Shown here: one piece after another, positions 1 through 64,000 of the stretch
How positions within the stretch are numbered: the stretch's first letter is position 1
Layout: each line of letters opens with the position of its first letter
From: a virus
IMG/VR virus record: IMGVR_UViG_3300024289_000027
Span: 1-64,000 of that record
Direction: 5' to 3' (one strand)
Length of the DNA: 64,000 bases
Notes under the pieces: generated by a model
Told to the model about the DNA's origin: nothing
The model's database searches: none
What the model saw: the letters and a program-made list of their open reading frames with translations, nothing else
Program-made: the position numbers and the translations under genes

Positions 1-1
1 A

Positions 2-148
2 ATGACTTACGAAGTTCAAACTTGGGATGACGCAGATAAAACTGTGTATTATGAAACCGTAAAGGATGCTATTGATTATGAGAGTGCTCGTGATATAATT
101 GTAGAGAAGTATCCAAACCGTAAAGTAATTGCTGTGATTAGAAAATGA
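2..148 (+). CDS. Small hypothetical protein, 48 aa
   Basis: This short frame encodes a hydrophilic 48-residue protein starting MTYEVQTWDDADKTVYY. I do not recognise its family. Its last codon overlaps the start of the next gene as ATGA, which is usual for translational coupling in T4-like phages. Its first 14 bases (positions 1-14) recur exactly at the start of the next gene (144-157), so the two may share an origin or a start region. The window begins one base before the ATG, so the upstream control region is not visible. Confidence 0.5.
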   Translation: MTYEVQTWDDADKTVYYETVKDAIDYESARDIIVEKYPNRKVIAVIRK

Positions 149-351
149 CTTACGAAGAATTTTTGAATATTCCATATAGTACTCTCAAAGATATTGAAAC
201 TATCCTTATCTTGAAAGACAAACATAATCTGGATATTACTAAACAAGAAGAAGATTTGTGTAGGCATATCAGCAAGTATTATGGAGAGCAAATCAAATCT
301 TATGAACTCTTCAAGAACAAAGAAAAACTTGAACGACTTTTTAGAAAATGA
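145..351 (+). CDS. Small hypothetical protein, 68 aa
   Basis: This encodes a 68-residue charged protein (starts MTYEEFLNIPYSTLKDIE) without signal peptide or membrane segment. I do not recognise it. It overlaps the preceding gene by four bases and is followed directly by a terminator hairpin, so the two form the end of a transcription unit that begins outside the window. Confidence 0.55.
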   Translation: MTYEEFLNIPYSTLKDIETILILKDKHNLDITKQEEDLCRHISKYYGEQIKSYELFKNKEKLERLFRK

Positions 352-357
352 GTAAAG

Positions 358-382
358 AGGAGACCTGTGAAGGTCTCTTTTT
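358..382 (+). terminator. Rho-independent terminator
   Basis: Arms GAGACCT (360-366) and AGGTCTC (371-377) enclose a GTGA loop and are followed by a run of T. It ends the unit of the first two small genes. Confidence 0.85.
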
Positions 383-428
383 TGTATCAGCATTTCTTAA
401 CATTTATACCTGTTAGTATACCTACTGG

Positions 429-436
429 TATAAATA
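429..436 (+). promoter_or_regulatory. T4-like late promoter, TATAAATA
   Basis: An exact match to the T4 late promoter core lies 23 bases before the HNH gene start at 459. It overlaps a short inverted repeat, TATACC-TACT-GGTATA (417-432). Late expression of this gene is inferred. Confidence 0.6.
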
Positions 437-458
437 GTATTAGTTAAACATACTTGAT

Positions 459-1097
459 ATGACCCTTACTCACAAGCATCATATTATTCCAAGACATATG
501 GGAGGAACTGATGACCCTTCTAATCTTGTTGAAATGACTATTGAGGAACACGCAGAGGCACATAAAAAATTGTGGGAACAATATGGAAAGGAGGAGGATA
601 GAATTGCTTGGATGGGTCTATCTGGTATGATAGGTAAAGAAGAAGTTATTTCTCTTCTTATGAAGTTGGGACAAGAAAGGGGAAGAGAAAATAGAGGACC
701 TATGAGTGAAGAAAGTAAGGAAAAATTAAGATTGCTTCATTTAGGAAAACCTAAAAAACCAGAAGCAGTTGAAAAGATGAGGAAAACAAAAACTGGTGTT
801 CCTCAAACAGAAGAAAGTAATAAGAAAAGAAGTGAAACTCTAAAAAGAAAGTTCCAAGAAGGGACATTTATTCCTGGTGCTTCTTATGCTCCAAAAACAG
901 AAGAACATAAGAAAAAATTAAGTGAAGGTTGTAAGAAATCTTGGGATGAAGGAAATAGAAAAAAACCAGAAGTCCAAGGACCTAAAACAGAAGAAGGTAA
1001 AAATAAATGTAGTGAAAGAGCAAAGGAAAGATGGAGACAATATAGAATAGAAAGAGGACTTGACCCAGATACTCCTATGAAAAAGAAGAGTAAGTAG
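459..1097 (+). CDS. HNH homing endonuclease with NUMOD3-type motifs
   Basis: The N-terminus carries an HNH/His-Me finger core (HHIIPRHMGGTDDPSNL, residues about 7-24, then EEHAEAH). The remainder is a series of lysine-rich helical motifs of the NUMOD3 type (for example SEESKEKLRLLHLGKPKKPE and TEESNKKRSETLKRKF), which bind DNA in free-standing phage homing endonucleases. The role is inferred to be site-specific DNA cleavage that drives its own spread. It lies 66 bases upstream of psbD. The specific target is unknown. The gene has its own late promoter and no intron is seen around it. Confidence 0.8.
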   Translation: MTLTHKHHIIPRHMGGTDDPSNLVEMTIEEHAEAHKKLWEQYGKEEDRIAWMGLSGMIGKEEVISLLMKLGQERGRENRGPMSEESKEKLRLLHLGKPKKPEAVEKMRKTKTGVPQTEESNKKRSETLKRKFQEGTFIPGASYAPKTEEHKKKLSEGCKKSWDEGNRKKPEVQGPKTEEGKNKCSERAKERWRQYRIERGLDPDTPMKKKSK

Positions 1098-1106
1098 AAA
1101 TCTCTA

Positions 1107-1140
1107 TTGCCCCTTTTGTTAAGAAGTGATAAAATAAATA
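1107..1140 (+). promoter_or_regulatory. Putative psbD promoter region with early- and late-type motifs
   Basis: TTGCCC (1107-1112) and TAAAAT (1130-1135) are 17 bases apart, like a sigma-70 promoter with a weak -35. AATAAATA (1133-1140), a relaxed late-promoter motif, overlaps the -10. Both lie just upstream of the psbD ribosome binding site. Confidence 0.4.
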
Positions 1141-1163
1141 TTACAAATCATTACGGAGGTTTG

Positions 1164-2225
1164 ATGGTTTCATCTACAATTTCTTTACAAAATCAACGAC
1201 GAGGTTTATTTGACCTAGTTGATGATTGGTTGAAACGAGATAGGTTTGTGTTTATTGGATGGTCTGGATTACTTTTTATACCTTGTGCCTATCTTGCTCT
1301 TGGTGGTTGGTTGACTGGCATTACATTTACGACATCGTGGTATACACACGGTATTGCTTCAAGTTTTTTAGAAGGTTGTAATGTGCTAACAGCAGCTGTG
1401 TCAACGCCTGCAGATTCTATGGGTCATTCTCTTCTTCTACTTTGGGGTCCTGAGGCTCAAGGGGATATCGTCAGGTGGTTCCAACTTGGGGGACTCTGGA
1501 CTTTTGTGGCACTCCACGGGGCCTTTAGTCTGATCGGTTTCATGCTTCGTCAGTTTGAGATTTCCCGTCTAGTGGGTATCCGTCCTTATAATGCAATCGC
1601 ATTCTCTGGTCCTATTGCAGTATTCGTTTCTGTGTTTCTGATGTACCCACTGGGTCAATCCAGTTGGTTCTTTGCTCCATCATTTGGGGTGGCAGCAATC
1701 TTCAGGTTCCTTTTGTTCCTTCAAGGTTTCCATAACTGGACCCTCAACCCTTTCCATATGATGGGAGTTGCTGGTATTCTTGGTGGAGCACTGCTCTGTG
1801 CAATTCATGGAGCAACAGTAGAAAATACACTTTATGAAGACAGTGATCAATCAAATACATTCAAAGCATTTGAACCTACACAGGAAGAAGAGACCTACTC
1901 GATGGTCACTGCTAATAGATTCTGGTCTCAGATTTTTGGTATTGCTTTTAGTAACAAGCGTTGGCTTCATTTCTTTATGTTGTTTGTGCCTGTTATGGGT
2001 CTCTGGACCTCCAGTATCGGTATTATTGGTCTTGCCCTTAACCTTCGTGCTTACGATTTTGTCTCTCAGGAGATTCGTGCTGCTGAAGATCCCGAATTTG
2101 AGACATTTTACACAAAAAATATATTATTAAACGAAGGCTTGCGTGCCTGGATGGCTCCAGTAGACCAACCACATGAAAATTTTGTGCTACCCGAAGAGGT
2201 ATTACCACGAGGCAATGCCTTGTGA
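1164..2225 (+). CDS. psbD: Photosystem II D2 reaction-centre protein
   Basis: PsbD (D2) pairs with D1 in the photosystem II reaction centre of the thylakoid membrane. Phage copies are thought to keep photosynthesis running during infection. The protein is 353 aa, the normal D2 length, one residue longer at the N-terminus than usual numbering. Key residues are present: Y161 (TyrD, in MYPLGQ), H198 (P680 chlorophyll ligand, NPFHMM), H215 and H269 (iron/quinone site) and H118 (accessory chlorophyll). The C-terminus [11 protein letters not shown] is typical. I chose ATG 1164 because GGAGG (1155-1159) precedes it and upstream codons do not match D2. The N-terminal 12 residues ([12 protein letters not shown]) differ from common host D2. 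HNH-type endonuclease genes flank it on both sides, and a terminator follows. Confidence 0.98.
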
Positions 2226-2252
2226 TAAAAATATAATACCCTGCGGAAACGC

Positions 2253-2276
2253 AAAGACCCTTCGGGGTCTTTTTTA
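2253..2276 (+). terminator. Rho-independent terminator after psbD
   Basis: AAAGACCC (2253-2260), a UUCG tetraloop and GGGTCTTT are followed by T residues. The very stable loop indicates an efficient terminator 28 bases after the psbD stop. Confidence 0.92.
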
Positions 2277-2312
2277 TTGACTTATGACCCTAACTATGGT
2301 ATTATATAAATA
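2277..2312 (+). promoter_or_regulatory. Overlapping sigma-70-type and late promoters
   Basis: TTGACT (2277-2282) and TATTAT (2300-2305) are 17 bases apart, a good sigma-70 promoter. TATAAATA (2305-2312), an exact late promoter, shares one base with the -10. They precede the second HNH-type gene and could allow both early and late transcription. Confidence 0.65.
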
Positions 2313-2327
2313 ATAATAGAGTAGTTA

Positions 2328-2888
2328 ATGAGTATGACTTTAAATAAAAAATCAATTCCGTGTGGTGGTTTAATTGGAAAAACTTTTGGAAGATTGACTG
2401 TTGAAAATGAATATCGTTCTGGTCCAAAATATATTTTATGTGAGTGTTCTTGTTCTTGTGGTGGTAAAACCAAATCTACAAGAAGGGAGTGTTTATTGAG
2501 TGGTAAAACTCAATCTTGTGGATGTTTAAGAACTGAAAGATCTGTTGAGACAAATAAAAAAAGATTTGACCCAAACGCAGTATCAAAGTCAGTTGAATAT
2601 AGGATGTTAACAAGAGCAAAGAGTAGGGCAAAACAAAATAATATTCCATTTAATCTTGAACTTACTGATATAGTCATTCCAGAAACTTGCCCTTTGCTTG
2701 GTATTCCTATTGAGATACAACCAAAGAAAGGATATCATCCAAATAGTCCTTCATTGGATAAAATCATTCCAGAAAAGGGATACATAAAAGGCAATGTATG
2801 GGTCATCAGTAATAGAGCAAACACACTTAAAAACGACGCATCTCTACAAGAACTGGAATTGTTAGTAGAAAATCTAAAAAGATTGTAA
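2328..2888 (+). CDS. Zinc-finger/HNH-like putative homing endonuclease
   Basis: The N-terminal half has the pattern GKTFGRLTV ... CECSCSCGG ... SGKTQSCGCL (residues about 18-66), a cysteine-rich DNA-binding module common in phage HNH and AP2-type endonucleases. The C-terminal half has a CPLLGIPI ... PSLDKIIPEKGYIKGNVWVI segment, as in phage endonucleases whose motif includes S-L-D-x-I and GYxxGNVxxIS. I infer a free-standing homing endonuclease; catalytic activity is not proven. It directly follows psbD, so psbD is bracketed by two endonuclease genes of different types. Confidence 0.65.
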   Translation: MSMTLNKKSIPCGGLIGKTFGRLTVENEYRSGPKYILCECSCSCGGKTKSTRRECLLSGKTQSCGCLRTERSVETNKKRFDPNAVSKSVEYRMLTRAKSRAKQNNIPFNLELTDIVIPETCPLLGIPIEIQPKKGYHPNSPSLDKIIPEKGYIKGNVWVISNRANTLKNDASLQELELLVENLKRL

Positions 2889-2963
2889 TATATTTAATTC
2901 ATAACAATTCATAAAAACCTAGATAAAATTTATTATAATTAGTTATAAGTTCTTTCTTTTTTT

Positions 2964-3623
2964 ATGAAGATATTTTTAGATACTGCAGATGTTTCCTTAA
3001 TTAAACCTGCATATGAAACAGGATTATTAGATGGTGTTACCACAAATCCATCATTAATTCTTAAAAGTGGAAGACAACTTTTACAGGTCATCCACGAGAT
3101 TGCAACAGACTTTTCAAACTTACAGAGCATTTCCGCAGAAGTTGTCGCAGATACTGCAGAAGAAATGCTTTCTGAGGCACAAAAATATTACACAATTGCA
3201 CCTGCAGTTACAATTAAAGTTCCTTGCACAGTAGAGGGTCTTAAAGCTTGTAAATTCCTTTCTGATAAGGGAATTCAAACTAACGTAACATTAGTATTCT
3301 CAGTTGCTCAGGCAATTCTTGCGTCTAAAGCAGGGGCAACATTCATCTCACCTTTCGTAGGTCGTTGGATGGATAATTCAATTGATGGGATTGAGTTGAT
3401 TAAAAATATTCGTAATGCATTTGATTATTCAGGTACATCAACACAAATCCTTGCTGCATCTCTTCGTGACGTAAGGCAAGTAGAACAATCTGCTCTTTCT
3501 GGTGCTGATGTAGTTACTATTCCACCAGTTGTATTCTGGGGAATGTATAAGAACATTATGACTGATAAGGGTCTGGAACTTTTCCAGAATGATTGGGAAA
3601 AAGTTCTTAAAAGTAAAAAGTAA
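2964..3623 (+). CDS. talC: Transaldolase, small FSA/TalC type
   Basis: This 219-residue protein is a short TalC-type transaldolase, which moves a three-carbon unit between sugar phosphates in the non-oxidative pentose phosphate pathway. It shows the N-terminal MKIFLDTADV and VTTNPSL motifs and the VTIKVPCT motif containing the Schiff-base lysine K85. The length matches the short family rather than the roughly 330-residue host enzyme. Cyanophage TalC is known as a metabolic gene that, with Gnd and CP12, favours NADPH and ribose-5-phosphate supply. It lies one small gene upstream of gnd. No strong promoter was found in the 75 AT-rich bases upstream. Confidence 0.96.
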   Translation: MKIFLDTADVSLIKPAYETGLLDGVTTNPSLILKSGRQLLQVIHEIATDFSNLQSISAEVVADTAEEMLSEAQKYYTIAPAVTIKVPCTVEGLKACKFLSDKGIQTNVTLVFSVAQAILASKAGATFISPFVGRWMDNSIDGIELIKNIRNAFDYSGTSTQILAASLRDVRQVEQSALSGADVVTIPPVVFWGMYKNIMTDKGLELFQNDWEKVLKSKK

Positions 3624-3632
3624 AAAGGAAAA

Positions 3633-3839
3633 ATGAAAGAGAAACATCAATGTTGGCATTTTGTAATGTCATCTTTCTCTAGAATTTATGGTGTTAATAA
3701 AACAAAAAGTGATGAAAGAATACATGCATTTGCATTAGAATGGTGCGATGAGAATGATTATGTTTGTAATATTCATTTAGACGATTTAAAAAAAGTTGAT
3801 GCTTATTTTAAAGAACAATACGAAACTTGGGAGGATTAA
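3633..3839 (+). CDS. Hypothetical protein between talC and gnd, 68 aa
   Basis: A 68-residue acidic soluble protein (MKEKHQCWHFVMSSFSRIYG...) with no recognised domain. It starts 9 bases after talC and its stop directly abuts the gnd start, so it is co-transcribed with both carbon-metabolism genes. Two cysteines (7 and 38) and several aromatic residues are visible. A link to carbon metabolism is only positional. Confidence 0.6.
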   Translation: MKEKHQCWHFVMSSFSRIYGVNKTKSDERIHAFALEWCDENDYVCNIHLDDLKKVDAYFKEQYETWED

Positions 3840-4874
3840 ATGAAAGTAGGATTAATTGGTCTTGGTCGGATGGGGGAAGGAATGTCCCGTCGTATGATGA
3901 AAGCAGATATCGAAGTCTGGGGTTATCGTAGGAATTATGAAAAAGCACAAGAAGCATTTGAAAAAGGATATGTTAATGGAATTGTAGATGATATTGAAAA
4001 CCTTGTTAAAGTAGTTAAACAAAATAAAAAGGGTGAAACTCAACCAGGAATTTTTATGATGGTTGTGCCTGCTGAAACTGTAGAGGAGACGATCAATGAG
4101 TTACTACGATATTGTAGTGAAGGAGATATTATTATTGATCATGGCAATAGCAATTTTAAAGACAGTCGGAAAAGAGCAGAACGTCTGGCAAAACTGGGCA
4201 TCCAATATATTGATTGTGGTACTAGCGGTGGTGTTTACGGTTTGGATCGTGGATACTGTCTTATGGTTGGTGGTGGAAATACTGCGGTCTCCACTTGTTC
4301 AAAAATATTCTCTGCACTCTCCCCAGACATTCACTCCTGCCATAGAACAGATCCAACATCTGATCTAACTTCTGCAGAATATGGTTGGTTGCATTGTGGT
4401 GGACCTGGTGCAGGTCATTTTGTGAAGATGGTGCATAATGGTATTGAATATGGAATGATGCAGGCATATGCCGAAGGATTCAATATTCTCAAGAATGCAA
4501 ATAATGGATCTCAATACATTAAAGAAGGTGATGCTGAAGTTGCACCTATGGCAGATCCTGAAAGTTACTGTTATGATATCAATGTTGCAGAGGTTGCTGA
4601 ATTATGGCGTCGTGGTAGTGTAGTTGGTTCTTGGTTACTTGATCTTACTGCGGATGTACTACGCAAGGATGGTGATCTTAAAAAGTTCTCTGGTGGGGTA
4701 TCTGATAGTGGTGAGGGACGTTGGACTGTTTCTGCTGCTGTCGATCTTGGAGTTCCTGCTCCTGTTATTACCACGGCACTATTTGAAAGATTTAACTCTC
4801 GAAATCTCGGTTCATTCGGATCTAAAATCCTTAATGGTATGAGATATATGTTCGGTGGACATCACGTTAGATAA
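3840..4874 (+). CDS. gnd: 6-phosphogluconate dehydrogenase, decarboxylating
   Basis: Gnd oxidises 6-phosphogluconate to ribulose-5-phosphate and CO2, making NADPH in the oxidative pentose phosphate pathway. The N-terminal Rossmann motif GLGRMG (residues 7-12) binds NADP. The DCGTSGG motif (126-131) and the catalytic GAGHFVKMVHNGIEYG segment with K196 and N200 are intact. At 344 aa it is the short Gnd form. It is adjacent to the gene after talC, forming a carbon-diversion operon. The DNA is AT-rich like its neighbours, with no sign of recent host acquisition. Confidence 0.95.
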   Translation: MKVGLIGLGRMGEGMSRRMMKADIEVWGYRRNYEKAQEAFEKGYVNGIVDDIENLVKVVKQNKKGETQPGIFMMVVPAETVEETINELLRYCSEGDIIIDHGNSNFKDSRKRAERLAKLGIQYIDCGTSGGVYGLDRGYCLMVGGGNTAVSTCSKIFSALSPDIHSCHRTDPTSDLTSAEYGWLHCGGPGAGHFVKMVHNGIEYGMMQAYAEGFNILKNANNGSQYIKEGDAEVAPMADPESYCYDINVAEVAELWRRGSVVGSWLLDLTADVLRKDGDLKKFSGGVSDSGEGRWTVSAAVDLGVPAPVITTALFERFNSRNLGSFGSKILNGMRYMFGGHHVR

Positions 4875-4900
4875 ATTCAAATTACTAGTAAAAGATTAAA

Positions 4901-4975
4901 ATGTTACTCATCTTAGTCCTATTTCAACTCTTCGGAATTTTTATGTTCATACTGTCCATACTTCAAGATTTATGA
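4901..4975 (+). CDS. Putative 24-aa single-membrane-span peptide
   Basis: A 25-codon frame encodes an almost entirely hydrophobic peptide (MLLILVLFQLFGIFMFILSI + LQDL). Its stop overlaps the start of the next, secreted protein as ATGA, suggesting translational coupling. I do not recognise it. It could be a lysis-related or chaperone-like membrane peptide, or a leader frame. Small size keeps confidence low. Confidence 0.35.
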   Translation: MLLILVLFQLFGIFMFILSILQDL

Positions 4976-5526
4976 AAAGACTTTTTTTATTGAGTATTAT
5001 AATTTTTTCTTTTATTCCAATTAAGAGTCAAAATAAAACTCTTAGTAATTATGGAGTAAAAGACCGAACAATCACTCCAACAGTGATTAGTAAGGTTGTA
5101 TCAAATGTCCCTGTGACTAGAGAATTTGCTTATAGGAAACTAGAAACTCTAATTCCATACATTAAAGTTTCTAGTAAACAATTTAATATTCCAGAAAATG
5201 TAATTTCTGCAATTCTTTATGAAGAGATTATTCACCGCAAACCAGTAGATTTAAAAACTTTTGGAGTTGCACAATTGGGGATAAATGAATTGGTAATACA
5301 AGGACTTCCTCCAAAAAAAGAACTATTGGATGACGATGAAGTAACAGTTTGGTTATTGTCAAGTAAACTTCGACGTTTGCAAAACCAAACTGGATCATTG
5401 AAAGATGCAATTATTCTCCATAATGGATATTATGATTATTATGAATCTGTAAAAAAGAGTGCAAAAGATCCTAAAATTCTAATGCTATTATCTCAACAAC
5501 GTAAGTCTAATTTTATATTAGTATGA
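4972..5526 (+). CDS. Secreted lysozyme/lytic-transglycosylase-like protein
   Basis: A clear signal peptide (residues 1-19, K-R then a hydrophobic stretch ending IKSQ) predicts export. The body (about 60-165) follows the soluble lytic transglycosylase layout: FNIPENVISAILYEE with candidate catalytic glutamate E84 or E85, then TFGVAQLGINEL and a late NGYYDYYESVKK where SLT enzymes have a YNxG-like segment. I infer a peptidoglycan-acting protein in the periplasm, possibly for lysis or lysis control. The catalytic residues are not certain and similarity is remote. It is coupled to the tiny membrane peptide upstream. Confidence 0.5.
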   Translation: MKRLFLLSIIIFSFIPIKSQNKTLSNYGVKDRTITPTVISKVVSNVPVTREFAYRKLETLIPYIKVSSKQFNIPENVISAILYEEIIHRKPVDLKTFGVAQLGINELVIQGLPPKKELLDDDEVTVWLLSSKLRRLQNQTGSLKDAIILHNGYYDYYESVKKSAKDPKILMLLSQQRKSNFILV

Positions 5527-5645
5527 TATCATCTACTACACCGAATAAACTTTCAGAAATTATCCGTGATACTTGGCCTGGACTTTACAGGATTCCCATA
5601 AAAACCTATAGTAATCAAAAGATTTTAAAAAATGAAAAAGTATAA
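5523..5645 (+). CDS. Putative 40-aa protein
   Basis: This 41-codon frame (MISSTTPNKLSEIIRDTWPG...) overlaps the previous stop by four bases and the next start by 14 bases, filling an otherwise empty gap. Such overlaps are typical here. No family recognised. Confidence 0.35.
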   Translation: MISSTTPNKLSEIIRDTWPGLYRIPIKTYSNQKILKNEKV

Positions 5646-5949
5646 CGAAGAGTATTTTTCAGTATTTCACAAAAGAACTGGAAAAAAAATTGCAGATTGT
5701 GGTACTAGGGAAGATGCAAGGATGTTGATCTCCATGGATCCACAAAATCGTGAGTATAGAGTAAATAAAATGTTGATGAGTGATGTTATTGATATTGAAA
5801 TTCCAAAAGCACTTCCAACAACAGAAATTGTAGTAAACAAGACTAGTGGTTTTGGTGGATCTCTGGAAATAGAAGAATCTATGGCATTTGGAAGGCAATT
5901 ATCTCAGATCAAACTTCCCGAAGGTCAAGGGGAACCTGTGATTATATGA
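5632..5949 (+). CDS. Hypothetical protein, 105 aa
   Basis: A soluble 105-residue protein (MKKYNEEYFSVFHKRTGKKI...). The pattern 'xVFHKRTGKKIADCGTREDA' looks like a small beta-hairpin module, and the C-terminal third is acidic. I do not recognise the family. It overlaps the following gene by four bases. Confidence 0.6.
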   Translation: MKKYNEEYFSVFHKRTGKKIADCGTREDARMLISMDPQNREYRVNKMLMSDVIDIEIPKALPTTEIVVNKTSGFGGSLEIEESMAFGRQLSQIKLPEGQGEPVII

Positions 5950-6149
5950 ATCACAGAAAGAAAAAACAAGCAGAGAATCAAAAGAAGAAAAGGATGTATA
6001 CACCTGAAGGATATCTTTCAGATCCACCAGATTCTAAATGTCCATATTGTGGGAAAGATAATACATCCTGTTCGTATGTGAATAGTCTTTCTCGTGCTTG
6101 GGCAAGAGATGCATGTAAAAGGAAAAATACTACTAAAAAATCTCACTAG
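5946..6149 (+). CDS. Small zinc-ribbon-like protein, 67 aa
   Basis: The N-terminus is strongly basic (RKKKQAENQKKKR). The middle has CPYCGKDNTSC, a likely zinc-binding CxxC plus a third cysteine, and a fourth lies at the C-terminus (DACKRK). This suggests a small nucleic-acid-binding protein, though function is unknown. Confidence 0.6.
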   Translation: MNHRKKKQAENQKKKRMYTPEGYLSDPPDSKCPYCGKDNTSCSYVNSLSRAWARDACKRKNTTKKSH

Positions 6150-6173
6150 ATATTACAAGTTCTATAATAAAGA

Positions 6174-6548
6174 ATGCAACTCTACAATTCTTCAGAAGAT
6201 TATTTGTATAATCTTGAAACTTCTTCAACATCTGAATCTAGAAGATTATGGAAAAATTCAATTAAAGAAAAATGGGAGTACAAATGTGCTTATTGTAAAT
6301 CTGATGAAAATTTAACAATGGATCATATAATTCCACAATCTAAAGGTGGAACTGATCATTTAACGAATGTTATATGTGCATGTGAAAAGTGTAATCGATC
6401 TAAAGCACATGAAAATTGGGAAACTTGGTTTCGCAGACAGGAGTTCTTTACATTGCAAAGATACAGTGATATAGTAGAATGGAGGACTCAACTTTCTAAA
6501 CAAGAATTGAGAGTTTATAGACCACGTAAAAACAATACAGCAATTTAA
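6174..6548 (+). CDS. HNH endonuclease, zinc-finger type
   Basis: A compact 124-residue McrA-type HNH nuclease. CAYC (38-41) and CACEKC (68-73) provide the zinc-binding cysteines, and MDHIIPQSKGGTDHLTN (49-65) is the HNH core with catalytic H51. Unlike the endonuclease at 459 it lacks NUMOD repeats, so it may be a stable genome component for host DNA breakdown or packaging instead of a homing enzyme. It precedes glutaredoxin by 7 bases. Confidence 0.85.
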   Translation: MQLYNSSEDYLYNLETSSTSESRRLWKNSIKEKWEYKCAYCKSDENLTMDHIIPQSKGGTDHLTNVICACEKCNRSKAHENWETWFRRQEFFTLQRYSDIVEWRTQLSKQELRVYRPRKNNTAI

Positions 6549-6555
6549 AATTACT

Positions 6556-6807
6556 ATGAATTTTACAATTTATTCAAAACTTGGATGTCCATTCTGTGAC
6601 AAAATTAAAATGGTTCTTGGAGATTTAAGTATTAAGAGAGGAACTCCTGTAATTTGTTATGAATTGGGTACAGATTTTACTGCAGAAGAGTTTTATGCAG
6701 AATTTGGACAAGGATCTACTTTCCCACAAATTATTATGAACGATACTGAGCATCTTGGTGGATGTGTAGATACGGTTAAATATCTGCAAGAAAATAATCT
6801 TCTTTGA
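6556..6807 (+). CDS. grx: Glutaredoxin
   Basis: An 83-residue glutaredoxin with the redox motif CPFC (residues 11-14), the TFPQIIMND cis-proline segment and the GGC motif that binds glutathione. Phage glutaredoxins are generally thought to supply electrons to ribonucleotide reductase for deoxynucleotide synthesis. The reductase is not in this window. It is tightly coupled to the next frame (stop and start share one base). Confidence 0.93.
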   Translation: MNFTIYSKLGCPFCDKIKMVLGDLSIKRGTPVICYELGTDFTAEEFYAEFGQGSTFPQIIMNDTEHLGGCVDTVKYLQENNLL

Positions 6808-7010
6808 TGATAGATCTAAATAATAGTATTCACGAAAGAAATCGTGGAGTCGAACTACTGCTTCATAGGGAGAAAACTAAAAGGGAACAAAATAAAAGTA
6901 AGAAATTTAGTTTGAAAAAAAAATTTTCTATTTTAAGATGGGAATTTAATTTTCAAATAGAATTCTTTATTAAAAGAAAAACCAACATCTCAGGAGAAAA
7001 AAGATGTTAG
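6807..7010 (+). CDS. Basic hypothetical protein, 67 aa
   Basis: A lysine/arginine-rich 67-residue protein (MIDLNNSIHERNRGVELL...). ATG 6807 shares a base with the glutaredoxin stop; a TTG one codon earlier is an alternative start. The last codons overlap the next gene, whose AGGAG ribosome binding site lies inside this frame. No family recognised. Confidence 0.5.
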   Translation: MIDLNNSIHERNRGVELLLHREKTKREQNKSKKFSLKKKFSILRWEFNFQIEFFIKRKTNISGEKRC

Positions 7011-7237
7011 CAGCAGAACTCACTATTTTTTGTTTAATTAGTATTTTGTTTTTATGTGTAGGGTCGGTAATTGGCTGGTTAGCAAAGACACACTCCTACG
7101 AGACGCAACCTCAAAGAATTTTCATGCACCCTGAGATGTTTGATGAAAATGGAAACGTCATGCCAGATGAAATACTTGCAGTAAGATTTGAAAATGGATA
7201 TTTTGAGAATGAAGATGATGACGATGATGACGATTGA
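7004..7237 (+). CDS. Small membrane protein with acidic tail, 77 aa
   Basis: Residues 4-26 form one hydrophobic membrane span (LTIFCLISILFLCVGSVIGW). The C-terminal part is soluble and ends in a run of aspartates (ENEDDDDDDD). An ATG with AGGAG about 10 bases upstream supports the start. Its function is unknown; an inner-membrane anchor facing the cytoplasm is inferred. Confidence 0.65.
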   Translation: MLAAELTIFCLISILFLCVGSVIGWLAKTHSYETQPQRIFMHPEMFDENGNVMPDEILAVRFENGYFENEDDDDDDD

Positions 7238-7272
7238 GTTAGACTAGATAGTACAAATGAATTGAAACAATT

Positions 7273-7890
7273 ATGACTTCTACAACAACTAGAAAAAAAA
7301 CTAGTACTACTACAAAAGCAACAGTAGATAAAATTGAAAAACTTCCAAATAATCCTTTTGTTTTTGAAGTTTTTCAATTGGTAAGTAAGCAAAGAACGAA
7401 TGCAAAAAAAGTTCAAATTCTTAAAGAACATGAACATCCTTCATTGAAGGCTATTTTTATTTGGAATTTTGATGATAATGTAATTTCCATGTTACCTGAA
7501 GGTGAAGTTCCATATGGAACAGTTTCTGATGATCTAGTAAAAACTGGATCAATTTCAGAAAGGATTGGAAAAGAAGTTGAAAAAATGGAAGTAGAAAAAA
7601 GTTCTTCTGTAAGCTATACTGAAAAAATTAGAACAGGACATACAACATTAAGAACTGAATATGAAAAACTAATTAATTTTGTAATGTCTAAGAATGGTGT
7701 TCCTGGAAATGCAGGAGTTCCTAAACTTCGTCGTGAAAGTATGTTTATTCAAATGCTAGAAGGTTTACATCCATTGGATGCAGAGATCATGTGTCTAGTT
7801 AAAGATAAAAAATTACAATCTAAGTATAACATTACAAAAGAAATTGTATCTGAAGCCTATCCTGATATTACATGGGAAGTTAATAGATAA
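7273..7890 (+). CDS. Conserved-looking cyanophage protein of unknown function, 205 aa
   Basis: The first 20 residues are a Thr/Lys-rich low-complexity tail (TSTTTRKKTSTTTK). The rest is a folded, mostly helical soluble protein (NNPFVFEVFQLVSKQRTNAK..., RESMFIQMLEGLHPLDAEIM...). I recall similar proteins in other T4-like cyanophages but cannot assign a function. It stands slightly apart from its neighbours (35 bases upstream), so it may have its own promoter; none is convincing. Confidence 0.65.
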   Translation: MTSTTTRKKTSTTTKATVDKIEKLPNNPFVFEVFQLVSKQRTNAKKVQILKEHEHPSLKAIFIWNFDDNVISMLPEGEVPYGTVSDDLVKTGSISERIGKEVEKMEVEKSSSVSYTEKIRTGHTTLRTEYEKLINFVMSKNGVPGNAGVPKLRRESMFIQMLEGLHPLDAEIMCLVKDKKLQSKYNITKEIVSEAYPDITWEVNR

Positions 7891-7897
7891 AATTTAA

Positions 7898-8152
7898 ATG
7901 AACATTATTCACAGAGATTGCGATCCAACCTACGCAAAAAATAAAGAGTTACCTAGAAATTCATACTTAGTTTCATATCTAGATGATGCTCAACATCCTG
8001 TTTATGATATTGTGCAATCTGGATCTAGAGTAGAAATTTTTGATTATTATTATGATAATTATAGAAATGTAAAAAGCATTGATTGGACTTCTGGTACGGT
8101 AAATCCTAAAACATACGGATATCAAGTAAAAGAAAATAAAAAGAAAAAATAA
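7898..8152 (+). CDS. Hypothetical protein, 84 aa
   Basis: An 84-residue protein with a tyrosine-rich middle (YDIVQSGSRVEIFDYYYDNY) and a lysine tail (KENKKKK). It starts 7 bases after the previous stop and is probably co-transcribed. I do not recognise it. Confidence 0.6.
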   Translation: MNIIHRDCDPTYAKNKELPRNSYLVSYLDDAQHPVYDIVQSGSRVEIFDYYYDNYRNVKSIDWTSGTVNPKTYGYQVKENKKKK

Positions 8153-8168
8153 ATTTGTTACAAAATAA

Positions 8169-8197
8169 TTGACTAGATATATTGTAGGTAGTATACT
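8169..8197 (+). promoter_or_regulatory. Strong sigma-70-type early promoter
   Basis: TTGACT (8169-8174) and TATACT (8192-8197) are exactly 17 bases apart, close to consensus. The predicted transcript start is near 8204, so the RNA would begin with the CGUUCAUCC segment and reach the ATG at 8216 after only about 12 bases. Confidence 0.85.
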
Positions 8198-8205
8198 GCA
8201 ATTAT

Positions 8206-8462
8206 CGTTCATCCTATGGCTAAAGCACTTTTGCTTTTAGCATGGGTTCCATTTCTTTCTTTTTCTACTTCACAACTAACTGCAACTGAATATGCAGTTA
8301 AACTTAGTTGTGATACTGTGTGGGAACTAATGGACATCGTTAAAAACGACGATGTAGTTAATCAAAGAACAGAAGACCGATTGCTATTAGAACTCCGAAA
8401 GGATTTTATTCAAAAGTGCTAAAATTAAATAGGACGGAAGTACGCCGACTCGGAACGGAATG
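8206..8462 (+). ncRNA. Putative split glutamine-riboswitch-like RNA enclosing a small gene
   Basis: The transcript starts with CGUUCAUCCUAU (8206-8217). After the 68-aa gene it continues with AUAGGACGGAAGUACGCC (8429-8446) and then GGAACGG. CGUUC and GACGGAAGUA match my memory of the glnA/Downstream-peptide (glutamine riboswitch) consensus. UCCUAU (8212-8217) can pair with AUAGGA (8429-8434), and CGUUC (8206-8210) with GAACG (8453-8457), giving P1 and P2 helices with the whole small gene in the P2 loop. The P2 pairing covers the AU of its start codon. Whether the long-range pairing forms is inference. Confidence 0.45.
8216..8422 (+). CDS. Small secreted protein, 68 aa
   Basis: An N-terminal hydrophobic segment (residues 3-19, ALLLLAWVPFLSFSTS) looks like a signal peptide. 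The mature part is helical and ends in cysteine, with another cysteine at about residue 32. The start codon lies only about 12 bases from the predicted transcript start, so translation may be nearly leaderless. The gene is bracketed by the two halves of a riboswitch-like sequence. No function known. Confidence 0.6.
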   Translation: MAKALLLLAWVPFLSFSTSQLTATEYAVKLSCDTVWELMDIVKNDDVVNQRTEDRLLLELRKDFIQKC

Positions 8463-8500
8463 CCTATGTTTTTCTATACCTATTGTGGAAAAAGAGTAGG

Positions 8501-8549
8501 TCGTTCATCCTACTAAGGGACGCAAAAGCCGACGGAAGGAACGCCACCT
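8501..8549 (+). ncRNA. Putative glutamine-riboswitch-like (Downstream-peptide type) element
   Basis: CGUUCAUCC (8502-8510) and GACGGAAGGAACG (8531-8543) give P1 (8502-8506 with 8539-8543), extended outwards by AGGU (8498-8501) with ACCU (8546-8549), and a short P2 (8508-8510 with 8518-8520). An alternative hairpin pairs GUAGG (8496-8500) with CCUAC (8509-8513) and excludes P1. Downstream-peptide RNAs are known upstream of short peptide genes in marine cyanobacteria and their phages, which is the context here. Glutamine binding is not shown. Confidence 0.55.
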
Positions 8550-8577
8550 AACCTTAAAAAGTAAAGGAGCAACCCTA

Positions 8578-8715
8578 ATGTCTAAAGTAGTTTATCGTGG
8601 TGTCGAGTATGATACCCAAAAACGTCTTGAGTATCAACAACAAATGATGCAACAACCTCAACAATACAACGAGACCTATCGTGGGGTTAAGTTTGTAAAG
8701 GAGGGACATAAATGA
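8578..8715 (+). CDS. Riboswitch-associated small protein with YRG motif, 45 aa
   Basis: This 45-residue peptide (MSKVVYRGVEYDTQKRL..., later ETYRGVKFV) has two YRGV motifs flanking a glutamine-rich middle. The motif recalls small cyanobacterial DUF4278-type proteins, some of which I associate with nitrogen control, but this is memory and not a search. AAGGAG (8564-8569) lies 8 bases before the ATG. The riboswitch-like element ends 28 bases upstream. It is coupled to the next gene by an ATGA overlap. Confidence 0.7.
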   Translation: MSKVVYRGVEYDTQKRLEYQQQMMQQPQQYNETYRGVKFVKEGHK

Positions 8716-8813
8716 TTAAAACTATTAATGTACTTCAATTGATTAAAGAACAAAAACAAAAAGAAGAACGTCGTCATCAAGCATCTCTTGCTACTTTGTT
8801 AGCAGCAAAATAA
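8712..8813 (+). CDS. Small hypothetical protein, 33 aa
   Basis: A 33-residue charged helix (MIKTINVLQLIKEQKQKEER...) overlapping the previous gene by four bases and followed at once by a terminator. The position makes it the last gene of the early mini-operon. No function recognised. Confidence 0.5.
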   Translation: MIKTINVLQLIKEQKQKEERRHQASLATLLAAK

Positions 8814-8816
8814 TAT

Positions 8817-8846
8817 GAAGGGGGACTTGACTTCCCCCCTTTTTTT
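8817..8846 (+). terminator. Rho-independent terminator
   Basis: A G-rich arm (8818-8824) pairs with a C-rich arm (8834-8841) and a run of T follows. It closes the unit that starts at the 8169 promoter. Confidence 0.9.
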
Positions 8847-8872
8847 ATGTAAAATTAAAAAAACATTTATTT

Positions 8873-9025
8873 ATGGATAAAGAACGTATAAAACTCATTA
8901 TAAAAAATATGGAGTTGTTACTTAACCAATTAAAACTTGAAATGATTGAAGATAAAACAACTGTAAAAGATAATTATGTTGTAGATTCTTCTATTATGGA
9001 CTATGATGAAATCTTCGATGAGTAA
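8873..9025 (+). CDS. Small acidic protein, 50 aa
   Basis: A 50-residue protein (MDKERIKLIIKNMELLLNQL...) with an N-terminal amphipathic helix and an acidic end (DYDEIFDE). It lies 26 bases after the terminator. No family recognised. Confidence 0.5.
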   Translation: MDKERIKLIIKNMELLLNQLKLEMIEDKTTVKDNYVVDSSIMDYDEIFDE

Positions 9026-9031
9026 TTAAAA

Positions 9032-9193
9032 ATGAGAGAAAAGGCAATATTGAAGATGATCAAAAAAGCATTGAAGCAAGATCATCTTTATAGTGATGAA
9101 GAACTTTCGTACATGAAAAAGGAAATGATTAATATTGAAAGTCTTCTGAAAGAAAATAAGAAAAAAACTAGTAAAGGATTTGGAACAAAATGA
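9032..9193 (+). CDS. Small basic protein, 53 aa
   Basis: A 53-residue lysine-rich helical protein (MREKAILKMIKKALKQDHLY...) ending KKKTSKGFGTK. Its stop overlaps the thyX start by four bases, so it is probably translated together with thyX. Function unknown. Confidence 0.5.
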   Translation: MREKAILKMIKKALKQDHLYSDEELSYMKKEMINIESLLKENKKKTSKGFGTK

Positions 9194-9942
9194 AACCAAT
9201 TAAAGCAAAAGATCTTCTTGAACTTGATAAAAATTTGGAAGTAGTAATGCTACAATGCTATCCAATTCCAGAACAAGTCATTTATCAGGCAGCAAAGTGT
9301 GATTACTCTGAGACACCTATTCATACTCAAGACATTCCAAATTCATCTGGGTGTGGCAAATGGATTGTAGAACGTCTCCTATCGAATGATAAGGGTCACT
9401 GGGGACCTCTGGAGCACCCTGGCATTACCGTTTCGGTCTCTGGGTATGTCCATAACGTTGCGATGCAAGCAAGGACTCACAGAGTGGGAGTAAGTTTTGA
9501 TGTTCAATCACAACGTTATACTGGAAAAAGAGTTGTAAAAGTTGCAAGTGGGGAACTTAATACTGAAGATGTTTTTTACGTTCGTCCTCCTGGGTTTTAT
9601 GTAAATCGTTATGGTAAAAAATATGATTGGACAGAAGAAGATTATCATGATGAACTTAATTGGATTTTAGAGGGTTGTAAAAGGTATGCTGTAAAGTATG
9701 AAAAGGGTATGTGCGAAGAGCACATTCGTGATTATCTTGCACAAGCAATCCGACAAAATTTTGTAGTATCATTTAATCTCAGATCTGCTCTTCACCTAAT
9801 GGATCTTAGAGCAAAACTAGATGCTCAACTTGAGATTCAAGCACTTACTGAACAAATTGCACCTATTCTTAAAAGATGGGCACCTAATGTATGGGATTAT
9901 TATGAAGAAAAGAGACTTCATAAAGCAAGACTTTCTCCATAA
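9190..9942 (+). CDS. thyX: FAD-dependent thymidylate synthase
   Basis: ThyX makes dTMP from dUMP using methylene-tetrahydrofolate and FAD/NADPH. The signature is present as R95-T-H-R98 ... S102 ... S107-Q-R109-Y110, matching the ThyX motif RHRxxSxxxxSxRY apart from an inserted-looking RTHR start. At 250 aa it has normal length. It supplies thymidine for phage DNA and could use NADPH from the Gnd route. The stop codon TAA is part of a CATAAATA late-promoter-like motif for the next gene. Confidence 0.95.
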   Translation: MKPIKAKDLLELDKNLEVVMLQCYPIPEQVIYQAAKCDYSETPIHTQDIPNSSGCGKWIVERLLSNDKGHWGPLEHPGITVSVSGYVHNVAMQARTHRVGVSFDVQSQRYTGKRVVKVASGELNTEDVFYVRPPGFYVNRYGKKYDWTEEDYHDELNWILEGCKRYAVKYEKGMCEEHIRDYLAQAIRQNFVVSFNLRSALHLMDLRAKLDAQLEIQALTEQIAPILKRWAPNVWDYYEEKRLHKARLSP

Positions 9943-9945
9943 ATA
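9938..9945 (+). promoter_or_regulatory. Late-promoter-like motif CATAAATA
   Basis: It overlaps the thyX stop codon (9940-9942) and lies 22 bases before the gene at 9968. The NATAAATA form is the pattern seen in T4-like cyanophages. Confidence 0.45.
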
Positions 9946-9967
9946 AAGTTTATTTGAATTAAATCAT

Positions 9968-10126
9968 ATGAAATCTTATTGTATTAAAGATACTCTTACT
10001 GGTCATGTTTTTAAAATTCTTATGACCAAAGAAGAATTTCAAGGATTTCTTAAAGAAAATCCAGATATGGATGAGTGCATAAATTGTGTTGAATGTGATG
10101 ATGCACCATCCATTTGCATTGAATAA
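9968..10126 (+). CDS. Small cysteine-containing protein, 52 aa
   Basis: A 52-residue protein (MKSYCIKDTLTGHVFKILMT...) with a cysteine-rich end (CINCVECDDAPSIC), perhaps metal-binding. The layout of a short beta hairpin, then EEFxxFLKENP, resembles that of the next gene, so both may belong to the same small-protein family. Function unknown. Confidence 0.55.
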   Translation: MKSYCIKDTLTGHVFKILMTKEEFQGFLKENPDMDECINCVECDDAPSICIE

Positions 10127-10129
10127 ATA
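10122..10129 (+). promoter_or_regulatory. Late-promoter-like motif AATAAATA
   Basis: It contains the stop codon of the preceding gene and lies 27 bases before the next start. The first base departs from TATAAATA. Confidence 0.35.
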
Positions 10130-10155
10130 TCCTTACGTACTATGGAGGAATGAAT

Positions 10156-10401
10156 TTGGCAATTTATCCAATAATTCATAAAGAAACAGGTGAAAAAAAA
10201 GTCATTGAGATGAGTGTCAATGATATTATGCAATGGTATTCAGAGAATCCTGAATGGAAGAGGGATTGGTCTGAAGGATGTGCAACTCCAGGTGAAGTTG
10301 GAGAATGGAAAGATAAATTAGTTAAATCCAAACCTGGATGGAATGATGTTCTAAGTAAAGTTTCTCAGGTTCCTGGATCAAAAGTAAAACCAATTGGATA
10401 A
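10156..10401 (+). CDS. Hypothetical protein, 81 aa, TTG start
   Basis: I place the start at TTG 10156, because GGAGG (10144-10148) is 7 bases upstream of it. An in-frame ATG at 10150 lies directly against the ribosome binding site, too close to be used well. The resulting N-terminus, (M)AIYPIIHKETGEKK, reads like similar cyanophage proteins. It contains IMQWYSENPEWKRDWS, comparable to the NP motif of the preceding gene. It resembles a zinc-ribbon-type regulatory fold but has only one cysteine. Function unknown. Confidence 0.65.
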   Translation: MAIYPIIHKETGEKKVIEMSVNDIMQWYSENPEWKRDWSEGCATPGEVGEWKDKLVKSKPGWNDVLSKVSQVPGSKVKPIG

Positions 10402-10408
10402 AAATTTT

Positions 10409-11170
10409 ATGGCAAGAAGAAAAAGAACTAGTGGTGATTATACTGGAATCGGATCTGGTATGACTGCAAAGCAAATGAAAAGAAAAAAACCAATTAATTT
10501 GGATTTGCTTTTAGATATTGAACCATTGACTGATAATCAAAAAAGATTATTTTCTTCTTACGATGAGGGTAAACATATAGTTGCACATGGTGTTCCTGGT
10601 AGTGGAAAAACATTTGTTCTTCTTTACAAAGCACTAAGAGAAGTTTTAAATGAAGTTTCATCTTATGATAAAATTTATATCATAAGATCTCTGGTTCAAA
10701 CTCGTGAAATCGGATTTCTTCCAGGATCGCATGAAGATAAATCCGAATTGTTTGAAATACCATATAAGAATATGGTAAAATACATGTTCCAACTTCCATC
10801 TGAAGCAGATTTTGAAATGCTTTATGGAAATTTGAAAGCACAAGAGACTATCAGTTTTTGGAGCACATCATTCTTACGTGGAACTACTTTTGATAATTGC
10901 ATTCTTATTATTGATGAGATGCAAAACTGTAATTTCCATGAATTGTCTTCACTAATTACTAGAGTTGGTGAAAACTGTAAGATTATGTTTAGTGGTGATG
11001 CTGAGCAAAGTGATTTAATTAAAACAAACGAAAAGAACGGAATCCACGATTTTATTCGAGTTTTGCAAATTATGCCATCAGTGGATATTGTTGAATTCGG
11101 AGTAGAAGATATTGTACGTTCCGGTCTAGTGAAAGAATTTATTTTAGCAAAAAGAGAACTTGGATTGTGA
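10409..11170 (+). CDS. phoH: PhoH-like P-loop ATPase
   Basis: A 253-residue PhoH-family protein with Walker A GVPGSGKT (61-68) and Walker B ILIIDE (165-170), followed by MQN. PhoH proteins are predicted RNA helicase-like ATPases. They are frequent in marine phages and in hosts are linked to phosphate stress, but their phage role is unproven. I chose ATG 10409, since the upstream TTG at 10394 lies in the previous gene and adds five unconserved-looking residues. The end overlaps the next gene by four bases. Confidence 0.9.
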   Translation: MARRKRTSGDYTGIGSGMTAKQMKRKKPINLDLLLDIEPLTDNQKRLFSSYDEGKHIVAHGVPGSGKTFVLLYKALREVLNEVSSYDKIYIIRSLVQTREIGFLPGSHEDKSELFEIPYKNMVKYMFQLPSEADFEMLYGNLKAQETISFWSTSFLRGTTFDNCILIIDEMQNCNFHELSSLITRVGENCKIMFSGDAEQSDLIKTNEKNGIHDFIRVLQIMPSVDIVEFGVEDIVRSGLVKEFILAKRELGL

Positions 11171-11838
11171 AATTTGAACATGTTAAATTAGATCTCCTTC
11201 CATTAGAGAGGGAGATGATTGATGGAGTTAGATATTATAAAGTTCCAGACGAAGATGATCTTCTTCGTTTAGTTTCTATTACATCTGTTACTAGTTTCTA
11301 TAATCGTTTGATTTTTGAAAATTGGAGAAGACGAGTAGGAAATGCTGAAGCTGATCGCATTACAAAAGCAGCAACTACTCGTGGAACTGATATGCACACC
11401 TTAGTTGAACATTATATTTCAAATGAGGATTTGCCTAAAGACACCACAGAAATTGCAACTAATTTGTTCAATATCATAAAACCTGCTCTGGATAGAATTG
11501 GAAAGATCTATGGAATTGAAATAGGTCTTTATAGTAAATATCTTGGTATTGCAGGAACTGCTGATACAATAGCAGAATTCGACGGTGAAATTTCTATTAT
11601 AGATTACAAGTCTTCTAAAAAACCAAAACCTCGTGAGTGGATTGAAAACTATTTTGTACAAGCAACTGCATATGCATGTATGCTTTATGAACTCACAGGC
11701 ATTCAAGCAAAAAAATTAGTTATAATTATGGCTTGTGAAAATGGAGAACTTGTAGTTTATGAGGAGAGAGACCTTGCAAAATACATCAAACTTCTGGTAA
11801 GATACATCAAACATTTCGTAAAAGAAAATACAAAATGA
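11167..11838 (+). CDS. PD-(D/E)XK nuclease, RecB/exonuclease-like
   Basis: A 223-residue protein with the nuclease core GIAGTADTIAEFDGEISIID followed by YKSS (residues about 127-150), where the aspartates and lysine fit the D...(D/E)xK metal site. RGTDMHTLVEHYI (about 72-84) and the later QATAYACMLYE fit the RecB/Cas4-type motifs. I infer a DNA exonuclease for recombination or repair. The start is GTG, overlapping the phoH stop, and the 3' end overlaps the next gene. Confidence 0.8.
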   Translation: MKFEHVKLDLLPLEREMIDGVRYYKVPDEDDLLRLVSITSVTSFYNRLIFENWRRRVGNAEADRITKAATTRGTDMHTLVEHYISNEDLPKDTTEIATNLFNIIKPALDRIGKIYGIEIGLYSKYLGIAGTADTIAEFDGEISIIDYKSSKKPKPREWIENYFVQATAYACMLYELTGIQAKKLVIIMACENGELVVYEERDLAKYIKLLVRYIKHFVKENTK

Positions 11839-12095
11839 TCAATACAACTACTGTAGATGAAATTATAAAAACAAAATTTTTATCTCCTGAAAAGTTTGCA
11901 CTGGACATTGAAAAATATGTCCATGAAAATAATTGCGATTACATTGAAGGAATTATAAATTATTGCGAGCAAAACAATATTGAGATAGAAACAATTCCTA
12001 AATTAATTTCTAAACCATTAAAAGAAAAACTTAGACACAATGCAACTCAATTAAATTTCTTGAAAAAAACTACAAAAACTAAAATGGTAATTTGA
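11835..12095 (+). CDS. 33: Late-transcription accessory protein, gp33-like
   Basis: The pattern FALDIEKYVHENNCDYIEGI followed by CEQNNIEIETIPKLISKPLK matches gp33 of T4-like cyanophages as I know it. In T4, gp33 links host RNA polymerase and the sliding clamp to activate late promoters together with gp55. At 86 aa its length fits. Here it sits directly before gp59, and the NATAAATA motifs in the window are its expected targets. Confidence 0.75.
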   Translation: MINTTTVDEIIKTKFLSPEKFALDIEKYVHENNCDYIEGIINYCEQNNIEIETIPKLISKPLKEKLRHNATQLNFLKKTTKTKMVI

Positions 12096-12096
12096 T

Positions 12097-12690
12097 GTGA
12101 CACCTTTTGAAGTTTATAAATTATTTTTAGCATTAAAAAATCATTTTACTAAAGATACATATGATTACTTTAAGTATTGTGGTAAGTCTAGAGCTTCTGT
12201 AGAATCTTTCAATAAAAGGACAGACAAGTATTTTTTTGAAAGGTTATCTAGAAAAAAATCAGAACAAGACATAAGAGATTTTTTTGTATCCAATTTTGTT
12301 AATTGTGACAATCCGCAGCAAGTATACATTTCTGAAATAATAAGAAACGGAGAAGAAGTATATTTGCAATGGAAAAAAAGAATGCAAAGTATGTCTTACG
12401 CATTTCAAACTGAATCTTCAGTTTTTATTCACAAAGAAAATTTTAATGAATTTTTTCTTTGTAAAAATGGAGTCCATTCAGATTTAATTAAAAAACACTT
12501 GCAAGGTGCATTATCTATTGAAACTTTAGTAATACTTGATTATATTTTAAATTACGTAGATAACTACGATAAGATTTTAGACGATCCAGTTTGGGATGTT
12601 TTGGGAATGAAAATTAAAAAGTATAAACCATTTCTAAATATAGATATTAAGAAGTATTCAAAGATTTTGAAGGAGACCATTTGTGAGTGA
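12097..12690 (+). CDS. 59: Replicative helicase loader, gp59-like
   Basis: Gp59 loads the gp41 helicase onto gp32-coated DNA at forks. The N-terminus TPFEVYKLFLALKNHFTKDTYDYFKY is typical of the family, and a 197-residue, all-helical protein fits T4 gp59 (217 aa). The start is GTG, one base after the gp33 stop. It lies close to gp32, its binding partner. Confidence 0.88.
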   Translation: MTPFEVYKLFLALKNHFTKDTYDYFKYCGKSRASVESFNKRTDKYFFERLSRKKSEQDIRDFFVSNFVNCDNPQQVYISEIIRNGEEVYLQWKKRMQSMSYAFQTESSVFIHKENFNEFFLCKNGVHSDLIKKHLQGALSIETLVILDYILNYVDNYDKILDDPVWDVLGMKIKKYKPFLNIDIKKYSKILKETICE

Positions 12691-13015
12691 TTTTTTTAGT
12701 TCAGAAATAGTGAGAGAAACACTTAATGAACTTGCTGAAATGCAAAAGGAATTGGTTCGGCAAGTTTTATATCTTCCTTATATGGCAAAGGAACAGAAGA
12801 GAGGACATCTTCAATTGATGAAAGATTTTCTTGAGAAGCAAAAATTGCTTTTCTTTAGAATGTCTCTTTCTGATGATCCCGAGGCTAAAGAGACCCGAGA
12901 TAAAATCTTGCAATCTGCACGAATGTTTGGTTTACTAGAGGGACAGGGGATGGACGAATTTTTCGAGCTTCTTCAGGGGACCATCAATAAACTTGAAGAA
13001 GGATTGGAACTGTGA
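12683..13015 (+). CDS. DUF1825-type protein
   Basis: This 110-residue helical protein (FFSSEIVRETLNELAEMQKE..., LSDDPEAKETRDKIL, GLLEGQGMDEFF) resembles the DUF1825 family, which I know mainly from cyanobacteria. Function is unknown. It starts with GTG behind AAGGAG (12670-12675), overlaps gp59 by eight bases and precedes gp32, so a replication-linked role is possible from position alone. Confidence 0.7.
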   Translation: MSDFFSSEIVRETLNELAEMQKELVRQVLYLPYMAKEQKRGHLQLMKDFLEKQKLLFFRMSLSDDPEAKETRDKILQSARMFGLLEGQGMDEFFELLQGTINKLEEGLEL

Positions 13016-13021
13016 TATGAT
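12993..13021 (+). promoter_or_regulatory. Sigma-70-type promoter for gp32
   Basis: TTGAAG (12993-12998) and TATGAT (13016-13021) are 17 bases apart, just upstream of the gp32 leader. The predicted transcript start is near 13028. Confidence 0.6.
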
Positions 13022-13024
13022 GAT

Positions 13025-13043
13025 TGCGGCTAGACAATCCGCA
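13025..13043 (+). promoter_or_regulatory. Small inverted repeat in the gp32 leader
   Basis: TGCGG (13025-13029) and CCGCA (13039-13043) can pair around a nine-base loop, about 50 bases before the gp32 ATG. T4 gp32 represses its own translation through leader RNA structure, but this hairpin lies at the likely transcript start, so its role is uncertain. Confidence 0.3.
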
Positions 13044-13091
13044 TCCAAGCTAAGTCAAAAAGGCCAAATACACTTAATACGAGGTAAAACA

Positions 13092-14021
13092 ATGAGCTTT
13101 GCTAATCTTAAAAAGCAATCTAAAATGGGTTCTCTTACTGAGAAACTCATTAAACAAGTTGAAAAGCTTAATGATGGTGGTGGGGGATCTGATGATGAAA
13201 GGTTTTGGAAACCTTCCATGGATAAGAGTGGCACAGGGTATGCAGTAATTCGTTTTATGCCTGCTGGGGGTGATTGGGATGATGAGTATGTGCAAGTATT
13301 CAATCATGCTTTCCAGGGTCCTAGTGGACAATGGTTAATTGATAATTGTCCAACTACACTTAGTCGTAAATGTCCAGTCTGTGATCATAATAGGGAAGAC
13401 TGGAATACTGGTAGCAAAGAAAAACAGAACATTGTAAGGGATCGTAAGAGGAAACTTTCTTATTACTCTAACGTTTATATCATTAAAGATCCTGCTAATC
13501 CTGAAAATGAAGGTAAGGTTAAAATCTTTAAGTACGGTAAAAAAATCTTTGAAAAGATTGATGCCGCACTTCGTCCTAAGTTTCAAGATGAAGAAGCAAT
13601 CAACCCATTTGATTTCTGGTCAGGTGCAGATTTTAAACTGAAGATCTGTAAGGTTGATGGTTATTGGAACTATGATAAATCTGAATTTTCTACACCCTCG
13701 GAGTTTCTTGATGGAGATGATGATGAACTTAAGAAAGTTTATGATACACTCTACAACTTGAATGATTTTGTTGATCCCGAGAAATTTAAATCTTATGATG
13801 ACTTGAAGAATCGTCTAGACCTGGTTCTTGGACTTAAGAGTTCTAATAATCGTAAGCAAATTGATCCTGAGGTTGAAGATGAAGTTGAAGATGAGTATGA
13901 AAAACTCATGGAGAAAAAATCTTCACCAACAAAATCTTCTAAACCAACTGTCATTGAAGATGATGAAGATGAGGATGAAGATAATGCACTAGATTATTTC
14001 TCGAAACTTGCTGAGATGTGA
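13092..14021 (+). CDS. 32: Single-stranded DNA-binding protein gp32
   Basis: Gp32 coats single-stranded DNA during replication and recombination. The zinc site is H72 ... C86 ... C94-P-V-C97, matching T4's His-Cys3 pattern. The N-terminus FANLKKQSKMGSL is the basic self-association arm, and the C-terminus (EDDEDEDEDNALDYF) is the acidic partner-binding tail. I chose ATG 13092 (309 aa), with GAGG 7 bases upstream; the open frame upstream to 12993 overlaps the previous gene and has no gp32 features. It ends at a terminator facing the leftward genes. Confidence 0.96.
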   Translation: MSFANLKKQSKMGSLTEKLIKQVEKLNDGGGGSDDERFWKPSMDKSGTGYAVIRFMPAGGDWDDEYVQVFNHAFQGPSGQWLIDNCPTTLSRKCPVCDHNREDWNTGSKEKQNIVRDRKRKLSYYSNVYIIKDPANPENEGKVKIFKYGKKIFEKIDAALRPKFQDEEAINPFDFWSGADFKLKICKVDGYWNYDKSEFSTPSEFLDGDDDELKKVYDTLYNLNDFVDPEKFKSYDDLKNRLDLVLGLKSSNNRKQIDPEVEDEVEDEYEKLMEKKSSPTKSSKPTVIEDDEDEDEDNALDYFSKLAEM

Positions 14022-14028
14022 TTAAATT

Positions 14029-14057
14029 AAAAGACCCCCAGTTGGGGGTCTTTTTTT
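14029..14057 (+). terminator. Bidirectional terminator
   Basis: AAGACCCCCA and TGGGGGTCTT pair, with A-run and T-run on the outer sides, so it can stop both gp32 transcription and the opposing leftward baseplate unit, whose last gene ends at 14056. Confidence 0.92.
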
Positions 14058-14343
14058 AACTTTTTAATTTAGGATTATATACTTTTTTAGTTTTATCATC
14101 TATGTATTGAGATGATGGACCATACTTCATAATGTTTCTCATATCACTTAGCATTACTGATAGATATTCAGGTTTTAAAATTAAAATTTGTCTTTTATTT
14201 TCTCTTTCTCTTAATTCATATTCATAATTAGTAACTTCTTTAATTTGATTTCTAATTTGAATAATTTGATATTGTGTATTCAAATATTCTAATTCTGTTT
14301 CAGATGTAATTTTAATCGTTAGTCCTGGTAATGGAGTTGACAT
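14056..14343 (-). CDS. Hypothetical protein at the end of the baseplate unit, 95 aa
   Basis: A 95-residue mainly helical protein (MSTPLPGLTIKITSETELEY...). It starts 2 bases after the gp53 stop on the same strand and ends inside the terminator. Virion or assembly function is inferred from position only. Confidence 0.6.
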   Translation of the reverse strand: MSTPLPGLTIKITSETELEYLNTQYQIIQIRNQIKEVTNYEYELRERENKRQILILKPEYLSVMLSDMRNIMKYGPSSQYIDDKTKKVYNPKLKS

Positions 14344-14345
14344 TT

Positions 14346-15182
14346 TTATTTAAATCTGAATGCTGGTGTGATGCCACCTGTAGGAGATTCTTCTCCTACA
14401 ATTTCATATAATCGAGTATCTATATTTATGTCCTTAGTTCCAATCATATCATCTACATCAATTTTTATTTGATTTCCATTTCTTTGTTTAATTGATAATG
14501 AACCACCCCAACTTCTAGGCCATTCATTTAAAGTATTTGGGAATACTACAGATCTTTTACTAATTCTATCTTTACCTCTTACATAAATTACTGAAGTTGT
14601 GATGTTAATATCATCAATAATTACATCACTAGTTTTATTTCCTCTACTTGTAACTTTTATCTTTTGATTTAAATTTATACTTACAGTTAATGGTTGAGTA
14701 GTGTTTGGGAATGATGTAAGATTATATGTAGTCTTTTCTTCCGTAGTTTTAAATTCTTGACTAATATCATCATCTACGACTAGTCCTCCAGGAACTACTA
14801 CACGATTATATTCATCACGACTTTCAATAGTTTCATAATGCTTTCTTTTATATAAATTGTCTTCAGAACCATATTTTTCTAAAAGATGTTTCCTGAAACT
14901 TACATCATCTAAAGGCCATTGATCTTGAACATTTGTGATATTGTTTGTAATTAATATTACCCAATCTAATTCGGAATCACCATAAACTCTTTCTGCTATT
15001 TGATCTGCTCTTTCATTTCCTTTTATTTGATAATAATCGAAAGCAGTTGCTACATTGGCAATATCTTCACGAAGTTTTGCTCTTTTAAAAAGATTTTTTG
15101 TCAGAGTAACATCTTCGTTTGAAGATTGATTTGGAAATCTTGAAACGTATTGTAAATTTGGTAGTTCGTTAAAGTATGCCAT
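14346..15182 (-). CDS. 53: Baseplate wedge subunit gp53
   Basis: The N-terminal part (residues about 25-125) has the gp53 core, including DYYQIKGNERADQIAERVYG, a LysM-like repeat, followed by DWVILITNNI and WPLDD. In T4, gp53 joins baseplate wedges. The remainder of the 278 residues is a beta-rich extension beyond T4's 196 residues, as common in cyanophages. It follows gp48 with a one-base gap. Confidence 0.9.
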   Translation of the reverse strand: MAYFNELPNLQYVSRFPNQSSNEDVTLTKNLFKRAKLREDIANVATAFDYYQIKGNERADQIAERVYGDSELDWVILITNNITNVQDQWPLDDVSFRKHLLEKYGSEDNLYKRKHYETIESRDEYNRVVVPGGLVVDDDISQEFKTTEEKTTYNLTSFPNTTQPLTVSINLNQKIKVTSRGNKTSDVIIDDINITTSVIYVRGKDRISKRSVVFPNTLNEWPRSWGGSLSIKQRNGNQIKIDVDDMIGTKDINIDTRLYEIVGEESPTGGITPAFRFK

Positions 15183-15183
15183 A

Positions 15184-16656
15184 TCAGTATCCTACGTCGT
15201 TTGGACCTACTTTTGATTGATCTCCACTGGTGATCAGTGGTCCACTTTCTTGATAATCGGTATTGTAAATTGGTTCCAACTCTTCAAACTGCATGTTCAT
15301 AGTTACAGACACTGGTTGTCCTTTATCATATGCTGCCCATTGTCCATCTGGACTATAATTTACTGAGTATCCTACTAAAGCACATATTTTAAATTTATTC
15401 ATACCTTCAATTTCTTGATCTCCAACAGTTTTATATTGTAATTTAAATACATTTGGAGTTCCTAGTAAAAGGGAGTTTCCTCCTGCTTGAGATGTTATTT
15501 TTCTAGGTGCCATTCCTTGCTTGAAAAATCTAATAATTTTTCTAACATTCCTAGATTCCTCTTCACTTCTTGGACTTAATCTATAAGCAAACGAAAATTG
15601 TCTTATAGTTGGACTATTGAATAATAATTCAAGATTTGAGTTTGGAATAACACCAAATCCTCTTGCAAGAATACTCTCTGGAGAAACTTGGAAGTTTGCT
15701 TGGTTTAATAATAATGATAATAATGCAGTTTTTGCTTGAGGATTATTTAATGCTTGAAGTCCACCTGCACCCATAATGGCACCTATTTGTGCTAGTGCTG
15801 CAGGTGGAATTGGTAATCCGGCAAGTTGTGGAATTTGTGCTGCCATTGTTCCAGTTAAAGCTGCACCTGGATTTTGAATATATGAAGCAGTAACTGCAGC
15901 AGTAAGATTGTTCATATGATCAGAACCCCAACTCACGTTATTACTATCCATAGCATTATTTGGTATTGGTAATACTACAGTACCAATTAGATCTCTTAAC
16001 GCAGAATTCCTTTGAACTCCTTGAGTTAAAGTATCTATTGGTTTATTAGTTAAAAATGTTTCACCCCTTGGTGCTTTATATGTAAATTGTGTGATTTGAA
16101 GTGTATCTTGTTGTGTCTTTAAAATATCTAATGGATATAATAAATTTGCTTTATCTTTTACTATAGTTTTTAAATTATCACCACCAAAATATTCTGTAAC
16201 ATCTATAGACAATCCTGGATCTAATAAATTTCCTTGTCCAGGTGGAGCAGAAAGTGGACCTGGGACTGTAGGTGAAGTTCCAGGATATGCATTTGTTACT
16301 CCAGGATCTGCTTTTTGATTTTGTGGTAATGCAGAGTTGTTTACTTTATTTCCTTTATTTTGTCCACCATAAGCTTGATATGCAGAATACACTTCTTTTC
16401 TAAGATTTTCACTTAGTTGTCTAGATAATGCTGTTGGTTTATTTGGATCCCCATCCTCAAATAATTTTGGATCTCTTATTGCATCAGAGTACCATACACC
16501 ATTCTGATAGAATACTGCTGACCCAGTTCCCAATAGATTTTTTTCTACTAACCTATAGTCTCCAGTTTTGGGGTCATATTGCAATGCAAGTTGAAGTCCA
16601 AGTGGACCACATGTTTCACATCTATATCGATTGTCATTTAGATATTGATATGCCAT
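15184..16656 (-). CDS. 48: Baseplate tail-tube cap, gp48-like
   Basis: The C-terminal third has the tail-tube-like fold sequence (SPTIRQFSFAYRLSPRSEEE, IRFFKQGM, then VSVTMNMQFEELEPI) expected for gp48, which caps the baseplate where the tail tube begins. The N-terminus has CETCG (residues 14-18). At 490 aa it is longer than T4 gp48 (364 aa). The longer middle is rich in Pro, Gly and Ala. I chose the ATG at 16656, overlapping the upstream stop as TAATG; an upstream in-frame start adds 11 residues from the previous gene. Confidence 0.75.
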   Translation of the reverse strand: MAYQYLNDNRYRCETCGPLGLQLALQYDPKTGDYRLVEKNLLGTGSAVFYQNGVWYSDAIRDPKLFEDGDPNKPTALSRQLSENLRKEVYSAYQAYGGQNKGNKVNNSALPQNQKADPGVTNAYPGTSPTVPGPLSAPPGQGNLLDPGLSIDVTEYFGGDNLKTIVKDKANLLYPLDILKTQQDTLQITQFTYKAPRGETFLTNKPIDTLTQGVQRNSALRDLIGTVVLPIPNNAMDSNNVSWGSDHMNNLTAAVTASYIQNPGAALTGTMAAQIPQLAGLPIPPAALAQIGAIMGAGGLQALNNPQAKTALLSLLLNQANFQVSPESILARGFGVIPNSNLELLFNSPTIRQFSFAYRLSPRSEEESRNVRKIIRFFKQGMAPRKITSQAGGNSLLLGTPNVFKLQYKTVGDQEIEGMNKFKICALVGYSVNYSPDGQWAAYDKGQPVSVTMNMQFEELEPIYNTDYQESGPLITSGDQSKVGPNDVGY

Positions 16657-17171
16657 TATGGGGAAGAAAGTGAATCTGGATAATCCCAAACTTTATATTT
16701 GGGAACTTTTTGTCCTTTTTTATCAACAAAACTTTCAGTTGGTAATAATGAAACACCCTCCCAATCTTCTTCGGGAACTTTATAGAAATCAGTAACTACA
16801 TTACCAAAAAGGTAATTCTTTAATGTTTTTCTGGGTGCATTTACAGTTCCTTTTTTATTTAGATAAGATTTAGTGACAGCACCTCTGTATGCTGGACTTA
16901 AGTAGTGAACATTTGATCCTAAAAATAAACCTTTTCTTGGATTTACTTCAATCACATAGACTAATGGATGTTGATCCCAGAATTGATATTTTTGTGGATA
17001 TTGTGCAGAATATAAGAAGAATACTAGATCTCCCGGTGATATAAAATAGGTATCTAACTCATTTATATTCTTTTTTTGATATGAACTCAATTCATTCATA
17101 AGTGCATTGGTCCACCAATTTCCACTTTGATATTTTCCACCAGTTCTTTTTGTTATATCTTCTGAGATCAT
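16656..17171 (-). CDS. Unknown virion-associated or assembly protein, 171 aa
   Basis: A 171-residue protein with the pattern SPGDLVFFLYSAQYPQ, then HPLVYVIEVN and FLGSNVHYLSP. Similar 'P-L-V ... G-x-N-x-H-Y-L' proteins occur near head and tail genes of many myoviruses and are sometimes called DNA end protector, but I cannot confirm that. It overlaps gp4 by one base upstream and gp48 by one base downstream, so it is co-expressed with both. Confidence 0.55.
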   Translation of the reverse strand: MISEDITKRTGGKYQSGNWWTNALMNELSSYQKKNINELDTYFISPGDLVFFLYSAQYPQKYQFWDQHPLVYVIEVNPRKGLFLGSNVHYLSPAYRGAVTKSYLNKKGTVNAPRKTLKNYLFGNVVTDFYKVPEEDWEGVSLLPTESFVDKKGQKVPKYKVWDYPDSLSSP

Positions 17172-17617
17172 TATTTTATTCCTAATTCTTTTTCAGTAAA
17201 TACACGAAATTCCCAACCATTTTGCTCACATGTTTTTTTAGCTGCTTCCCATTTTGCATTGTTCCTCACCCACGTTTGAACTTTATATACCCATGATTTG
17301 GTTTTTCTTTTTGGATTTTTTTCAGGTTCTATTAAATCTTTAGCTGGTTTTATTTCAATAAGTGCTTTTCTTATATTTCCAGTTTTATCTTTATATTTGA
17401 TGAATATATCTGGAAAGTATCTTTTATATTTTCCAGTAATTGGATCAAGATAATGAATGATTTTTTCTTCACTTTCCCAATAAATTATATTTTCATTTAA
17501 ATCACAATATTGAAACATTTTGAGTTCATATGAACTTCTATAATATATTTCACATGGATTTCCATTATATTTTTCTGGTAGTTTTGGTGAATATCTTCCT
17601 TGAATATAATTTTTCAT
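17171..17617 (-). CDS. 4: Head completion protein gp4
   Basis: Gp4 of T4 finishes the head after packaging, before tail joining, and has a nuclease-like fold. This 148-residue protein keeps the family pattern: YQG/YIQGRYSP, IYYRSSYELKMFQYCD, WESEEKIIHYLDP and YFPDIFIKY ... ALIEIKPAKD, where PD and ExK are the nuclease-type residues. Length agrees with T4 gp4 (150 aa). The start overlaps the stop of a homing endonuclease gene by four bases. Confidence 0.92.
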   Translation of the reverse strand: MKNYIQGRYSPKLPEKYNGNPCEIYYRSSYELKMFQYCDLNENIIYWESEEKIIHYLDPITGKYKRYFPDIFIKYKDKTGNIRKALIEIKPAKDLIEPEKNPKRKTKSWVYKVQTWVRNNAKWEAAKKTCEQNGWEFRVFTEKELGIK

Positions 17618-18273
17618 TTCTTTTTATTCCATTTCCATTTACCTTTTATTCTTCCTGGCATAAAATCATCTCCTGGACTTTCGACTGATCTTTTATTAAT
17701 TTTTCCATTATTCCACCAGGATGTCCCTTTTGTTATTCCTAAAGTATTATTGGGAGGTTTTATTCCTTTTTCTTTTAAAGTTTTTGATATTTGTTCTTTT
17801 TGTTTTATTCCTTTTTCTGTTTTATAGTAATTTAATCTATCTATAGATTTTAATTTTTTATATTCTTCCGTATGTTTTTTTCCAACCCAAAAATTTCCAT
17901 GTAATTCTCTATATTCTTTTAATCTTTCACCATTTGGATCTGGAGTAGGTTTTCCTTTATTTTTTAAACTTATTTTTTCTTTAGTTTCTTTTGAATGTTT
18001 AAATCCTAATAATCCTTCTCCACCTAAAGTTTTATTATATTCTGGATTTATTTTATTAATCCATAATTTTTCTTTTTCCAACAAGTCTTCCCAATTTTTA
18101 CATTCTTCTAGTTTTTCTATATAAAAATTTTCTTCTCCGTATTTTACCAGTGCTGATGCTATCCCACAATTTAATTGTTTTTTATGTTCATTAAATCTTT
18201 TATTCAATGATCTAGATGTTATGCCAATATATTTTTTATTATTGATTTTATTGACTATTTGATAAACAAACAT
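17614..18273 (-). CDS. GIY-YIG homing endonuclease
   Basis: The N-terminal GIY-YIG domain (residues 1-90) shows VYQIVNKINNKKYIGITSRS with Y4 and YIG (15-17). It is followed by NUMOD3-type DNA-binding motifs (GFKHSKETKEKISLKNKGKP; GKKHTEEYKKLKS) and a C-terminal WWNNG ... SPGDDFMPGRIKGKW module seen in SegA-like enzymes. The frame is AT-rich and intact. It is wedged between the late promoter and gp4, overlapping gp4 by four bases, so it is transcribed with the baseplate unit. The recognition site is unknown. Confidence 0.9.
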   Translation of the reverse strand: MFVYQIVNKINNKKYIGITSRSLNKRFNEHKKQLNCGIASALVKYGEENFYIEKLEECKNWEDLLEKEKLWINKINPEYNKTLGGEGLLGFKHSKETKEKISLKNKGKPTPDPNGERLKEYRELHGNFWVGKKHTEEYKKLKSIDRLNYYKTEKGIKQKEQISKTLKEKGIKPPNNTLGITKGTSWWNNGKINKRSVESPGDDFMPGRIKGKWKWNKKK

Positions 18274-18296
18274 ATTGTTGTGTAGGATCTCCCTTA

Positions 18297-18304
18297 TATT
18301 TATA
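18297..18304 (-). promoter_or_regulatory. Late promoter TATAAATA (leftward)
   Basis: The complement reads TATAAATA, an exact late promoter core, 23 bases before the start of the GIY-YIG gene. It would drive the leftward GIY-YIG/gp4/gp48/gp53 unit. Confidence 0.75.
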
Positions 18305-18343
18305 TCTAACTTTTTAAAAATATGACCGATCTTCCTTATGCAC

Positions 18344-18351
18344 CATAAATA
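18344..18351 (+). promoter_or_regulatory. Late promoter CATAAATA (rightward)
   Basis: It lies 25 bases before the gp54-like gene and about 40 bases from the leftward late promoter, forming a divergent late promoter pair. Confidence 0.6.
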
Positions 18352-18376
18352 CTAAAAAGGTTTATTGTATTTATAG

Positions 18377-19147
18377 ATGGCTCAGGAGCAAGGCAAAGGT
18401 AAACCAGATATAGGACCATTATACATAAAGCAAACTACTGGAAGAACTGATGGTAGTGTTAATCTTCCAGGTGCATTAGAAATTTTTGGTGCATTATCGG
18501 TAACAAGTCAATTTAAAGTTGCTTTACACTTGACAAATGCTGGAGACTTTTTAAGTCAATATTTAAATCAAGTTGGATTGACTGATAATGCAGAAATAAA
18601 TGAGTACTATAATTTTTATTGTTCTGATGCTGCATTACCTGGTGCAACTTTTGATACCATTGAAGAAATAGGAAGTCGTCAGGGAGTTTTGGAAAGGTTT
18701 CCAAATAGAAGAGTTTATGCTCCATTTACCATGACTTTTTATGTTGATAAAGACTATAGAATGTTGAGATTATTTGAAGAATGGATGAATTATATCAATC
18801 CAATTTATGGTAAAAATGGTGTTTATCCTGGAACTCGAAGTGGTCAAGGTGATGCAAAAGATAGAACAGATTTTTTCAGATTTAGATATCCAAACACATA
18901 TAAAAGAACTATATCTATAGTAAAATTTGAAAGAAACTTTTTAAAAAATCCAGGAAATCTTACTAATGTTTCTAATCAACTTGGCAATGTTCCATCATTA
19001 ACTTATAGAATGATTGAAGCTTTCCCTACAAATATTACTGCTATTCCAGTTACATATGAAGGAAGTACAATCACAAAAACAACAGTTACTTTCGATTACA
19101 ATAGATATGTTATCGAATACAATAAAGGAACTGACGATTTACTTTGA
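18377..19147 (+). CDS. 54: Baseplate tail-tube initiator, gp54-like
   Basis: A 256-residue protein with the tail-tube fold pattern: FYCSDAALPGATFDTIEEIG, then RVYAPFTMTFYVDKDYRMLR and LFEEWMNYINP, as in T4 gp54 and tail-tube proteins. Gp54 sits on the baseplate and starts tube assembly. It opens the rightward late block behind a CATAAATA promoter. A tail tube protein proper (gp19) is an alternative, but the neighbouring hub genes favour gp54. Confidence 0.65.
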   Translation: MAQEQGKGKPDIGPLYIKQTTGRTDGSVNLPGALEIFGALSVTSQFKVALHLTNAGDFLSQYLNQVGLTDNAEINEYYNFYCSDAALPGATFDTIEEIGSRQGVLERFPNRRVYAPFTMTFYVDKDYRMLRLFEEWMNYINPIYGKNGVYPGTRSGQGDAKDRTDFFRFRYPNTYKRTISIVKFERNFLKNPGNLTNVSNQLGNVPSLTYRMIEAFPTNITAIPVTYEGSTITKTTVTFDYNRYVIEYNKGTDDLL

Positions 19148-19155
19148 ATAAAAGA

Positions 19156-19163
19156 AATAAATA
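19156..19163 (+). promoter_or_regulatory. Late-promoter-like motif AATAAATA
   Basis: It lies in the 38-base gap before gp26, 22 bases upstream of its ATG. The first base departs from consensus. Confidence 0.4.
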
Positions 19164-19185
19164 TCATTACTTATTATTGTAAAGT

Positions 19186-19914
19186 ATGCCATTACCTAAG
19201 ATTAGTACTCCAATATTTGAGTTGATTTTGCCATCAACTGAAAAAACAATTAAATATAGACCATTTTTAGTTAAAGAAGAAAAAATATTACTTCTTGCAT
19301 TAGAAAGTAGAGATAATAAACAAATTACTAATGCTATAAAACAAATTTTAAAAGAATGTATTATTACTAAAGGTATTAAAGTAGAAGAACTTCCTACCTT
19401 TGACATTGAATATATTTTCTTAAATGTTAGAGGAAAATCTGTAGGTGAATCTTTAGATCTAATAATAACTTGTAGTGATGATGGAGAAACTCAAGTTCCA
19501 GTAACAATATACATTGATGAAATAAAGGTGGAGAAATCTCCAGAACATTCTAAAGATATTAAACTAGATGATAACCTAGTTCTTAGAATGAAGTATCCAT
19601 CTTTAGAGCAATTCATTAAAAACAATTTCGATTTTACTTCAGAGCAAAGTTCTTCAAACATTGAAAAATCATTTGATATTATTGCTTCATGTATTGATAT
19701 TATTTTCAATTCAGAAGATTCTTGGAGTGCATCAGACTGCACTAAAAAAGAACTTTTTGAATTTATTGATAGTATGAATACTCAACAATTCAAAGAAATT
19801 GAAAAATTCTTTGAAACTATGCCTGTTTTATCTCATACTATAACAGTCATTAATCCAAAAACTAAAGTTGAAAATACTGTTAAGTTGGAGGGATTGACAA
19901 GTTTTTTCGGTTGA
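19186..19914 (+). CDS. 26: Baseplate hub subunit gp26
   Basis: The pattern MPLPKISTPIFELILPST, then YRPFLVKEEKILLLALES and DIEYIFLNVRGKSVGE is typical of gp26 in T4-like phages, a hub-assembly protein. The 242-residue length fits the family (T4, 208 aa). The stop shares a base with the next start. Confidence 0.9.
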   Translation: MPLPKISTPIFELILPSTEKTIKYRPFLVKEEKILLLALESRDNKQITNAIKQILKECIITKGIKVEELPTFDIEYIFLNVRGKSVGESLDLIITCSDDGETQVPVTIYIDEIKVEKSPEHSKDIKLDDNLVLRMKYPSLEQFIKNNFDFTSEQSSSNIEKSFDIIASCIDIIFNSEDSWSASDCTKKELFEFIDSMNTQQFKEIEKFFETMPVLSHTITVINPKTKVENTVKLEGLTSFFG

Positions 19915-20093
19915 TGATGTCGTATATGGAGTTGGAGAGTTATTATCGAATTAATTTTGCACTCATGCAGTATCATAAATACTCTTTGACTGAGGTGGAA
20001 AATATGATTCCATATGAGAGGGAAATCTATTTAGCATTACTACAGCAGCATATTGAAGAAGAAAAATTAAAACAGCAGCAAAATGGTCAGTAG
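19914..20093 (+). CDS. Small baseplate hub assembly protein, gp51-like
   Basis: A 59-residue helical protein (YMELESYYRINFALMQYHKY...) that follows gp26, as gene 51 does in T4, and resembles small hub proteins of cyanophages. Assignment to gp51 is by position and size and is not certain. The end overlaps the next gene by 11 bases. Confidence 0.55.
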   Translation: MMSYMELESYYRINFALMQYHKYSLTEVENMIPYEREIYLALLQQHIEEEKLKQQQNGQ

Positions 20094-22026
20094 TGTCCTA
20101 AGTCCACAAAAAATAATAGGGCAACAGAAAAGAAACCCAGAAGCATTTCAAAAATTTTTTACTGGTGAAACTGCTCCTCTGGGATCTTCTGTGGTAGGAT
20201 CTGCTGCAAATAAGATTGTAGGTTTTTCTAGAGAACCAGTATCTCCTGTCAGACCTGATATTAATAATCTGGTTAGTAGTATTTCCAATAATATTGTTAA
20301 TAATGTAGATAATTCAATAAAAAATACTACAAATTTTATATTAAGTGATGTAGATAAAAAAATAAATTCTCTAAGAGATGAATTATATAAAAATATCTCA
20401 AACACTCAATCTACCATAGACAATCTTAAAAAAGATTTGTCAAAAACTATTTCTAGTTTACAGGATAATGTTTCGAAGACTCCCGTACAATCAGTAACAC
20501 CTGTTACACAAATACAGCAAGTAGTTCAAAATATTCAGGCACAATCTCAACAAGTACTTTCAAATACTATAAGTAATTTTTCAAAAGATTATCAACAAAA
20601 AATAAAGGGCATAGATGATACTAAACCTTCTACTATTTTAGGAAAGTTTTTAGATCTTTATAGAAATGCTATAGGGTTTGTTAATTTCTTTGGTAACGTA
20701 AAAAATATAAAAAAAGTAGAAGATAATTTAAAAGCACTTCGTAAGTTATTTCAAAATAGTTTTGATATTGCAAAAGTACTTCGTCAAACAATTATAAAAA
20801 TTGTAAATCAACTTTCCAATTTACCTAGAGCAAATCCTAATGCAGGTGGATTGAATATTGATGTTGGAGTTCCCGGTGGAAGATTGAAGCAATCTGCAGG
20901 ACCTTCTGTAAGAAATGTGGGTAGGGGAAGGGGATCATCTCTTTTAAGAATGGGTGCTATAGGTTTAGGTGGACTTGGATTAGGTGCTACGGGAATGTTT
21001 GCTGCAAAAGAATTCCAAGAAAGAAAACTTTCAGAGGCTCAGGCAGTTCCTTCTACTGGAATGCTTCCTTCAAATATGATTGATAGTTTATCTGCAATAA
21101 TAGATAGATTTTCAAATGCAGTAGAAAATTTAATCAGTAAGAGTGAAAAAAAGGGTTCTACAACATCTGGTGGTGGAGGAGGAGGTGCAGCACCTAGTCG
21201 GGAACCTCCACCGGGTTCTGGTGGTCCAGGAGCTATGTCTGGAACACCAGAGCAAAAAGCTATGTTAGATGCTATATCTTTTGCTGAAGGAACTCAAGGA
21301 AGTTATGGAACAGTATCTGGAGGTGAAGTAAATAAAGATTTAGAACAAGGTAAATTGACTGTCAAAGATGTTATTGATCTTGGAAATACTTTTGGAAAAC
21401 CTGGAAGTAAACATAAATGGAGTGGGGCTACTGGAAGATATCAATTTATGCCTAATACTTTACAAGATCTTGTCAATAAAGGAGTATTGAAACCAAATGA
21501 ACCATTCACTCCACAAAAACAAGATGAAGCTGCTTTATGGTTAGCTTATGAAAAAGGAGTTACTCCAGAATTATTATCTAAAGAAGGATTATCTGCAAAT
21601 GTTGTTAATAAGTTGGCCCCAGTATGGGCTTCATTTCCAACTTTAAGTGGTAAAAGTTATTATGGACAATCTGTAAAATCTTTGAGTGATATTCAAAGAT
21701 CTTATTCAAAATCATTAAAATCACCAACAGTTGCTACATCTCCAACACAACAATCTCAAGTATCTGCAGCACCTACACAAACACAAGCAACACAAACAAG
21801 ATCGCAAGATATATCACAACCTGCACAACAGGCACCTCAGATGATACAATTGCCACCACAAATTATGAATATGGGAGCACAGCAGCAACCCCAATCTACG
21901 GGTGAAGTAATTGCCCCACCACCCCAGCAACATGCAGGTCCTGAAGTTCCATTTTTACCTACATCTAATCCTGATAATTTCTTTGTCATGTATTCTAGAA
22001 TGGTATACAATATAGTGGACGGATAA
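20083..22026 (+). CDS. Tail protein with lambda-lysozyme-like (GH104-type) domain
   Basis: The 647-residue protein starts with long coiled-coil helices (about 60-250, heptad-like N/I/L/K pattern), then a Gly-rich hydrophobic segment (285-310) and a Gly/Pro linker (360-385). Residues about 388-535 resemble the lambda-type lysozyme fold: AMLDAISFAEGTQG with candidate catalytic E402, then SGGEV, SGATGRYQFMPNTL and VWASFPTL. A Gln/Thr/Pro-rich tail follows. I infer a tail-tip or tape-measure-like protein that cuts peptidoglycan glycan chains during DNA entry. Confidence 0.7.
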   Translation: MVSSVLSPQKIIGQQKRNPEAFQKFFTGETAPLGSSVVGSAANKIVGFSREPVSPVRPDINNLVSSISNNIVNNVDNSIKNTTNFILSDVDKKINSLRDELYKNISNTQSTIDNLKKDLSKTISSLQDNVSKTPVQSVTPVTQIQQVVQNIQAQSQQVLSNTISNFSKDYQQKIKGIDDTKPSTILGKFLDLYRNAIGFVNFFGNVKNIKKVEDNLKALRKLFQNSFDIAKVLRQTIIKIVNQLSNLPRANPNAGGLNIDVGVPGGRLKQSAGPSVRNVGRGRGSSLLRMGAIGLGGLGLGATGMFAAKEFQERKLSEAQAVPSTGMLPSNMIDSLSAIIDRFSNAVENLISKSEKKGSTTSGGGGGGAAPSREPPPGSGGPGAMSGTPEQKAMLDAISFAEGTQGSYGTVSGGEVNKDLEQGKLTVKDVIDLGNTFGKPGSKHKWSGATGRYQFMPNTLQDLVNKGVLKPNEPFTPQKQDEAALWLAYEKGVTPELLSKEGLSANVVNKLAPVWASFPTLSGKSYYGQSVKSLSDIQRSYSKSLKSPTVATSPTQQSQVSAAPTQTQATQTRSQDISQPAQQAPQMIQLPPQIMNMGAQQQPQSTGEVIAPPPQQHAGPEVPFLPTSNPDNFFVMYSRMVYNIVDG

Positions 22027-22027
22027 T

Positions 22028-23740
22028 ATGGCAGTACTATCATCACCATTAGCAACTGCAGCAAATAATATTGTATCTATTGGAAATCGTTCCAATCGAG
22101 CACTTCCTAAGGCTCAAGGGGAATTTAATCAATTTATGAACTTCTTAGAAGTTAGAAAATTTGAAATTGAAAGAATAAAATTACCAGATGAGAAAAAAAT
22201 AAGGCAACTAGCAAATATTAATATCGTTAATACATTTGGAAATGCAGGTGGCCTTTTGGGATCATTATTAAGTGGTGCTTTAGATCTTGGTGGGTTAGTA
22301 AGAGGATTTTTTCCTGGACGTGGTGAGAAAGTTGGAAGTTCTCCTAAATCTAAAACTCCAGGTGGAAAACCATCGATAAGAGGTGGTAGAATTAGACTTG
22401 GTGGAATTCGAGCATTGGGAATTGCTAATGCTGTTTTTGCGGGGTTGGACTTTGCCACTGGACTTCAACAGGGTGAAGGTATAGGGAAGGCTGCAGCAGG
22501 GGCAGGAGGATCTCTTGCGGGGTCTATGCTTGGTGGTGCCATAGGTCAGGCACTGATACCTGTACCAGGTCTAGGTTTTGTTCTTGGCAGTATGGCTGGT
22601 GGATTTTTAGGTGGATATGCTGCAGATCGAGCAATGGATTTTACTTCTGGTACATCTCTCAAAGAAAAAACAGAGCAAAAAATAAAAGAACAAGAAGTAA
22701 AGCAAAAATTATCTGCTCAAAGTACTACGGGATTTGATCAGGTAGTTTCGAGATTTGATAGTGTTGTGTCAAAATTTGAAAAATTTGTGAGTGGATTTGG
22801 TGCATCATTAATGGGTGAAGATGGTGCCCCTCCCATGGAAGATGCAACTGGAGAGGTAGATACTTCTTATATTGATGAACAACCTTCAACTGAAGAGGTT
22901 GGTGCAGTAACTACTGCAGAAGGTGGAGATGATCCATCAAAGCATTTTACATCTGGGTATGGGTGGAGATGGGGTAAAATGCATAATGGTGCAGATTTTG
23001 CACATCCAAATCCAACTGCACCAGTTTCCATTCTACAGGCAGGAGTTGTAGATGTTGGTACTGAAGCAGGATATGGAAATTGGGTTGCAGTAAAACATGA
23101 TAATGGTTCTGAAACTTTTTATGGACATTTAAGTAGAGTAAATGTAAAAAAAGGTCAAAGAATATCACCAGGGACTGTCATTGGTAATCAAGGTAGCACT
23201 GGAAGATCTACTGGACCTCATGTTCATTTTGAGTATAGACCTGGGGGACCTGGAACTAAACCAGTAAATCCCAAAGGTGTTGCATCTTCTTATTTTAGAT
23301 TTGGTGGATCGGTTAAAGTTACAGAAAGAAAAGCATCAGATGTGGGAATGAAACTTGGTGAAGTTAAAACATCTTTTGCGGGAAATGAAGAATCTGCAAT
23401 TAAATCTGCAGAAACATCTCCAAAAATTCAACCTCCATCTATGCAATCTAGTTCTGCATATGAATCTATGGTTTCACTTGCACCAGATTCAATTTCCCAA
23501 AATATTCAACCTCAGATGGTTGCATATTATCCTTCTTATTCTCAGGGGCAATCTTATATTATTGATAGACCAATGATTATTGCATCTGGAGGTGGGGGTG
23601 GTGGTTCTCAAAAACCAATTATTATTCCTTCAGGTGGTGGAGGTAATGGCAATCAGGTAGTAGTCACTGGACCATCTGAAGGTGCTGTGGTAAATAGTTT
23701 AGTTAAGACAATTCTTTTAACCAATTTATCTTTCGCATAA
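22028..23740 (+). CDS. Tail protein with M23 peptidase domain
   Basis: Residues about 305-405 form an M23 (lysostaphin/LytM-type) zinc endopeptidase with H319-x-x-x-D323 and the H398-V-H400 motif, plus YGHL and PGTVIGNQGSTGRSTGPH. These enzymes cut peptidoglycan cross-links. The N-terminal half has Gly-rich hydrophobic segments (125-200) like a tape-measure or membrane-active tail protein, and the C-terminus is Gly-rich. It directly follows the lysozyme-domain tail protein, so this tail probably carries two complementary wall-cutting activities. The start has no alternative nearby. Confidence 0.85.
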   Translation: MAVLSSPLATAANNIVSIGNRSNRALPKAQGEFNQFMNFLEVRKFEIERIKLPDEKKIRQLANINIVNTFGNAGGLLGSLLSGALDLGGLVRGFFPGRGEKVGSSPKSKTPGGKPSIRGGRIRLGGIRALGIANAVFAGLDFATGLQQGEGIGKAAAGAGGSLAGSMLGGAIGQALIPVPGLGFVLGSMAGGFLGGYAADRAMDFTSGTSLKEKTEQKIKEQEVKQKLSAQSTTGFDQVVSRFDSVVSKFEKFVSGFGASLMGEDGAPPMEDATGEVDTSYIDEQPSTEEVGAVTTAEGGDDPSKHFTSGYGWRWGKMHNGADFAHPNPTAPVSILQAGVVDVGTEAGYGNWVAVKHDNGSETFYGHLSRVNVKKGQRISPGTVIGNQGSTGRSTGPHVHFEYRPGGPGTKPVNPKGVASSYFRFGGSVKVTERKASDVGMKLGEVKTSFAGNEESAIKSAETSPKIQPPSMQSSSAYESMVSLAPDSISQNIQPQMVAYYPSYSQGQSYIIDRPMIIASGGGGGGSQKPIIIPSGGGGNGNQVVVTGPSEGAVVNSLVKTILLTNLSFA

Positions 23741-25086
23741 TGTCAGCAGTAAACGCACTAAAACCGAATGGGTTTGTTATTCAATCTTTAGATGGATCTA
23801 AATCTGTTGATCTTGCAGGATCATCTTCCATCATGTTTTTAGATTATTTTGAAGATATTTTATCACCATCTATTACTATGACAATTCAAGTGATGAATAG
23901 TACATCACTTGTAAATTTACTTCCAATACGTGGTGGTGAAAAGGTATTTTTAAGTGTTGATACTGGATTTGGAAAATTTGAATTTGATGGGGAAAATTCA
24001 CTGTATGTGTATAAAGTTAGTGGAATAAGTCCAGATAGTACCAGTGAAATGTTTACTCTGAATCTAGTTTCTCGGGAAGCACTTACCAATGAGACAGTAA
24101 GATGTGTAAAAAGATATGGAGGAACAATTGACCAATCGGTCACTTCAATTTTAAAAGATATTTTAAAAACTAAAAAATATAAAGCAGAGAATATAGAAAA
24201 AACTTTGAATAGTTATGCTTTTATTGGAAATCAGAAAAAACCATTTCATATCTTAACTTGGTTAGGTCCTAAATCTATACCAACTACATCTAAAACGACA
24301 GGAGTATCTGGTAGTGGAGTTGCAAGTGAAGGTAAAGGTATAGCAGGATTTTTATTTTATGAGAATAAAGATGGATTTAATTTTAGAAGTATTGACAGTC
24401 TTGTAAAAAATACCAGAGTTCAATCTGGTAGTTCTAATTCTGAAAATATTCAAAAATATTATTATACTCAAGTTACTGAGCATAACAAACCAGTAAATAA
24501 TTACAAAATATTAAATTATAGTTTTGAAAAAAATAATAATCTTTTAACAAATTTAAGAGTAGGTATGTATTCTAGTAAAACATATTTTTATGATCTTTAT
24601 AAAAATAAATTAAATATTTACAAATATACGTTAAAGGATGAAATAAGAAATGCCAATGTTCTCAGTGGAGATGCATCAATAGCAGTATCTGAAGAATTTG
24701 GAGAATCTGTATCGAGAATAATGGTAAGAACCTCTGATATTGGAGTTATGGATAATACTATAGAAGGGGATTCGAAGATTGATGATAAAACAAATATGAG
24801 GGATGAAGCAGATATGGCAAAATCATTTTCTCGTTACAATCTTTTGTTTACTCAAGCACTAAATATGGTAGTTCCTTGTAATGTGACTTTGAAAGCTGGT
24901 GATATCATTTATGCAGAATTTCCTAAGATTGATAGAAGTGATAAAAAAGAGGCAGATCCTCAACAAAGTGGAAATTATTTAATTAAAGAATTGAGACATC
25001 ATATGGAACCTGGACAGATGATTACTAGTTTAAGATTAATAAGAGACAGTTATGGTCTCTATAGTTCAACTAACGTACAGTACTAA
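23740..25086 (+). CDS. 27: Baseplate hub subunit gp27
   Basis: The N-terminus (GFVIQSLDGSKSVDL, IMFLDYFEDILSPSITMTIQ and later LRGG/IRGGEKVFLSV) matches gp27, the trimeric hub protein that binds gp5 and forms the lower tail tube. At 448 aa it is close to T4 gp27 (391 aa). It overlaps the previous stop by one base. The gp5-like protein follows after one small gene. Confidence 0.85.
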   Translation: MSAVNALKPNGFVIQSLDGSKSVDLAGSSSIMFLDYFEDILSPSITMTIQVMNSTSLVNLLPIRGGEKVFLSVDTGFGKFEFDGENSLYVYKVSGISPDSTSEMFTLNLVSREALTNETVRCVKRYGGTIDQSVTSILKDILKTKKYKAENIEKTLNSYAFIGNQKKPFHILTWLGPKSIPTTSKTTGVSGSGVASEGKGIAGFLFYENKDGFNFRSIDSLVKNTRVQSGSSNSENIQKYYYTQVTEHNKPVNNYKILNYSFEKNNNLLTNLRVGMYSSKTYFYDLYKNKLNIYKYTLKDEIRNANVLSGDASIAVSEEFGESVSRIMVRTSDIGVMDNTIEGDSKIDDKTNMRDEADMAKSFSRYNLLFTQALNMVVPCNVTLKAGDIIYAEFPKIDRSDKKEADPQQSGNYLIKELRHHMEPGQMITSLRLIRDSYGLYSSTNVQY

Positions 25087-25087
25087 A

Positions 25088-25300
25088 ATGGAAAACATCC
25101 ATCAACACATTGAAAACGACAAAAAAATACTTGATGATCCTATGATTTCTTCTCAGTCACGTCGTCATACTGAAGAAGAATTGGAATCATTGGAAAGATA
25201 TCGTGAACGTCATCCAGAAGATGATCATGATCCAACTCCACTGGAATTATACTGCGACGAAAATCCAAATTCATTAGAATGTAGAATTTACGATGATTGA
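25088..25300 (+). CDS. cp12: CP12-like Calvin-cycle regulator
   Basis: This 70-residue acidic protein ends in LELYCDENPNSLECRIYDD, the CP12 C-terminal loop with its redox cysteine pair (C58 and C66) that binds GAPDH. CP12 ties GAPDH to phosphoribulokinase and stops the Calvin cycle. Cyanophage copies are known and are proposed to divert carbon to the pentose phosphate pathway with TalC and Gnd. The N-terminal cysteine pair of plant-type CP12 is absent. I chose ATG 25088 (MENIHQH), just after the gp27 stop; it overlaps gp5 by 8 bases. Its place inside the late hub cluster is unusual. Confidence 0.75.
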   Translation: MENIHQHIENDKKILDDPMISSQSRRHTEEELESLERYRERHPEDDHDPTPLELYCDENPNSLECRIYDD

Positions 25301-27803
25301 TGATGCTTTATTAAAAAGTAACTATCTTGGAAAAGATGGTTTTATTTGGTGGATAGGTCAGGTTGCTCCTGCAAAGGTATGGGATATACCAGAAAAGGTT
25401 GATATAGTTACTGGTGGATCTTGGGCATATCGATGTAAGGTTAGAATAATTGGATATCATACCTATAATAAAAAAGAACTTCCAGATAAAGATCTACCTT
25501 GGGCACAAATAATGCTTGGTGCTACTGATGGTAGTGCTCAAGGTGGATTAGGTAAAAGTCATAAATTAGTTGGAGGAGAAACTGTTTTTGGATTTTTCCT
25601 AGATGGTGATGATTCCCAACAACCAGTAGTAATTGGAGTAATTCATAGAGATAAAAATGTAAAATCATTTCCTGAATCTGATATAGCATTTCAACCATTT
25701 GAAGGAAATGATACCACATTAGGATCAACAGTTGCACAAGGCCAGACAAAAATACAACCAACTGTTGACCCTAAACAGGGAGATGCTAAAGAAGAAGAAT
25801 CTCCTCCCACTATTATTGGTGGTAAAATTGAAAATCCAATTTCTGTAGATCTAGGTTCGGATAGGAACTCTGGTAAGGATAAAATATTTTATGTTGATAA
25901 ACAACTTGATATAATTCAAAAAGAAGTAGGTAGTATTACCATTACAAAAGAAAATGGTTGTGATAATAATATAATTGGAAAGATTACAAGGGCAATTCAA
26001 GATTTTATTACAATAGTTAATGGATTGGAAGGATATATTGATGCTTATGTAGATCCAGTTTTAAATACAATAATTGATATTACTAATGAAATTAAAAGAA
26101 CTGCAAGAATAATTACAGGAGTAATTAAATTTATTATTAATAATTTTAGATCTACCATAATGAAATTGGTAGGTGATTTGTTTGGAAAATTTATTGCATT
26201 AGTTTTACCCTTACCTCAACATACTCCAGTTGCAGAAGCAACTAAAAATATAATGAATATTATATTTTGTATCTTTGAGAAACTTATAGATTTGCTTTTA
26301 GATTTTCTTTTAGATATGCTTAAGGGATTGGTAGGTAGAGCTATCAATGCACCACTTTGTGCTGCTGAACAATTTACTTCAGCAATTCTTTCTAAATTAA
26401 TGGATAAAATTGAAGAACTTTTAGAACCAGTAATGTCTGGACTTGATTGGTTACTTGGTGGATTATCTCAAATTAAAGGAATTTTATCTCAAGTATCTTC
26501 AATTGCAAATCAAATTCTTAATTTTATTGGTTGTGATAGTTTAAAATGTAAAACCCCATCTGAATGGTCATTAAAGTTTGGACCTAAACGAGCAGGGATT
26601 GATAATTGGAATAATGTTTTGGGGAATATGAATGTCCTCAAAGGTGTAAATGATAATATTGATAATGCATTAGGTTCTTTATCATTATATGGATATGAAG
26701 GTTCTGTATTTAGAGATTGTACCAAAAAAGTAAAAACTCCAAAGGGTCAAGATGATTTGACTGATACAGGAAAAGTATATCCATATTGTGTTCCACCTAA
26801 GATAGAAATATTTGGAGATGGATCTGGGGCAAAGGCAGTTCCAATTGTTTCAAAAGATGGAAGCATAATTTCTGTAAAAATTATTAATTCTGGATTTGGA
26901 TACAGTAAACCACCTAGAATTTCAATAGTAGATAAAACAAATCACGGTTCTGGTGCAAAAGCATCTGCATCTATTTCTAGAGGAAGAATTACGCAAATAT
27001 ATCTAACTCGATCTGGAACAGGATATTGTCCACCAGATTTAAGTTCAGAGTTTGATATTCCTTCATATTTGGTTACTGCAGATAGATATACTTTTTTTGA
27101 AGGTGAAACTGTAACTTATACTATTTTTACTCAAAATGTTAAAGATAATACATCTTTATCTTATATGTTGGGTGGAGATATTACTTCTAATGATATAGAA
27201 GGAAGTATGAATGGAAGTGTGACAATAAAATCAAATACTGCACAAGTTAAAGTTAAAATACGTCAAGATAGTATACAAGAATCTGTAGAACAGATGTTCT
27301 TTGATTTACAAGATACCTCTGGTGTTATTGTAGCAAGGACCATAGTAAACATATCAAATAGACTATCTCCAATACTTACTCCAATTCCGGACGATCCTAT
27401 TCAAACTCCACCTGGAACTCCAGTTTCAACTGGAGTTGGAACATTTCCAAAAGAAATATTTGATAATGTCATACCACCTGGACCTGGAGTTGGAACTGAT
27501 ATTGTTGGAATTATAACATCAATTGTCGTAGAAAATCCTGGAATTGGATATTCGACAGGGGATGTCATTCAAGTAGGTCTTTGTACATTTACCCCTATTG
27601 TTACTCCTAATGGATCTATTGTTGGAATTCAATCTATTACTTGTGCTAATATTTTTGATGCACTTCCTAATGCGATTATAAATAGTCAAAATGGTGAAGG
27701 TGCAGATTTATATCCAGTTCTGGAATATCTGCCTCAACTATCAATTCTCCCAAGAGTTATTATTAATCAAGTTGGAATACTTACGGTTGTTGACTGCGTA
27801 TGA
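25293..27803 (+). CDS. 5: Baseplate hub/spike protein, gp5-like
   Basis: Residues about 15-130 contain the gp5/VgrG OB-fold region (GFIWWIGQVAPAK, WAQIMLGATDG, GGETVFGFFLDGDDSQQPVV). A long helical region (200-430) follows. Residues about 530-580 have the VKIINSGFGYSKPPRISI type module (GxGY), and about 595-685 look like a Calx-beta-like domain (FFEGETVTYTIFTQN). Gp5 forms the central spike with gp27. At 836 aa it is enlarged. No lysozyme domain like T4's is visible here; wall cutting may be done by the two upstream tail proteins instead. Confidence 0.75.
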   Translation: MIDDALLKSNYLGKDGFIWWIGQVAPAKVWDIPEKVDIVTGGSWAYRCKVRIIGYHTYNKKELPDKDLPWAQIMLGATDGSAQGGLGKSHKLVGGETVFGFFLDGDDSQQPVVIGVIHRDKNVKSFPESDIAFQPFEGNDTTLGSTVAQGQTKIQPTVDPKQGDAKEEESPPTIIGGKIENPISVDLGSDRNSGKDKIFYVDKQLDIIQKEVGSITITKENGCDNNIIGKITRAIQDFITIVNGLEGYIDAYVDPVLNTIIDITNEIKRTARIITGVIKFIINNFRSTIMKLVGDLFGKFIALVLPLPQHTPVAEATKNIMNIIFCIFEKLIDLLLDFLLDMLKGLVGRAINAPLCAAEQFTSAILSKLMDKIEELLEPVMSGLDWLLGGLSQIKGILSQVSSIANQILNFIGCDSLKCKTPSEWSLKFGPKRAGIDNWNNVLGNMNVLKGVNDNIDNALGSLSLYGYEGSVFRDCTKKVKTPKGQDDLTDTGKVYPYCVPPKIEIFGDGSGAKAVPIVSKDGSIISVKIINSGFGYSKPPRISIVDKTNHGSGAKASASISRGRITQIYLTRSGTGYCPPDLSSEFDIPSYLVTADRYTFFEGETVTYTIFTQNVKDNTSLSYMLGGDITSNDIEGSMNGSVTIKSNTAQVKVKIRQDSIQESVEQMFFDLQDTSGVIVARTIVNISNRLSPILTPIPDDPIQTPPGTPVSTGVGTFPKEIFDNVIPPGPGVGTDIVGIITSIVVENPGIGYSTGDVIQVGLCTFTPIVTPNGSIVGIQSITCANIFDALPNAIINSQNGEGADLYPVLEYLPQLSILPRVIINQVGILTVVDCV

Positions 27804-28351
27804 GTAAAAGCGAAAGGCAAAATATAGATACAAATATTGCACATAAGATTTATGATAATGTTACTAACAAAGAAGCAACATATGAATGGGCAGTAACTAC
27901 TGATAGTGGAAGTTCGATTCAACTTAGAGAAGACGGAAATAGGGTGGAGGCAAATCCTAAAACTTCCATAGAAGTTGTTGGATCAAAATGTGTAGATGAT
28001 GAACCTGCGAAAGTCATATACGCAAAAAATGGTGATATTTATTTAGATGCCCCTGCTGGAGATATTATAATTCGTGCAAGAAATATAAGAATTGTTGCTA
28101 CAGATGGTAGTGGTGAGATTACTCTGGGGTCCGGTAAAATCATAGAATTTAATGCTCCTATTGTTAGAACGAAAGGAACAAATGTCGATATTACGGCTAC
28201 AAATGAAATTGGTATGTATGGGCAAACTGTAGATATGGCAGCAAATGTTCAAGTATCTAGTGCGTCATTCTCAGATGTAACACAAGGATCATTTGTTGGA
28301 TCGATACTAAGTGCTTTAAGTAATCTTAAAAAATTCTTGAAAATGATTTGA
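27800..28351 (+). CDS. Spike beta-helix protein, gp5 C-terminal-like
   Basis: A 183-residue protein made of short beta repeats (VIYAKNGDIYLDAPAGDIII, GSGEITLGSGKIIEFNAP, VDITATNEIGMYGQTV), the pattern of gp5/VgrG triangular beta-helix needles. It overlaps the gp5-like gene by four bases, so the membrane-piercing needle appears to be a separate protein here. The last 20 residues are helical. Confidence 0.7.
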   Translation: MSKSERQNIDTNIAHKIYDNVTNKEATYEWAVTTDSGSSIQLREDGNRVEANPKTSIEVVGSKCVDDEPAKVIYAKNGDIYLDAPAGDIIIRARNIRIVATDGSGEITLGSGKIIEFNAPIVRTKGTNVDITATNEIGMYGQTVDMAANVQVSSASFSDVTQGSFVGSILSALSNLKKFLKMI

Positions 28352-28352
28352 T

Positions 28353-29240
28353 ATGTCACATACCACTTCTATATCACAAGTAGGTGATAAACTTATTGTA
28401 GGACAACTTGATACTTCATTTATTAGTGCTACTAGTAAAGTTTTACCCGGAACTGCAGTATTGAATGGACCTGTTTTGATGGGTGCTGCTCTTGCTGCTC
28501 CTGCAGCAAGAGCTACTTGCACAATTGGACCACCAGTATCTGCTTCTTTTCCTGCATCTCTTGTTGTCGATGGTATAACAAATATTATTGGATCTTTTAA
28601 TGTAGAAGGTTCTAGTTTATTTGCAGGTGCAGTTGTTTGTGAAGGAATAGAAATTAAACAATCTGCAGACATTAAACAAGGAACGAGTCTCAGCAATGCC
28701 TTAGCAATTGGTAATGATGTTTGTATAGCAAATCTTACAGAAGTTGTAAATGGAGCATTGAGAGTTGATGGAGTTATTAGTTGTGAATGGCTTGATGCTC
28801 AATTAGCTACTGCAGCAGCATCACCTCCAAAAGGATTTGATATGCATCACCCTACTAAAAAAGGGTGGAGATTGACTCATATTTGTTTAGAAGGTCCTGA
28901 AGCGGCAGTCTATCATAGAGGAATTTTAAAAGATTCTAATATTATAGAATTACCAGAATATTGGAAAGGTTTAGTAGATTCGGAAACAATTACAGTTTAC
29001 CTGACTCCTATTGGAACATATCAAGAACTTTATTATGAAATATCAGATTGGGGGTCTAAAATTAAAGTTCTAAATAATGCAGGGAGTGCAGTTCACTGTA
29101 GTTATATTGTTTATGGTGAAAGAAAAGATGTAGATAAAATTGTTGTAGAATATGAAGGTAAAATAGAAGATTATCCGGGAAAAGATCAAAGATCTATAGT
29201 TGGATATCATTATGATTATAGACCAGGAATTAATTCTTAA
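28353..29240 (+). CDS. Virion structural protein with C-terminal fibre module
   Basis: The N-terminal half (1-160) is beta-repeat-like and low in charge. The C-terminal domain (163-295) has FDMHHPTKKGWRLTHICLEG and PEAAVYHRGIL, then TVYLTPIGTY and YGERKDVDKI. A diverged copy of this domain ends the protein at 56,964-58,829. The function is unknown; tail or baseplate attachment is inferred from position after the spike genes. Confidence 0.7.
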   Translation: MSHTTSISQVGDKLIVGQLDTSFISATSKVLPGTAVLNGPVLMGAALAAPAARATCTIGPPVSASFPASLVVDGITNIIGSFNVEGSSLFAGAVVCEGIEIKQSADIKQGTSLSNALAIGNDVCIANLTEVVNGALRVDGVISCEWLDAQLATAAASPPKGFDMHHPTKKGWRLTHICLEGPEAAVYHRGILKDSNIIELPEYWKGLVDSETITVYLTPIGTYQELYYEISDWGSKIKVLNNAGSAVHCSYIVYGERKDVDKIVVEYEGKIEDYPGKDQRSIVGYHYDYRPGINS

Positions 29241-29262
29241 TTAAATTGATGAGGAAAAGTAT

Positions 29263-30945
29263 ATGAGTAATTCTAGTGACATTATTGAAGAATATAAGTT
29301 AGAGATAATAAGAAAAAAAAATCAATTAAATAATTTATTGGATCAGTTATCATTAATAGATATTAAACTTGATAAGTATGATGGACTAATTGATCCAATA
29401 GATGAAAGTACTTTACCTTTATCCGGTGAAGTAAATGCTTCTGTAGATGCTGTAAAAGCAGCATATGATGCAAGAATTGCTTCAGGATGTAGAACAGATT
29501 TAAAATGGGTAGAAATAGAATCTCCTACACCTTTTAATATAGGACAATATAAAGTTTGGGAAGTACAAAAAAATCCAGACACTTATGATTATAAACCAAA
29601 AGTTGGTTTGAAATATTATAAAAAACCTTTAGATCGTGATTATGGATCAACTTTAGTTGCAGAGTTTTATGCTAATGTTTCTTCTGGATCTACAATTATT
29701 GCAATTACGGATGAAGATGGAAATCCGACATCTAGACCACCTGAATTAAAAATAAATGATACAATTTCAGACGATATTGATAACCCTTCAATATATTCTC
29801 CTGGAAATTTACCTGAGATAGTTGGATTTGGTGAAACTATTTCAGTTGGTGTAATAACATCTCTAATAGGGGGTATTTCTACTGGTTCTAATGTTTTTAA
29901 TAACTTTGGTGCAGGTAGTTTTGTTGGTATCAAAACTGGCATGACTCTTGTTCATTTGGGTGTAGGTACTAATCCTCCAGTCATTCCATATCTAACAACT
30001 ATTACTGGTTTTGGTAGTGCCAGTCAACCTATTGAATATTATGGTGAAGATGGTGTTTTAGAAACATCTTTATTGACAGTCAATACTTTAATATTGAGTG
30101 CAAATGCAACTGATTATATTGAAGAGGGTGAATTTTTTGTTGGAATACTTACTAATTATTCTGCAGTATTTTTATCAACTGAAGCATCAAGGTCCGGATT
30201 GACTACAGATCTTATTGCACTAAGGGTTGATTCTCAAATTTATAAAGGATTTGATTATACTAAAAGTCCAAATTCTCCTATTAAAATAGGTATAATTGGA
30301 TCTTCAACTGTAGGTACTGGGGGTAGTGTTTATTTTGACGAATCTGGAATAGAAAATGAGTTTGATAAGTATAAACCCGGAAAAACTTATGTTGACAGCA
30401 CTAAAAAAAATAAAAATGATTGTTTATATAAAAGTGATGGGACTTTAAGATCAAATACAACATGGAATAAAGATACGAGAGAATGTATTAGGAATGCAGA
30501 GCCTGAGGTAGGAGCAGGAAGAGGTGGTTATAATATTGGAACAACTCAGTGGCCAACAATAAAAACTTCTAATGGTGGTGATCCTCCAATTTATACTATA
30601 AAGTATGCACCCGAAGGAACTAGAGTTACAGTAGCAGCTACAGCAACTGATGTAATTGGATATGCTGCAGGACCTCCACCTCTCGGAGTTTTTCCTCCAA
30701 ACTGTTCTTCTTTTGATAATACAATTAATAATTCTTTAAATTCTTATACTCAAACTAGAAATAAAAATGTTCCTGCAATTAAACAAACTGCATCTATATC
30801 TAATACGTTAAGAAAGCAAAGGGAAAAACTTCAAAGATATGCATGGTCTATTCTTCAATCTGCATCTAAATTAGATGAAGAAATAACAGAATTGGAAGCA
30901 GTTATTTCAGATATATCTAATTTTGATTTTAGGCCTTATGAGTAG
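29263..30945 (+). CDS. Virion structural protein of unknown function, 560 aa
   Basis: It begins with a coiled-coil (residues 10-40, EEYKLEIIRKKNQLNNLLDQL-like heptads) and ends with another (about 515-555, KQREKLQRYAWSILQS...). The middle is beta-rich with Gly, Ser and Thr repeats. I infer a trimeric or fibrous baseplate component. AGGAAA lies upstream of the ATG. No catalytic motif seen. Confidence 0.65.
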   Translation: MSNSSDIIEEYKLEIIRKKNQLNNLLDQLSLIDIKLDKYDGLIDPIDESTLPLSGEVNASVDAVKAAYDARIASGCRTDLKWVEIESPTPFNIGQYKVWEVQKNPDTYDYKPKVGLKYYKKPLDRDYGSTLVAEFYANVSSGSTIIAITDEDGNPTSRPPELKINDTISDDIDNPSIYSPGNLPEIVGFGETISVGVITSLIGGISTGSNVFNNFGAGSFVGIKTGMTLVHLGVGTNPPVIPYLTTITGFGSASQPIEYYGEDGVLETSLLTVNTLILSANATDYIEEGEFFVGILTNYSAVFLSTEASRSGLTTDLIALRVDSQIYKGFDYTKSPNSPIKIGIIGSSTVGTGGSVYFDESGIENEFDKYKPGKTYVDSTKKNKNDCLYKSDGTLRSNTTWNKDTRECIRNAEPEVGAGRGGYNIGTTQWPTIKTSNGGDPPIYTIKYAPEGTRVTVAATATDVIGYAAGPPPLGVFPPNCSSFDNTINNSLNSYTQTRNKNVPAIKQTASISNTLRKQREKLQRYAWSILQSASKLDEEITELEAVISDISNFDFRPYE

Positions 30946-30988
30946 AACCTATATATTATAAGAACTAAAAGCATCTAAACATAAGTTA

Positions 30989-33900
30989 ATGGCCGATAGA
31001 TATCCACTTATAGTTAATCCCGATACAGGTAAGATTGAGGAACTGTCCTACGGGGATAATCTAAATCTTGATGGGAATAGTATAGTAGGTGCATCTACTA
31101 TTACTGCAAACAAATTTGTTGGTATTTTTTCAGGAACTGCAGACTTTGCTAATGCTTTACTGAATGGTTCAAATATTATTTCAGGAACAATTAGTTCTGA
31201 AAGATTATCTGGTTATTATCCAGTTTCAGTAGATAGTGCAGACTTTCTTGAAGACGCAGGCAATATTAAGAGTGGAATAGTTTCCACATCAGTTCTTCAG
31301 GGAACTTATGATATTAATGTTACTGGATCTGCAAATACTGCAAATTTTTTAACAGATGGTGCAAATATTCTTGATGGTGTTATTCCTAAAGAAAGACTGT
31401 CTGGAACATATGATATTAATATCACAGGAACGTCTTTCCAAACAGAAGTTTCTGCATACACTTTAGCATCTGGTGTATCTACTGACGTTGTTGGTGGAAT
31501 TGCTTCGGTAACGCAATTATCTGTATCTGGAGTATCTACTCTTAATACTGTTATTGCTAATGAATATCTTGGTGATGGTGTAGGACTGGTTGGGATAGTA
31601 ACACAACTTGTTGCAGGAATTGGTATTGATATTAACAGCAGTCAAACTGCTGGAAAGGGTGTAGTTGAAATATCTTCATATAGACCAGTTGGTAAAACAA
31701 TTTATGTTTCCCAAAATGGTGATGATAATAATACAGGATTGTCAGAAAATCATCCAAAAAGAACAATTAAATCAGCATCCGCAGTTGCATTGTCTGGAGA
31801 TACTATAAAAGTATTCCCTGGAGCTTATGTTGAAGAAAATCCAATTGTTCTTTCTAGAACAGTATCAGTAGAAGGAACTGAACTGAGAAACTGTATAGTC
31901 ACTCCAAAATATTTGGATAGAGATCTATTCCATGTAAATAATGGATGCCATATAACTGATATGAGTTTTGTTGGACCTAATGTTACTTCAGGTGCAGCAG
32001 TTGTAGCATTTCAACCACTTTTAGGTGTATCTGAAGATAGATTTTTTGATGCTGCAAGACTGATTCGTATGAATCTTGATTTTATTGCATCTGAAGCAGT
32101 TGGATATTTAACCAGTACAGATTACCAATATCCAGCATTTACTTTGTCTAGTAATGACTATACTTCATGTAAAGATGACATTAAGGATATTTTTAAAGCA
32201 ATTTGCTTTGATATTACTAGGGGTGGTAATTCTAAGTGTGTAGGAGCAGGACTTTCATATTATAGTGATGAAACTCTTCAACATATTGTTGGTGTTAAGA
32301 CTGAAACTATAGATACTATTCGTTATGCTGCAGGAATTGCAAAATCTTGTATTAATAATGTCTCCTGGGATGGTAATTATCAATCCGAATTTACTCAAAT
32401 TAGAGATCTTGGAATGCAAGCAGACAGTGCTACAGGATCAAATATTGATATAAATTCTTGTGCAAATGTAGTATCTGCAATCTATTCATGTGTTGGTGTT
32501 GTAACTACAATTATTGATCAAGGTCCAACTGTTTTGGGCAATGTATTTAATGTTACATATCCAGGAAATGCAGGAATTGGATTTACAACAGTAAAAGAAG
32601 TTACCAATGCAGTTTATGATGAAGTAAGTGGAAGAACCACACTTACAATTCCTAATTTTTCAGTAAAAGAAAATGACACCGTAGAAATATATGACTTAGT
32701 ATTTGAGTGTTCTTCTGGTATAACTACATCTACTCAAAAGTTCCCATCTGGAAAATATGGAAATCAATTTTTAGTTGAGCAAGTTAATGAAGATGGTTCT
32801 TTTGATATTTACGTTGGAGTATCTACGCTACCTCATACTTATGTTTCAGGTGGATTTGTAGTGGATCGTTCTATTCCTGTAATAGATGCAGATTATGATC
32901 ATACTACAGGAATTACTACAATTTCTTCACCAAACGCAATCATTAATGTAGGTGATTTAGTTGGAATTCGTGATTTAGAATTTACATGTATGAGTGGTGC
33001 AGGGACCACTACAATATATCCAACAGGAAGTGAGGGGTATCAGTTCAGAGTAATAGATGTACCATCTCCAGGATCATTTACAATCGTAGTTGGAACTTCT
33101 ACTATTCCGCATACTTATTCTTCTGGAGGATTAGTTTTACCTCCATATTCTAAAGGTGTAGGACCTATTACACAGGGACCATATGTAAGAAACTGTACCA
33201 ATTTTATTGGTAACAGTATAGGCATGAAAGTGGAAGGATTTGATGCTGAACCTGGTGATTTAAATGATATAGGTGTTACTGGTACAATGAGTGTTGACTC
33301 ATACACTCAGTATAATCAAGGTGGAATTGGAGTTTCTATTACAAATGGTGCATATGCACAGTTAGTTTCTATCTTTACTATTTGTAATGATATTTCAGTA
33401 TTTACTGGATCTGGAGGTCAATGTGATATTACAAACTCTAACTCATCATTTGGTAGACTAGGACTTTATGCCGATGGAGATGGAGATGAAAATACTAAAT
33501 CAATTTATCGTTATACTGGAACAGTTACCACAGATTCTCCAGCAAAAAATAATGATGTACAGGTTGGAGGATTAGGATCATATAGACCTTATGATGGACA
33601 GGTTTGTTATTTTGGAGATTTATATAATTTTGTCGATACCGTAGAAGTTACTGATGGTGGATTCGGATATGAATCTGCACCTAGAGTGTTTTTCTCTGCA
33701 CCTGAGGGTGAAAATGGAATTACTGCTCAAGCTACATCTACAATTGAAAATGGAAGAGTGGTTTCTATCAATATTATAAACTCGGGAACTCAATATTTAA
33801 ATCCCCCCACTGTCACGATTGCTCCTCCAACTGGAGTTGGAGTTCAAGCACAAGCATCAGTGTCTAGAATGCAACCAATATTTTATAAAGTTGATTCTGC

Positions 33901-34273
33901 TACTTTACCAAGTGCCGGAATTTCTACAATCACTTTATTACAGAACCTAAATAATACAGTTAGTGCAGGAACTACAGTATACTTTACACGAGTAAGTTTA
34001 CAAATTACATCATCTCATTCATTTGAATGGGTTGGTTCTGGAAATGATATTAATCGTGCCAAACCTGCTCTCGGTGGTGTTGCTATTCAAGATAATGAAG
34101 TTGTTCAAGAAAATGGAGGAATTGTAGTTTATACCAGTACCGACCAAGCAGGAAATTTCCGAATTGGTGATGGAGTTGTTATAAATCAAGCATCAGGAAC
34201 AATTTCTGGTAGAATTTACTCCAAGAGTTTGTTTACAACTTTAACCCCTTTTATTCTTGCACTATCAGACTAA
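30989..34273 (+). CDS. Large virion protein with beta-helix domain, 1,094 aa
   Basis: The first 230 residues are fibre-like repeats (ILDGVIPKERLSGTYDINI; VGGIASVTQLSVSGVSTLN). From about 236 a right-handed beta-helix (pectate-lyase-like) starts with KTIYVSQNGDDNNTGLSENH, then SGDTIKVFPGAY. Near residue 889 it has VTDGGFGYESAPRVFF and a second INSGTQYLNPPTVTI copy, the GxGY module also found in the gp5-like protein. Likely a baseplate or short-fibre component that may bind host polysaccharide. Confidence 0.65.
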   Translation: MADRYPLIVNPDTGKIEELSYGDNLNLDGNSIVGASTITANKFVGIFSGTADFANALLNGSNIISGTISSERLSGYYPVSVDSADFLEDAGNIKSGIVSTSVLQGTYDINVTGSANTANFLTDGANILDGVIPKERLSGTYDINITGTSFQTEVSAYTLASGVSTDVVGGIASVTQLSVSGVSTLNTVIANEYLGDGVGLVGIVTQLVAGIGIDINSSQTAGKGVVEISSYRPVGKTIYVSQNGDDNNTGLSENHPKRTIKSASAVALSGDTIKVFPGAYVEENPIVLSRTVSVEGTELRNCIVTPKYLDRDLFHVNNGCHITDMSFVGPNVTSGAAVVAFQPLLGVSEDRFFDAARLIRMNLDFIASEAVGYLTSTDYQYPAFTLSSNDYTSCKDDIKDIFKAICFDITRGGNSKCVGAGLSYYSDETLQHIVGVKTETIDTIRYAAGIAKSCINNVSWDGNYQSEFTQIRDLGMQADSATGSNIDINSCANVVSAIYSCVGVVTTIIDQGPTVLGNVFNVTYPGNAGIGFTTVKEVTNAVYDEVSGRTTLTIPNFSVKENDTVEIYDLVFECSSGITTSTQKFPSGKYGNQFLVEQVNEDGSFDIYVGVSTLPHTYVSGGFVVDRSIPVIDADYDHTTGITTISSPNAIINVGDLVGIRDLEFTCMSGAGTTTIYPTGSEGYQFRVIDVPSPGSFTIVVGTSTIPHTYSSGGLVLPPYSKGVGPITQGPYVRNCTNFIGNSIGMKVEGFDAEPGDLNDIGVTGTMSVDSYTQYNQGGIGVSITNGAYAQLVSIFTICNDISVFTGSGGQCDITNSNSSFGRLGLYADGDGDENTKSIYRYTGTVTTDSPAKNNDVQVGGLGSYRPYDGQVCYFGDLYNFVDTVEVTDGGFGYESAPRVFFSAPEGENGITAQATSTIENGRVVSINIINSGTQYLNPPTVTIAPPTGVGVQAQASVSRMQPIFYKVDSATLPSAGISTITLLQNLNNTVSAGTTVYFTRVSLQITSSHSFEWVGSGNDINRAKPALGGVAIQDNEVVQENGGIVVYTSTDQAGNFRIGDGVVINQASGTISGRIYSKSLFTTLTPFILALSD

Positions 34274-34288
34274 GGAGGAACGTTAAAA

Positions 34289-34645
34289 ATGGCAGTTGCA
34301 GCAGCAGCAGTAAATAATTTCCGTACAATTACTAAAGTTGTTGGATTATCGACAGAAAATATATATGAAGCACCCGTTGGATTCGTTGGAGTGTTTTTGC
34401 TTGCACAATGTTCAAATATTGGTAACGAAACTCAAACATTAAGTTGGTATCACAATCGTGTAGTGTCTGGTGTAGGAACAGTTTCTACGGAAATTGTTAA
34501 AAATTTTCACATTCCTAGTAATGATACTGCAAACTTATTGCCTGGAAAATTAGTTCTTGAGCAAGGGGATTATATTACTATAAGTAGTAGTAGTTCAACT
34601 GATTTAAAGTTTATTATCAGTATTCTTGAAACTTCTAATCAATAA
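34289..34645 (+). CDS. Small virion-associated protein, 118 aa
   Basis: A compact beta-rich 118-residue protein (FRTITKVVGLSTENIYEAPV, GVFLLAQCSNIGNETQTLSW). GGAGG lies about 12 bases before the ATG. Its C-terminal layout resembles the end domain of the fibre at 49,860. It may be a small knob or fibre accessory; no function known. Confidence 0.6.
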   Translation: MAVAAAAVNNFRTITKVVGLSTENIYEAPVGFVGVFLLAQCSNIGNETQTLSWYHNRVVSGVGTVSTEIVKNFHIPSNDTANLLPGKLVLEQGDYITISSSSSTDLKFIISILETSNQ

Positions 34646-34655
34646 TATATAAGAA

Positions 34656-37600
34656 ATGGCAAATCAAGGGTTCCTAAGTAAGAGAGTAAAAAGAACTCCT
34701 CAAGTTGATATCACACCTGATAGGTATCAATTTTTAGGATTAGAGCAAGCTGAACCTAACCTTGGGGATCCTTTAGTTGGTCCCTCATCTATAGGGGCAA
34801 ATCCTCTTCCTCCTGGAGAGGTATTTATTTTAGTTGCAACTGCTACTTCTGAGGGTGGTAGATTCTGGTATCCTCTTTCAGAAACTGACACTGAATATGC
34901 TTCTTATGCTGGTATTGCTACCTATGCAATTACTGCAGGCATAGCAACCTATGCAACCTCTTCTGGCATATCAACCTATGCAACCTCTTCTGACATATCA
35001 ACCTATGCAACCTCTTCTGGCATATCAACCTATGCAACCTCTTCTGGCATAGCAACTTATGCAGATTTTGCAGGAGTCTCTACAAACGTAATAGGTGGAA
35101 TTGCATCAGTTACTAATTTAAATGTAAGTGGGGATGGTAATTTTACTGGTGTTGTAACTGCAAATTCATTTGTTTCTACTAATGCTGGGACTCCAAATAT
35201 AACGAGTCCAAATGATCTATATTTAAATGCAAATTTAGTTTCTATTAGTACTAATTTGTCTATCGGAGGACAAATAGTATCAGATCTAAATGTTACAGGT
35301 AATGGAAATTTTAGTGGTGTTGTTACTGCAACAACTTTTGTTGGAACTTTAGATGGAAATGCATCAACTTCGACTTATGCAACTTCAGCAGGCATTGCTA
35401 CAAATTCCGATAAGGTTTTAATAGGTACTTATTCAGGCAATCAAAATCATTATGTAGGATTTTTCACTAGTCAAAGTGGATATACTTCCGTAAGAACTAA
35501 CGGTTTAATTTATAATCCTTTCTCAGGAAGACTTTCTGCAGGTATTTTTAGTGGAAGTCATGTTGGAGATGGTTCAGGATTAACTAATGTAACAGCAGTT
35601 TATTCTCCTATTGCTGGAATTGCTACTTATGCAACCACTGCTGGAGTATCTACAAACGTAATTGGTGGAATTGCATCAGTTACTAATTTAAATGTCAGTG
35701 GAATTTCTACTTTAGGAATTGTAACCGCAAATCAGGTTTATGTTTCTGGAGTTGTAACTGCTACAGCATTTTATGGATCTGGTGGGAATCTTACGGATCT
35801 TATTCTATCTAAACTTGAAGGGATTACAATTAAAGATGAAGGAAATATTGTAGGATCTGCTTCCAGTTTTGCAACAATTGATTTTGTTGGTGATTATGTT
35901 ACTGCTACTGGTGTAGGAACAACAGCAGTAATTACATTTTCTACACCTGCATATTCACAATCTTCTGGAATTGCAACATATGCATCTACTGCAGGAATAT
36001 CTACACAATCAACTAAACTTCAAACTCCAAGAACATTTTCAATCACTGGTGACATTGTAGGTTCTGGAGTTACTTTTGATGGAACAGGAAATGTTTCTAT
36101 TGCTGCAACTATTCAACCAAATTCTGTCGGTCTGGGGACTGATACTTTCGGAGATTATGTTAAGACTATCAGTGGAACAGTAAATGAAGTTGAGGTTACA
36201 TCTTCTACTGGTGAGGGGTCTTCCCCAGTAGTTGGACTTCCAAATAATGTAACCATTCAAAATGATCTTACAGTTAATAATAACGTTGTTATTGATGGCA
36301 ATTTAACTGTTAATGGAACACAAGTTATATTAAATGTTGTAGAACAACTTATAGAAGATAAGAATATTGTTCTAGGATACTCTACATCTCATAACGAAAC
36401 TGATACTTCTGCTAATTATGGTGGAATTTCGATTGCGAGTACTGAGGGTTCACCATTAGTAAATCTATCAAATGGTGATATTTCTTCAACTTATAAGCAG
36501 ATAACTTGGGTAAAGGGTGGAACTCTTGGAACAGGAACTACTGATGCTTGGTTATTTAATTATGGGGTTGGTATTGGATCCACTCAAGTTAAAAATGGAG
36601 TTAGACTTGCAGTAGGTTCTGCAGTAACAGTATCAGATGATTCAGTATCTGCCAATTATTTCTATGGAAATTTAAGTGGAACTGCAACTAGTTCGATCAA
36701 TTTAAGTGGTGGAACCTCATATGCAATACCTTATCAGGAAAATGTAGGTATTACCAGTTTCCTTTCAATTGGTCCAGAATCATATGTACTTTCAGTTTCC
36801 TCAGGAAAACCTGAATGGAGACCTGCTGCTGCTTCTGGTGCAATTGAAGGTATTACTTTATTAGATAATGGTGTTTTAGTTGGATCTGCTTCTAGTATTA
36901 GTTTAATAAATTTTGTTGGTAATAATTTAAGTATTGATTCGATTGGTGTTGGTGCAACAATTACCTTTACTGATCAACAGTATGTAAATTATGCAGGCAT
37001 TGCAACTTATGCAAGTATTGCAGGAATATCTACATATTCAACTTCTTCTGGAATTGCAACTTATGCAACTTCAGCAGGAATTGCAACTGTTGCTCAGGGA
37101 CTTACTGGAACTCCAAATATTGTAGTTGGATCAATTACTGCGACTACTGGTAATTTTACTGGAATTGTAACAGCAAATTCATTTATTTCTTCCAGTGGAT
37201 TTATTAAAGCACCCGATGGAACAAATTCATTCTATATGTATAGCACATCGGGTGATGTTTCATTCCAAGGAAAGATTATTGCATCTGAAATCAGAAGTAG
37301 TAGTAATTTAAATTCAACTATTAGTATCTCCGATCTCGATGTTAATTTTGGAAGAAATGCAAATTTCCCTGGTATTGTAACTGCATTTGATTATAATACA
37401 ACTTCAGACAGAAGATTAAAAGAAAATATTAATAAGATTGAAAATTCACTAGAAATTGTTTCTCAAATAAACGGTGTAACTTTTAACTGGAAGGAAAACA
37501 AAAAGCAATCTGCTGGTGTTATTGCTCAAGATGTTGAAGCAGTTATTCCTGAATTAGTTACTGATGGAGAAACTAAGACAGTTAATTATAATGGTTTAAT

Positions 37601-37700
37601 TGGTCTTCTTATTGAAAGTGTAAAAACTTTAAAAGAAGAAAATTTAGAACTAAAAGAACAACTTCGAAAGTTGAATTCAAAGGTTTTTGGTGACACTTGA
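34656..37700 (+). CDS. Tail fibre with repeats and S74 intramolecular chaperone
   Basis: The N-terminus (about 1-90) is an attachment region. Nine-residue repeats of the type GIATYATSS follow (about 95-140), then many beta units such as VTNLNVSG. The end has the S74 peptidase/chaperone domain: SDRRLKENI with the Ser917-Lys922 dyad, GVIAQDVEAVIPELV and NYNGLIGLLIESVK, then a coiled coil. S74 domains fold trimeric fibres and then cut themselves off. So this is a trimeric fibre, probably for host recognition. Confidence 0.88.
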   Translation: MANQGFLSKRVKRTPQVDITPDRYQFLGLEQAEPNLGDPLVGPSSIGANPLPPGEVFILVATATSEGGRFWYPLSETDTEYASYAGIATYAITAGIATYATSSGISTYATSSDISTYATSSGISTYATSSGIATYADFAGVSTNVIGGIASVTNLNVSGDGNFTGVVTANSFVSTNAGTPNITSPNDLYLNANLVSISTNLSIGGQIVSDLNVTGNGNFSGVVTATTFVGTLDGNASTSTYATSAGIATNSDKVLIGTYSGNQNHYVGFFTSQSGYTSVRTNGLIYNPFSGRLSAGIFSGSHVGDGSGLTNVTAVYSPIAGIATYATTAGVSTNVIGGIASVTNLNVSGISTLGIVTANQVYVSGVVTATAFYGSGGNLTDLILSKLEGITIKDEGNIVGSASSFATIDFVGDYVTATGVGTTAVITFSTPAYSQSSGIATYASTAGISTQSTKLQTPRTFSITGDIVGSGVTFDGTGNVSIAATIQPNSVGLGTDTFGDYVKTISGTVNEVEVTSSTGEGSSPVVGLPNNVTIQNDLTVNNNVVIDGNLTVNGTQVILNVVEQLIEDKNIVLGYSTSHNETDTSANYGGISIASTEGSPLVNLSNGDISSTYKQITWVKGGTLGTGTTDAWLFNYGVGIGSTQVKNGVRLAVGSAVTVSDDSVSANYFYGNLSGTATSSINLSGGTSYAIPYQENVGITSFLSIGPESYVLSVSSGKPEWRPAAASGAIEGITLLDNGVLVGSASSISLINFVGNNLSIDSIGVGATITFTDQQYVNYAGIATYASIAGISTYSTSSGIATYATSAGIATVAQGLTGTPNIVVGSITATTGNFTGIVTANSFISSSGFIKAPDGTNSFYMYSTSGDVSFQGKIIASEIRSSSNLNSTISISDLDVNFGRNANFPGIVTAFDYNTTSDRRLKENINKIENSLEIVSQINGVTFNWKENKKQSAGVIAQDVEAVIPELVTDGETKTVNYNGLIGLLIESVKTLKEENLELKEQLRKLNSKVFGDT
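34938..35060 (+). repeat. 27-base tandem repeat within the fibre gene
   Basis: Four consecutive 27-base units (34938-34964, 34965-34991, 34992-35018, 35019-35045) and a partial fifth encode the nonapeptide G-I-(A/S)-T-Y-A-T-S-S. Units differ by one or two bases. The in-frame length allows change in copy number. Confidence 0.9.
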
Positions 37701-37725
37701 CAGGATACTCGAATATTGCTACAAT
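37697..37725 (+). promoter_or_regulatory. Strong sigma-70-type promoter inside the late region
   Basis: TTGACA (37697-37702) and TACAAT (37720-37725) are 17 bases apart, close to consensus. The -35 covers the stop codon of the fibre gene. It precedes the 55-aa gene. Confidence 0.75.
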
Positions 37726-37752
37726 GAATCTGTAGGATGAAAAAACTTAATT

Positions 37753-37920
37753 ATGTACATTGAGCGAGACACACTTCAAGACCTTAGAGAGCTTCAGGAA
37801 GATATTGCAGCACACTTTACGGATAATAATTTTCCTATTAGTGGTGAAACCTATTGGACATGTGTTGAATGTCTTGCTACAGCAAAACTTGCTGAACTGC
37901 GAGGAGAACTTGACAGTTAA
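37753..37920 (+). CDS. Small hypothetical protein with its own early promoter, 55 aa
   Basis: A soluble 55-residue protein (MYIERDTLQDLRELQEDIAA...) with two cysteines (37 and 40, CVEC), helical and acidic. It has its own sigma-70-type promoter and a terminator, in the middle of structural genes. Early expression against the background of late genes is inferred. No family recognised. Confidence 0.6.
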   Translation: MYIERDTLQDLRELQEDIAAHFTDNNFPISGETYWTCVECLATAKLAELRGELDS

Positions 37921-37985
37921 TACATTTTAATTTACAATTTATTCGGTGGGAGGAATTCCTACAGTGACCCGAAAAGTGTGACTTC

Positions 37986-38010
37986 AGAACCTCCTTATTG
38001 GAGGTTTTGT
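37986..38010 (+). terminator. Terminator-like hairpin
   Basis: AACCTCC (37988-37994) pairs with GGAGGTT (38000-38006), followed by TTG-TTG, a weak T tract. The region 37,921-38,062 holds no other gene; GGGAGGAATTCCT (37949-37961) is a further small palindrome. Confidence 0.6.
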
Positions 38011-38062
38011 TGTATATAGAACTCCTAAATAGAACATAGGAAATGTAAGTAGTTCTGATAAA

Positions 38063-41000
38063 ATGCCTTTATCTCGTTTAGACAACTTCCTTCGTAATCC
38101 TGAAGGGAATATACTATATGTCGATCCTAACAATTTTGATGCTACAGACAGCATAGAGAATCGTGGAGATAGTCTTGTAAGACCATTTGTTTCAATTCAA
38201 AGAGCATTAATTGAAGCAGCAAGATTTTCATACCAACAAGGTAAGAATAATGATTTAAATGATAGGACTACCATTATGGTATATCCATCAACTCATTATA
38301 TTGATAATAGACCAGGATATTCAATCCAAGATGTTAATGGTAGTGCAGTATATAAAAAAAGAGTAGGTAAAGATACTTGGCAGACTACTACTTTAGATCC
38401 ATTATCTTTTTCTTCAAATTTTGATATTTTCGATACCAATAATGATCTTTATAAATTTAATTCTATTAGTGGTGGAGTAATTCTTCCTCGTGGTACATCT
38501 ATTATTGGTGTAGACCTTAGAAAAACCAAGATTAGACCACTTTATATACCCAATCCTTATGATGATGATGTCGATCTTTCTAGTATTTTTAATGTAACTG
38601 GTACTTGTTACTTCAGTACATTTACATTCTTTGACGCAGATACTACAAAGACAGTATTTAAAGATTACACAGACAATCGTTCTGTTCCTAATTTTTCTCA
38701 CCATAAACTTACAGCTTTTACATATGCTGATGGAGTAAATAAAGCACGTCTTGGATATGAACAAACAGATCTTACAGATCTGCAAATGTATTATTATAAA
38801 GTTGCCAGAGCATATGGTGACATCTCTGGAAGAGGTTTGGGTGATTATCCACTTAATAATGATTTTGAACCAAGTATAGATGAATACAGAATTGTTGGAT
38901 CTCTTCAATCAAATCCCTTAGGCATTTCAAGTATTCGTGCAGGAAATGGTGACGGTACAGGTGATAATAGTATTATTACTGTAACTACAGCAGATCTTCA
39001 AACAGGAACTCCTAAACCACATGGATTGTTTATTGATACCCCAGTTCTTATCTCTGGCATAACTGAAGAACCTGCATCATATAATGGGTCATTTGTTGTA
39101 AGAGAAGTTGTAGGTTTAACTACTTTTACTTTTAGTGCAGTATCTACTCCTACTAATTTATTGCCAGATCCTGCTGCTTTTGACACTGCTACTGTTGTTG
39201 TAGAAAGTGATACAGTATCTTCCGCATCTCCATATATCTTTAACTGTTCATTGCGTTCAGTTTATGGTATGTGTGGTATGCATGGAGATGGTAGTAAAGC
39301 AGATGGATTTAAATCCATGGTTGTTGCTCAATACACGGGAGTCTCCCTTCAGAAAGATGATAATGCATTTTTGATTTATGAGGATGGTGTTTATTATGAT
39401 AATTTAACTCTTCCTAATAACAGCACAGAGAGACCGTTACATACTAATTCTAGAGCAATTTATAAACCAGAATACGAAAATTTCCATATTAAAACCTCTA
39501 ATGATGGATTTATCCAATCTGTCTCTATCTTTGCCATCGGTTTTGCAAAGCACTTTGTAACTGAAAGTGGTGGTGACATGTCCATCACTAACTCTAACTC
39601 AAACTTTGGTGCAATTTCATTAGAAAGTGTTGGATATAGAAGAGAATCTTTTGATAGGGATGATGTTGGATACATCACTCATATTATTCCACCAAAAGAA
39701 ATTACTACTAATGAAAACCAAGTAACTTGGTTATCAATTGATACTTATAAAACTATAAATCCATCAAATACTTTAAAGAGATTATATATTTCTAGTTATA
39801 GTACTAAAGATGTTGCACCACCTTCTCAGACTGATGGATATCGAATTGGTGCTAAATTACAAGATAAATTATATTTAACTGTTACTCAAGGAACAGATCT
39901 TCAAACTTTTGAATCTCCAATATACATGCCAGTCCCTGGTGGTGGAGAAGGTGTAACATCGAAAAAAGAATATACAATTGCAAGAACTGGTGGTTTCAAT
40001 AATATATCTTCAAATATTTTAACTCTAACTCAAAACCATCAGTTGTTTAATGGTGAACGAGTAAGAATTTTTAGTGATACAGGTCAAGCACCTGATGGTA
40101 TTCAAATTGATAAAGTTTATTATGCAATTACTGGTGGATTCTTATCTGATAATCAAATACAACTTGCATTTTCATTAAATGATGCAATATCTAGAACTCC
40201 AATTCAAGGTATTGGAAATAATGGCGGAAGAATTACTGTTTTAAGTACAGTAAGTGATAAGTTCCCTGGAGATCTAGGTCATCCAGTCCAATGGGATGAA
40301 AATGTGGGATCTTGGTATCTTACAAGTTCTCAATTCACTGCTCAAAATAAAATTTATGGTGCAGTAGTTGGACTTGGAACTGAAATATTAGGATTGGAAA
40401 GTCCTTCAACTTATTTTAAGAGAAAATTAGATAATAGAGCAATTGAAGATAAGATTTATAAACTTCGTTATGTAATTCCAAAAGAATATACTTTTGCAAG
40501 ACCACCTCAGGCAGGATTTGTTCTTCAAGAATCTAAGAATGTTGGAATTTCTAGTTTGACTATTGATGAAGGCACTAACCTTCAGAGTCCAGTAGATTTG
40601 AGAAATGAAAAAGTTATTATCGATGCAATAGCAGATAGTATTGTCGATAATTCACAAGTAGTTACCATTACTACTGAAGTTCCTCATAACTTTATCCCTG
40701 GAGATATTGTAAAAGTTCAAAAGATTAAGAGTACTAATAATACTTCAGGAACAGGAATTGTTTCTACTTTCAATGGATCTTATCCTGTTGTTGATGTATT
40801 AGATTCTAAATCATTTAAATATAGAATTTCTGGGGTATCTACTAATCCAGGAAACTTCTTAAATGCAATAAATTCTCGTACAACAAGACAACAAAGAGAT
40901 GATCTTCCTTTAGTATCTAGAGAATCATATCTTGATAATTATTTTGCTTATCGTGTAAACACTGTCAAGAGACACATTCCAGGTGAAGATGGTCAAGATG

Positions 41001-44000
41001 GTATTTACCACATTATTATGTTGTCTTCGAGTGTAAGACCTGAAGAAATTGTTGGTTATGGTGTATCGGAAAAAACTTTCAATCAAGATGTTAGAAATCT
41101 TTATCCACAGACAGATAGAGATAATTATGCACCAGATCCATTACCATCGATCAGTTACGCAGATTTAAATATCTTAGGAAGAGTTGTAACAGATGATAAG
41201 AAGAAATCTACAACTCGTGAAGCATTAAATCAATTACTTAGAAATAGTAGAGTTGGATTTGGTATTACTGGACTTTCTATTTCTGGAACTGGTAATACTA
41301 CAATTACCCTTTATACTGATATAGAACATAAGTTAAATTCAATTAAGTCACTATCTGTAGTTTCTCCTGGTGCAGGATATCCAATTAGTTCTAGCATCTA
41401 TAGTGCAAATCTAATAGATCAATTCCTTTTAGAAGAAGATGCTACCTGTAGATTTAATACTACTGTAACTGGTGCAATCAATCCTTCAACTTTGAGATTG
41501 GTTGATGTTGGATCTGCTCATACTGTAGGACAGAGACTTGAAATTCAAGGAGGATCTGCTGGAAATAATGCTGTAGTTACGGTTCAGGATATTAATAATA
41601 ATGTAAATGATGCATTAGATCTTTCTGGATTCTATTCTACAATTCCATTGAATGGAACTTTTAAAATTATCGATGTTCTTGATAGTAAAACTATTAAAAT
41701 TTATCATCCAACTGGAATTTCTTCCTATGTAGAAAATAGCAATAATGATGTTCCTATTGGATATTTGGCATCTAAAGGAGTAGGAATAACTTCATTTAGT
41801 TTTACTAATGTATCTTCGGGAATTGTTACTGTAACTACAAGTCAACCTCACGGATTACTTCCTGGAAATAAAATTTCTATAGTTGGCAGTGGTCATACGA
41901 TGTACAATAGTACATTTGTAGTCCGTGATAACATTGGAATCAATACATTTACCTTTAATGTAGGAATCGTTACAGAAACTAAATCTTCAACTACTGGATT
42001 TGTATTTAAGCATGGTATATCTGCTAATGCTAAAAATCTTGGTAGAGGTGAAGAGAATTTAGGATCTCGTGCTTCTACAATCTATGCAGGTGTAACCACA
42101 ACTATTTCTCAAGGCATAACAGAAAATAGTACAATTATTCAACTACAAAGTTCTAATGGATTTTATAGAGGAGATTATATTGCTATAAACTCTGAAATTG
42201 TTAGACTTGCAAGTACTGCAAATGGTAATGAATTTGATATTCTCCGTGGACAATTCGGAACTGTTAAAACTACTGCACCTGTAGGATCTTTAATTAAGAA
42301 GATTAAAGTTCTTCCTATGGAATTACGTAGACCTTCATTCATGAGGGCATCTGGACATACATTTGAATATCTTGGATATGGTCCAGGTAACTATTCTACT
42401 GGTTTACCACAAAAACAAAATAGAATTCTTGATGAGGATGATATTTTAACATCTCAGGCAAGAGAGCAAAGAGGTGGAACAGTAGTTTATACTGGTATGA
42501 ATGACAGTGGAGAATTTTTCTCAGGAAGTAAGAAACTTATTTCTGCAACTGGAGAAGAAAAAGTAATTGAAGCACCAATTCTTACTTACACTGGTGATGA
42601 TGCAGAGGGTGAAAATAGCAATAGATTGAGTGGTGTATTTGATGAAATTCTTGTTCGTGAAAGAATTACTGTAGAAGGTGGAGAAAATAATAATCAAAGT
42701 TCTCAATTCTATGGACCAGTAAACTTTACTCAAAAGATCACTAATCTTTCTGAAGATGGAATCTTAACCAAGAATTTTTATATTCGTGGAACAGCATCTC
42801 AAGAAAAACTATTTACTGTTGGATTATCTACTCCAACTTCTGCAATCATTCCAAATCCAACTCTTGGTGATATTTCTTATATTTCAAACCCAACCAATGG
42901 TTATATTGGACACATTTATTTGGAAAATGAATGGAGACCTTGGGGACCTATTAGTAGAACTCCTGATATTTTAGACTTTAAATTTGATAAACTTGGAATA
43001 GGGACTATTGCCGTAGGTAATTATAATTTTAGTGTTAACGGTGATACTTTAATTCAAAACCTTCGTGTAACTGGACAAGTAGTTTTTGATCAAACTCAAA
43101 GTTTGGGTGATGTTGAATTTGAAGATATTGTTGTTAATAGAACTGCAAGATTTACTGGAACTGGAATTGATCCAATCACAGGACTTGGAACATCTTATAC
43201 TCAGATTCATGAGAGAGGTATATCTAGACTCAATCATTTAGAAGTAGTTGGTGTATCTACATTCTCAGGAAATGTTTATATTAATAATAATCTTTTTGTA
43301 GATTCAATTGAACTTGATGAAATTAGAGTAGGAATTGCAGCATCTCATATTATTGACACCAAAACTAGAGAATTGGTTCTCAAATCTAAATCTGGTGATG
43401 TAATTGTAAACTCTAATTTCAAAGTTGCGGATGGAAATGTTTCAATCTCTACGACAAGAAATATTAGTGTACCTAATTTAGGAGTCGTAACTGCATATAT
43501 TAATGAAGCATCTGTATTGAGACTTGGTGTAGGTAATACAAATCAAACATCTTATGCAGAATTCAATAATGATGTTAGAGTATTCCCTGATTATGGACTT
43601 CGCATTGGAAGATCTGCTGGAATTGGAAATGTAACTTCTGATATTTTACATCGTGGAACTGCTGCACTTAGATTAATTACTGTAGATTCTGCTGATGTAA
43701 GTATTTTTACCAACAATAGTGAGAAATTTAGAGTTGGATCTTCAGGAACAATAACATCATATCAAAATAATTCTGGTCAGAATCTTAGAGGTGCTCACTT
43801 TAAGATTAATCAGGGTGGAACTGGTGATGTTGCAATGTCTTGGGACATCACTCATAATAACTCAAATATTCGTTGGTATGCAGGTATTGATACAAGTGAT
43901 GGATATAGCTGGAAGTTAGCAAATCCTCTAGTAACAGTTCCATATGGTAATGAGAATTTTGATGTAGATGCTAAATTAAGAGTGGATCCAAATGGAAATA

Positions 44001-44803
44001 CTCTAATCTCAGGAGATCTGACTTTAGGTGGATCTAATTTTATATCTACTTCAACTGGAATATTCAATTTACTCAATACAAACGTTACTACAATTAATGC
44101 TTTTGGTAATGCTAATAATGTAAATATTGCTTCTAATTCTATTACTTCTAGAGTTAATATTCTTGGAACTACTGAATCGAATAATGCAAATACTGGAGCA
44201 CTTGTTGTTTCTGGTGGTGTGGGTATTGCTAAGAATTTAAATGTTGCTGGCAATGCAAGAATCAGTGGAATTGTAACGGTTAATCAAAATCTGATTGTTG
44301 ATGGCACTGCACAACTTGCTACTGTTGACATCAATGGTGGAAATATTGATGGTACAGTTATTGGTGCGGCTGTTCGTGCTTCAGCACAATTTACTTCAAT
44401 AAATGTAAATGCAAATTCTACATTTAATGGTAAAAATCTTACTGATGTTGTATTACAAAAATATGGTGAAACTGTTTATAACATGGGAGATATTGCAGGA
44501 AATCGAAATATTAATCTAAATGATGGAAATGTATTCATTGGAACTTTAACTGCTAATTCTACATTTACAATCACAAATCCAATTAATCTTCCTAATGTTG
44601 GCAGCAGTTTCACTTTAATTTTAACAAATGGAACTGGTGGTCCATATTCTGTTTCTTGGAATCCTTCAAGTAATGTTAAATTCCCAAATAACTTGAGTCC
44701 AATTAGAACTCAAGATGCAGGAAAAACTGATATTTGGATTTTCATTACTCCAAATCAAGGTACAACTTGGTATGGTAATATAGCACTCTATAATTTCTCA
44801 TAA
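38063..44803 (+). CDS. Giant virion structural protein, 2,246 aa
   Basis: The largest gene in the window. The N-terminus has NILYVDPNNFDATDSIENRG and IQRALIEAARF, similar in layout to the beta-helix start in the 30,989 protein. Long beta-rich repeats follow, including ITVTTADLQTGTPKPHGL-type and VTVTTSQPHGLLPGNKISI units that look like repeated Ig-like or hub modules, and the C-terminal 700 residues are fibre-like (VSGGVGIAKNLNVAGNARIS). No S74 domain is present. I infer a long fibre or baseplate-anchored adhesin. No frame break was seen. Confidence 0.7.
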   Translation: MPLSRLDNFLRNPEGNILYVDPNNFDATDSIENRGDSLVRPFVSIQRALIEAARFSYQQGKNNDLNDRTTIMVYPSTHYIDNRPGYSIQDVNGSAVYKKRVGKDTWQTTTLDPLSFSSNFDIFDTNNDLYKFNSISGGVILPRGTSIIGVDLRKTKIRPLYIPNPYDDDVDLSSIFNVTGTCYFSTFTFFDADTTKTVFKDYTDNRSVPNFSHHKLTAFTYADGVNKARLGYEQTDLTDLQMYYYKVARAYGDISGRGLGDYPLNNDFEPSIDEYRIVGSLQSNPLGISSIRAGNGDGTGDNSIITVTTADLQTGTPKPHGLFIDTPVLISGITEEPASYNGSFVVREVVGLTTFTFSAVSTPTNLLPDPAAFDTATVVVESDTVSSASPYIFNCSLRSVYGMCGMHGDGSKADGFKSMVVAQYTGVSLQKDDNAFLIYEDGVYYDNLTLPNNSTERPLHTNSRAIYKPEYENFHIKTSNDGFIQSVSIFAIGFAKHFVTESGGDMSITNSNSNFGAISLESVGYRRESFDRDDVGYITHIIPPKEITTNENQVTWLSIDTYKTINPSNTLKRLYISSYSTKDVAPPSQTDGYRIGAKLQDKLYLTVTQGTDLQTFESPIYMPVPGGGEGVTSKKEYTIARTGGFNNISSNILTLTQNHQLFNGERVRIFSDTGQAPDGIQIDKVYYAITGGFLSDNQIQLAFSLNDAISRTPIQGIGNNGGRITVLSTVSDKFPGDLGHPVQWDENVGSWYLTSSQFTAQNKIYGAVVGLGTEILGLESPSTYFKRKLDNRAIEDKIYKLRYVIPKEYTFARPPQAGFVLQESKNVGISSLTIDEGTNLQSPVDLRNEKVIIDAIADSIVDNSQVVTITTEVPHNFIPGDIVKVQKIKSTNNTSGTGIVSTFNGSYPVVDVLDSKSFKYRISGVSTNPGNFLNAINSRTTRQQRDDLPLVSRESYLDNYFAYRVNTVKRHIPGEDGQDGIYHIIMLSSSVRPEEIVGYGVSEKTFNQDVRNLYPQTDRDNYAPDPLPSISYADLNILGRVVTDDKKKSTTREALNQLLRNSRVGFGITGLSISGTGNTTITLYTDIEHKLNSIKSLSVVSPGAGYPISSSIYSANLIDQFLLEEDATCRFNTTVTGAINPSTLRLVDVGSAHTVGQRLEIQGGSAGNNAVVTVQDINNNVNDALDLSGFYSTIPLNGTFKIIDVLDSKTIKIYHPTGISSYVENSNNDVPIGYLASKGVGITSFSFTNVSSGIVTVTTSQPHGLLPGNKISIVGSGHTMYNSTFVVRDNIGINTFTFNVGIVTETKSSTTGFVFKHGISANAKNLGRGEENLGSRASTIYAGVTTTISQGITENSTIIQLQSSNGFYRGDYIAINSEIVRLASTANGNEFDILRGQFGTVKTTAPVGSLIKKIKVLPMELRRPSFMRASGHTFEYLGYGPGNYSTGLPQKQNRILDEDDILTSQAREQRGGTVVYTGMNDSGEFFSGSKKLISATGEEKVIEAPILTYTGDDAEGENSNRLSGVFDEILVRERITVEGGENNNQSSQFYGPVNFTQKITNLSEDGILTKNFYIRGTASQEKLFTVGLSTPTSAIIPNPTLGDISYISNPTNGYIGHIYLENEWRPWGPISRTPDILDFKFDKLGIGTIAVGNYNFSVNGDTLIQNLRVTGQVVFDQTQSLGDVEFEDIVVNRTARFTGTGIDPITGLGTSYTQIHERGISRLNHLEVVGVSTFSGNVYINNNLFVDSIELDEIRVGIAASHIIDTKTRELVLKSKSGDVIVNSNFKVADGNVSISTTRNISVPNLGVVTAYINEASVLRLGVGNTNQTSYAEFNNDVRVFPDYGLRIGRSAGIGNVTSDILHRGTAALRLITVDSADVSIFTNNSEKFRVGSSGTITSYQNNSGQNLRGAHFKINQGGTGDVAMSWDITHNNSNIRWYAGIDTSDGYSWKLANPLVTVPYGNENFDVDAKLRVDPNGNTLISGDLTLGGSNFISTSTGIFNLLNTNVTTINAFGNANNVNIASNSITSRVNILGTTESNNANTGALVVSGGVGIAKNLNVAGNARISGIVTVNQNLIVDGTAQLATVDINGGNIDGTVIGAAVRASAQFTSINVNANSTFNGKNLTDVVLQKYGETVYNMGDIAGNRNINLNDGNVFIGTLTANSTFTITNPINLPNVGSSFTLILTNGTGGPYSVSWNPSSNVKFPNNLSPIRTQDAGKTDIWIFITPNQGTTWYGNIALYNFS

Positions 44804-44806
44804 ATA
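44799..44806 (+). promoter_or_regulatory. Late promoter CATAAATA
   Basis: It contains the stop codon of the giant structural gene and lies 19 bases before the prolyl-hydroxylase-like gene. Confidence 0.55.
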
Positions 44807-44825
44807 ATTTTAAATTAATTTTTTC

Positions 44826-45428
44826 ATGAATATGAATGAAACTTATAAAGATTTTGTAGGAATGTATAAGGATGTTTATCCTGATGGATTTTGCAATCAC
44901 ATGATTTGTGAATTCGAAAGATTCCGTGAAGGTGGATATTGTGGAAATAGGCAGGATAGTGAAAATACTACAAAAACAAAAAAGCAGGATGAATTTTTCT
45001 TTTTAAATCTTAAGAATCATTCTTTTTCTTCTTTTAATGGATTTTCTGCCACTGATATTTTTTTTGATGGACTTCAGAGATGTTATGACTCTTATGTGAG
45101 AGAATATGATGTTCTTAATGATTTAAATATGAAATGTACAAGTGTTAAAGTACAAAAAACTCTTCCCGGTGGTGGATATCATGTATGGCATTGTGAACAG
45201 GGAAATGGTGATTCTTCTGCTAGAGCATTAACTTATATTTTATATCTTAATGATATTGATGAAGATGGTGCAGGGGAGACTGAACTTTTATATCAAAGAA
45301 TGAGAATACCCCCACAAGAAAATTCTCTTGTTATTTTCCCTGCTGCATATACACATACACATAGGGGAAATGTAGTTCATGGCAATAAATCCAAATATAT
45401 AGTAACAGGTTGGTTTTATCTAGAGTAA
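44826..45428 (+). CDS. Prolyl-4-hydroxylase-like 2OG-Fe(II) oxygenase
   Basis: This 200-residue protein has the double-stranded beta-helix of 2-oxoglutarate/Fe(II) dioxygenases. GGGYHVWHCEQ (about 115-125) provides H-x-E instead of the usual H-x-D iron ligands. YILYLNDIDEDGAGETELLY, FPAAYTHTHRGN with the distal histidine, and KYIVTGW with the 2-oxoglutarate-binding lysine follow. The family hydroxylates prolines or other side chains. It ends 7 bases before a collagen-like Gly-X-Pro gene, its obvious candidate substrate. Expression is probably late from CATAAATA at 44799. Confidence 0.85.
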   Translation: MNMNETYKDFVGMYKDVYPDGFCNHMICEFERFREGGYCGNRQDSENTTKTKKQDEFFFLNLKNHSFSSFNGFSATDIFFDGLQRCYDSYVREYDVLNDLNMKCTSVKVQKTLPGGGYHVWHCEQGNGDSSARALTYILYLNDIDEDGAGETELLYQRMRIPPQENSLVIFPAAYTHTHRGNVVHGNKSKYIVTGWFYLE

Positions 45429-45435
45429 AAAGCAA

Positions 45436-47103
45436 ATGGCATTTGGAATCACTAGAAGAGCAACAAAAGCAACAATGACCCCTCCTGGGTCAATTACTTT
45501 TTACGCACCTGCTACTTGGCAGGCACCTTCAACTAGAATTACTCGTGTAAATTTGGAAGGTATAGGTGCCAAAGGTTCTTCTGGAACTGATGGAACTGCT
45601 GGATTACCTGGTGATGCTGGAAATCGAGGAAGTGATGGTACAGCAGGTCCTGCAGGACCTGCTGGAAATAAAGGGAGTGATGGAAATGTTGGGGCAGGTG
45701 GAGACCCTGGAAATCCTGGAACTGGGGGTCGTGGAGGTGCTGGTGGATTTGGGTTTGCAAATGCTGGTTGTACTGGTGCCTCTGGGGGTGGAGGTGGAGG
45801 AGGTGGAGGTGCCTGGGGACCTAAAAAATCTGTAGGGGCAGGAAATCAAAATGGTAGATCTGGTGCAGGTGGGAATGGTGCAAATGGTAGAAATGGTGGA
45901 TGTACTGGAAATCGTCCAGGTGGTGCAGGTGGAGCTAGTGGTACTATGGGTTATGAATTAATATCAGCATATGGTACTGGTGGAGATGGTGGAAATGGGG
46001 GGAATGGTGCAAATGGTGAACCTGGCAATCAAGCTAATAATATTGGACAGCCTGGAGGTAATGGATCTTCTGGGTTTGGTGGTGGGCCTGGTAGAAACGG
46101 AAGTATAGGTAGTCCTGGAAATTTAAATACTAATGCTACTTCATTTCCAGGTACTGATGGTTTTCCTGGAAATTTAAATGCAAACAGTCCAGGTAAATCT
46201 GGATCTAGTGGTTTACCTGGAAATATTGGTTCTTCTTCTAGAATGTTGGGATATAGTTTTGTAGGTGGTGCTGGAGGATTAGCTGGAACTGGAAATTTTG
46301 GAACACCTGGAACTGTAGGTGAACGTGGAATTGCAGGAAATGCAGGAGGTCCAGGGAGTGCAGGTTTTGGTGGAGATGCTGGAAATATAGGTGAACCTGG
46401 GAGTGCTGGAAATGGAAATCGAGGTGAAGATGGAACTCCTTCTAATTGGAGGGGTGGTCCTGGAGGTTCTGGTGGTGGAGGTGGTGGTGCCGGTCGTCAT
46501 GGTAAAGTTTTAGCAGGTGGTCCGGGGGGAAGTCCGGGTAATGGTTCTGCTGGGGGATGGGCTAATGGTGATAATGGTGGAAGTGGTGGAAATTCTGGAA
46601 ATGGTGGTGCTGGGGGATTTGCAGGAGGTAGAGAATCGAATGGTAGGGGAAATCCTGGGGGTGATGGAACTGATGGTGGTGGAGGAGGTGGAGGAGGTAA
46701 AGGTAGTGGAAGTCCTTCAATTGGTAATAAACTAGGGAACCCTGTTGGTGGAGGAGGTGGAGGAGGTGGAGGAGGTCATGGGATTGGAGGTTCTGCTCAG
46801 TCAGGTACTAATGGTTCTGGGGGGAGAGATGGGTATGGAAATCCAGGAATTTATGGAAGACCTGGTAATATGAATCCTGGTAGTTATGGAACTCCAGGTC
46901 GAGCTGGAACTGCTGGGAATTTAAATACTGCTAGTTATGGTAAACTTGGTGCTGCTGGCAGTCCAGGTAATGCAAACAAAGGTCTTCCTGGATCTGTTGC
47001 AAATTTAACTAAATATAATGATATTTCAATCAATCCATTTCAATTATATGATGTTGTAGTCCCAGATGGAGGATTTATAACTGTGAGATGGTATGCACAA
47101 TAA
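45436..47103 (+). CDS. Collagen-like glycine-rich fibre protein
   Basis: A 555-residue protein: a 40-residue start (FYAPATWQAPSTRITRVNLEG) is followed to about residue 518 by Gly-X-Y-like repeats (GTAGLPGDAGNRG, GPAGPAGNKG, GDPGNPG) interrupted by poly-Gly runs, ending with a folded tail (YNDISINPFQLYDVVV). Prolines often occupy the Y position (LPG, DPG, NPG, EPG, QPG, SPG), the position hydroxylated in collagen. The fold could be a collagen triple helix or the polyglycine-II sandwich of phage adhesins. It is probably a virion fibre or tip adhesin. Gene position after the oxygenase suggests modification. Confidence 0.85.
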   Translation: MAFGITRRATKATMTPPGSITFYAPATWQAPSTRITRVNLEGIGAKGSSGTDGTAGLPGDAGNRGSDGTAGPAGPAGNKGSDGNVGAGGDPGNPGTGGRGGAGGFGFANAGCTGASGGGGGGGGGAWGPKKSVGAGNQNGRSGAGGNGANGRNGGCTGNRPGGAGGASGTMGYELISAYGTGGDGGNGGNGANGEPGNQANNIGQPGGNGSSGFGGGPGRNGSIGSPGNLNTNATSFPGTDGFPGNLNANSPGKSGSSGLPGNIGSSSRMLGYSFVGGAGGLAGTGNFGTPGTVGERGIAGNAGGPGSAGFGGDAGNIGEPGSAGNGNRGEDGTPSNWRGGPGGSGGGGGGAGRHGKVLAGGPGGSPGNGSAGGWANGDNGGSGGNSGNGGAGGFAGGRESNGRGNPGGDGTDGGGGGGGGKGSGSPSIGNKLGNPVGGGGGGGGGGHGIGGSAQSGTNGSGGRDGYGNPGIYGRPGNMNPGSYGTPGRAGTAGNLNTASYGKLGAAGSPGNANKGLPGSVANLTKYNDISINPFQLYDVVVPDGGFITVRWYAQ

Positions 47104-47126
47104 CATAATAAGGAGATGCAATTAAC

Positions 47127-47795
47127 ATGGCTTCAAAAAAGAAAACTAATGAAATACGTGAAAAAATAAATCAAATTTATGAAGAAAATGAATTAGCAGG
47201 ATTGAAAGCAAGTAAAAGTAGAGCTAGATCAGTAACAGTGGGAACTGCATTTGGTGGTGTAGTCGAAATATCAATGAGGGGAGACTATTATAATCTTTGG
47301 TCTGTTCTTCAACCTGTAGAAGTTATTGAACTTATAGAACAATTAGCCTCAGGAGTAGGACTTCAAATTGCTATGAGACCTAGACAAGATTTTGCTTCCT
47401 GGAGGGGGTGGAATTTAGATGCTGACGATAGATATTGGGCAGGTGCTGCACCTTGGCAAATGCAACAGGTAATGGAAACACATAAAAAATCTTTAGAAGG
47501 AAATACTGAAGAGAAAAAGGCACTTCCCACAAAAACAAAATCAAAGAAAAAAAATAAATCTTTTGATATTGAAGAACAATCTAAAAAAGTATTTGAAGAG
47601 TTAAAAATTCAAGAAGAAATTTCTGATAATTTGGGAAAAGAACCATTAAAAAATCTTGAAAAATTAAGAGAAAATGTTAAAAAAGATAGGAAAAAGAGTG
47701 AAAAAGAAATAGCTAAACGTAGAGTTATACAATCAATTGAAAATGGTGCAGATCCCGACCAAGCTTGGAAAGATTATGAAGAACATTTTAGTTGA
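47127..47795 (+). CDS. Hypothetical protein, 222 aa
   Basis: The N-terminal half (30-120) is a small beta/alpha domain (SVTVGTAFGGVVEISMRGDY, PVEVIELIEQLASGVGLQIA, RPRQDFASWRG). The C-terminal half is charged and coiled-coil-like (KKKNKSFDIEEQSKKVFEEL). AAGGAG lies 12 bases before the ATG. I do not know its function; context suggests a fibre or assembly role. Confidence 0.65.
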   Translation: MASKKKTNEIREKINQIYEENELAGLKASKSRARSVTVGTAFGGVVEISMRGDYYNLWSVLQPVEVIELIEQLASGVGLQIAMRPRQDFASWRGWNLDADDRYWAGAAPWQMQQVMETHKKSLEGNTEEKKALPTKTKSKKKNKSFDIEEQSKKVFEELKIQEEISDNLGKEPLKNLEKLRENVKKDRKKSEKEIAKRRVIQSIENGADPDQAWKDYEEHFS

Positions 47796-48381
47796 TTTAT
47801 ATTTTGAAATAAATCCAAAAGAAAAAAAAATTTTAAGTCCTCCAGAAAAATTAGAAATAAATTGGAAAAATATTTCAGGAATTGTATATCTTAATAAAGA
47901 TGAACTTTATGATCTTTCTTGGGCAGGATATCCAAATCATGGGTTCTTAAAATTTTCAAAAGAAAATGAAAAAAAGTTGAAAGAATTTGAATGTGATAGT
48001 ATACTATTTGAAATTATAAAGTCTCAATTCAAAGATCAAATAAGTTCATTAAGATATGAAATAGAATGTTCAGGGATTAATATCGATAATAGATATGAAA
48101 TATCTACCGACGATAGATCTAAAACATTATTGCTATTAAAATATTTGGAATGTAATTCTAATAATGATTTAAAATTCAAATGGAAATCAAAAAGTGGATT
48201 TATTGATTTTACTTCAAGTGAATTTATTAAAATGGTAAATGAAATTCAAAAATTTTTTCAAAAACTATTTGACTTAGAATTTGATCTTAATAATCAGATT
48301 GATAAATGTAATGATATTTTAGATATTTTTTCATTGATTTCAAATGATATTTCTTGGCCCTCTAATATGATAAAAATATGA
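47776..48381 (+). CDS. DUF4376-like putative fibre-assembly protein
   Basis: The part ECSGINIDNRYEISTDDRSK (about residues 96-115) resembles DUF4376, a domain of phage tail-fibre-associated proteins (G-I-x-V/I ... I-x-T-D-x-x-S/R). I chose ATG 47776 (201 aa), which has GGAAAG just upstream and overlaps the previous gene by 20 bases; an earlier ATG at 47737 is possible. It overlaps the next oxygenase-like gene by four bases. Function unknown. Confidence 0.5.
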   Translation: MKNILVDLYFEINPKEKKILSPPEKLEINWKNISGIVYLNKDELYDLSWAGYPNHGFLKFSKENEKKLKEFECDSILFEIIKSQFKDQISSLRYEIECSGINIDNRYEISTDDRSKTLLLLKYLECNSNNDLKFKWKSKSGFIDFTSSEFIKMVNEIQKFFQKLFDLEFDLNNQIDKCNDILDIFSLISNDISWPSNMIKI

Positions 48382-49046
48382 TATCTAAATTTTTAAAAAG
48401 TAAAAATATCATTAACATGGTCAGACCATTGATAGATGAAGATGAACTTAGTGTAGTTAATGCAAAAGAATATTATTTAAAAAATTATAATAATAATGGT
48501 TTATTTTATTATTATAGTGATTTATTTAAAGATAATGAATTGAATAAAATAATTTCCATTTGCAATCGTATTCCTGAAGTTGATGCATTAGTTTCAACTA
48601 ATAATGATTTAGAAATTCAAACTAGAATTTCTAAATTATCTTGGGTTCCTGTTAATAATGTAACAGAATGGATTTATCAAAGATTAACTGATTGTATAAA
48701 TTATGTTAATTCTGAGTATTTTAAATTTGATTTAGAAAAAATTGAAATGCTTCAGTTTACAAAATATTATGGAAATACTAAGAGTTTTTACAAACCACAT
48801 TTGGATACAATATACAATAATGTTCCACACGATAGGAAACTTTCTTTTGTATTACAACTTTCAGATCCGTCTGAATATGAAGGTGGTGAATTGAGATTGC
48901 ATTTAAGTAAAACTCCTCAAATTATAGAAAAGAAAAAAGGATTAATTACATTTTTTCCATCTAATGTTCTTCATGAATGTACTCCTATTACAAAAGGAAC
49001 TAGATATGTTCTTGTTGGTTGGGTAATTGGTCCAAGATTTAAATAA
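48378..49046 (+). CDS. 2OG-Fe(II) oxygenase, PKHD/PiuC-like
   Basis: A second oxygenase with complete iron ligands: YKPHLDTI gives H-x-D, LSFVLQLSDPSEYEGGELRL is the typical core, SNVLHECTPI supplies the distal histidine, and GTRYVLVGW the arginine for 2-oxoglutarate. The PKHD-type hydroxylase family includes prolyl and lysyl hydroxylases and siderophore-related proteins. It is 222 aa, or 209 aa from an inner ATG at 48417. Substrate unknown; nearby fibres are candidates. Confidence 0.82.
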   Translation: MISKFLKSKNIINMVRPLIDEDELSVVNAKEYYLKNYNNNGLFYYYSDLFKDNELNKIISICNRIPEVDALVSTNNDLEIQTRISKLSWVPVNNVTEWIYQRLTDCINYVNSEYFKFDLEKIEMLQFTKYYGNTKSFYKPHLDTIYNNVPHDRKLSFVLQLSDPSEYEGGELRLHLSKTPQIIEKKKGLITFFPSNVLHECTPITKGTRYVLVGWVIGPRFK

Positions 49047-49051
49047 AAATT

Positions 49052-49648
49052 ATGATAGAACCTCAAAATTTTAAAAGTGATCATTATAAAATAATTAGAA
49101 ATTTTTTAGAAGAAGATTTTGTTGAATTTATCCAAGATTATTTTACATTGAAAATTAATTCAAGTGATATTAATCTTTATCAAAATACTTATGATTTTTG
49201 TTATGATTCTCTGTCTGAAGTTATATTACAAAATTCATGTGAACCTTTAGGTGAGATTTTAGGAATTAATATACTTCCAACATATAGTTTTGTTAGAATG
49301 TATATGAAAGGTGATCAATTACAGTACGATGTAAATAAAAATTCTGGTGAAATTACGGCAATTTTATCTTTAGGATTTTCAAAAGAAAATGATGTAGATC
49401 CAATCCACCTTAATAGAGTTAATAAACAATTTGATTCTATTGAAATTAATTTAAATCCGGGTGACCTATGTATCTTTGACAGTAGATACTTATCAAATTC
49501 TGGACCAATTTCTAAAAGTAAATGGAATCTTCAATGTTTTTTACATTTTGTTGATGGAAATGGTTCAAATAAAAAATTAATTTATAATGGTAGGACGTAT
49601 CTTGGATTTGGTTTTGATAAATGTATAAATAACGAAGAGTTAAAATAA
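49052..49648 (+). CDS. Oxygenase-fold protein lacking iron ligands
   Basis: The overall order YSFVRMYMKGDQLQYDVNKN ... SGEITAILSLGFS ... LNPGDLCIFDSR ... LQCFLHFVD matches a family of 2OG-Fe(II)-type phage and bacterial proteins that usually has L-P-x-H-x-D at the first site. Here this segment reads L-Q-Y-D-V-N, so both ligands seem to be lost, and the distal histidine site reads SNSG. I infer a degenerate, possibly non-catalytic partner or binding protein. It follows the PKHD-type gene by 5 bases. Confidence 0.6.
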   Translation: MIEPQNFKSDHYKIIRNFLEEDFVEFIQDYFTLKINSSDINLYQNTYDFCYDSLSEVILQNSCEPLGEILGINILPTYSFVRMYMKGDQLQYDVNKNSGEITAILSLGFSKENDVDPIHLNRVNKQFDSIEINLNPGDLCIFDSRYLSNSGPISKSKWNLQCFLHFVDGNGSNKKLIYNGRTYLGFGFDKCINNEELK

Positions 49649-49654
49649 TCTATT

Positions 49655-49810
49655 ATGAAACAAGATGAAATGAAAACCATTCTGACTGAAAAGGCAACTA
49701 AAATTAGAGATGAACTTCTTGCTATGGAACAAGAATTCAATAAAAAGAAAGAAGAATTCTTGAAACTTCAAGGTGCATTAGAAGCATTAGAAGAATTGGA
49801 AACTGAATAA
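49655..49810 (+). CDS. Small coiled-coil protein, 51 aa
   Basis: A 51-residue all-helical protein with heptad-like leucines and many Glu and Lys (MKQDEMKTILTEKATKIRDE...). It is too short for the usual ORF size cut. It starts 6 bases after the previous stop and ends just before a terminator. A role in fibre assembly is possible but unsupported. Confidence 0.55.
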   Translation: MKQDEMKTILTEKATKIRDELLAMEQEFNKKKEEFLKLQGALEALEELETE

Positions 49811-49842
49811 ATATTAGGAGACTTAGATAAGTCTCCTTTTTT
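49806..49842 (+). terminator. Terminator, overlapped by a late-promoter-like motif
   Basis: GGAGACTT (49817-49824) pairs with AAGTCTCC (49829-49836) and a T run follows. AATAAATA (49806-49813) overlaps the upstream stop codon; it would start RNA close to the terminator, so its use as a promoter is doubtful. Confidence 0.75.
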
Positions 49843-49859
49843 ATTAGGTATATACCAAT

Positions 49860-52625
49860 ATGGCAACTCCGTTTAAACTTAAAAGATCATCCGTATCCGG
49901 AAAAAGACCACAAGTTTCAGATTTAGAACTTGGAGAGTTAGGGTATAATTTTAATGATGGTAGACTCTTTGCAAGAAAAGAGAATGTTGGAGTAGGATCT
50001 ACCGTCACACTTTTAAATGTATGGACTGAGAACCCGAATGGCAGTGCATACTATAATGATGGAAATATTGGTATAGGTACAACAAATTCCCAATATAAAT
50101 TAGAAGTAATTGGGGATATTAATCTTACGGGAACTTTATATCAGAATGGTATTGCATTCTCTGGAGGTGGTGGTGCAAGTGTAACCATTTCTGATACTGA
50201 ACCTGTCTCTCCTATTAGTGGAAATTTATGGTATGATAGTACTTTAGGAAGAGGATTTATATATTATAATGATGGAAGTTCTTCACAATGGGTAGATTTT
50301 TCTCCAGCATCTGCAGGACTTAATACAACAGGGGGTTCTGGAGAGTCTTACTGGTTATCTTCATTAGTAGGAATTCATACACTTTCGAATGTTGGTATAG
50401 GAACCACAAATCCAACAAGTGCTCTTACCGTTGTTGGTAGTGGAACATCAACATCTCAACTTTATGTGACTGGTGTTTCTACTTTTAAAAATAATATAAA
50501 TCTTTCTACTAATTCTAATATCAATCTTGGAGATTCTAATCAATATTATCTTCAATATAATGGTGTTACTGGATCTAGAATATACAGCAACACAACTTTT
50601 AGGATAACATCTGATAGAATTATATTAAAAAATAAAGCAGATGCTGAGTTCATGCTTGATTGTACTGCAGATGGATCTGTAGATCTTTATTATAATGGAT
50701 CTAAAAAGTTAGCAACCACTAATACTGGTGTAACAATCACAGGAACAACCGTTACAGGGCAATTAAATGCTTCCGGTATTTCTACTTTTAGTGGTAATAC
50801 TTTTGTGGGTAGTGGCATCACAATGTATTCCTCTACTGGAATTATTAGTGCTACAACTTTCTATGGAAATCTTGTTGGTTCTATAACTGATGCAACAAAC
50901 TTAACAGGTGGTTATGCAAATGCTTCGCAACTGAATGTATCTGGTGTAACAACAATTTCTCAGGGAAGAATTCAAGCAGATGCATCATCAAACTTAAGAT
51001 TTGGTAATTTGCCTTCTGGATCTGGAAGTGGTAGAAATATTGCGATTGGTGATCAGGTTCTTGTTACTTTAAACGGTGGTCAGGGTAGAAACATTGGTAT
51101 CGGTGAACTGTCTTATTATGACACAACCACTGGACAATACAATATTGGTGTTGGTGTAAGAGCAGGGCAAAAAATTACAACTGGTTCTTATAACGTAATT
51201 CTTGGTGGTTATGATGGACAGACTGGATTAGATATTCGCACATCATCAAATAATGTAGTCATTGCTGATGGTGAAGGAAACATCAGACAATATATTAACT
51301 CAAGTGGTAATGTTGGTATTAAGACTACAGTAGCTACAGAAGCACTCACAGTTTCTGGTGTTGTATCTGCTACAAGTTTCTATGGAACACTCAATGCTGG
51401 GCAACTTACAGGAGCACTTCCTGCCATTGACGGTTCTGCATTGACTGGAGTTGTTGCTACAGGTGCTGGAGTTGAAATTAGAGAAGATGGAACACCAGTG
51501 GGAACTGCAGGGACAATTGATTTTGGAACAAACTTAAATGTTTCATTTGGGTCTGGTATTGCCACTGTCTCTGGTGCAAGTTCAGTATCAGAAGCAACAA
51601 CTGCTTATAGTCTTGCAGGAACTCCAAATATTTACGCAGGTATTACCACTGTTGATTATTTAAGAGCAGGTAGTTACTCAGACCTTAATAATGCCATAAT
51701 TATTGGTAGGGATCCAGCAGGTAGTGTTTCTGGAAATATTAATGCTAGCAGTAAGGAACTGCAAATTGCTGCAAATGGATTTACAAATGGTGATAGAGGA
51801 AATATTGTATTCTACAGAAAGGAATCTTTCTTAAACAAATCTGAGATAGCAACTTTATACTCTGATACTGGAAATCTTTCAATAGATGGATCATTAACAT
51901 CTAATGGAAATTCGGATAACACTTTTATTGGAAATGTTAAAGTTGGATCTGCAATTACATTATCAAATTCTGGGCATATAAATGCAACTGGTGTAATTAC
52001 TGCTACTTCTTTCTATGGTTCTGGTGCAAACATAACCAGTCTCCCTGCAGGTCAATTAACTGGATCACTACCTGCGATTGATGGTTCTGCACTTCTCAAT
52101 GTTAATGCAACTGGATCTGGTATTGTTGTTTTAGACGATAATGTAAATGTTGGTTCTGCACGAACAATTAACTTTGGAACTGGACTTGATGTTGATTATT
52201 CTACTTCTGGTATTGCAACAATTACAGCATCTGGTGGTTCACTACAATCAAGAACTACTGTAACTGGTGTAACAACATCAATTGCAAATAATGGAATTGG
52301 TAATACAAATATTACAGGATTTAAGTCTTATGCTTTAATGAGAGTCGGTCTTTCCACTGCAGGTTGGTTAAGACTATATACAGATAGTGCATCTCGTGCT
52401 GCTGATGCTTCTAGAAGTGTTGGAATTGATCCAACACCTGGAAGTGGAGTGATTGCTGAAGTGATTACTACTGGCATTTCAACTACTCAAATTATTTCTC
52501 CTTTTGTGATGGGTGGTAATCTTGATAATCCCACTGACACTACAATATATGCAGCAATCACAAACCTTTCTGGTTCTACACAAGCAATTACAGCAAATCT
52601 AACCATTCTTCAACTGGAGGCATAA
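49860..52625 (+). CDS. Tail fibre/adhesin with tropism-determinant-like N-terminus
   Basis: The first 45 residues (KRSSVSGKRPQVSDLELGEL, then NFNDGRLF) resemble the N-terminal virion-binding domain of major-tropism-determinant-type adhesins. Beta repeats of the VSGVSTF/GNVGIGTTNP type follow. The C-terminal 120 residues (FKSYALMRVGLSTAGWLRLY, then PFVMGGNLDNPTDTTIYAAI) form a separate domain, perhaps a receptor-binding or trimer head. No S74 domain. It shares an exact 28-base repeat (50401-50428) with the gene at 55,043. Confidence 0.75.
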   Translation: MATPFKLKRSSVSGKRPQVSDLELGELGYNFNDGRLFARKENVGVGSTVTLLNVWTENPNGSAYYNDGNIGIGTTNSQYKLEVIGDINLTGTLYQNGIAFSGGGGASVTISDTEPVSPISGNLWYDSTLGRGFIYYNDGSSSQWVDFSPASAGLNTTGGSGESYWLSSLVGIHTLSNVGIGTTNPTSALTVVGSGTSTSQLYVTGVSTFKNNINLSTNSNINLGDSNQYYLQYNGVTGSRIYSNTTFRITSDRIILKNKADAEFMLDCTADGSVDLYYNGSKKLATTNTGVTITGTTVTGQLNASGISTFSGNTFVGSGITMYSSTGIISATTFYGNLVGSITDATNLTGGYANASQLNVSGVTTISQGRIQADASSNLRFGNLPSGSGSGRNIAIGDQVLVTLNGGQGRNIGIGELSYYDTTTGQYNIGVGVRAGQKITTGSYNVILGGYDGQTGLDIRTSSNNVVIADGEGNIRQYINSSGNVGIKTTVATEALTVSGVVSATSFYGTLNAGQLTGALPAIDGSALTGVVATGAGVEIREDGTPVGTAGTIDFGTNLNVSFGSGIATVSGASSVSEATTAYSLAGTPNIYAGITTVDYLRAGSYSDLNNAIIIGRDPAGSVSGNINASSKELQIAANGFTNGDRGNIVFYRKESFLNKSEIATLYSDTGNLSIDGSLTSNGNSDNTFIGNVKVGSAITLSNSGHINATGVITATSFYGSGANITSLPAGQLTGSLPAIDGSALLNVNATGSGIVVLDDNVNVGSARTINFGTGLDVDYSTSGIATITASGGSLQSRTTVTGVTTSIANNGIGNTNITGFKSYALMRVGLSTAGWLRLYTDSASRAADASRSVGIDPTPGSGVIAEVITTGISTTQIISPFVMGGNLDNPTDTTIYAAITNLSGSTQAITANLTILQLEA

Positions 52626-52631
52626 AGACTA

Positions 52632-54101
52632 ATGGCAATTACAACGACAACAATTTCAATTAATCCTGGTTGGGCAAGAACTAATGTTATAGAGCAATTA
52701 GAAAGTGCATTTACTTGGTTAGGTTGGCACGGGGCAACTCAAACTGGAATTGTAACTGGTATTAGTGCTTATAGTGGTGGTGGAACTGTAGGATCATCAA
52801 GTACAGATCACTATGATGTATTTACTGCAACTACAACTGGAATTGGAACTGGAGCAAGTTTTTATGTTGATAGATCTGGTGGAACGGTTCAAAACATTTA
52901 TGTCAATCGTCCTGGTGTTGGATATACGAATGGCGAGTATGTAACATTATCACCAGCGGATATTGGTGGTGCTGCAAATGGAGCTGTTGCGATTGGTATT
53001 ACTGTTTTAGTTGATGGTGGTGTAACTCCCGTTAGTTATGGAGCAACAAATGCTTTTTACGATAAGGATGTAACCGCAGGGGGGACATATCCTTGGGGAG
53101 TATTGAGACATACAATTCAATCAAATAAGAAATTTGGAGATACCTACAGAGGATTCCAAATGATGAGTGATACTTCTTTAGAATTTCACGTTGGATCTGG
53201 ATTTCATCCTTCAGATATTTCAAATGTATATGTAAATAGAGGGAAAGGATATCCAAATCGTTTTGCTGGGAACTCATATTTTGATATGCCTTATACCCCA
53301 GTTATAAGTGGTGCATATTTTGATAGGGCATCTGATCAGTTTGGATATTATACTGCAGCAAATAATGGTGGAGAAACAATTGCAAATTCTACTTCTTATC
53401 AATTAGATTTGAATATTTTCAAATCTGGAATAGATCCAAAATTTTCTGTTTTATCCTATAGGCATCCAACACTATCTTCTACTAAATTGAGAGATAATAC
53501 ATACCTTACATTCATACTTCATAATCATACATCCACTTTATGGGATTATGATTATGTTTTCCTGGGTGGAATGACAATGATTATACCTATTTCAAATGAT
53601 TATTATCCAGGTTTAGAATTTAGAACATATACTGCAGGGGAATACTCTGCATACAGTTCAACAGTTCCATCAAAACGTGCTGCTGAATTTGGATATACTC
53701 AATTTGATAGTGCTAATTTACATTCACAACCATATAAATCTAATACTTATCGTTCAACATCTCATTCACAATCATATACAGCTACTGATTCTAACATTTA
53801 TGTAAGAAATATTACAAGTCGTGGATCCGGTGGAGACAATTTCAGTGAAACCTTACCATCAGCATCAAACTTTAATGCTGTAATTAAAGGTATTCCAATT
53901 AATGCTTTGTTAGTTCCCGTTCCTTATTACATTCCTGATGATTTTGTATTAATTGATTTTGATTATGCAACTCCATCTGCAAATATCCAACAGGGTGATA
54001 CAATCACAATTAGTGGATCTGAAGTTTATACTGTAATTACTGGTTCTTACAATCAAACTACAAGAACTCGTGGTATTCTCTTCTGTGCGAGGACAGTCTA
54101 A
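52632..54101 (+). CDS. Fibre-associated protein with GxGY module, 489 aa
   Basis: The start ITTTTISINPGWARTNVIEQ is unlike the neighbouring adhesins. Residues about 88-112 (YVNRPGVGYTNGEYVTL) carry the GxGY module also found in the gp5-like and 30,989 proteins. The middle (about 130-440) is a globular domain rich in Tyr and Ser (KKFGDTYRGFQMMSDTSLEF). I infer a receptor-binding or enzymatic fibre part; no catalytic motif recognised. It shares one base with the next start. Confidence 0.6.
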   Translation: MAITTTTISINPGWARTNVIEQLESAFTWLGWHGATQTGIVTGISAYSGGGTVGSSSTDHYDVFTATTTGIGTGASFYVDRSGGTVQNIYVNRPGVGYTNGEYVTLSPADIGGAANGAVAIGITVLVDGGVTPVSYGATNAFYDKDVTAGGTYPWGVLRHTIQSNKKFGDTYRGFQMMSDTSLEFHVGSGFHPSDISNVYVNRGKGYPNRFAGNSYFDMPYTPVISGAYFDRASDQFGYYTAANNGGETIANSTSYQLDLNIFKSGIDPKFSVLSYRHPTLSSTKLRDNTYLTFILHNHTSTLWDYDYVFLGGMTMIIPISNDYYPGLEFRTYTAGEYSAYSSTVPSKRAAEFGYTQFDSANLHSQPYKSNTYRSTSHSQSYTATDSNIYVRNITSRGSGGDNFSETLPSASNFNAVIKGIPINALLVPVPYYIPDDFVLIDFDYATPSANIQQGDTITISGSEVYTVITGSYNQTTRTRGILFCARTV

Positions 54102-55027
54102 TGGCAGATTATAGTTTTCCAACTTTAACAACTGCTGTTTCTGGATTAAATACTTCAGTACATTTTAATTATTCAAATATTTTTTTTCAACCACCTGAAA
54201 TTACTGACGGTTTGGTTTTAAATTTAAATACCAACAAAATAACATCTTATCCTGGAAATGGAAATACTTGGACTGATATAAGTGGACAAAATAACAATGC
54301 ATTTTTAACAAATATATCATTTAACACTGCAACTGTTAATTTTTCTTCCCTTGTTTTCAATGGATCATCTACTTCTAAGGGAACAATACCTGAATCTGAT
54401 AGTTTGAATTTAACTAATAGTTCTCAATTTTCAATTGAGGCTTGGATTTACTACGATAGTGATTCTGGAGATGGAGCTAATTCACAAATATTTACTGCAG
54501 ATACTGGAGATACTGATCCATTAAATTGGCAGTTTAGAGTTAATGAATCTACTAATAAGTTGGATTTTATATATCAAACAGGATCTACAAGAGCAACTGC
54601 TGTCGGTAAATCCTCAAGTACATCAATCACTCAAGATGTTTGGAATCATGTTGTAGTAACTTATGGTAGTTCTATACTTTCATTTTATATTAATGGTAAT
54701 TTGGATGTTAGTTATTCTGTTCCTACAATTTATTCTACGAGTAAAAATATTGGAATCGCTGCATTTAATGGAGATAAACTACAGTATAATGATACATTTA
54801 ATGGAAGGATAGCACTAATTCGTGCATATAAAAATAAAACTTTAAGTTCCAATGAAATTCTTGTAAATAGTAGAACAGGTTTTATTGAAGTAACAAATGG
54901 ATCTGTTTCTTTGGGAAATATAAGTGGATCTAATTTTAATGTCTTAACAGATACTAGACCTGGATACTTGACAGGAAGAAGACCTTCACAAGGTCAAGTA
55001 TTCCCTCGTGGAGTTTATAATAAATAA
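54101..55027 (+). CDS. LamG/concanavalin-like jelly-roll protein
   Basis: Residues about 35-260 have the LamG-type pattern: GLVLNLNTNKITSYPGNGNT, WTDISGQNNNAFL, FSIEAWIYYDSDSG, VWNHVVVTYG and LSFYINGNLD. Such domains bind sugars. A short C-terminal tail (RRPSQGQVFPRGVYNK) may be an attachment element. It is probably a glycan-binding adhesin part for host lipopolysaccharide, inferred from the fold and fibre context. Confidence 0.8.
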   Translation: MADYSFPTLTTAVSGLNTSVHFNYSNIFFQPPEITDGLVLNLNTNKITSYPGNGNTWTDISGQNNNAFLTNISFNTATVNFSSLVFNGSSTSKGTIPESDSLNLTNSSQFSIEAWIYYDSDSGDGANSQIFTADTGDTDPLNWQFRVNESTNKLDFIYQTGSTRATAVGKSSSTSITQDVWNHVVVTYGSSILSFYINGNLDVSYSVPTIYSTSKNIGIAAFNGDKLQYNDTFNGRIALIRAYKNKTLSSNEILVNSRTGFIEVTNGSVSLGNISGSNFNVLTDTRPGYLTGRRPSQGQVFPRGVYNK

Positions 55028-55042
55028 TTAGAAAGGGTAAAA

Positions 55043-56932
55043 ATGGCAATAAATTTCCCAGGTTCACCAACACTATATCAAATTTTTACTAGTGGTGAAA
55101 ATTCTTTTATTTGGAATGGGAAACAGTGGGTGGGATATTCAACATCGTTGACTGTAAATTATAATGCATCTTCTGTTGCATTAGAAAGTAATAATGCTGT
55201 AGTGGGTGCTACTACTACATTTAATTTTGATAATAATTTTTCAATATCTTATAATTCTGGTATTTCAACTGTAGGTTTATCTACAGTGATATCGGAATTT
55301 ACTTCCATTGGATTTAAAACAGATACTGTAGCAACTATAAGTGCGGGAGATCTTTCTTGGAATAGTTCTGAAGGAACTTTAGATATTGGATTATTGAATG
55401 ATGTCACACTTCAAGTGGGGCAAGAGCAATATTTTTATGCTAAAGCTGTAGCACCAATAACTAATGGTCAACTTATAATGTTTGCGGGAGTCCAGGGGGA
55501 TCATGCACTCATAACCCCATCAGATTTACAATCAGTGGGATTCAGAGATACTTACATTATGGGTGTTGCAACTCAAGATTTTGCAACTAATGATTTTGGA
55601 TATGTTACTAGTTTTGGTAAAGTCGGAGATCTTAATACTGAAGAATGGAATGTAGGTGATATTCTTTATGCTGATCCAAATAATGTAGGTGTTATGACAA
55701 ATGTGCAGCCATCTGCACCAAATCACTCTATTCAAATTGCAGCAGTTCTTAGATCTCATCAGAATGCTGGGATTATTTTAGTTAGACCTACATTTGGATT
55801 CTTTTTAAATGATCTTCATGATGTTGGGATTGATACTACAACATTATCAGATAATGACGTTTTAATTTATGATTCTTCTACTGGTATTTGGGGTAATTCG
55901 CAGTTACCTATTTCTTCTCAGTGGGTCACAACAGCATCAGGAATCCACACATTATCTAATGTTGGTGTTGGAACCACAAATCCAACAAGTGCTCTTACAG
56001 TAAAAGGTGATACTTCTCTTGAAACTTTAAGTGTTTCTGATGTTTCTATTTTTAGTGGAAACATTGGTATTGGAACCACAGACCCAATATCACAATTAGA
56101 TGTTTTAGGAACAGTAAATTTTGATTGTAATGACGGCAATACATTTACCTCAGTTGGAATTGGCACATCAATTGTAGATATTTCTACACCTCTTTTAAGT
56201 GTTTATGCTCCTAATATTGCAATCAATACTCCTGGAGGATATTTTCAAACTGATGTTGACACATTTATACTGAATTCTGGTGTAATTTCATTAAATTCTC
56301 TGTTCCCACAGACGTTCACTCTTCCTACTATTTCTATTACATCTTCTGCTTCTGGTTTACCTGCTACTTTTACTTTAGGTCAAAATATTGATGGAAGTGG
56401 TGAAGATCATCTTGGTTTCATTTATGATAATTTTGGGGGAATTCCTGGTACTGGAGGAGTAGCAAGAATCTTTACTTCAAATGGTGATTTAAAAATTGTC
56501 ACAGATTATAATGGAATCTCAACAGGTTCTAATATTACTATTGGATCTGAAGATATTATTTTTACCGATAAATCAGAAACTCAAGAGTATGTAAGAATTA
56601 ACAGTTCTGGAGTTGGTATAGGAACTACAAATGCAAGATTTGCTTTGGAAGTTGGTGCAGTAGGTGCATCTGGAACCACATTAATGGTTAATGGTAATGC
56701 TAGAGTTACTGGAATTTTAACAGTAGGTCAGTCAAGTGTAATTATTGATGGCAACCAAAATACAGTGAGAGCAAATAAAGTTTCTGGAATTCATACTTCA
56801 TCATTACCATTAGGTGATTATGGTAATTTATCTTCTAATTATGATGCTTTTGGAATTTCTATCATTAGTGTCTTTGATTGTTTAACAGATCCTGCAGGAT
56901 TTTTACCCTCATTTGATTTCGGGGTTTTATAA
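55043..56932 (+). CDS. Tail fibre-like protein, 629 aa
   Basis: The N-terminus (FPGSPTLYQIFTSGENSFIW, NGKQWVGYS) is a small fibre-attachment motif. Residues about 120-260 (YFYAKAVAPITNGQLIMFAG, FGYVTSFGKVGDLNTEEWNV) form a beta domain found in several phage fibres. Repeats NVGVGTTNPTSALTV follow, sharing the exact 28-base DNA repeat (55971-55998) with the gene at 49,860. No S74 domain. Receptor binding is likely. Confidence 0.7.
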   Translation: MAINFPGSPTLYQIFTSGENSFIWNGKQWVGYSTSLTVNYNASSVALESNNAVVGATTTFNFDNNFSISYNSGISTVGLSTVISEFTSIGFKTDTVATISAGDLSWNSSEGTLDIGLLNDVTLQVGQEQYFYAKAVAPITNGQLIMFAGVQGDHALITPSDLQSVGFRDTYIMGVATQDFATNDFGYVTSFGKVGDLNTEEWNVGDILYADPNNVGVMTNVQPSAPNHSIQIAAVLRSHQNAGIILVRPTFGFFLNDLHDVGIDTTTLSDNDVLIYDSSTGIWGNSQLPISSQWVTTASGIHTLSNVGVGTTNPTSALTVKGDTSLETLSVSDVSIFSGNIGIGTTDPISQLDVLGTVNFDCNDGNTFTSVGIGTSIVDISTPLLSVYAPNIAINTPGGYFQTDVDTFILNSGVISLNSLFPQTFTLPTISITSSASGLPATFTLGQNIDGSGEDHLGFIYDNFGGIPGTGGVARIFTSNGDLKIVTDYNGISTGSNITIGSEDIIFTDKSETQEYVRINSSGVGIGTTNARFALEVGAVGASGTTLMVNGNARVTGILTVGQSSVIIDGNQNTVRANKVSGIHTSSLPLGDYGNLSSNYDAFGISIISVFDCLTDPAGFLPSFDFGVL

Positions 56933-56963
56933 ATTATACTAAATACTTAAAAAGATAAGAAAG

Positions 56964-58829
56964 ATGCCTACACAAGTACAATTTAGAAGAGGGGATGAAT
57001 CCCAGAATAACAATTTTACAGGTGGTTCTGGGGAAATTTCAGTAAATACTGACAATAATTCTCTTCGTGTTCATGATGGTGTAAATGCTGGTGGACATGA
57101 ATTAGCAAAATCTGATCTATCAAACGTAGTTGGAATAGTCACTGTAGGGAATGTTGTAATTGGTACAGCAGGAACTGATTTACTTGTAAATGGTAATGCT
57201 AGAATCACTGGAATTCTTTCAATTGGTACTGCTACTATTACTTTAGATCCAACGAGTAATCAAATTAATATTGGTTCTCAACTTAGTATAGATGCAGATG
57301 CTGGTAGAATTAGTGTAGGATCTAATGAATTAGTTAATTCTTCTGGTGATGCAAACTTTACTGGAATTCTTACTGCAACTAATGTTTCTTCCAGTAGAAT
57401 TATAAGTTCTGGACCTTTAAGTGGTGGATATTATGCAGAGCCTCATTCTGTTAATAATGGAAATCCGATAGAAATTATAGTTACTGTAGCTAATAAAACT
57501 AGTAACCATAGATATCCATCTGGAGTAGGAAAAAATAAATCATATGTTTTTGATGGTGTAGAGGCTCCATATTTAACATTTTTACCAGGAAAAACCTATC
57601 GTTTTAATGAATCTGATAGCAGTGCTTTTTCATTAGGTAGAATAAAATTCTATATCGATGAAGCAAGAACAGAAGAATATACTAATGGTGTTACAGTATC
57701 TAATATTCCAAAATACACTGAAATTTTAATAACTGAAGATACTCCTAGTGTTCTTTATTATGATGTTTCAAGTGTTGTTTATTCTGATGCAGGAAATCAA
57801 ATTAAAATTCCTTCATCTGGTGTAACCGTTGGTGATTGGTACCGTTATAGTAAACAAAATGAATTACTGACCGTTGGAATTGGATCTACAGTACTTCCTC
57901 AAATATCAACACCTGGTATTTCTATATTTGATTTTCTAACACCTGGAACAGATTATGAAACTTTGTTCTACATAACTGATAAATCTGGAACAAATAGACT
58001 TGCAATTTATCCTACAACTCCAGATACTTTTGGAAATGCCCTTGATTTAGTATTTAAAGTTAATGAAAGTGAGGCAATTATAACAACTTTTGAAACTACT
58101 ACTGGAGTTTCTACTAATAGATCTGTAATGGCTATACTTACAGATCAGAATATTATAATGTATGGTGGAGACTCTTGGATGCAAGCATCTGATAGTACTG
58201 GAATATCTCTTGCCGGGGTTTCTACTAATACAATGTATTTGAGAAGAAATGGTTCTTTTTATGGACATTTCCAAGCAAAAGTTTCCGCTGGAGGTTCTTT
58301 TAGTACCACTATATGGGATAGTTTGTACGTAACTGGAGCTTTATCAAAAGGATCAGGATCATTTAAAATTGATCACCCATTAGAGGATAAGAAGGATACA
58401 CATTATTTGGTTCATTCATTTATAGAAGGACCTAAAGCTGATCTTATTTACAGGGGGAAAGTTAATCTTGTAAATGGAACTGCTTCTGTAAATATTGATG
58501 AAGTTTCTGGAATGACTGAAGGAACTTTCTCGGCTTTATGTAGAGATGTTCAGTGCTTTACTACAAATGAAAGTGGATGGGATCAAGTGAGAGGTGCAGT
58601 AAATGGAAATATTTTAACTATTGAATGTCAGAATCCAAATTCTATAGATAACATTTCATGGATTGTTATTGGAGAAAGAAAAGATAAACATATGATTGAT
58701 ACAGATTGGACAGATGAAAATGGAAAAGTCATTATAGAACCTGAAAAAACAGATGATGATCCAACTATTTCCGAAATTTCTGAATCTGAAGTTGCACAAT
58801 TAAAACCAAATAGTTCTCGTCAACTATAA
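56964..58829 (+). CDS. Adhesin with C-terminal HP/EGP module, 621 aa
   Basis: The start TQVQFRRGDESQNNNFTGGS, then EISVNTDNNSLRVHDG matches the tropism-determinant-like N-terminal domain. A middle beta domain (about 165-290) includes KTYRFNESDSSAFSLGRIKF. From about residue 468, FKIDHPLEDKKDTHYLVHSF and IEGPKADLIYRGKVNL mark a module diverged from the end of the 28,353 protein. Host recognition is inferred. Confidence 0.72.
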   Translation: MPTQVQFRRGDESQNNNFTGGSGEISVNTDNNSLRVHDGVNAGGHELAKSDLSNVVGIVTVGNVVIGTAGTDLLVNGNARITGILSIGTATITLDPTSNQINIGSQLSIDADAGRISVGSNELVNSSGDANFTGILTATNVSSSRIISSGPLSGGYYAEPHSVNNGNPIEIIVTVANKTSNHRYPSGVGKNKSYVFDGVEAPYLTFLPGKTYRFNESDSSAFSLGRIKFYIDEARTEEYTNGVTVSNIPKYTEILITEDTPSVLYYDVSSVVYSDAGNQIKIPSSGVTVGDWYRYSKQNELLTVGIGSTVLPQISTPGISIFDFLTPGTDYETLFYITDKSGTNRLAIYPTTPDTFGNALDLVFKVNESEAIITTFETTTGVSTNRSVMAILTDQNIIMYGGDSWMQASDSTGISLAGVSTNTMYLRRNGSFYGHFQAKVSAGGSFSTTIWDSLYVTGALSKGSGSFKIDHPLEDKKDTHYLVHSFIEGPKADLIYRGKVNLVNGTASVNIDEVSGMTEGTFSALCRDVQCFTTNESGWDQVRGAVNGNILTIECQNPNSIDNISWIVIGERKDKHMIDTDWTDENGKVIIEPEKTDDDPTISEISESEVAQLKPNSSRQL

Positions 58830-58849
58830 TTTTTATTAGTACTCAATAA

Positions 58850-60943
58850 ATGCAAAATATATCTCTTAGTGAAAACCAATTAGAACGTGAACGTATCATA
58901 GAGATTTCTCCAGATACTGTTCCAATAGAATATACTCCAAATGAAATTGATTCATATAAAGTAATAGTTAAGGATGAGAATGATTGGGAAGAAATTCATA
59001 ATTACATTGTGAATGAAAATGAAATTGATGGTATTCCTAATCGAAAAATTGAATGTGAAAATATTGAAGAATATTCATTGAGAACCTCTGTTTATACTAT
59101 GAGTCCTGAAGAGGCTGAAATCCTCAGGACTCATCCTAAAGTTGAAAGTGTAGTTTTAGATCCATCCATATATCCTCAACCTAAATCACTTTTTGTATTA
59201 AGAAGGTATGGTAAAGATGTAGCTTTTAATAAACCAGGATTTACTGCTGCCCCCTTCATGGCAACAAATAGATTTCATACAGTAACTCATACAAATGGTG
59301 TAAGATCAAATTGGGGACATCTTTTTGTAAATAATCCTTCCAGTGAACCTTTTCGTGGTGTTGGTATTGCATCTACAACACGAGTAGACACTGACATAGA
59401 CTATACAGTTACTGGTGCTAATGTTGATTGTGTAATTATAGATTCTGGTGTAACTCCTTTACATCCAGAATTTAGAAATGCTGATGGATCTACTAGAGTT
59501 AAAGATGTTATATTAGATGGTCCTTACAAAGTAGATCCTGAATATTTTAATTCTAGAGGATTAACTTATACAAAAATCGTAGATGGAGTAAATTTGGGAG
59601 TTGGAATTGCAACTACTGCTGCACATAGTTGGTGGTCAAATCCATCCAATAGATCTCCACAATTTAGTGGTATTGGGTATGCCACATTTAGTTCTTTATA
59701 TACTTTAGCTCATACTTCAACTAAAACACCAAATTCCAATGGAAATCAACTTGTAGATGGGCATGGAACTGCATGTGCTTCTCAAATTGGAGGAAAATCT
59801 TTTGGATTGGCATATGAATGTAATGTATGGGGATTCAGAATTGCTTTAGGTGGTGTTGGGGGAATTATTGATGCATCGATAGCATTAAATATTTGTGCTA
59901 TGTTCCACAATGCAAAAAAAATATCTCAAAATGGAGATCCAGATCCAACATTAATTAATAATAGTTATGGGTGGACTTCATCTACAGGTAATAATAGTGG
60001 CACTACTTATACTCATGGATATAGGGGTTCTACATTAACTTATGTAGGAAATGCGAGTCTATTAAATCCACCAGCAAACTCTGGAGCATGTAGGAATCAT
60101 AAGTATTTTACTTATAACACGGGAGTTACTACTAGCACTACTGCTTATTCTGGAACTGGACAGTATTCTCCTCTTTCACCTGCTGGTGCTGATAATGCTG
60201 GAGCAGAAAATGCAATTGCTGCAGGATGTATAGTAGTTTCTTCTGCTGGAAATACCAATCAAAAACTTTCGGATGTTAATGATATAGATTATAATAATTG
60301 GTATTCCACTAGTACTAATTATATTAATCGAGTTGGTGGAGTTCAAAAAGGTGGTGCAAATGTTGAGACTCGAAAGCAAGGAACAATTCGAGTTGGTGCT
60401 TTAGATTGTGGTGTAGAACCTGTAGGTTCTAGACAAGGATCTGCTCCTTATTCTGTCAGAAAAGTTTGTTATTCTGCAAATGGTCCAATGATTAATGTTT
60501 GGGCACCTGCAGAAATGACTATGGCTGCTGGTTATACTTCTACTTATGAAGATTTTGTAAGACAAGATAATACAAGTTTTTATGATACTTGGTTCAATGG
60601 AACAAGTTCAGCTGGTCCAAATGCTTGCTCAGTTATAGCATTGTATCTGCAACAAAATAGAAGTGCAAGTCAAAGTGATGTTCACGATTGGTTAGAATTA
60701 TATGGAAGTAGAGACATAAACATGTCAGATCCATATCCTGATCCAAATGAAGTTGGTTATTGGTCACAGACTTATAATGCACTAACGGATTATCCTGATT
60801 CTGCTGGTGACTCATACAACCTTAGAGGTAATGGTAATTTAAGAGGTTCTACGAGTAGAGTACTTTTTAATCCCTATGCATTTGATAGTACTACTACTAT
60901 TTCTGGGGTTAGTTTTGAAGGGATTTCAATTTCGGCAATTTAA
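58850..60943 (+). CDS. Subtilisin-like serine protease (S8 family)
   Basis: A 697-residue protein with a complete catalytic triad: D198 (VIIDSGV), H305 (DGHGTACAS) and S586 (FNGTSSAGP), plus SAGN (465-468) and NNSYG that fit the oxyanion region. Residues about 70-108 (VYTMSPEEAEILRTHPKVES, then VVLDP) look like an I9-type inhibitory propeptide. No signal peptide is visible. It lies between fibre genes and is probably late-expressed and virion-bound, acting on host surface proteins or on fibre maturation. Substrate unknown. Confidence 0.88.
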   Translation: MQNISLSENQLERERIIEISPDTVPIEYTPNEIDSYKVIVKDENDWEEIHNYIVNENEIDGIPNRKIECENIEEYSLRTSVYTMSPEEAEILRTHPKVESVVLDPSIYPQPKSLFVLRRYGKDVAFNKPGFTAAPFMATNRFHTVTHTNGVRSNWGHLFVNNPSSEPFRGVGIASTTRVDTDIDYTVTGANVDCVIIDSGVTPLHPEFRNADGSTRVKDVILDGPYKVDPEYFNSRGLTYTKIVDGVNLGVGIATTAAHSWWSNPSNRSPQFSGIGYATFSSLYTLAHTSTKTPNSNGNQLVDGHGTACASQIGGKSFGLAYECNVWGFRIALGGVGGIIDASIALNICAMFHNAKKISQNGDPDPTLINNSYGWTSSTGNNSGTTYTHGYRGSTLTYVGNASLLNPPANSGACRNHKYFTYNTGVTTSTTAYSGTGQYSPLSPAGADNAGAENAIAAGCIVVSSAGNTNQKLSDVNDIDYNNWYSTSTNYINRVGGVQKGGANVETRKQGTIRVGALDCGVEPVGSRQGSAPYSVRKVCYSANGPMINVWAPAEMTMAAGYTSTYEDFVRQDNTSFYDTWFNGTSSAGPNACSVIALYLQQNRSASQSDVHDWLELYGSRDINMSDPYPDPNEVGYWSQTYNALTDYPDSAGDSYNLRGNGNLRGSTSRVLFNPYAFDSTTTISGVSFEGISISAI

Positions 60944-60952
60944 AATTATAAT

Positions 60953-60960
60953 TATAAATA
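60953..60960 (+). promoter_or_regulatory. Late promoter TATAAATA
   Basis: Exact late core, 27 bases before the fibre gene at 60,988, in a 44-base AT-rich gap. Confidence 0.7.
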
Positions 60961-60987
60961 TAAAAAGAAATATACATAAAAATTTCC

Positions 60988-62823
60988 ATGGCATATAAGG
61001 TTTTAGGGACGCCTGTTATTGATGATAGCAGGAATATTTTAAACATTCAGAATCTGAACGTAGCAGGGGTTTCCACCTTAGGGACCCTGAAAGTAGCATC
61101 AGGTATTGTTACCGCAACTACTGGTGTTGTTACCTATTATGGTGATGGTAGATATCTGAATTTAGACGGCATTCAAATTAACGCAGCAGTGGCAGCTGCT
61201 ACTACTGCTACTAATGTAATCGGTGGTAGAGCAGATGTCACTCAACTTAATGTTTCTGGACTATCCACAGTAGGAACATTAAGTGCAGGAAATATTACTG
61301 CAACCAGTTTAAACAGTACAGGTATAGTAACTGCTACTGAATTCCACACTGGTGCTTCAGGATCTGCAATTAGAGTTAACTCTAATACCATTAGTGGTCC
61401 ATCTGTACTCTATCTTGATCCTTCAGCAGTTGGTGACAATACTGGTGCAGTTAGAATTAAGGGTGACCTGATTGTTGATGGTACTCAAACTATCGTTAAT
61501 TCTACTCAGGTAGACATTGCAGACAAAGTAATTGGTATTGGATCTACCAGTTCTCCATCTGATATTACTGCCGATGGTGGTGGTCTTTTACTATACGGTA
61601 CAACTGATAAGACATTTACTTGGTCTGATACAACTGATGCTTGGACTTCAAGTGAGAATTTAAGTCTTGCAACTGGAAAATCTTATGAAATTAACGGAAC
61701 TTCCGTACTTTCTGCAACTACTCTTGGATCAGGAGTTGTTAATTCTTCACTGACATCTGTTGGCACTCTTGGCAAACTTGATGTTGGTAATGTCAATTCA
61801 ACTGGTATTGTAACTGCAGTTACTGTTAATGCTACAAATCTGAATGTAAGTGGTGTTACTACTCTTGGTATTGTAAATTCCGGTAATATTTATTCTACTG
61901 GTGTTATCACTGCTACCACATTCTCTGGTTCTTTTAGTGGTACAGTTACTGGTACAGCATCTACTGCAACTCGTGCTACTTTAATTGACACAACTGCAAC
62001 TTCTACAGATGCTTCATACTACCTCTCATTTGTAGAGAATTCATCTTCAACTCTGTCTGAAACTTTAAGAGTTGATGAAGGAATTAGATTTAATCCATCT
62101 ACTAATAGATTGGGTATCAATACTACTTCCCTCACTGAGACTCTCAATGTACAAGGTAACGCAAGAATTACTGGATCTGTATCTGCTAATTCCTTAAGTA
62201 TTGCTGGAAGTCAGATTGTAAGTTCTACTAAGGAACTTCAAAATATTGCTACCATTGACGCAACAACCAAGGCAACTCTGGAAGCAGCACTGCAGATATC
62301 ACCAAATAACTTTGATGATATCACAGTTTCTGGAATTTCAACTTTTGTTAAGGAAGTCGGAATCAGTACTACTACTCAGTCAACTGATAAAGACACTGGT
62401 GCTCTTGTTGTTGAGGGTGGTGTAGGAATTGAGAAGAACCTGAACGTTGGTGGTTGGTTGGCCGTTGCAGGAATTGCAACATTTAGTCAGCAAGTTACTG
62501 TTAACAGTGACGTTAGTGTTACTGGAATCATAACTGCAGGAGACTTCAACTCAACTTCTGATAGAAGACTCAAGGATAATATCACTGTTATTGCAGAACC
62601 TCTTGCTAAAGTTGCACAAATTAACGGTGTAACCTTCACATGGAAAGAGAATGGTGAATCATCTGGTGGTGTTATTGCACAAGACGTAGAAGTAGTTCTT
62701 CCTGAACTGGTAAGTGATGGGGAAACTAAGACTGTTAACTATAACGGTCTGATTGGTCTTCTTATCGAATCTGTTAAGGAACTTTCTGCAGAAGTTGCTG
62801 AACTGAAAGCAAAACTAGGTTGA
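60988..62823 (+). CDS. Tail fibre with S74 intramolecular chaperone
   Basis: It begins AYKVLGTPVIDDSRNILNIQ, followed by beta repeats (VTQLNVSGLSTVGTLSAGNI). It ends with an S74 domain with the S524-K529 dyad (SDRRLKDNI), GVIAQDVEVVLPELV and NYNGLIGLLIESVK, nearly identical in protein to the end of the fibre at 34,656. The DNA of the two copies differs at many third codon positions, and this gene is visibly richer in G and C than its neighbours. Self-cleaving trimeric fibre for host binding is inferred. Confidence 0.88.
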   Translation: MAYKVLGTPVIDDSRNILNIQNLNVAGVSTLGTLKVASGIVTATTGVVTYYGDGRYLNLDGIQINAAVAAATTATNVIGGRADVTQLNVSGLSTVGTLSAGNITATSLNSTGIVTATEFHTGASGSAIRVNSNTISGPSVLYLDPSAVGDNTGAVRIKGDLIVDGTQTIVNSTQVDIADKVIGIGSTSSPSDITADGGGLLLYGTTDKTFTWSDTTDAWTSSENLSLATGKSYEINGTSVLSATTLGSGVVNSSLTSVGTLGKLDVGNVNSTGIVTAVTVNATNLNVSGVTTLGIVNSGNIYSTGVITATTFSGSFSGTVTGTASTATRATLIDTTATSTDASYYLSFVENSSSTLSETLRVDEGIRFNPSTNRLGINTTSLTETLNVQGNARITGSVSANSLSIAGSQIVSSTKELQNIATIDATTKATLEAALQISPNNFDDITVSGISTFVKEVGISTTTQSTDKDTGALVVEGGVGIEKNLNVGGWLAVAGIATFSQQVTVNSDVSVTGIITAGDFNSTSDRRLKDNITVIAEPLAKVAQINGVTFTWKENGESSGGVIAQDVEVVLPELVSDGETKTVNYNGLIGLLIESVKELSAEVAELKAKLG

Positions 62824-62835
62824 TAATAGACGAAT

Positions 62836-62865
62836 GTGTGCTACTGCTAAATAGTAGTAGCACAC
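62836..62865 (+). repeat. 10-bp inverted repeat between fibre genes
   Basis: GTGTGCTACT (62836-62845) and AGTAGCACAC (62856-62865) are perfect complements around a 10-base loop containing CTAAATA. No T tract follows, so it is not a clear terminator; RNA processing or stability control is possible. Confidence 0.6.
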
Positions 62866-62882
62866 TGTCTAGTGGGAAATAA

Positions 62883-63737
62883 ATGGCACTAGAAATACTA
62901 GGTTTACCAATCATCAATGACCAGAGAATGGTCATTGATGTAGACAAAATAGGTATTAAAACTTCATCTCCAACGGTAGAATTACATGTCGTTGGGGATG
63001 GGTTTTTTACTGGAACTTTAACAGTACCGACAATTGTTGGTACTATAACCACTGCAACTAATGTAATTGGTGGGATTGCATCTGTATCTAATTTAACTGT
63101 TACTTCGAGTGCAGATGTATCATCTATTAGTGGAACTACATTAACTTATAGTACAGGTAGATTTACTTCTTTAAATGGTAACATTGGAATTGTTACTAAT
63201 CTATCTGGTACAAATTTAAGTTATCTGGGAATTGGAACCCTAGGAAGTTTAAGTATTGGATCTACTGAAGTTATTAGTAGTAATTTCCAACTCAAAAATA
63301 TTACTTCTTTAGATTCTACTACATTAGCAACGATTGAGTCTGCGATTGAAATTGCTCCAAATAATTTTAATAATTTAAATGTAAGTGGAATTTCTACATT
63401 AGGTTATGGAGCACAGTCGGGTAGCATTATTGTTGGATCTGGATCTACTGCTCTGATTGTTAATGGAAATACTAATGTCACTGGATCAGTTACTGCTTCT
63501 TCTTTTTATGGACCTGGTGGTTTAATAAATAGTTTTAATGGAATAGCAATTCGTGATAATTATGTATTGGTTGGATTAGGATTTACTACTATTAATTTTG
63601 TTGGTACTGGAGTATCTGTTTCTTCTTCATCGTCATCTGTGGCAAATATTTTAATAGATCCTTATATAAATCTTGATGGTGGTGTTCCAAGTTCGGTATA
63701 TGGTGGCATTACTTCAATAAACGGAGGAGGAGTTTAA
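62883..63737 (+). CDS. Tail fibre-like protein, 284 aa
   Basis: The start (ALEILGLPIINDQRMVIDVD) parallels the start of the fibre at 60,988 (YKVLGTPVIDDSRNILNI), indicating a common attachment domain. Beta repeats follow (VIGGIASVSNLTVTSSADVS) and the protein ends abruptly in NGGGV with no S74 or head domain. It may be a short fibre or a proximal fibre half joined by another protein. Confidence 0.68.
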   Translation: MALEILGLPIINDQRMVIDVDKIGIKTSSPTVELHVVGDGFFTGTLTVPTIVGTITTATNVIGGIASVSNLTVTSSADVSSISGTTLTYSTGRFTSLNGNIGIVTNLSGTNLSYLGIGTLGSLSIGSTEVISSNFQLKNITSLDSTTLATIESAIEIAPNNFNNLNVSGISTLGYGAQSGSIIVGSGSTALIVNGNTNVTGSVTASSFYGPGGLINSFNGIAIRDNYVLVGLGFTTINFVGTGVSVSSSSSSVANILIDPYINLDGGVPSSVYGGITSINGGGV

Positions 63738-63742
63738 AAATA

Positions 63743-64000
63743 ATGGCAACTCAAATTCAATTTAGAAGAGGATCTTCTACAGAATGGACCAATATAAACC
63801 CAGTTCTTGCAGAAGGAGAATTGGGACTTGAGCTTGATACTAATAAATTTAAAATAGGAACTGGAACAACTTCTTGGACTAATTTGCCATATGTGGCAAT
63901 AACTTATGCATCTTCAGCAGGAATAGCAACCTATGCAACTACTGCAGGTATTGCTACTAATGCTCAAGGACTTACTGGAACTCCTGATATTTCTGTTGGT
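63743..64000 (+). CDS. Adhesin with tropism-determinant-like N-terminus, cut by window end
   Basis: The 86 visible codons begin ATQIQFRRGSSTEWTNINPV, then LAEGELGLELDTNKFKIGTG, a good match to the tropism-determinant-type N-terminal domain, followed by SAGIATYATTAGIA repeats as in the fibre at 34,656. The gene continues past the window. GGAGGAGG (63723-63730) lies upstream but within the previous gene. Confidence 0.7.
   Translation, partial: MATQIQFRRGSSTEWTNINPVLAEGELGLELDTNKFKIGTGTTSWTNLPYVAITYASSAGIATYATTAGIATNAQGLTGTPDISVG

Follow-up and report, generated by a model that had tools for sequence, protein, structure and literature searches.

How can a complete protein-coding gene lie between two segments that resemble the halves of a glutamine riboswitch, and what would such an arrangement achieve? 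The question is raised by a 64,000-nt window (positions 1 to 64,000 of the virus record IMGVR_UViG_3300024289_000027). The initial annotation had placed CGTTCATCCTAT at 8206-8217 and ATAGGACGGAAGTACG at 8429-8444, on either side of an ORF at 8216-8422, and had proposed a glutamine riboswitch fold interrupted by the whole gene. The sequences and their positions are as it gave them, and the proposed fold is supported. Its version of helix P1 (8206-8210 with 8453-8457) and its end of the element at 8462 are replaced here. Comparative folding, the covariation of P3 and the long-range pair indicate that 8206-8210 pairs with 8539-8543, and 8453-8457 with 8502-8506. The stretch 8500-8547 belongs to the same RNA, and P1 closes around both halves.

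All features discussed lie on the + strand. A sigma-70-like promoter (TTGACT-17-TATACT, 8169-8197) is predicted from the sequence; it is rated fair, and its position is conserved in relatives. The transcript is expected to begin at about 8204-8206, in agreement with the early transcript that had been predicted for this locus. Behind the ORF follow the Shine-Dalgarno sequence AAGGAG (8564-8569) of a 45-aa gene (8578-8715) that is DUF4278-like by a Pfam match below the cut-off, a 33-aa gene presumed to share the transcript (8712-8813), and a terminator-like hairpin at the presumed transcript end (8820-8838). In relatives (e.g., L283, L125 and L020) an inverted repeat upstream of the outer 5' half has the -10 box in its loop, and its arms vary between phages yet remain complementary. 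The mean arm is 5.98 bp at 122 aptamer promoters vs 3.74 bp at 23 similar promoters elsewhere; in the window the repeat is weak (8191-8198). It is possibly a phage-specific operator or a DNA hairpin.

Rfam found no match in the window at its thresholds. At a permissive threshold, the ordinary-looking stretch 8500-8547 scores 27.8 bits against the glutamine riboswitch model, so that aptamer sequences occur a second time, 44 nt behind the first set. On the basis of sequence comparison, we conclude that the two apparent aptamer "copies" are a single nested RNA, namely a glutamine-I-type aptamer with the whole 68-aa gene in its P2 loop. The nested element extends to about 8547, with the 5' and 3' aptamer parts ~330 nt apart.

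Comparison with relatives shows the outer part to have the predicted structure of a glutamine-I-type aptamer, with P1, P2, loop E, P3 and a long-range pocket pair. In P1, CGUUC (8206-8210) pairs with GAACG (8539-8543). P2a joins UCCUAU (8212-8217), which contains the AU of the start codon, to AUAGGA (8429-8434), and its loop holds the embedded gene A (8216-8422, 68 aa), which has no Shine-Dalgarno sequence. Core I, GACGGAAGUA, follows at 8433-8442; its G8437 pairs over long range with the pocket base C8544 at the end of the P1 3' segment (8539-8544), and its AGUA (8439-8442) forms one strand of loop E, the other being GAA at 8535-8537. P3 pairs CGCCGACU (8443-8450) with AGCCGACG (8527-8534), with two A.C mismatches. 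The loop of P3 holds, according to the same comparison, a second, circularly permuted aptamer half with a P1' hairpin, P2 and long-range pair of its own. Here GAACG (8453-8457) pairs with CGUUC (8502-8506), and the next base, G8458, pairs with C8523; then come the P2b hairpin UCCU/GGGA (8508-8520), at the site of a second gene in many relatives, and core II, GACGCAAA (8519-8526). The loop of the inner hairpin is extended to 44 nt in the window (8458-8501), compared with 3-5 nt in nearly all relatives. The only other long spacer, in L148, has 21 nt and its own hairpin, ACCUA-CUUA-UAGGU.

IMG/VR contains 213 stretches related to the 68-aa protein, and the best 80 were fetched. Two of these gene A loci are cut by contig ends; in 76 of the other 78 the gene is still flanked by both halves, CGTTCATCCT immediately preceding the ATG and a 3' half AATAGGACG[GC]AAGTA...CGGAACGG lying behind it. 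The 3' half is absent from the remaining two; the 5' half is decaying in one (CGTTC to AGTTC, L046) and intact in the other (L027). In most relatives a second 5' half lies directly behind, with a small gene or a hairpin in its loop, and then comes a second 3' half GACGCAAANGCCGACTGAAGGAACG. The matches listed include 163 distinct viral arrays, which are a sample and not a total. Two genes are found in 57 of them, a hairpin followed by a gene in 56, a gene followed by a hairpin in 25, and two hairpins in 21; in 4 the first half is unseen, so the number with only the second gene lies between 56 and 60. L022 and its relatives carry a single canonical aptamer with a gene in P2 and a simple P3 hairpin.

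Cultured carriers are Kyanoviridae and other T4-like cyanophages: Syn9, P-SSM4, P-HM2, P-RSM4, P-SSM2, P-TIM40 and S-TIM5, as well as Syn19, S-SSM7, S-CAM3, S-SZBM1, DSL-LC02, DSL-LC03 and S-SRM01. Their embedded genes are annotated as hypothetical proteins or are unannotated; in Syn9, gp196 and gp197 are both embedded. A short-pattern scan of cellular genomes gave no composite among the 119 stretches listed. In P-SSM4 (L416:976-1161) and P-TIM40 (L421:1903-2097), manA RNAs occur near the composite element.

The pairing of 8212-8217 with 8429-8434 (UCCUAU/AUAGGA), proposed from the window alone, is borne out by the relatives: the two strands change together between cassettes, and compensation conserves the stem across gene-bearing cassettes. 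Such compensatory changes in related cyanophages had been named in advance as the test of this helix. Variants include UCUAU/AUAGA, UCUUAUG/CAUAAGA, UCCAAUG/CAUUGGA and UCUCAUG/CAUGAGA, among others. The pooled mean stem of 70 distinct strand pairs is 5.41 bp vs 3.49 bp (sd 0.14, largest 4.04) in 5000 re-pairings. Within two-gene arrays, the P2 strands form 5.5 and 5.75 bp with their own partners and 3.3 and 2.8 bp with their neighbour's.

P3 joins the segment after GTA of the first 3' half to the segment before GAA of the second. The window and S-SRM01 have the CGCCGACU/AGCCGACG version in common; others are AGCCGACN/N'GCCGACU, AGUCG/CGACU and, in P-RSM4, AUUCG/CGAAU. Across the 79 rows of the gene A tree, the last P3 pair is always T-A, G-C or A-T, and each side has changed 14 times. 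The long-range base pair in the glutamine pocket, known from crystallography of both classes (PMC6698751), corresponds here to the fifth base of GACGx with the base after GAACGy. A match requires that core I be combined with the second 3' end and core II with the first. The outer pair is G-C in 45 and C-G in 118 of the 163 arrays among the matches listed and is never broken; the inner pair is intact in 162 of these, the exception (L107) probably being a parsing error. About 5 changes of the outer pair fall on the gene A tree, and on its well-supported branches only 2 independent switches are certain.

These pairs bear directly on the reading of the locus as a tandem of independent glutamine aptamers, the first interrupted by the gene and closed by the P1 of the initial annotation, the second ordinary. 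Glutamine riboswitch tandems are common (PMC9481103), the P1 strands of each copy are complementary, and certain single halves score alone in Rfam. Against this, both copies lack a P3 and a loop E of their own, whereas true tandem pairs from the same scans retain theirs. The P3 strands covary between the copies, and the tandem pairing would break the pocket pair in both copies of 45 listed arrays (45 G.G and 45 C.C). We therefore regard independent tandem aptamers as contradicted by the long-range pair and the shared P3, and give this reading hardly any weight.

Folding calculations agree in part with the nested structure. Given 21 natural gene-free members and no structure, RNAalifold recovered both the outer P1 and the inner hairpin de novo. 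At minimum energy, the window RNA adopts a fold with the pairings 8206-8210/8539-8543 and 8453-8457/8502-8506 and without P2; enforcing all helices costs 9.6 kcal/mol relative to this fold, in energies that leave out ligand and tertiary contacts. The strands of P1 and P1' never vary and thus have no covariation of their own, so their pairing is inferred from the topology. Core II and the region ahead of the downstream Shine-Dalgarno sequence show covariation that is no more than suggestive (p=0.11). In oceanic relatives (e.g., L221:8378-8441), core II CUGAAG/CUAAAG can pair with CUUCAG/CUUUAG beside the Shine-Dalgarno sequence, in a manner that resembles P2 of glutamine-II; this pairing is possibly an expression platform.

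With respect to class, the outer aptamer has these features of RF01739: P1 CGUUC/GAACG closing the junction (its partner assigned by topology and the adjacent long-range pair), a P2 helix starting UC/GA, loop E AGUA/GAA between P3 and P1 (8439-8442 and 8535-8537, as in the Rfam alignment of L221), and the ligand-pocket pair 8437 G:8544 C. Against a cut-off of 35 bits, the window piece scores 27.8 and the gene-free composite relative L221 43.6, where only contiguous sequence is scored. The Rfam model aligns the L221 composite as a single aptamer with 38 nt within P3. Among 14 isolate loci, a glutamine riboswitch is reported above threshold only in DSL-LC02 and P-SSM2.

The embedded genes are coding, with the fewest differences at second codon positions and the most at third. 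Proteins of both slots have a hydrophobic N terminus and two conserved cysteines. The 68-aa protein has no Pfam match and a weak PHROGs match, and its AlphaFold model (pLDDT 58.6) is too poor for a structure search. Relative to synonymous-codon shuffles, the embedded mRNAs show extra internal folding (z about -2.9 and -1.8); its reading as a compaction signal was rejected as not specific, since downstream genes give z -2.2 and pieces of long ORFs -0.9.

The embedded starts differ from those downstream: an SD-like motif precedes 35 of 199 embedded vs 151 of 156 downstream genes. Of the 199 embedded genes, 197 have their ATG 9-12 nt downstream of the P1 start. That P2 overlaps the start codon, as had been suggested for the window, is supported by 104 of 131 distinct cases in which at least one base of the AUG is in the stem; in the other 27 the stem stops short of it. 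Most first genes end 8-12 nt ahead of core I, at its border or on its UAA, and most second genes on the UGA of core II. A stop codon within the core is common in relatives but not found for gene A of the window, which ends before the P2 3' strand, at 8422.

Together, we suggest that the locus encodes a composite glutamine riboswitch built around protein-coding genes, which would swap one set of small phage proteins for another according to nitrogen status; we put the probability of this reading at roughly 0.6. An early transcript would start at P1, so the embedded gene, with a leader of ~10 nt and no Shine-Dalgarno sequence, would be translated while the RNA is still being made. Once the RNA is complete and glutamine is high, P1, P2 and P3 would close. 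The closed P2 would bury the embedded AUG and stop initiation, and the bound fold would free the Shine-Dalgarno sequence of the DUF4278-like gene further downstream, in the manner of known glutamine ON switches. The ligand-bound fold and ribosomes would be mutually exclusive; where the stop codon lies in the core, terminating ribosomes would hold the aptamer open. More tentatively, and with the odds somewhat against it, the RNA might have two glutamine pockets, in head-to-head aptamers that share P3, and close the embedded starts while opening the downstream one, a metabolite-driven exchange of peptide sets on one mRNA.

The embedded genes might instead be passengers in tolerant P2 loops, expressed regardless of a glutamine switch that serves the downstream gene only. 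P2 loops freely accept hairpins or genes, and some P2 stems end short of the AUG; the AUG is nevertheless held 9-12 nt from the P1 start, SD-like motifs are few, unlike at downstream genes, and P2 pairing is maintained across the start region. We consider passengers an unlikely but serious alternative. A fold insensitive to glutamine, which would protect mRNA ends or time translation as a fixed structure with ribosomes as the sole input, appears considerably less probable. The mRNA 5' end would indeed sit in P1, and the inner half lacks loop E, but all 163 listed arrays conserve the pocket bases, the long-range pair among them, and the type of the downstream gene fits known glutamine switches, which in cyanobacteria turn DUF4278 genes on (PMC6316151).

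If the composite riboswitch operates as proposed, it would control an enclosed gene from both sides, in the sense opposite to that of the gene behind it, and would tie small cyanophage proteins to the nitrogen state of the host in phages that can already be cultured. The RNA is also a naturally occurring example of a fused aptamer pair with circular permutation. Usual riboswitch searches presuppose a compact leader aptamer; because the aptamer is split by whole genes, Rfam finds no glutamine riboswitch here in most cultured phages examined, including Syn9, P-SSM4 and P-HM2. A literature search, made mostly outside subscription papers, found no description of a gene inside an aptamer loop or of aptamers sharing P3, nor a matching arrangement in work on cyanophage riboswitches and permuted riboswitches.

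Among known systems, the composite shares with glutamine-I (glnA RNA, RF01739) P1 CGUUC/GAACG, P2, the GACGGAAGUA/GAA loop E, P3, the long-range G-C pair and a DUF4278-like gene downstream; it differs in having whole genes in the P2 loop and a second, permuted half in P3. With glutamine-II (Downstream-peptide RNA, RF01704) it has in common GACGC and a C-G long-range pair, in core II and most core I sequences, and a small downstream peptide. The ligand site is reported to be near-identical in both classes (PMC6698751); Rfam scores stay under the RF01704 gathering cut-off of 33 bits (15.2 in the window, 26.8 in L221). Tandem glutamine riboswitches (PMC2864571, PMC9481103) likewise have two sets of conserved halves in series; such doublets are treated as complete, separate aptamers, whereas the sets of the composite share one P3 and one outer pocket. 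The tandem survey left out intervening ORFs and gaps >300 nt (PMC9481103), so gene-bearing forms would have been missed. Finally, group I introns with an ORF in a peripheral loop (PMC3984707) also carry a protein gene in a loop of a structured RNA. Unlike these, the composite involves neither ribozyme nor splicing, and its start codons, in many relatives its stop codons too, overlap the structured RNA.

Follow-up and report, generated by a model that had tools for sequence, protein, structure and literature searches.

Gene content of the fibre cassette

The window is a stretch of 64,000 nucleotides (positions 1 to 64,000) of IMGVR_UViG_3300024289_000027, a viral contig of 86,447 bases. Two of its plus-strand genes are separated by a gap of only 7 bases: an oxygenase gene (44826-45428, 200 aa), which we call oxygenase B, and a gene encoding a glycine-rich protein of 555 aa (45436-47103). 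An ORF check confirmed both reading frames and their spacing as given in the original prediction. The pair and its surroundings comprise the following features:

38063-44803, plus strand: tail-fibre gene opening the cassette, 2246 aa (PHROG 529 tail fibre; its C-terminal region recurs upstream in 35/36 loci)
44826-45428, plus strand: oxygenase B, prolyl-hydroxylase-like 2OG-Fe(II) dioxygenase (PF13640; predicted fold most like those of PHD2 and P. putida P4H)
45189-45197, plus strand: codons of the H122-C-E124 iron motif (invariant, 46 homologues; aligns with the HxD of a solved P4H)
45360-45362, plus strand: H179 codon, probable distal iron ligand (invariant; aligned with a His of 6iuq)
45393-45395, plus strand: K190 codon, probable 2OG-binding residue (invariant; aligned with an Arg of 6iuq)
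45436-47103, plus strand: glycine-rich protein, likely both substrate and tip of the fibre (555 aa with 197 Gly and 37 Pro; homologues downstream of the enzyme at 79/80 loci)
45565-45753, plus strand: longest Gly-X-Y run, 21 triplets, residues 44-106 (a weak Pfam Collagen match spans 44-101)
46291-46416, plus strand: second Gly-X-Y run, 14 triplets, residues 286-327
47127-47795, plus strand: companion protein, family unknown (homologue in 36/36 loci; without Pfam or PHROG match)
47776-48381, plus strand: DUF4376 protein (ORF opens with TTG at 47737, ATG at 47776; PF14301, E 1e-6; 36/36 loci)
48378-49046, plus strand: oxygenase A, canonical H-x-D (PF13640, E 1e-16; 32/36 loci; H-x-D in 81/82 homologues)
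49052-49648, plus strand: oxygenase C, degenerate in this virus (DVN; H-x-D in other aligned homologues)

The gene content of the record, with phage tail tube, tail and fibre families, fits a T4-like cyanophage, and ORFs resembling psbD, talC and gnd can be read from translations of the window. For phage typing, the T4-type major capsid (PF07068) and head-tail connector (PF12236) families gave no matches, but the controls were equally empty, so these searches say nothing about phage type. At 58850-60943, an ORF among the fibre genes carries subtilisin-like motifs, as read from the sequence.

Oxygenase B has an intact and invariant iron site

Oxygenase B matches Pfam PF13640 (E 5e-13) and PHROG 61 (E 2e-38). 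Its residues H122-C-E124, H177/H179 and K190 are invariant across 46 aligned homologues, and H122, E124, H179 and K190 align with their counterparts in the solved P4H 6iuq. The alignment contains the complete iron triad and the basic 2OG residue, with Glu in place of the usual Asp. This H-x-E site had been regarded as unusual. Because the motif is invariant in the 46 aligned homologues, it is instead normal for the group, and, judging from these sequences, H-x-E is a trait of the oxygenase B clade (46/46). The same invariance rules out decay or damage of the site, which we also considered. The more distant S-CAM3 enzyme likewise has H-x-E (WHYE).

An AlphaFold model of oxygenase B, built with 46 homologues (pLDDT 84), predicts a prolyl-hydroxylase-like fold, in agreement with the enzyme class first proposed for this gene. 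Among the 50 Foldseek matches listed, 49 are structures of the PHD type or of P. putida P4H (E 1e-9 to 1e-8, TM about 0.53-0.68), and the complex of P. putida P4H with EF-Tu is one of the best. The fold matches also include the solved PHD2 D315E structure 4uwd, which shows that an H-x-E-type site is able to bind metal; a literature search on PHD2 D315E found no paper. At the level of family profiles, similarity to solved structures is weak and confined to the P4H of PBCV-1 (E 3.5e-4) and those of Bacillus (E about 6e-3).

The P4Hs of PBCV-1 (5c5t) and Bacillus anthracis (3itq, 5hv0), PHD2 and P. putida P4H have in common with oxygenase B the modelled double-stranded beta-helix fold, the His/acid/His iron site and a basic 2OG residue. 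Oxygenase B differs from these known enzymes in having H-x-E instead of H-x-D, in its remote sequence similarity to them and in its constant linkage with a glycine-rich phage gene.

Oxygenase B is paired with a glycine-rich gene in one clade

Scanning IMG/VR with oxygenase B gave 572 relatives; we retrieved the best 80 (52-100% identity). In 79 of these best 80, a glycine-rich ORF, defined as having over 25% Gly and counted if adjacent or after one further oxygenase gene, lies within 1.2 kb downstream of the enzyme. The sole exception is L050, a contig that ends 85 bases past the match. For the reverse scan, we used only the N-terminal ~45 residues of the glycine-rich family as seed and examined the best 80 of 148 matches, which yielded 68 new loci. 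Treating all reverse matches as independent was rejected, since 23 of the 68 new loci are on contigs already seen; 45 were therefore counted. An oxygenase lies upstream on 44 of these 45 further contigs, and the contig of the remaining one (L125) begins 511 bases before the glycine-rich gene. Across the loci examined, some of them on contigs that are near-copies of each other, the pairing is genuine and close to complete. The adjacency survey of relatives suggested in the original prediction was thus passed strongly, with both exceptions at contig ends.

A maximum-likelihood tree of 71 sequences, with several long branches in the outgroup, unites the partnered enzymes in a single group (97/91). 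Beside out-of-clade relatives, no glycine-rich partner was found at 15 loci of cultured or single-cell phages, yet some of these relatives also adjoin fibre genes. Likewise, 79 of 80 relative loci in bacterial assemblies have no glycine-rich neighbour. The one bacterial-assembly locus with the pair (L165, 47% identity) falls inside the clade; it is a Verrucomicrobiales MAG contig and may be a phage contig binned with its host. Homologues regularly lacking a Gly-X-Pro neighbour, which had been named as evidence against the proposal, were seen only outside the oxygenase B clade. For example, the T4-like GC 240 oxygenases of cyanophages (S-PM2, Syn1, S-CAM3) belong to the same superfamily, with 33-37% identity, and also adjoin a fibre gene, but they are outside the clade and are followed by a 'tail assembly chaperone' gene, without a glycine-rich partner.

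A conserved cassette surrounds the pair

In all 36 distinct loci with enough flank, we found a core made of oxygenase B, the glycine-rich gene, the companion gene and the DUF4376 gene, with the fibre C-terminus upstream in 35 of the 36. With pairing on 79/80 and 44/45 contigs, a single clade and a single conserved cassette, the earlier suggestion that enzyme and probable substrate form one unit is supported. Further oxygenases are found before or after the core: A in 32 of the 36 loci, C in 20 and D in 20. Because only B is constant among the cassette oxygenases, we tie oxygenase B to the glycine-rich protein. Oxygenase C has DVN in the window virus and in an identical virus (L008), while all other aligned homologues have H-x-D; in the window virus it is, from its sequence, probably a pseudo-enzyme retained in the cassette. 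The companion protein (47127-47795) carries the motif RARSVTVGTAFGG ... DFASWR and is a candidate assembly factor.

A published suggestion for the function of cyanophage oxygenases in general is metabolic (PMC3037559), with consumption of 2-oxoglutarate tuning host nitrogen signalling. For oxygenase B we regard this as very improbable, as it would leave unexplained both the strict pairing with one structural gene and the position within a fibre cassette. We also find it rather unlikely that the enzyme acts on some other protein, such as the upstream fibre, the companion or a host protein like EF-Tu, the target of P. putida P4H. One of the best fold matches is the EF-Tu complex, and the cassette conserves the fibre and companion almost as well as the glycine-rich gene; even so, such a target would account neither for the density of X-Pro-Gly in the neighbouring gene nor for the missing partner of out-of-clade relatives, some of which are also beside fibre genes.

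The glycine-rich protein resembles polyglycine-II adhesins

The original prediction had taken the glycine-rich protein for a collagen-like Gly-X-Pro fibre, with reference to the proline hydroxylation that stabilises the collagen triple helix. The protein has just two long Gly-X-Y runs, the remainder consisting of GG-rich motifs interrupted by other segments. Its Pfam Collagen match reaches 25.1 bits, under the cut-off of 27.2, and its short homologues have no such match, while a genuine collagen-like ORF on contig L104 scores 136 bits. Across the family, the longest Gly-X-Y run has a median of 9 triplets (maximum 55), and GG is frequent. The aligned homologues carry beta segments at either terminus and share conserved Gly motifs, blocks of GGGGGG and stretches that vary.

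Two traits of polyglycine-II adhesins are found here: loops of variable sequence among Gly-rich motifs, and a gene that follows the fibre gene. Gly-rich motifs split by variable segments also occur in gp38 of Salmonella phage S16, reported to be a polyglycine sandwich in which some segments vary (PMC6851490), and in cyanophage Pam3 gp24, which resembles S16 gp38 and ALK and whose lattice of Gly-rich motifs carries a variable tip for receptor binding (PMC9608196). Like the window gene, the gp38 gene comes after its fibre gene. Unlike at the window locus, no oxygenase adjoins S16 gp38, and there is no detectable sequence homology of S16 gp38 or Pam3 gp24 to the window protein. Pfam searches of the window protein and four homologues found no gp38 or PF21722 homology, and no PHROG match was found for the glycine-rich proteins. 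With tblastn, two glycine-rich homologues had no matches in cultured phages, for which low-complexity filtering is perhaps responsible.

Because the 555-aa window protein aligns poorly mid-sequence, the fold was modelled with AlphaFold on a 301-aa homologue (L014), as a monomer. The model is partly confident, with three good parts (roughly residues 17-50, 131-165 and 250-298) and poor loops; the terminal beta segments have high confidence. In the PDB, its first six matches are to Bxb1 tail-tip, Pam3 fibre and ALK chains (E 0.16-1.5, non-significant). Against predicted viral structures the best E is 6e-5; most of these matches are phage proteins without names, and some are tail-fibre or glycine-rich domain proteins.

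Given the composition, the family scans and the homologue model, a polyglycine-II fibre tip is favoured over a triple helix, which members with runs of up to 55 triplets may nevertheless form. Both the polyglycine-II packing and the fibre-tip role are what we infer from these likenesses, and an ordinary collagen is probably not the substrate. A genuine triple helix of the collagen type, with hydroxyproline stabilising it as it does animal collagen, would fit the window protein's runs of 21 and 14 triplets (up to 55 in relatives) and the weak Pfam Collagen match. We nonetheless judge it quite improbable in view of the score below the cut-off, the short median run with frequent GG and the confidently modelled terminal beta segments.

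Two or three glycine-rich paralogues lie next to a single cassette on some contigs (L104 at 2259, 3405 and 5001; L014 at 5541 and 6450; L009 at 690 and 5628), hinting at duplication and variation of the tip.

Prolines are concentrated before glycine

The window protein has 17 prolines in G-X-P-G and 2 in G-P-Y-G. We permuted the remaining residues with the Gly positions fixed (2000 rounds), which gave an expectation of about 7.7 of each; none of the 2000 shuffles reached 17 and 0.5% fell to 2. The repeated placement of Pro in the Y position noted in the original prediction thus far exceeds shuffled expectation. The X residue of these motifs is varied in the window protein (L, D, N, E, Q, S, T, F, R).

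The bias extends to the family. In 91 distinct partner proteins, G-X-P-G outnumbers G-P-Y-G by 1011 to 53, at 3.28 per 100 Gly-rich residues. Two control sets gave 27 versus 20 (0.49 per 100 Gly-rich residues; 25 PF21722 matches from bacterial genomes) and 7 versus 1 (0.54 per 100; nine gp38 adhesins of T-even-type phages). G-X-P-G density is therefore about six times higher in the oxygenase-partnered proteins than in the controls, whose genomes may still encode hydroxylases. While gp38 proteins have a six-fold lower density, they too show a 7:1 preference, so the Pro-before-Gly bias is partly structural and typical of such proteins. Accordingly, we rejected Pro before Gly alone as proof of hydroxylation.

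On the same contigs, collagen-like ORFs of the classic kind show a Pro bias opposite to that of the oxygenase partner. Three ORFs from 6725 onwards on L104 and one at 9998-10597 on L024 place Pro in X, with counts of 55:8, 60:13, 27:1 and 25:6. Bacterial collagens carry Pro in X.

Animal P4H enzymes prefer Pro at X. Across the glycine-rich family, Asn occupies X in 768 of 1050 G-X-P-G motifs, so Asn is itself a possible target. X-Pro-Gly is the recognition triplet of animal P4H (PMC8968730). The pairing evidence is equally compatible with oxygenase B modifying the glycine-rich protein elsewhere, most plausibly at the Asn of Gly-Asn-Pro-Gly or at a variable-loop residue. We consider this unlikely, since the fold and the nearest solved relatives are those of prolyl hydroxylases and, in the window protein, X varies while Pro is constant.

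A proposed tail-tip modification unit

We lean modestly towards a dedicated tail-tip modification unit. Oxygenase B, a putative prolyl-hydroxylase-type 2OG-Fe(II) dioxygenase encoded among fibre genes, would hydroxylate X-Pro-Gly prolines in the neighbouring glycine-rich protein, using O2 and 2-oxoglutarate supplied by the host cell. The glycine-rich protein would most likely be the receptor-binding tip of the preceding fibre. In such a tip, short terminal beta segments would hold Gly-rich motifs packed as polyglycine-II helices, and the variable loops between the motifs would form the contact surface. Hydroxyproline before Gly may stiffen these helices or add surface hydroxyls. Both the choice of the glycine-rich protein as substrate and that of Pro as the modified residue are our inference.

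In favour of this mechanism are the gene order with its two-way, clade-wide pairing, the single clade, the core in 36/36 loci, the fold, the intact and invariant catalytic residues, and the density and position of the X-Pro-Gly motifs, with their G-X-P-G excess. Against it are the predominance of Asn at X, the structural part of the Pro bias seen in gp38, the three further oxygenases in many cassettes, which may share the work, and the partly confident L014 model with its non-significant PDB matches.

A related case is Mimivirus, which is likewise reported to encode Gly-X-Y proteins together with the enzymes modifying them (PMC9546862). Mimivirus is an amoeba virus with true collagens, whereas we describe a bacteriophage, probably a non-collagen protein and a strict gene pairing. 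In the full-text literature searched, outside which most subscription papers lie, no title or abstract was found on a phage hydroxylation system of this kind.

Possible implications for phage receptor-binding tips

Cyanophages have many 2OG-Fe(II) oxygenases without known function. What is new here is the near-complete pairing of oxygenase B with a glycine-rich gene, which gives the oxygenase B clade a concrete candidate substrate, testable with two genes. In addition, the cassette serves as a marker for a large, uncultured family of glycine-rich proteins that the Pfam and PHROG models searched do not recognise.

Judging from their sequences, this cyanobacterial virus and many uncultured phages related to it may chemically modify the part that grips the host, much as animals modify collagen. 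We put at about even chances the broader view that phages hydroxylate proline in their own receptor-binding tips through a co-inherited prolyl hydroxylase, acting on polyglycine-II helices and not on collagen. If true, phage tail tips would bear a post-translational mark paid for in O2 and 2-oxoglutarate. Such a mark would affect how the host is recognised, the stability of fibres and the chemistry of glycine-rich adhesins.
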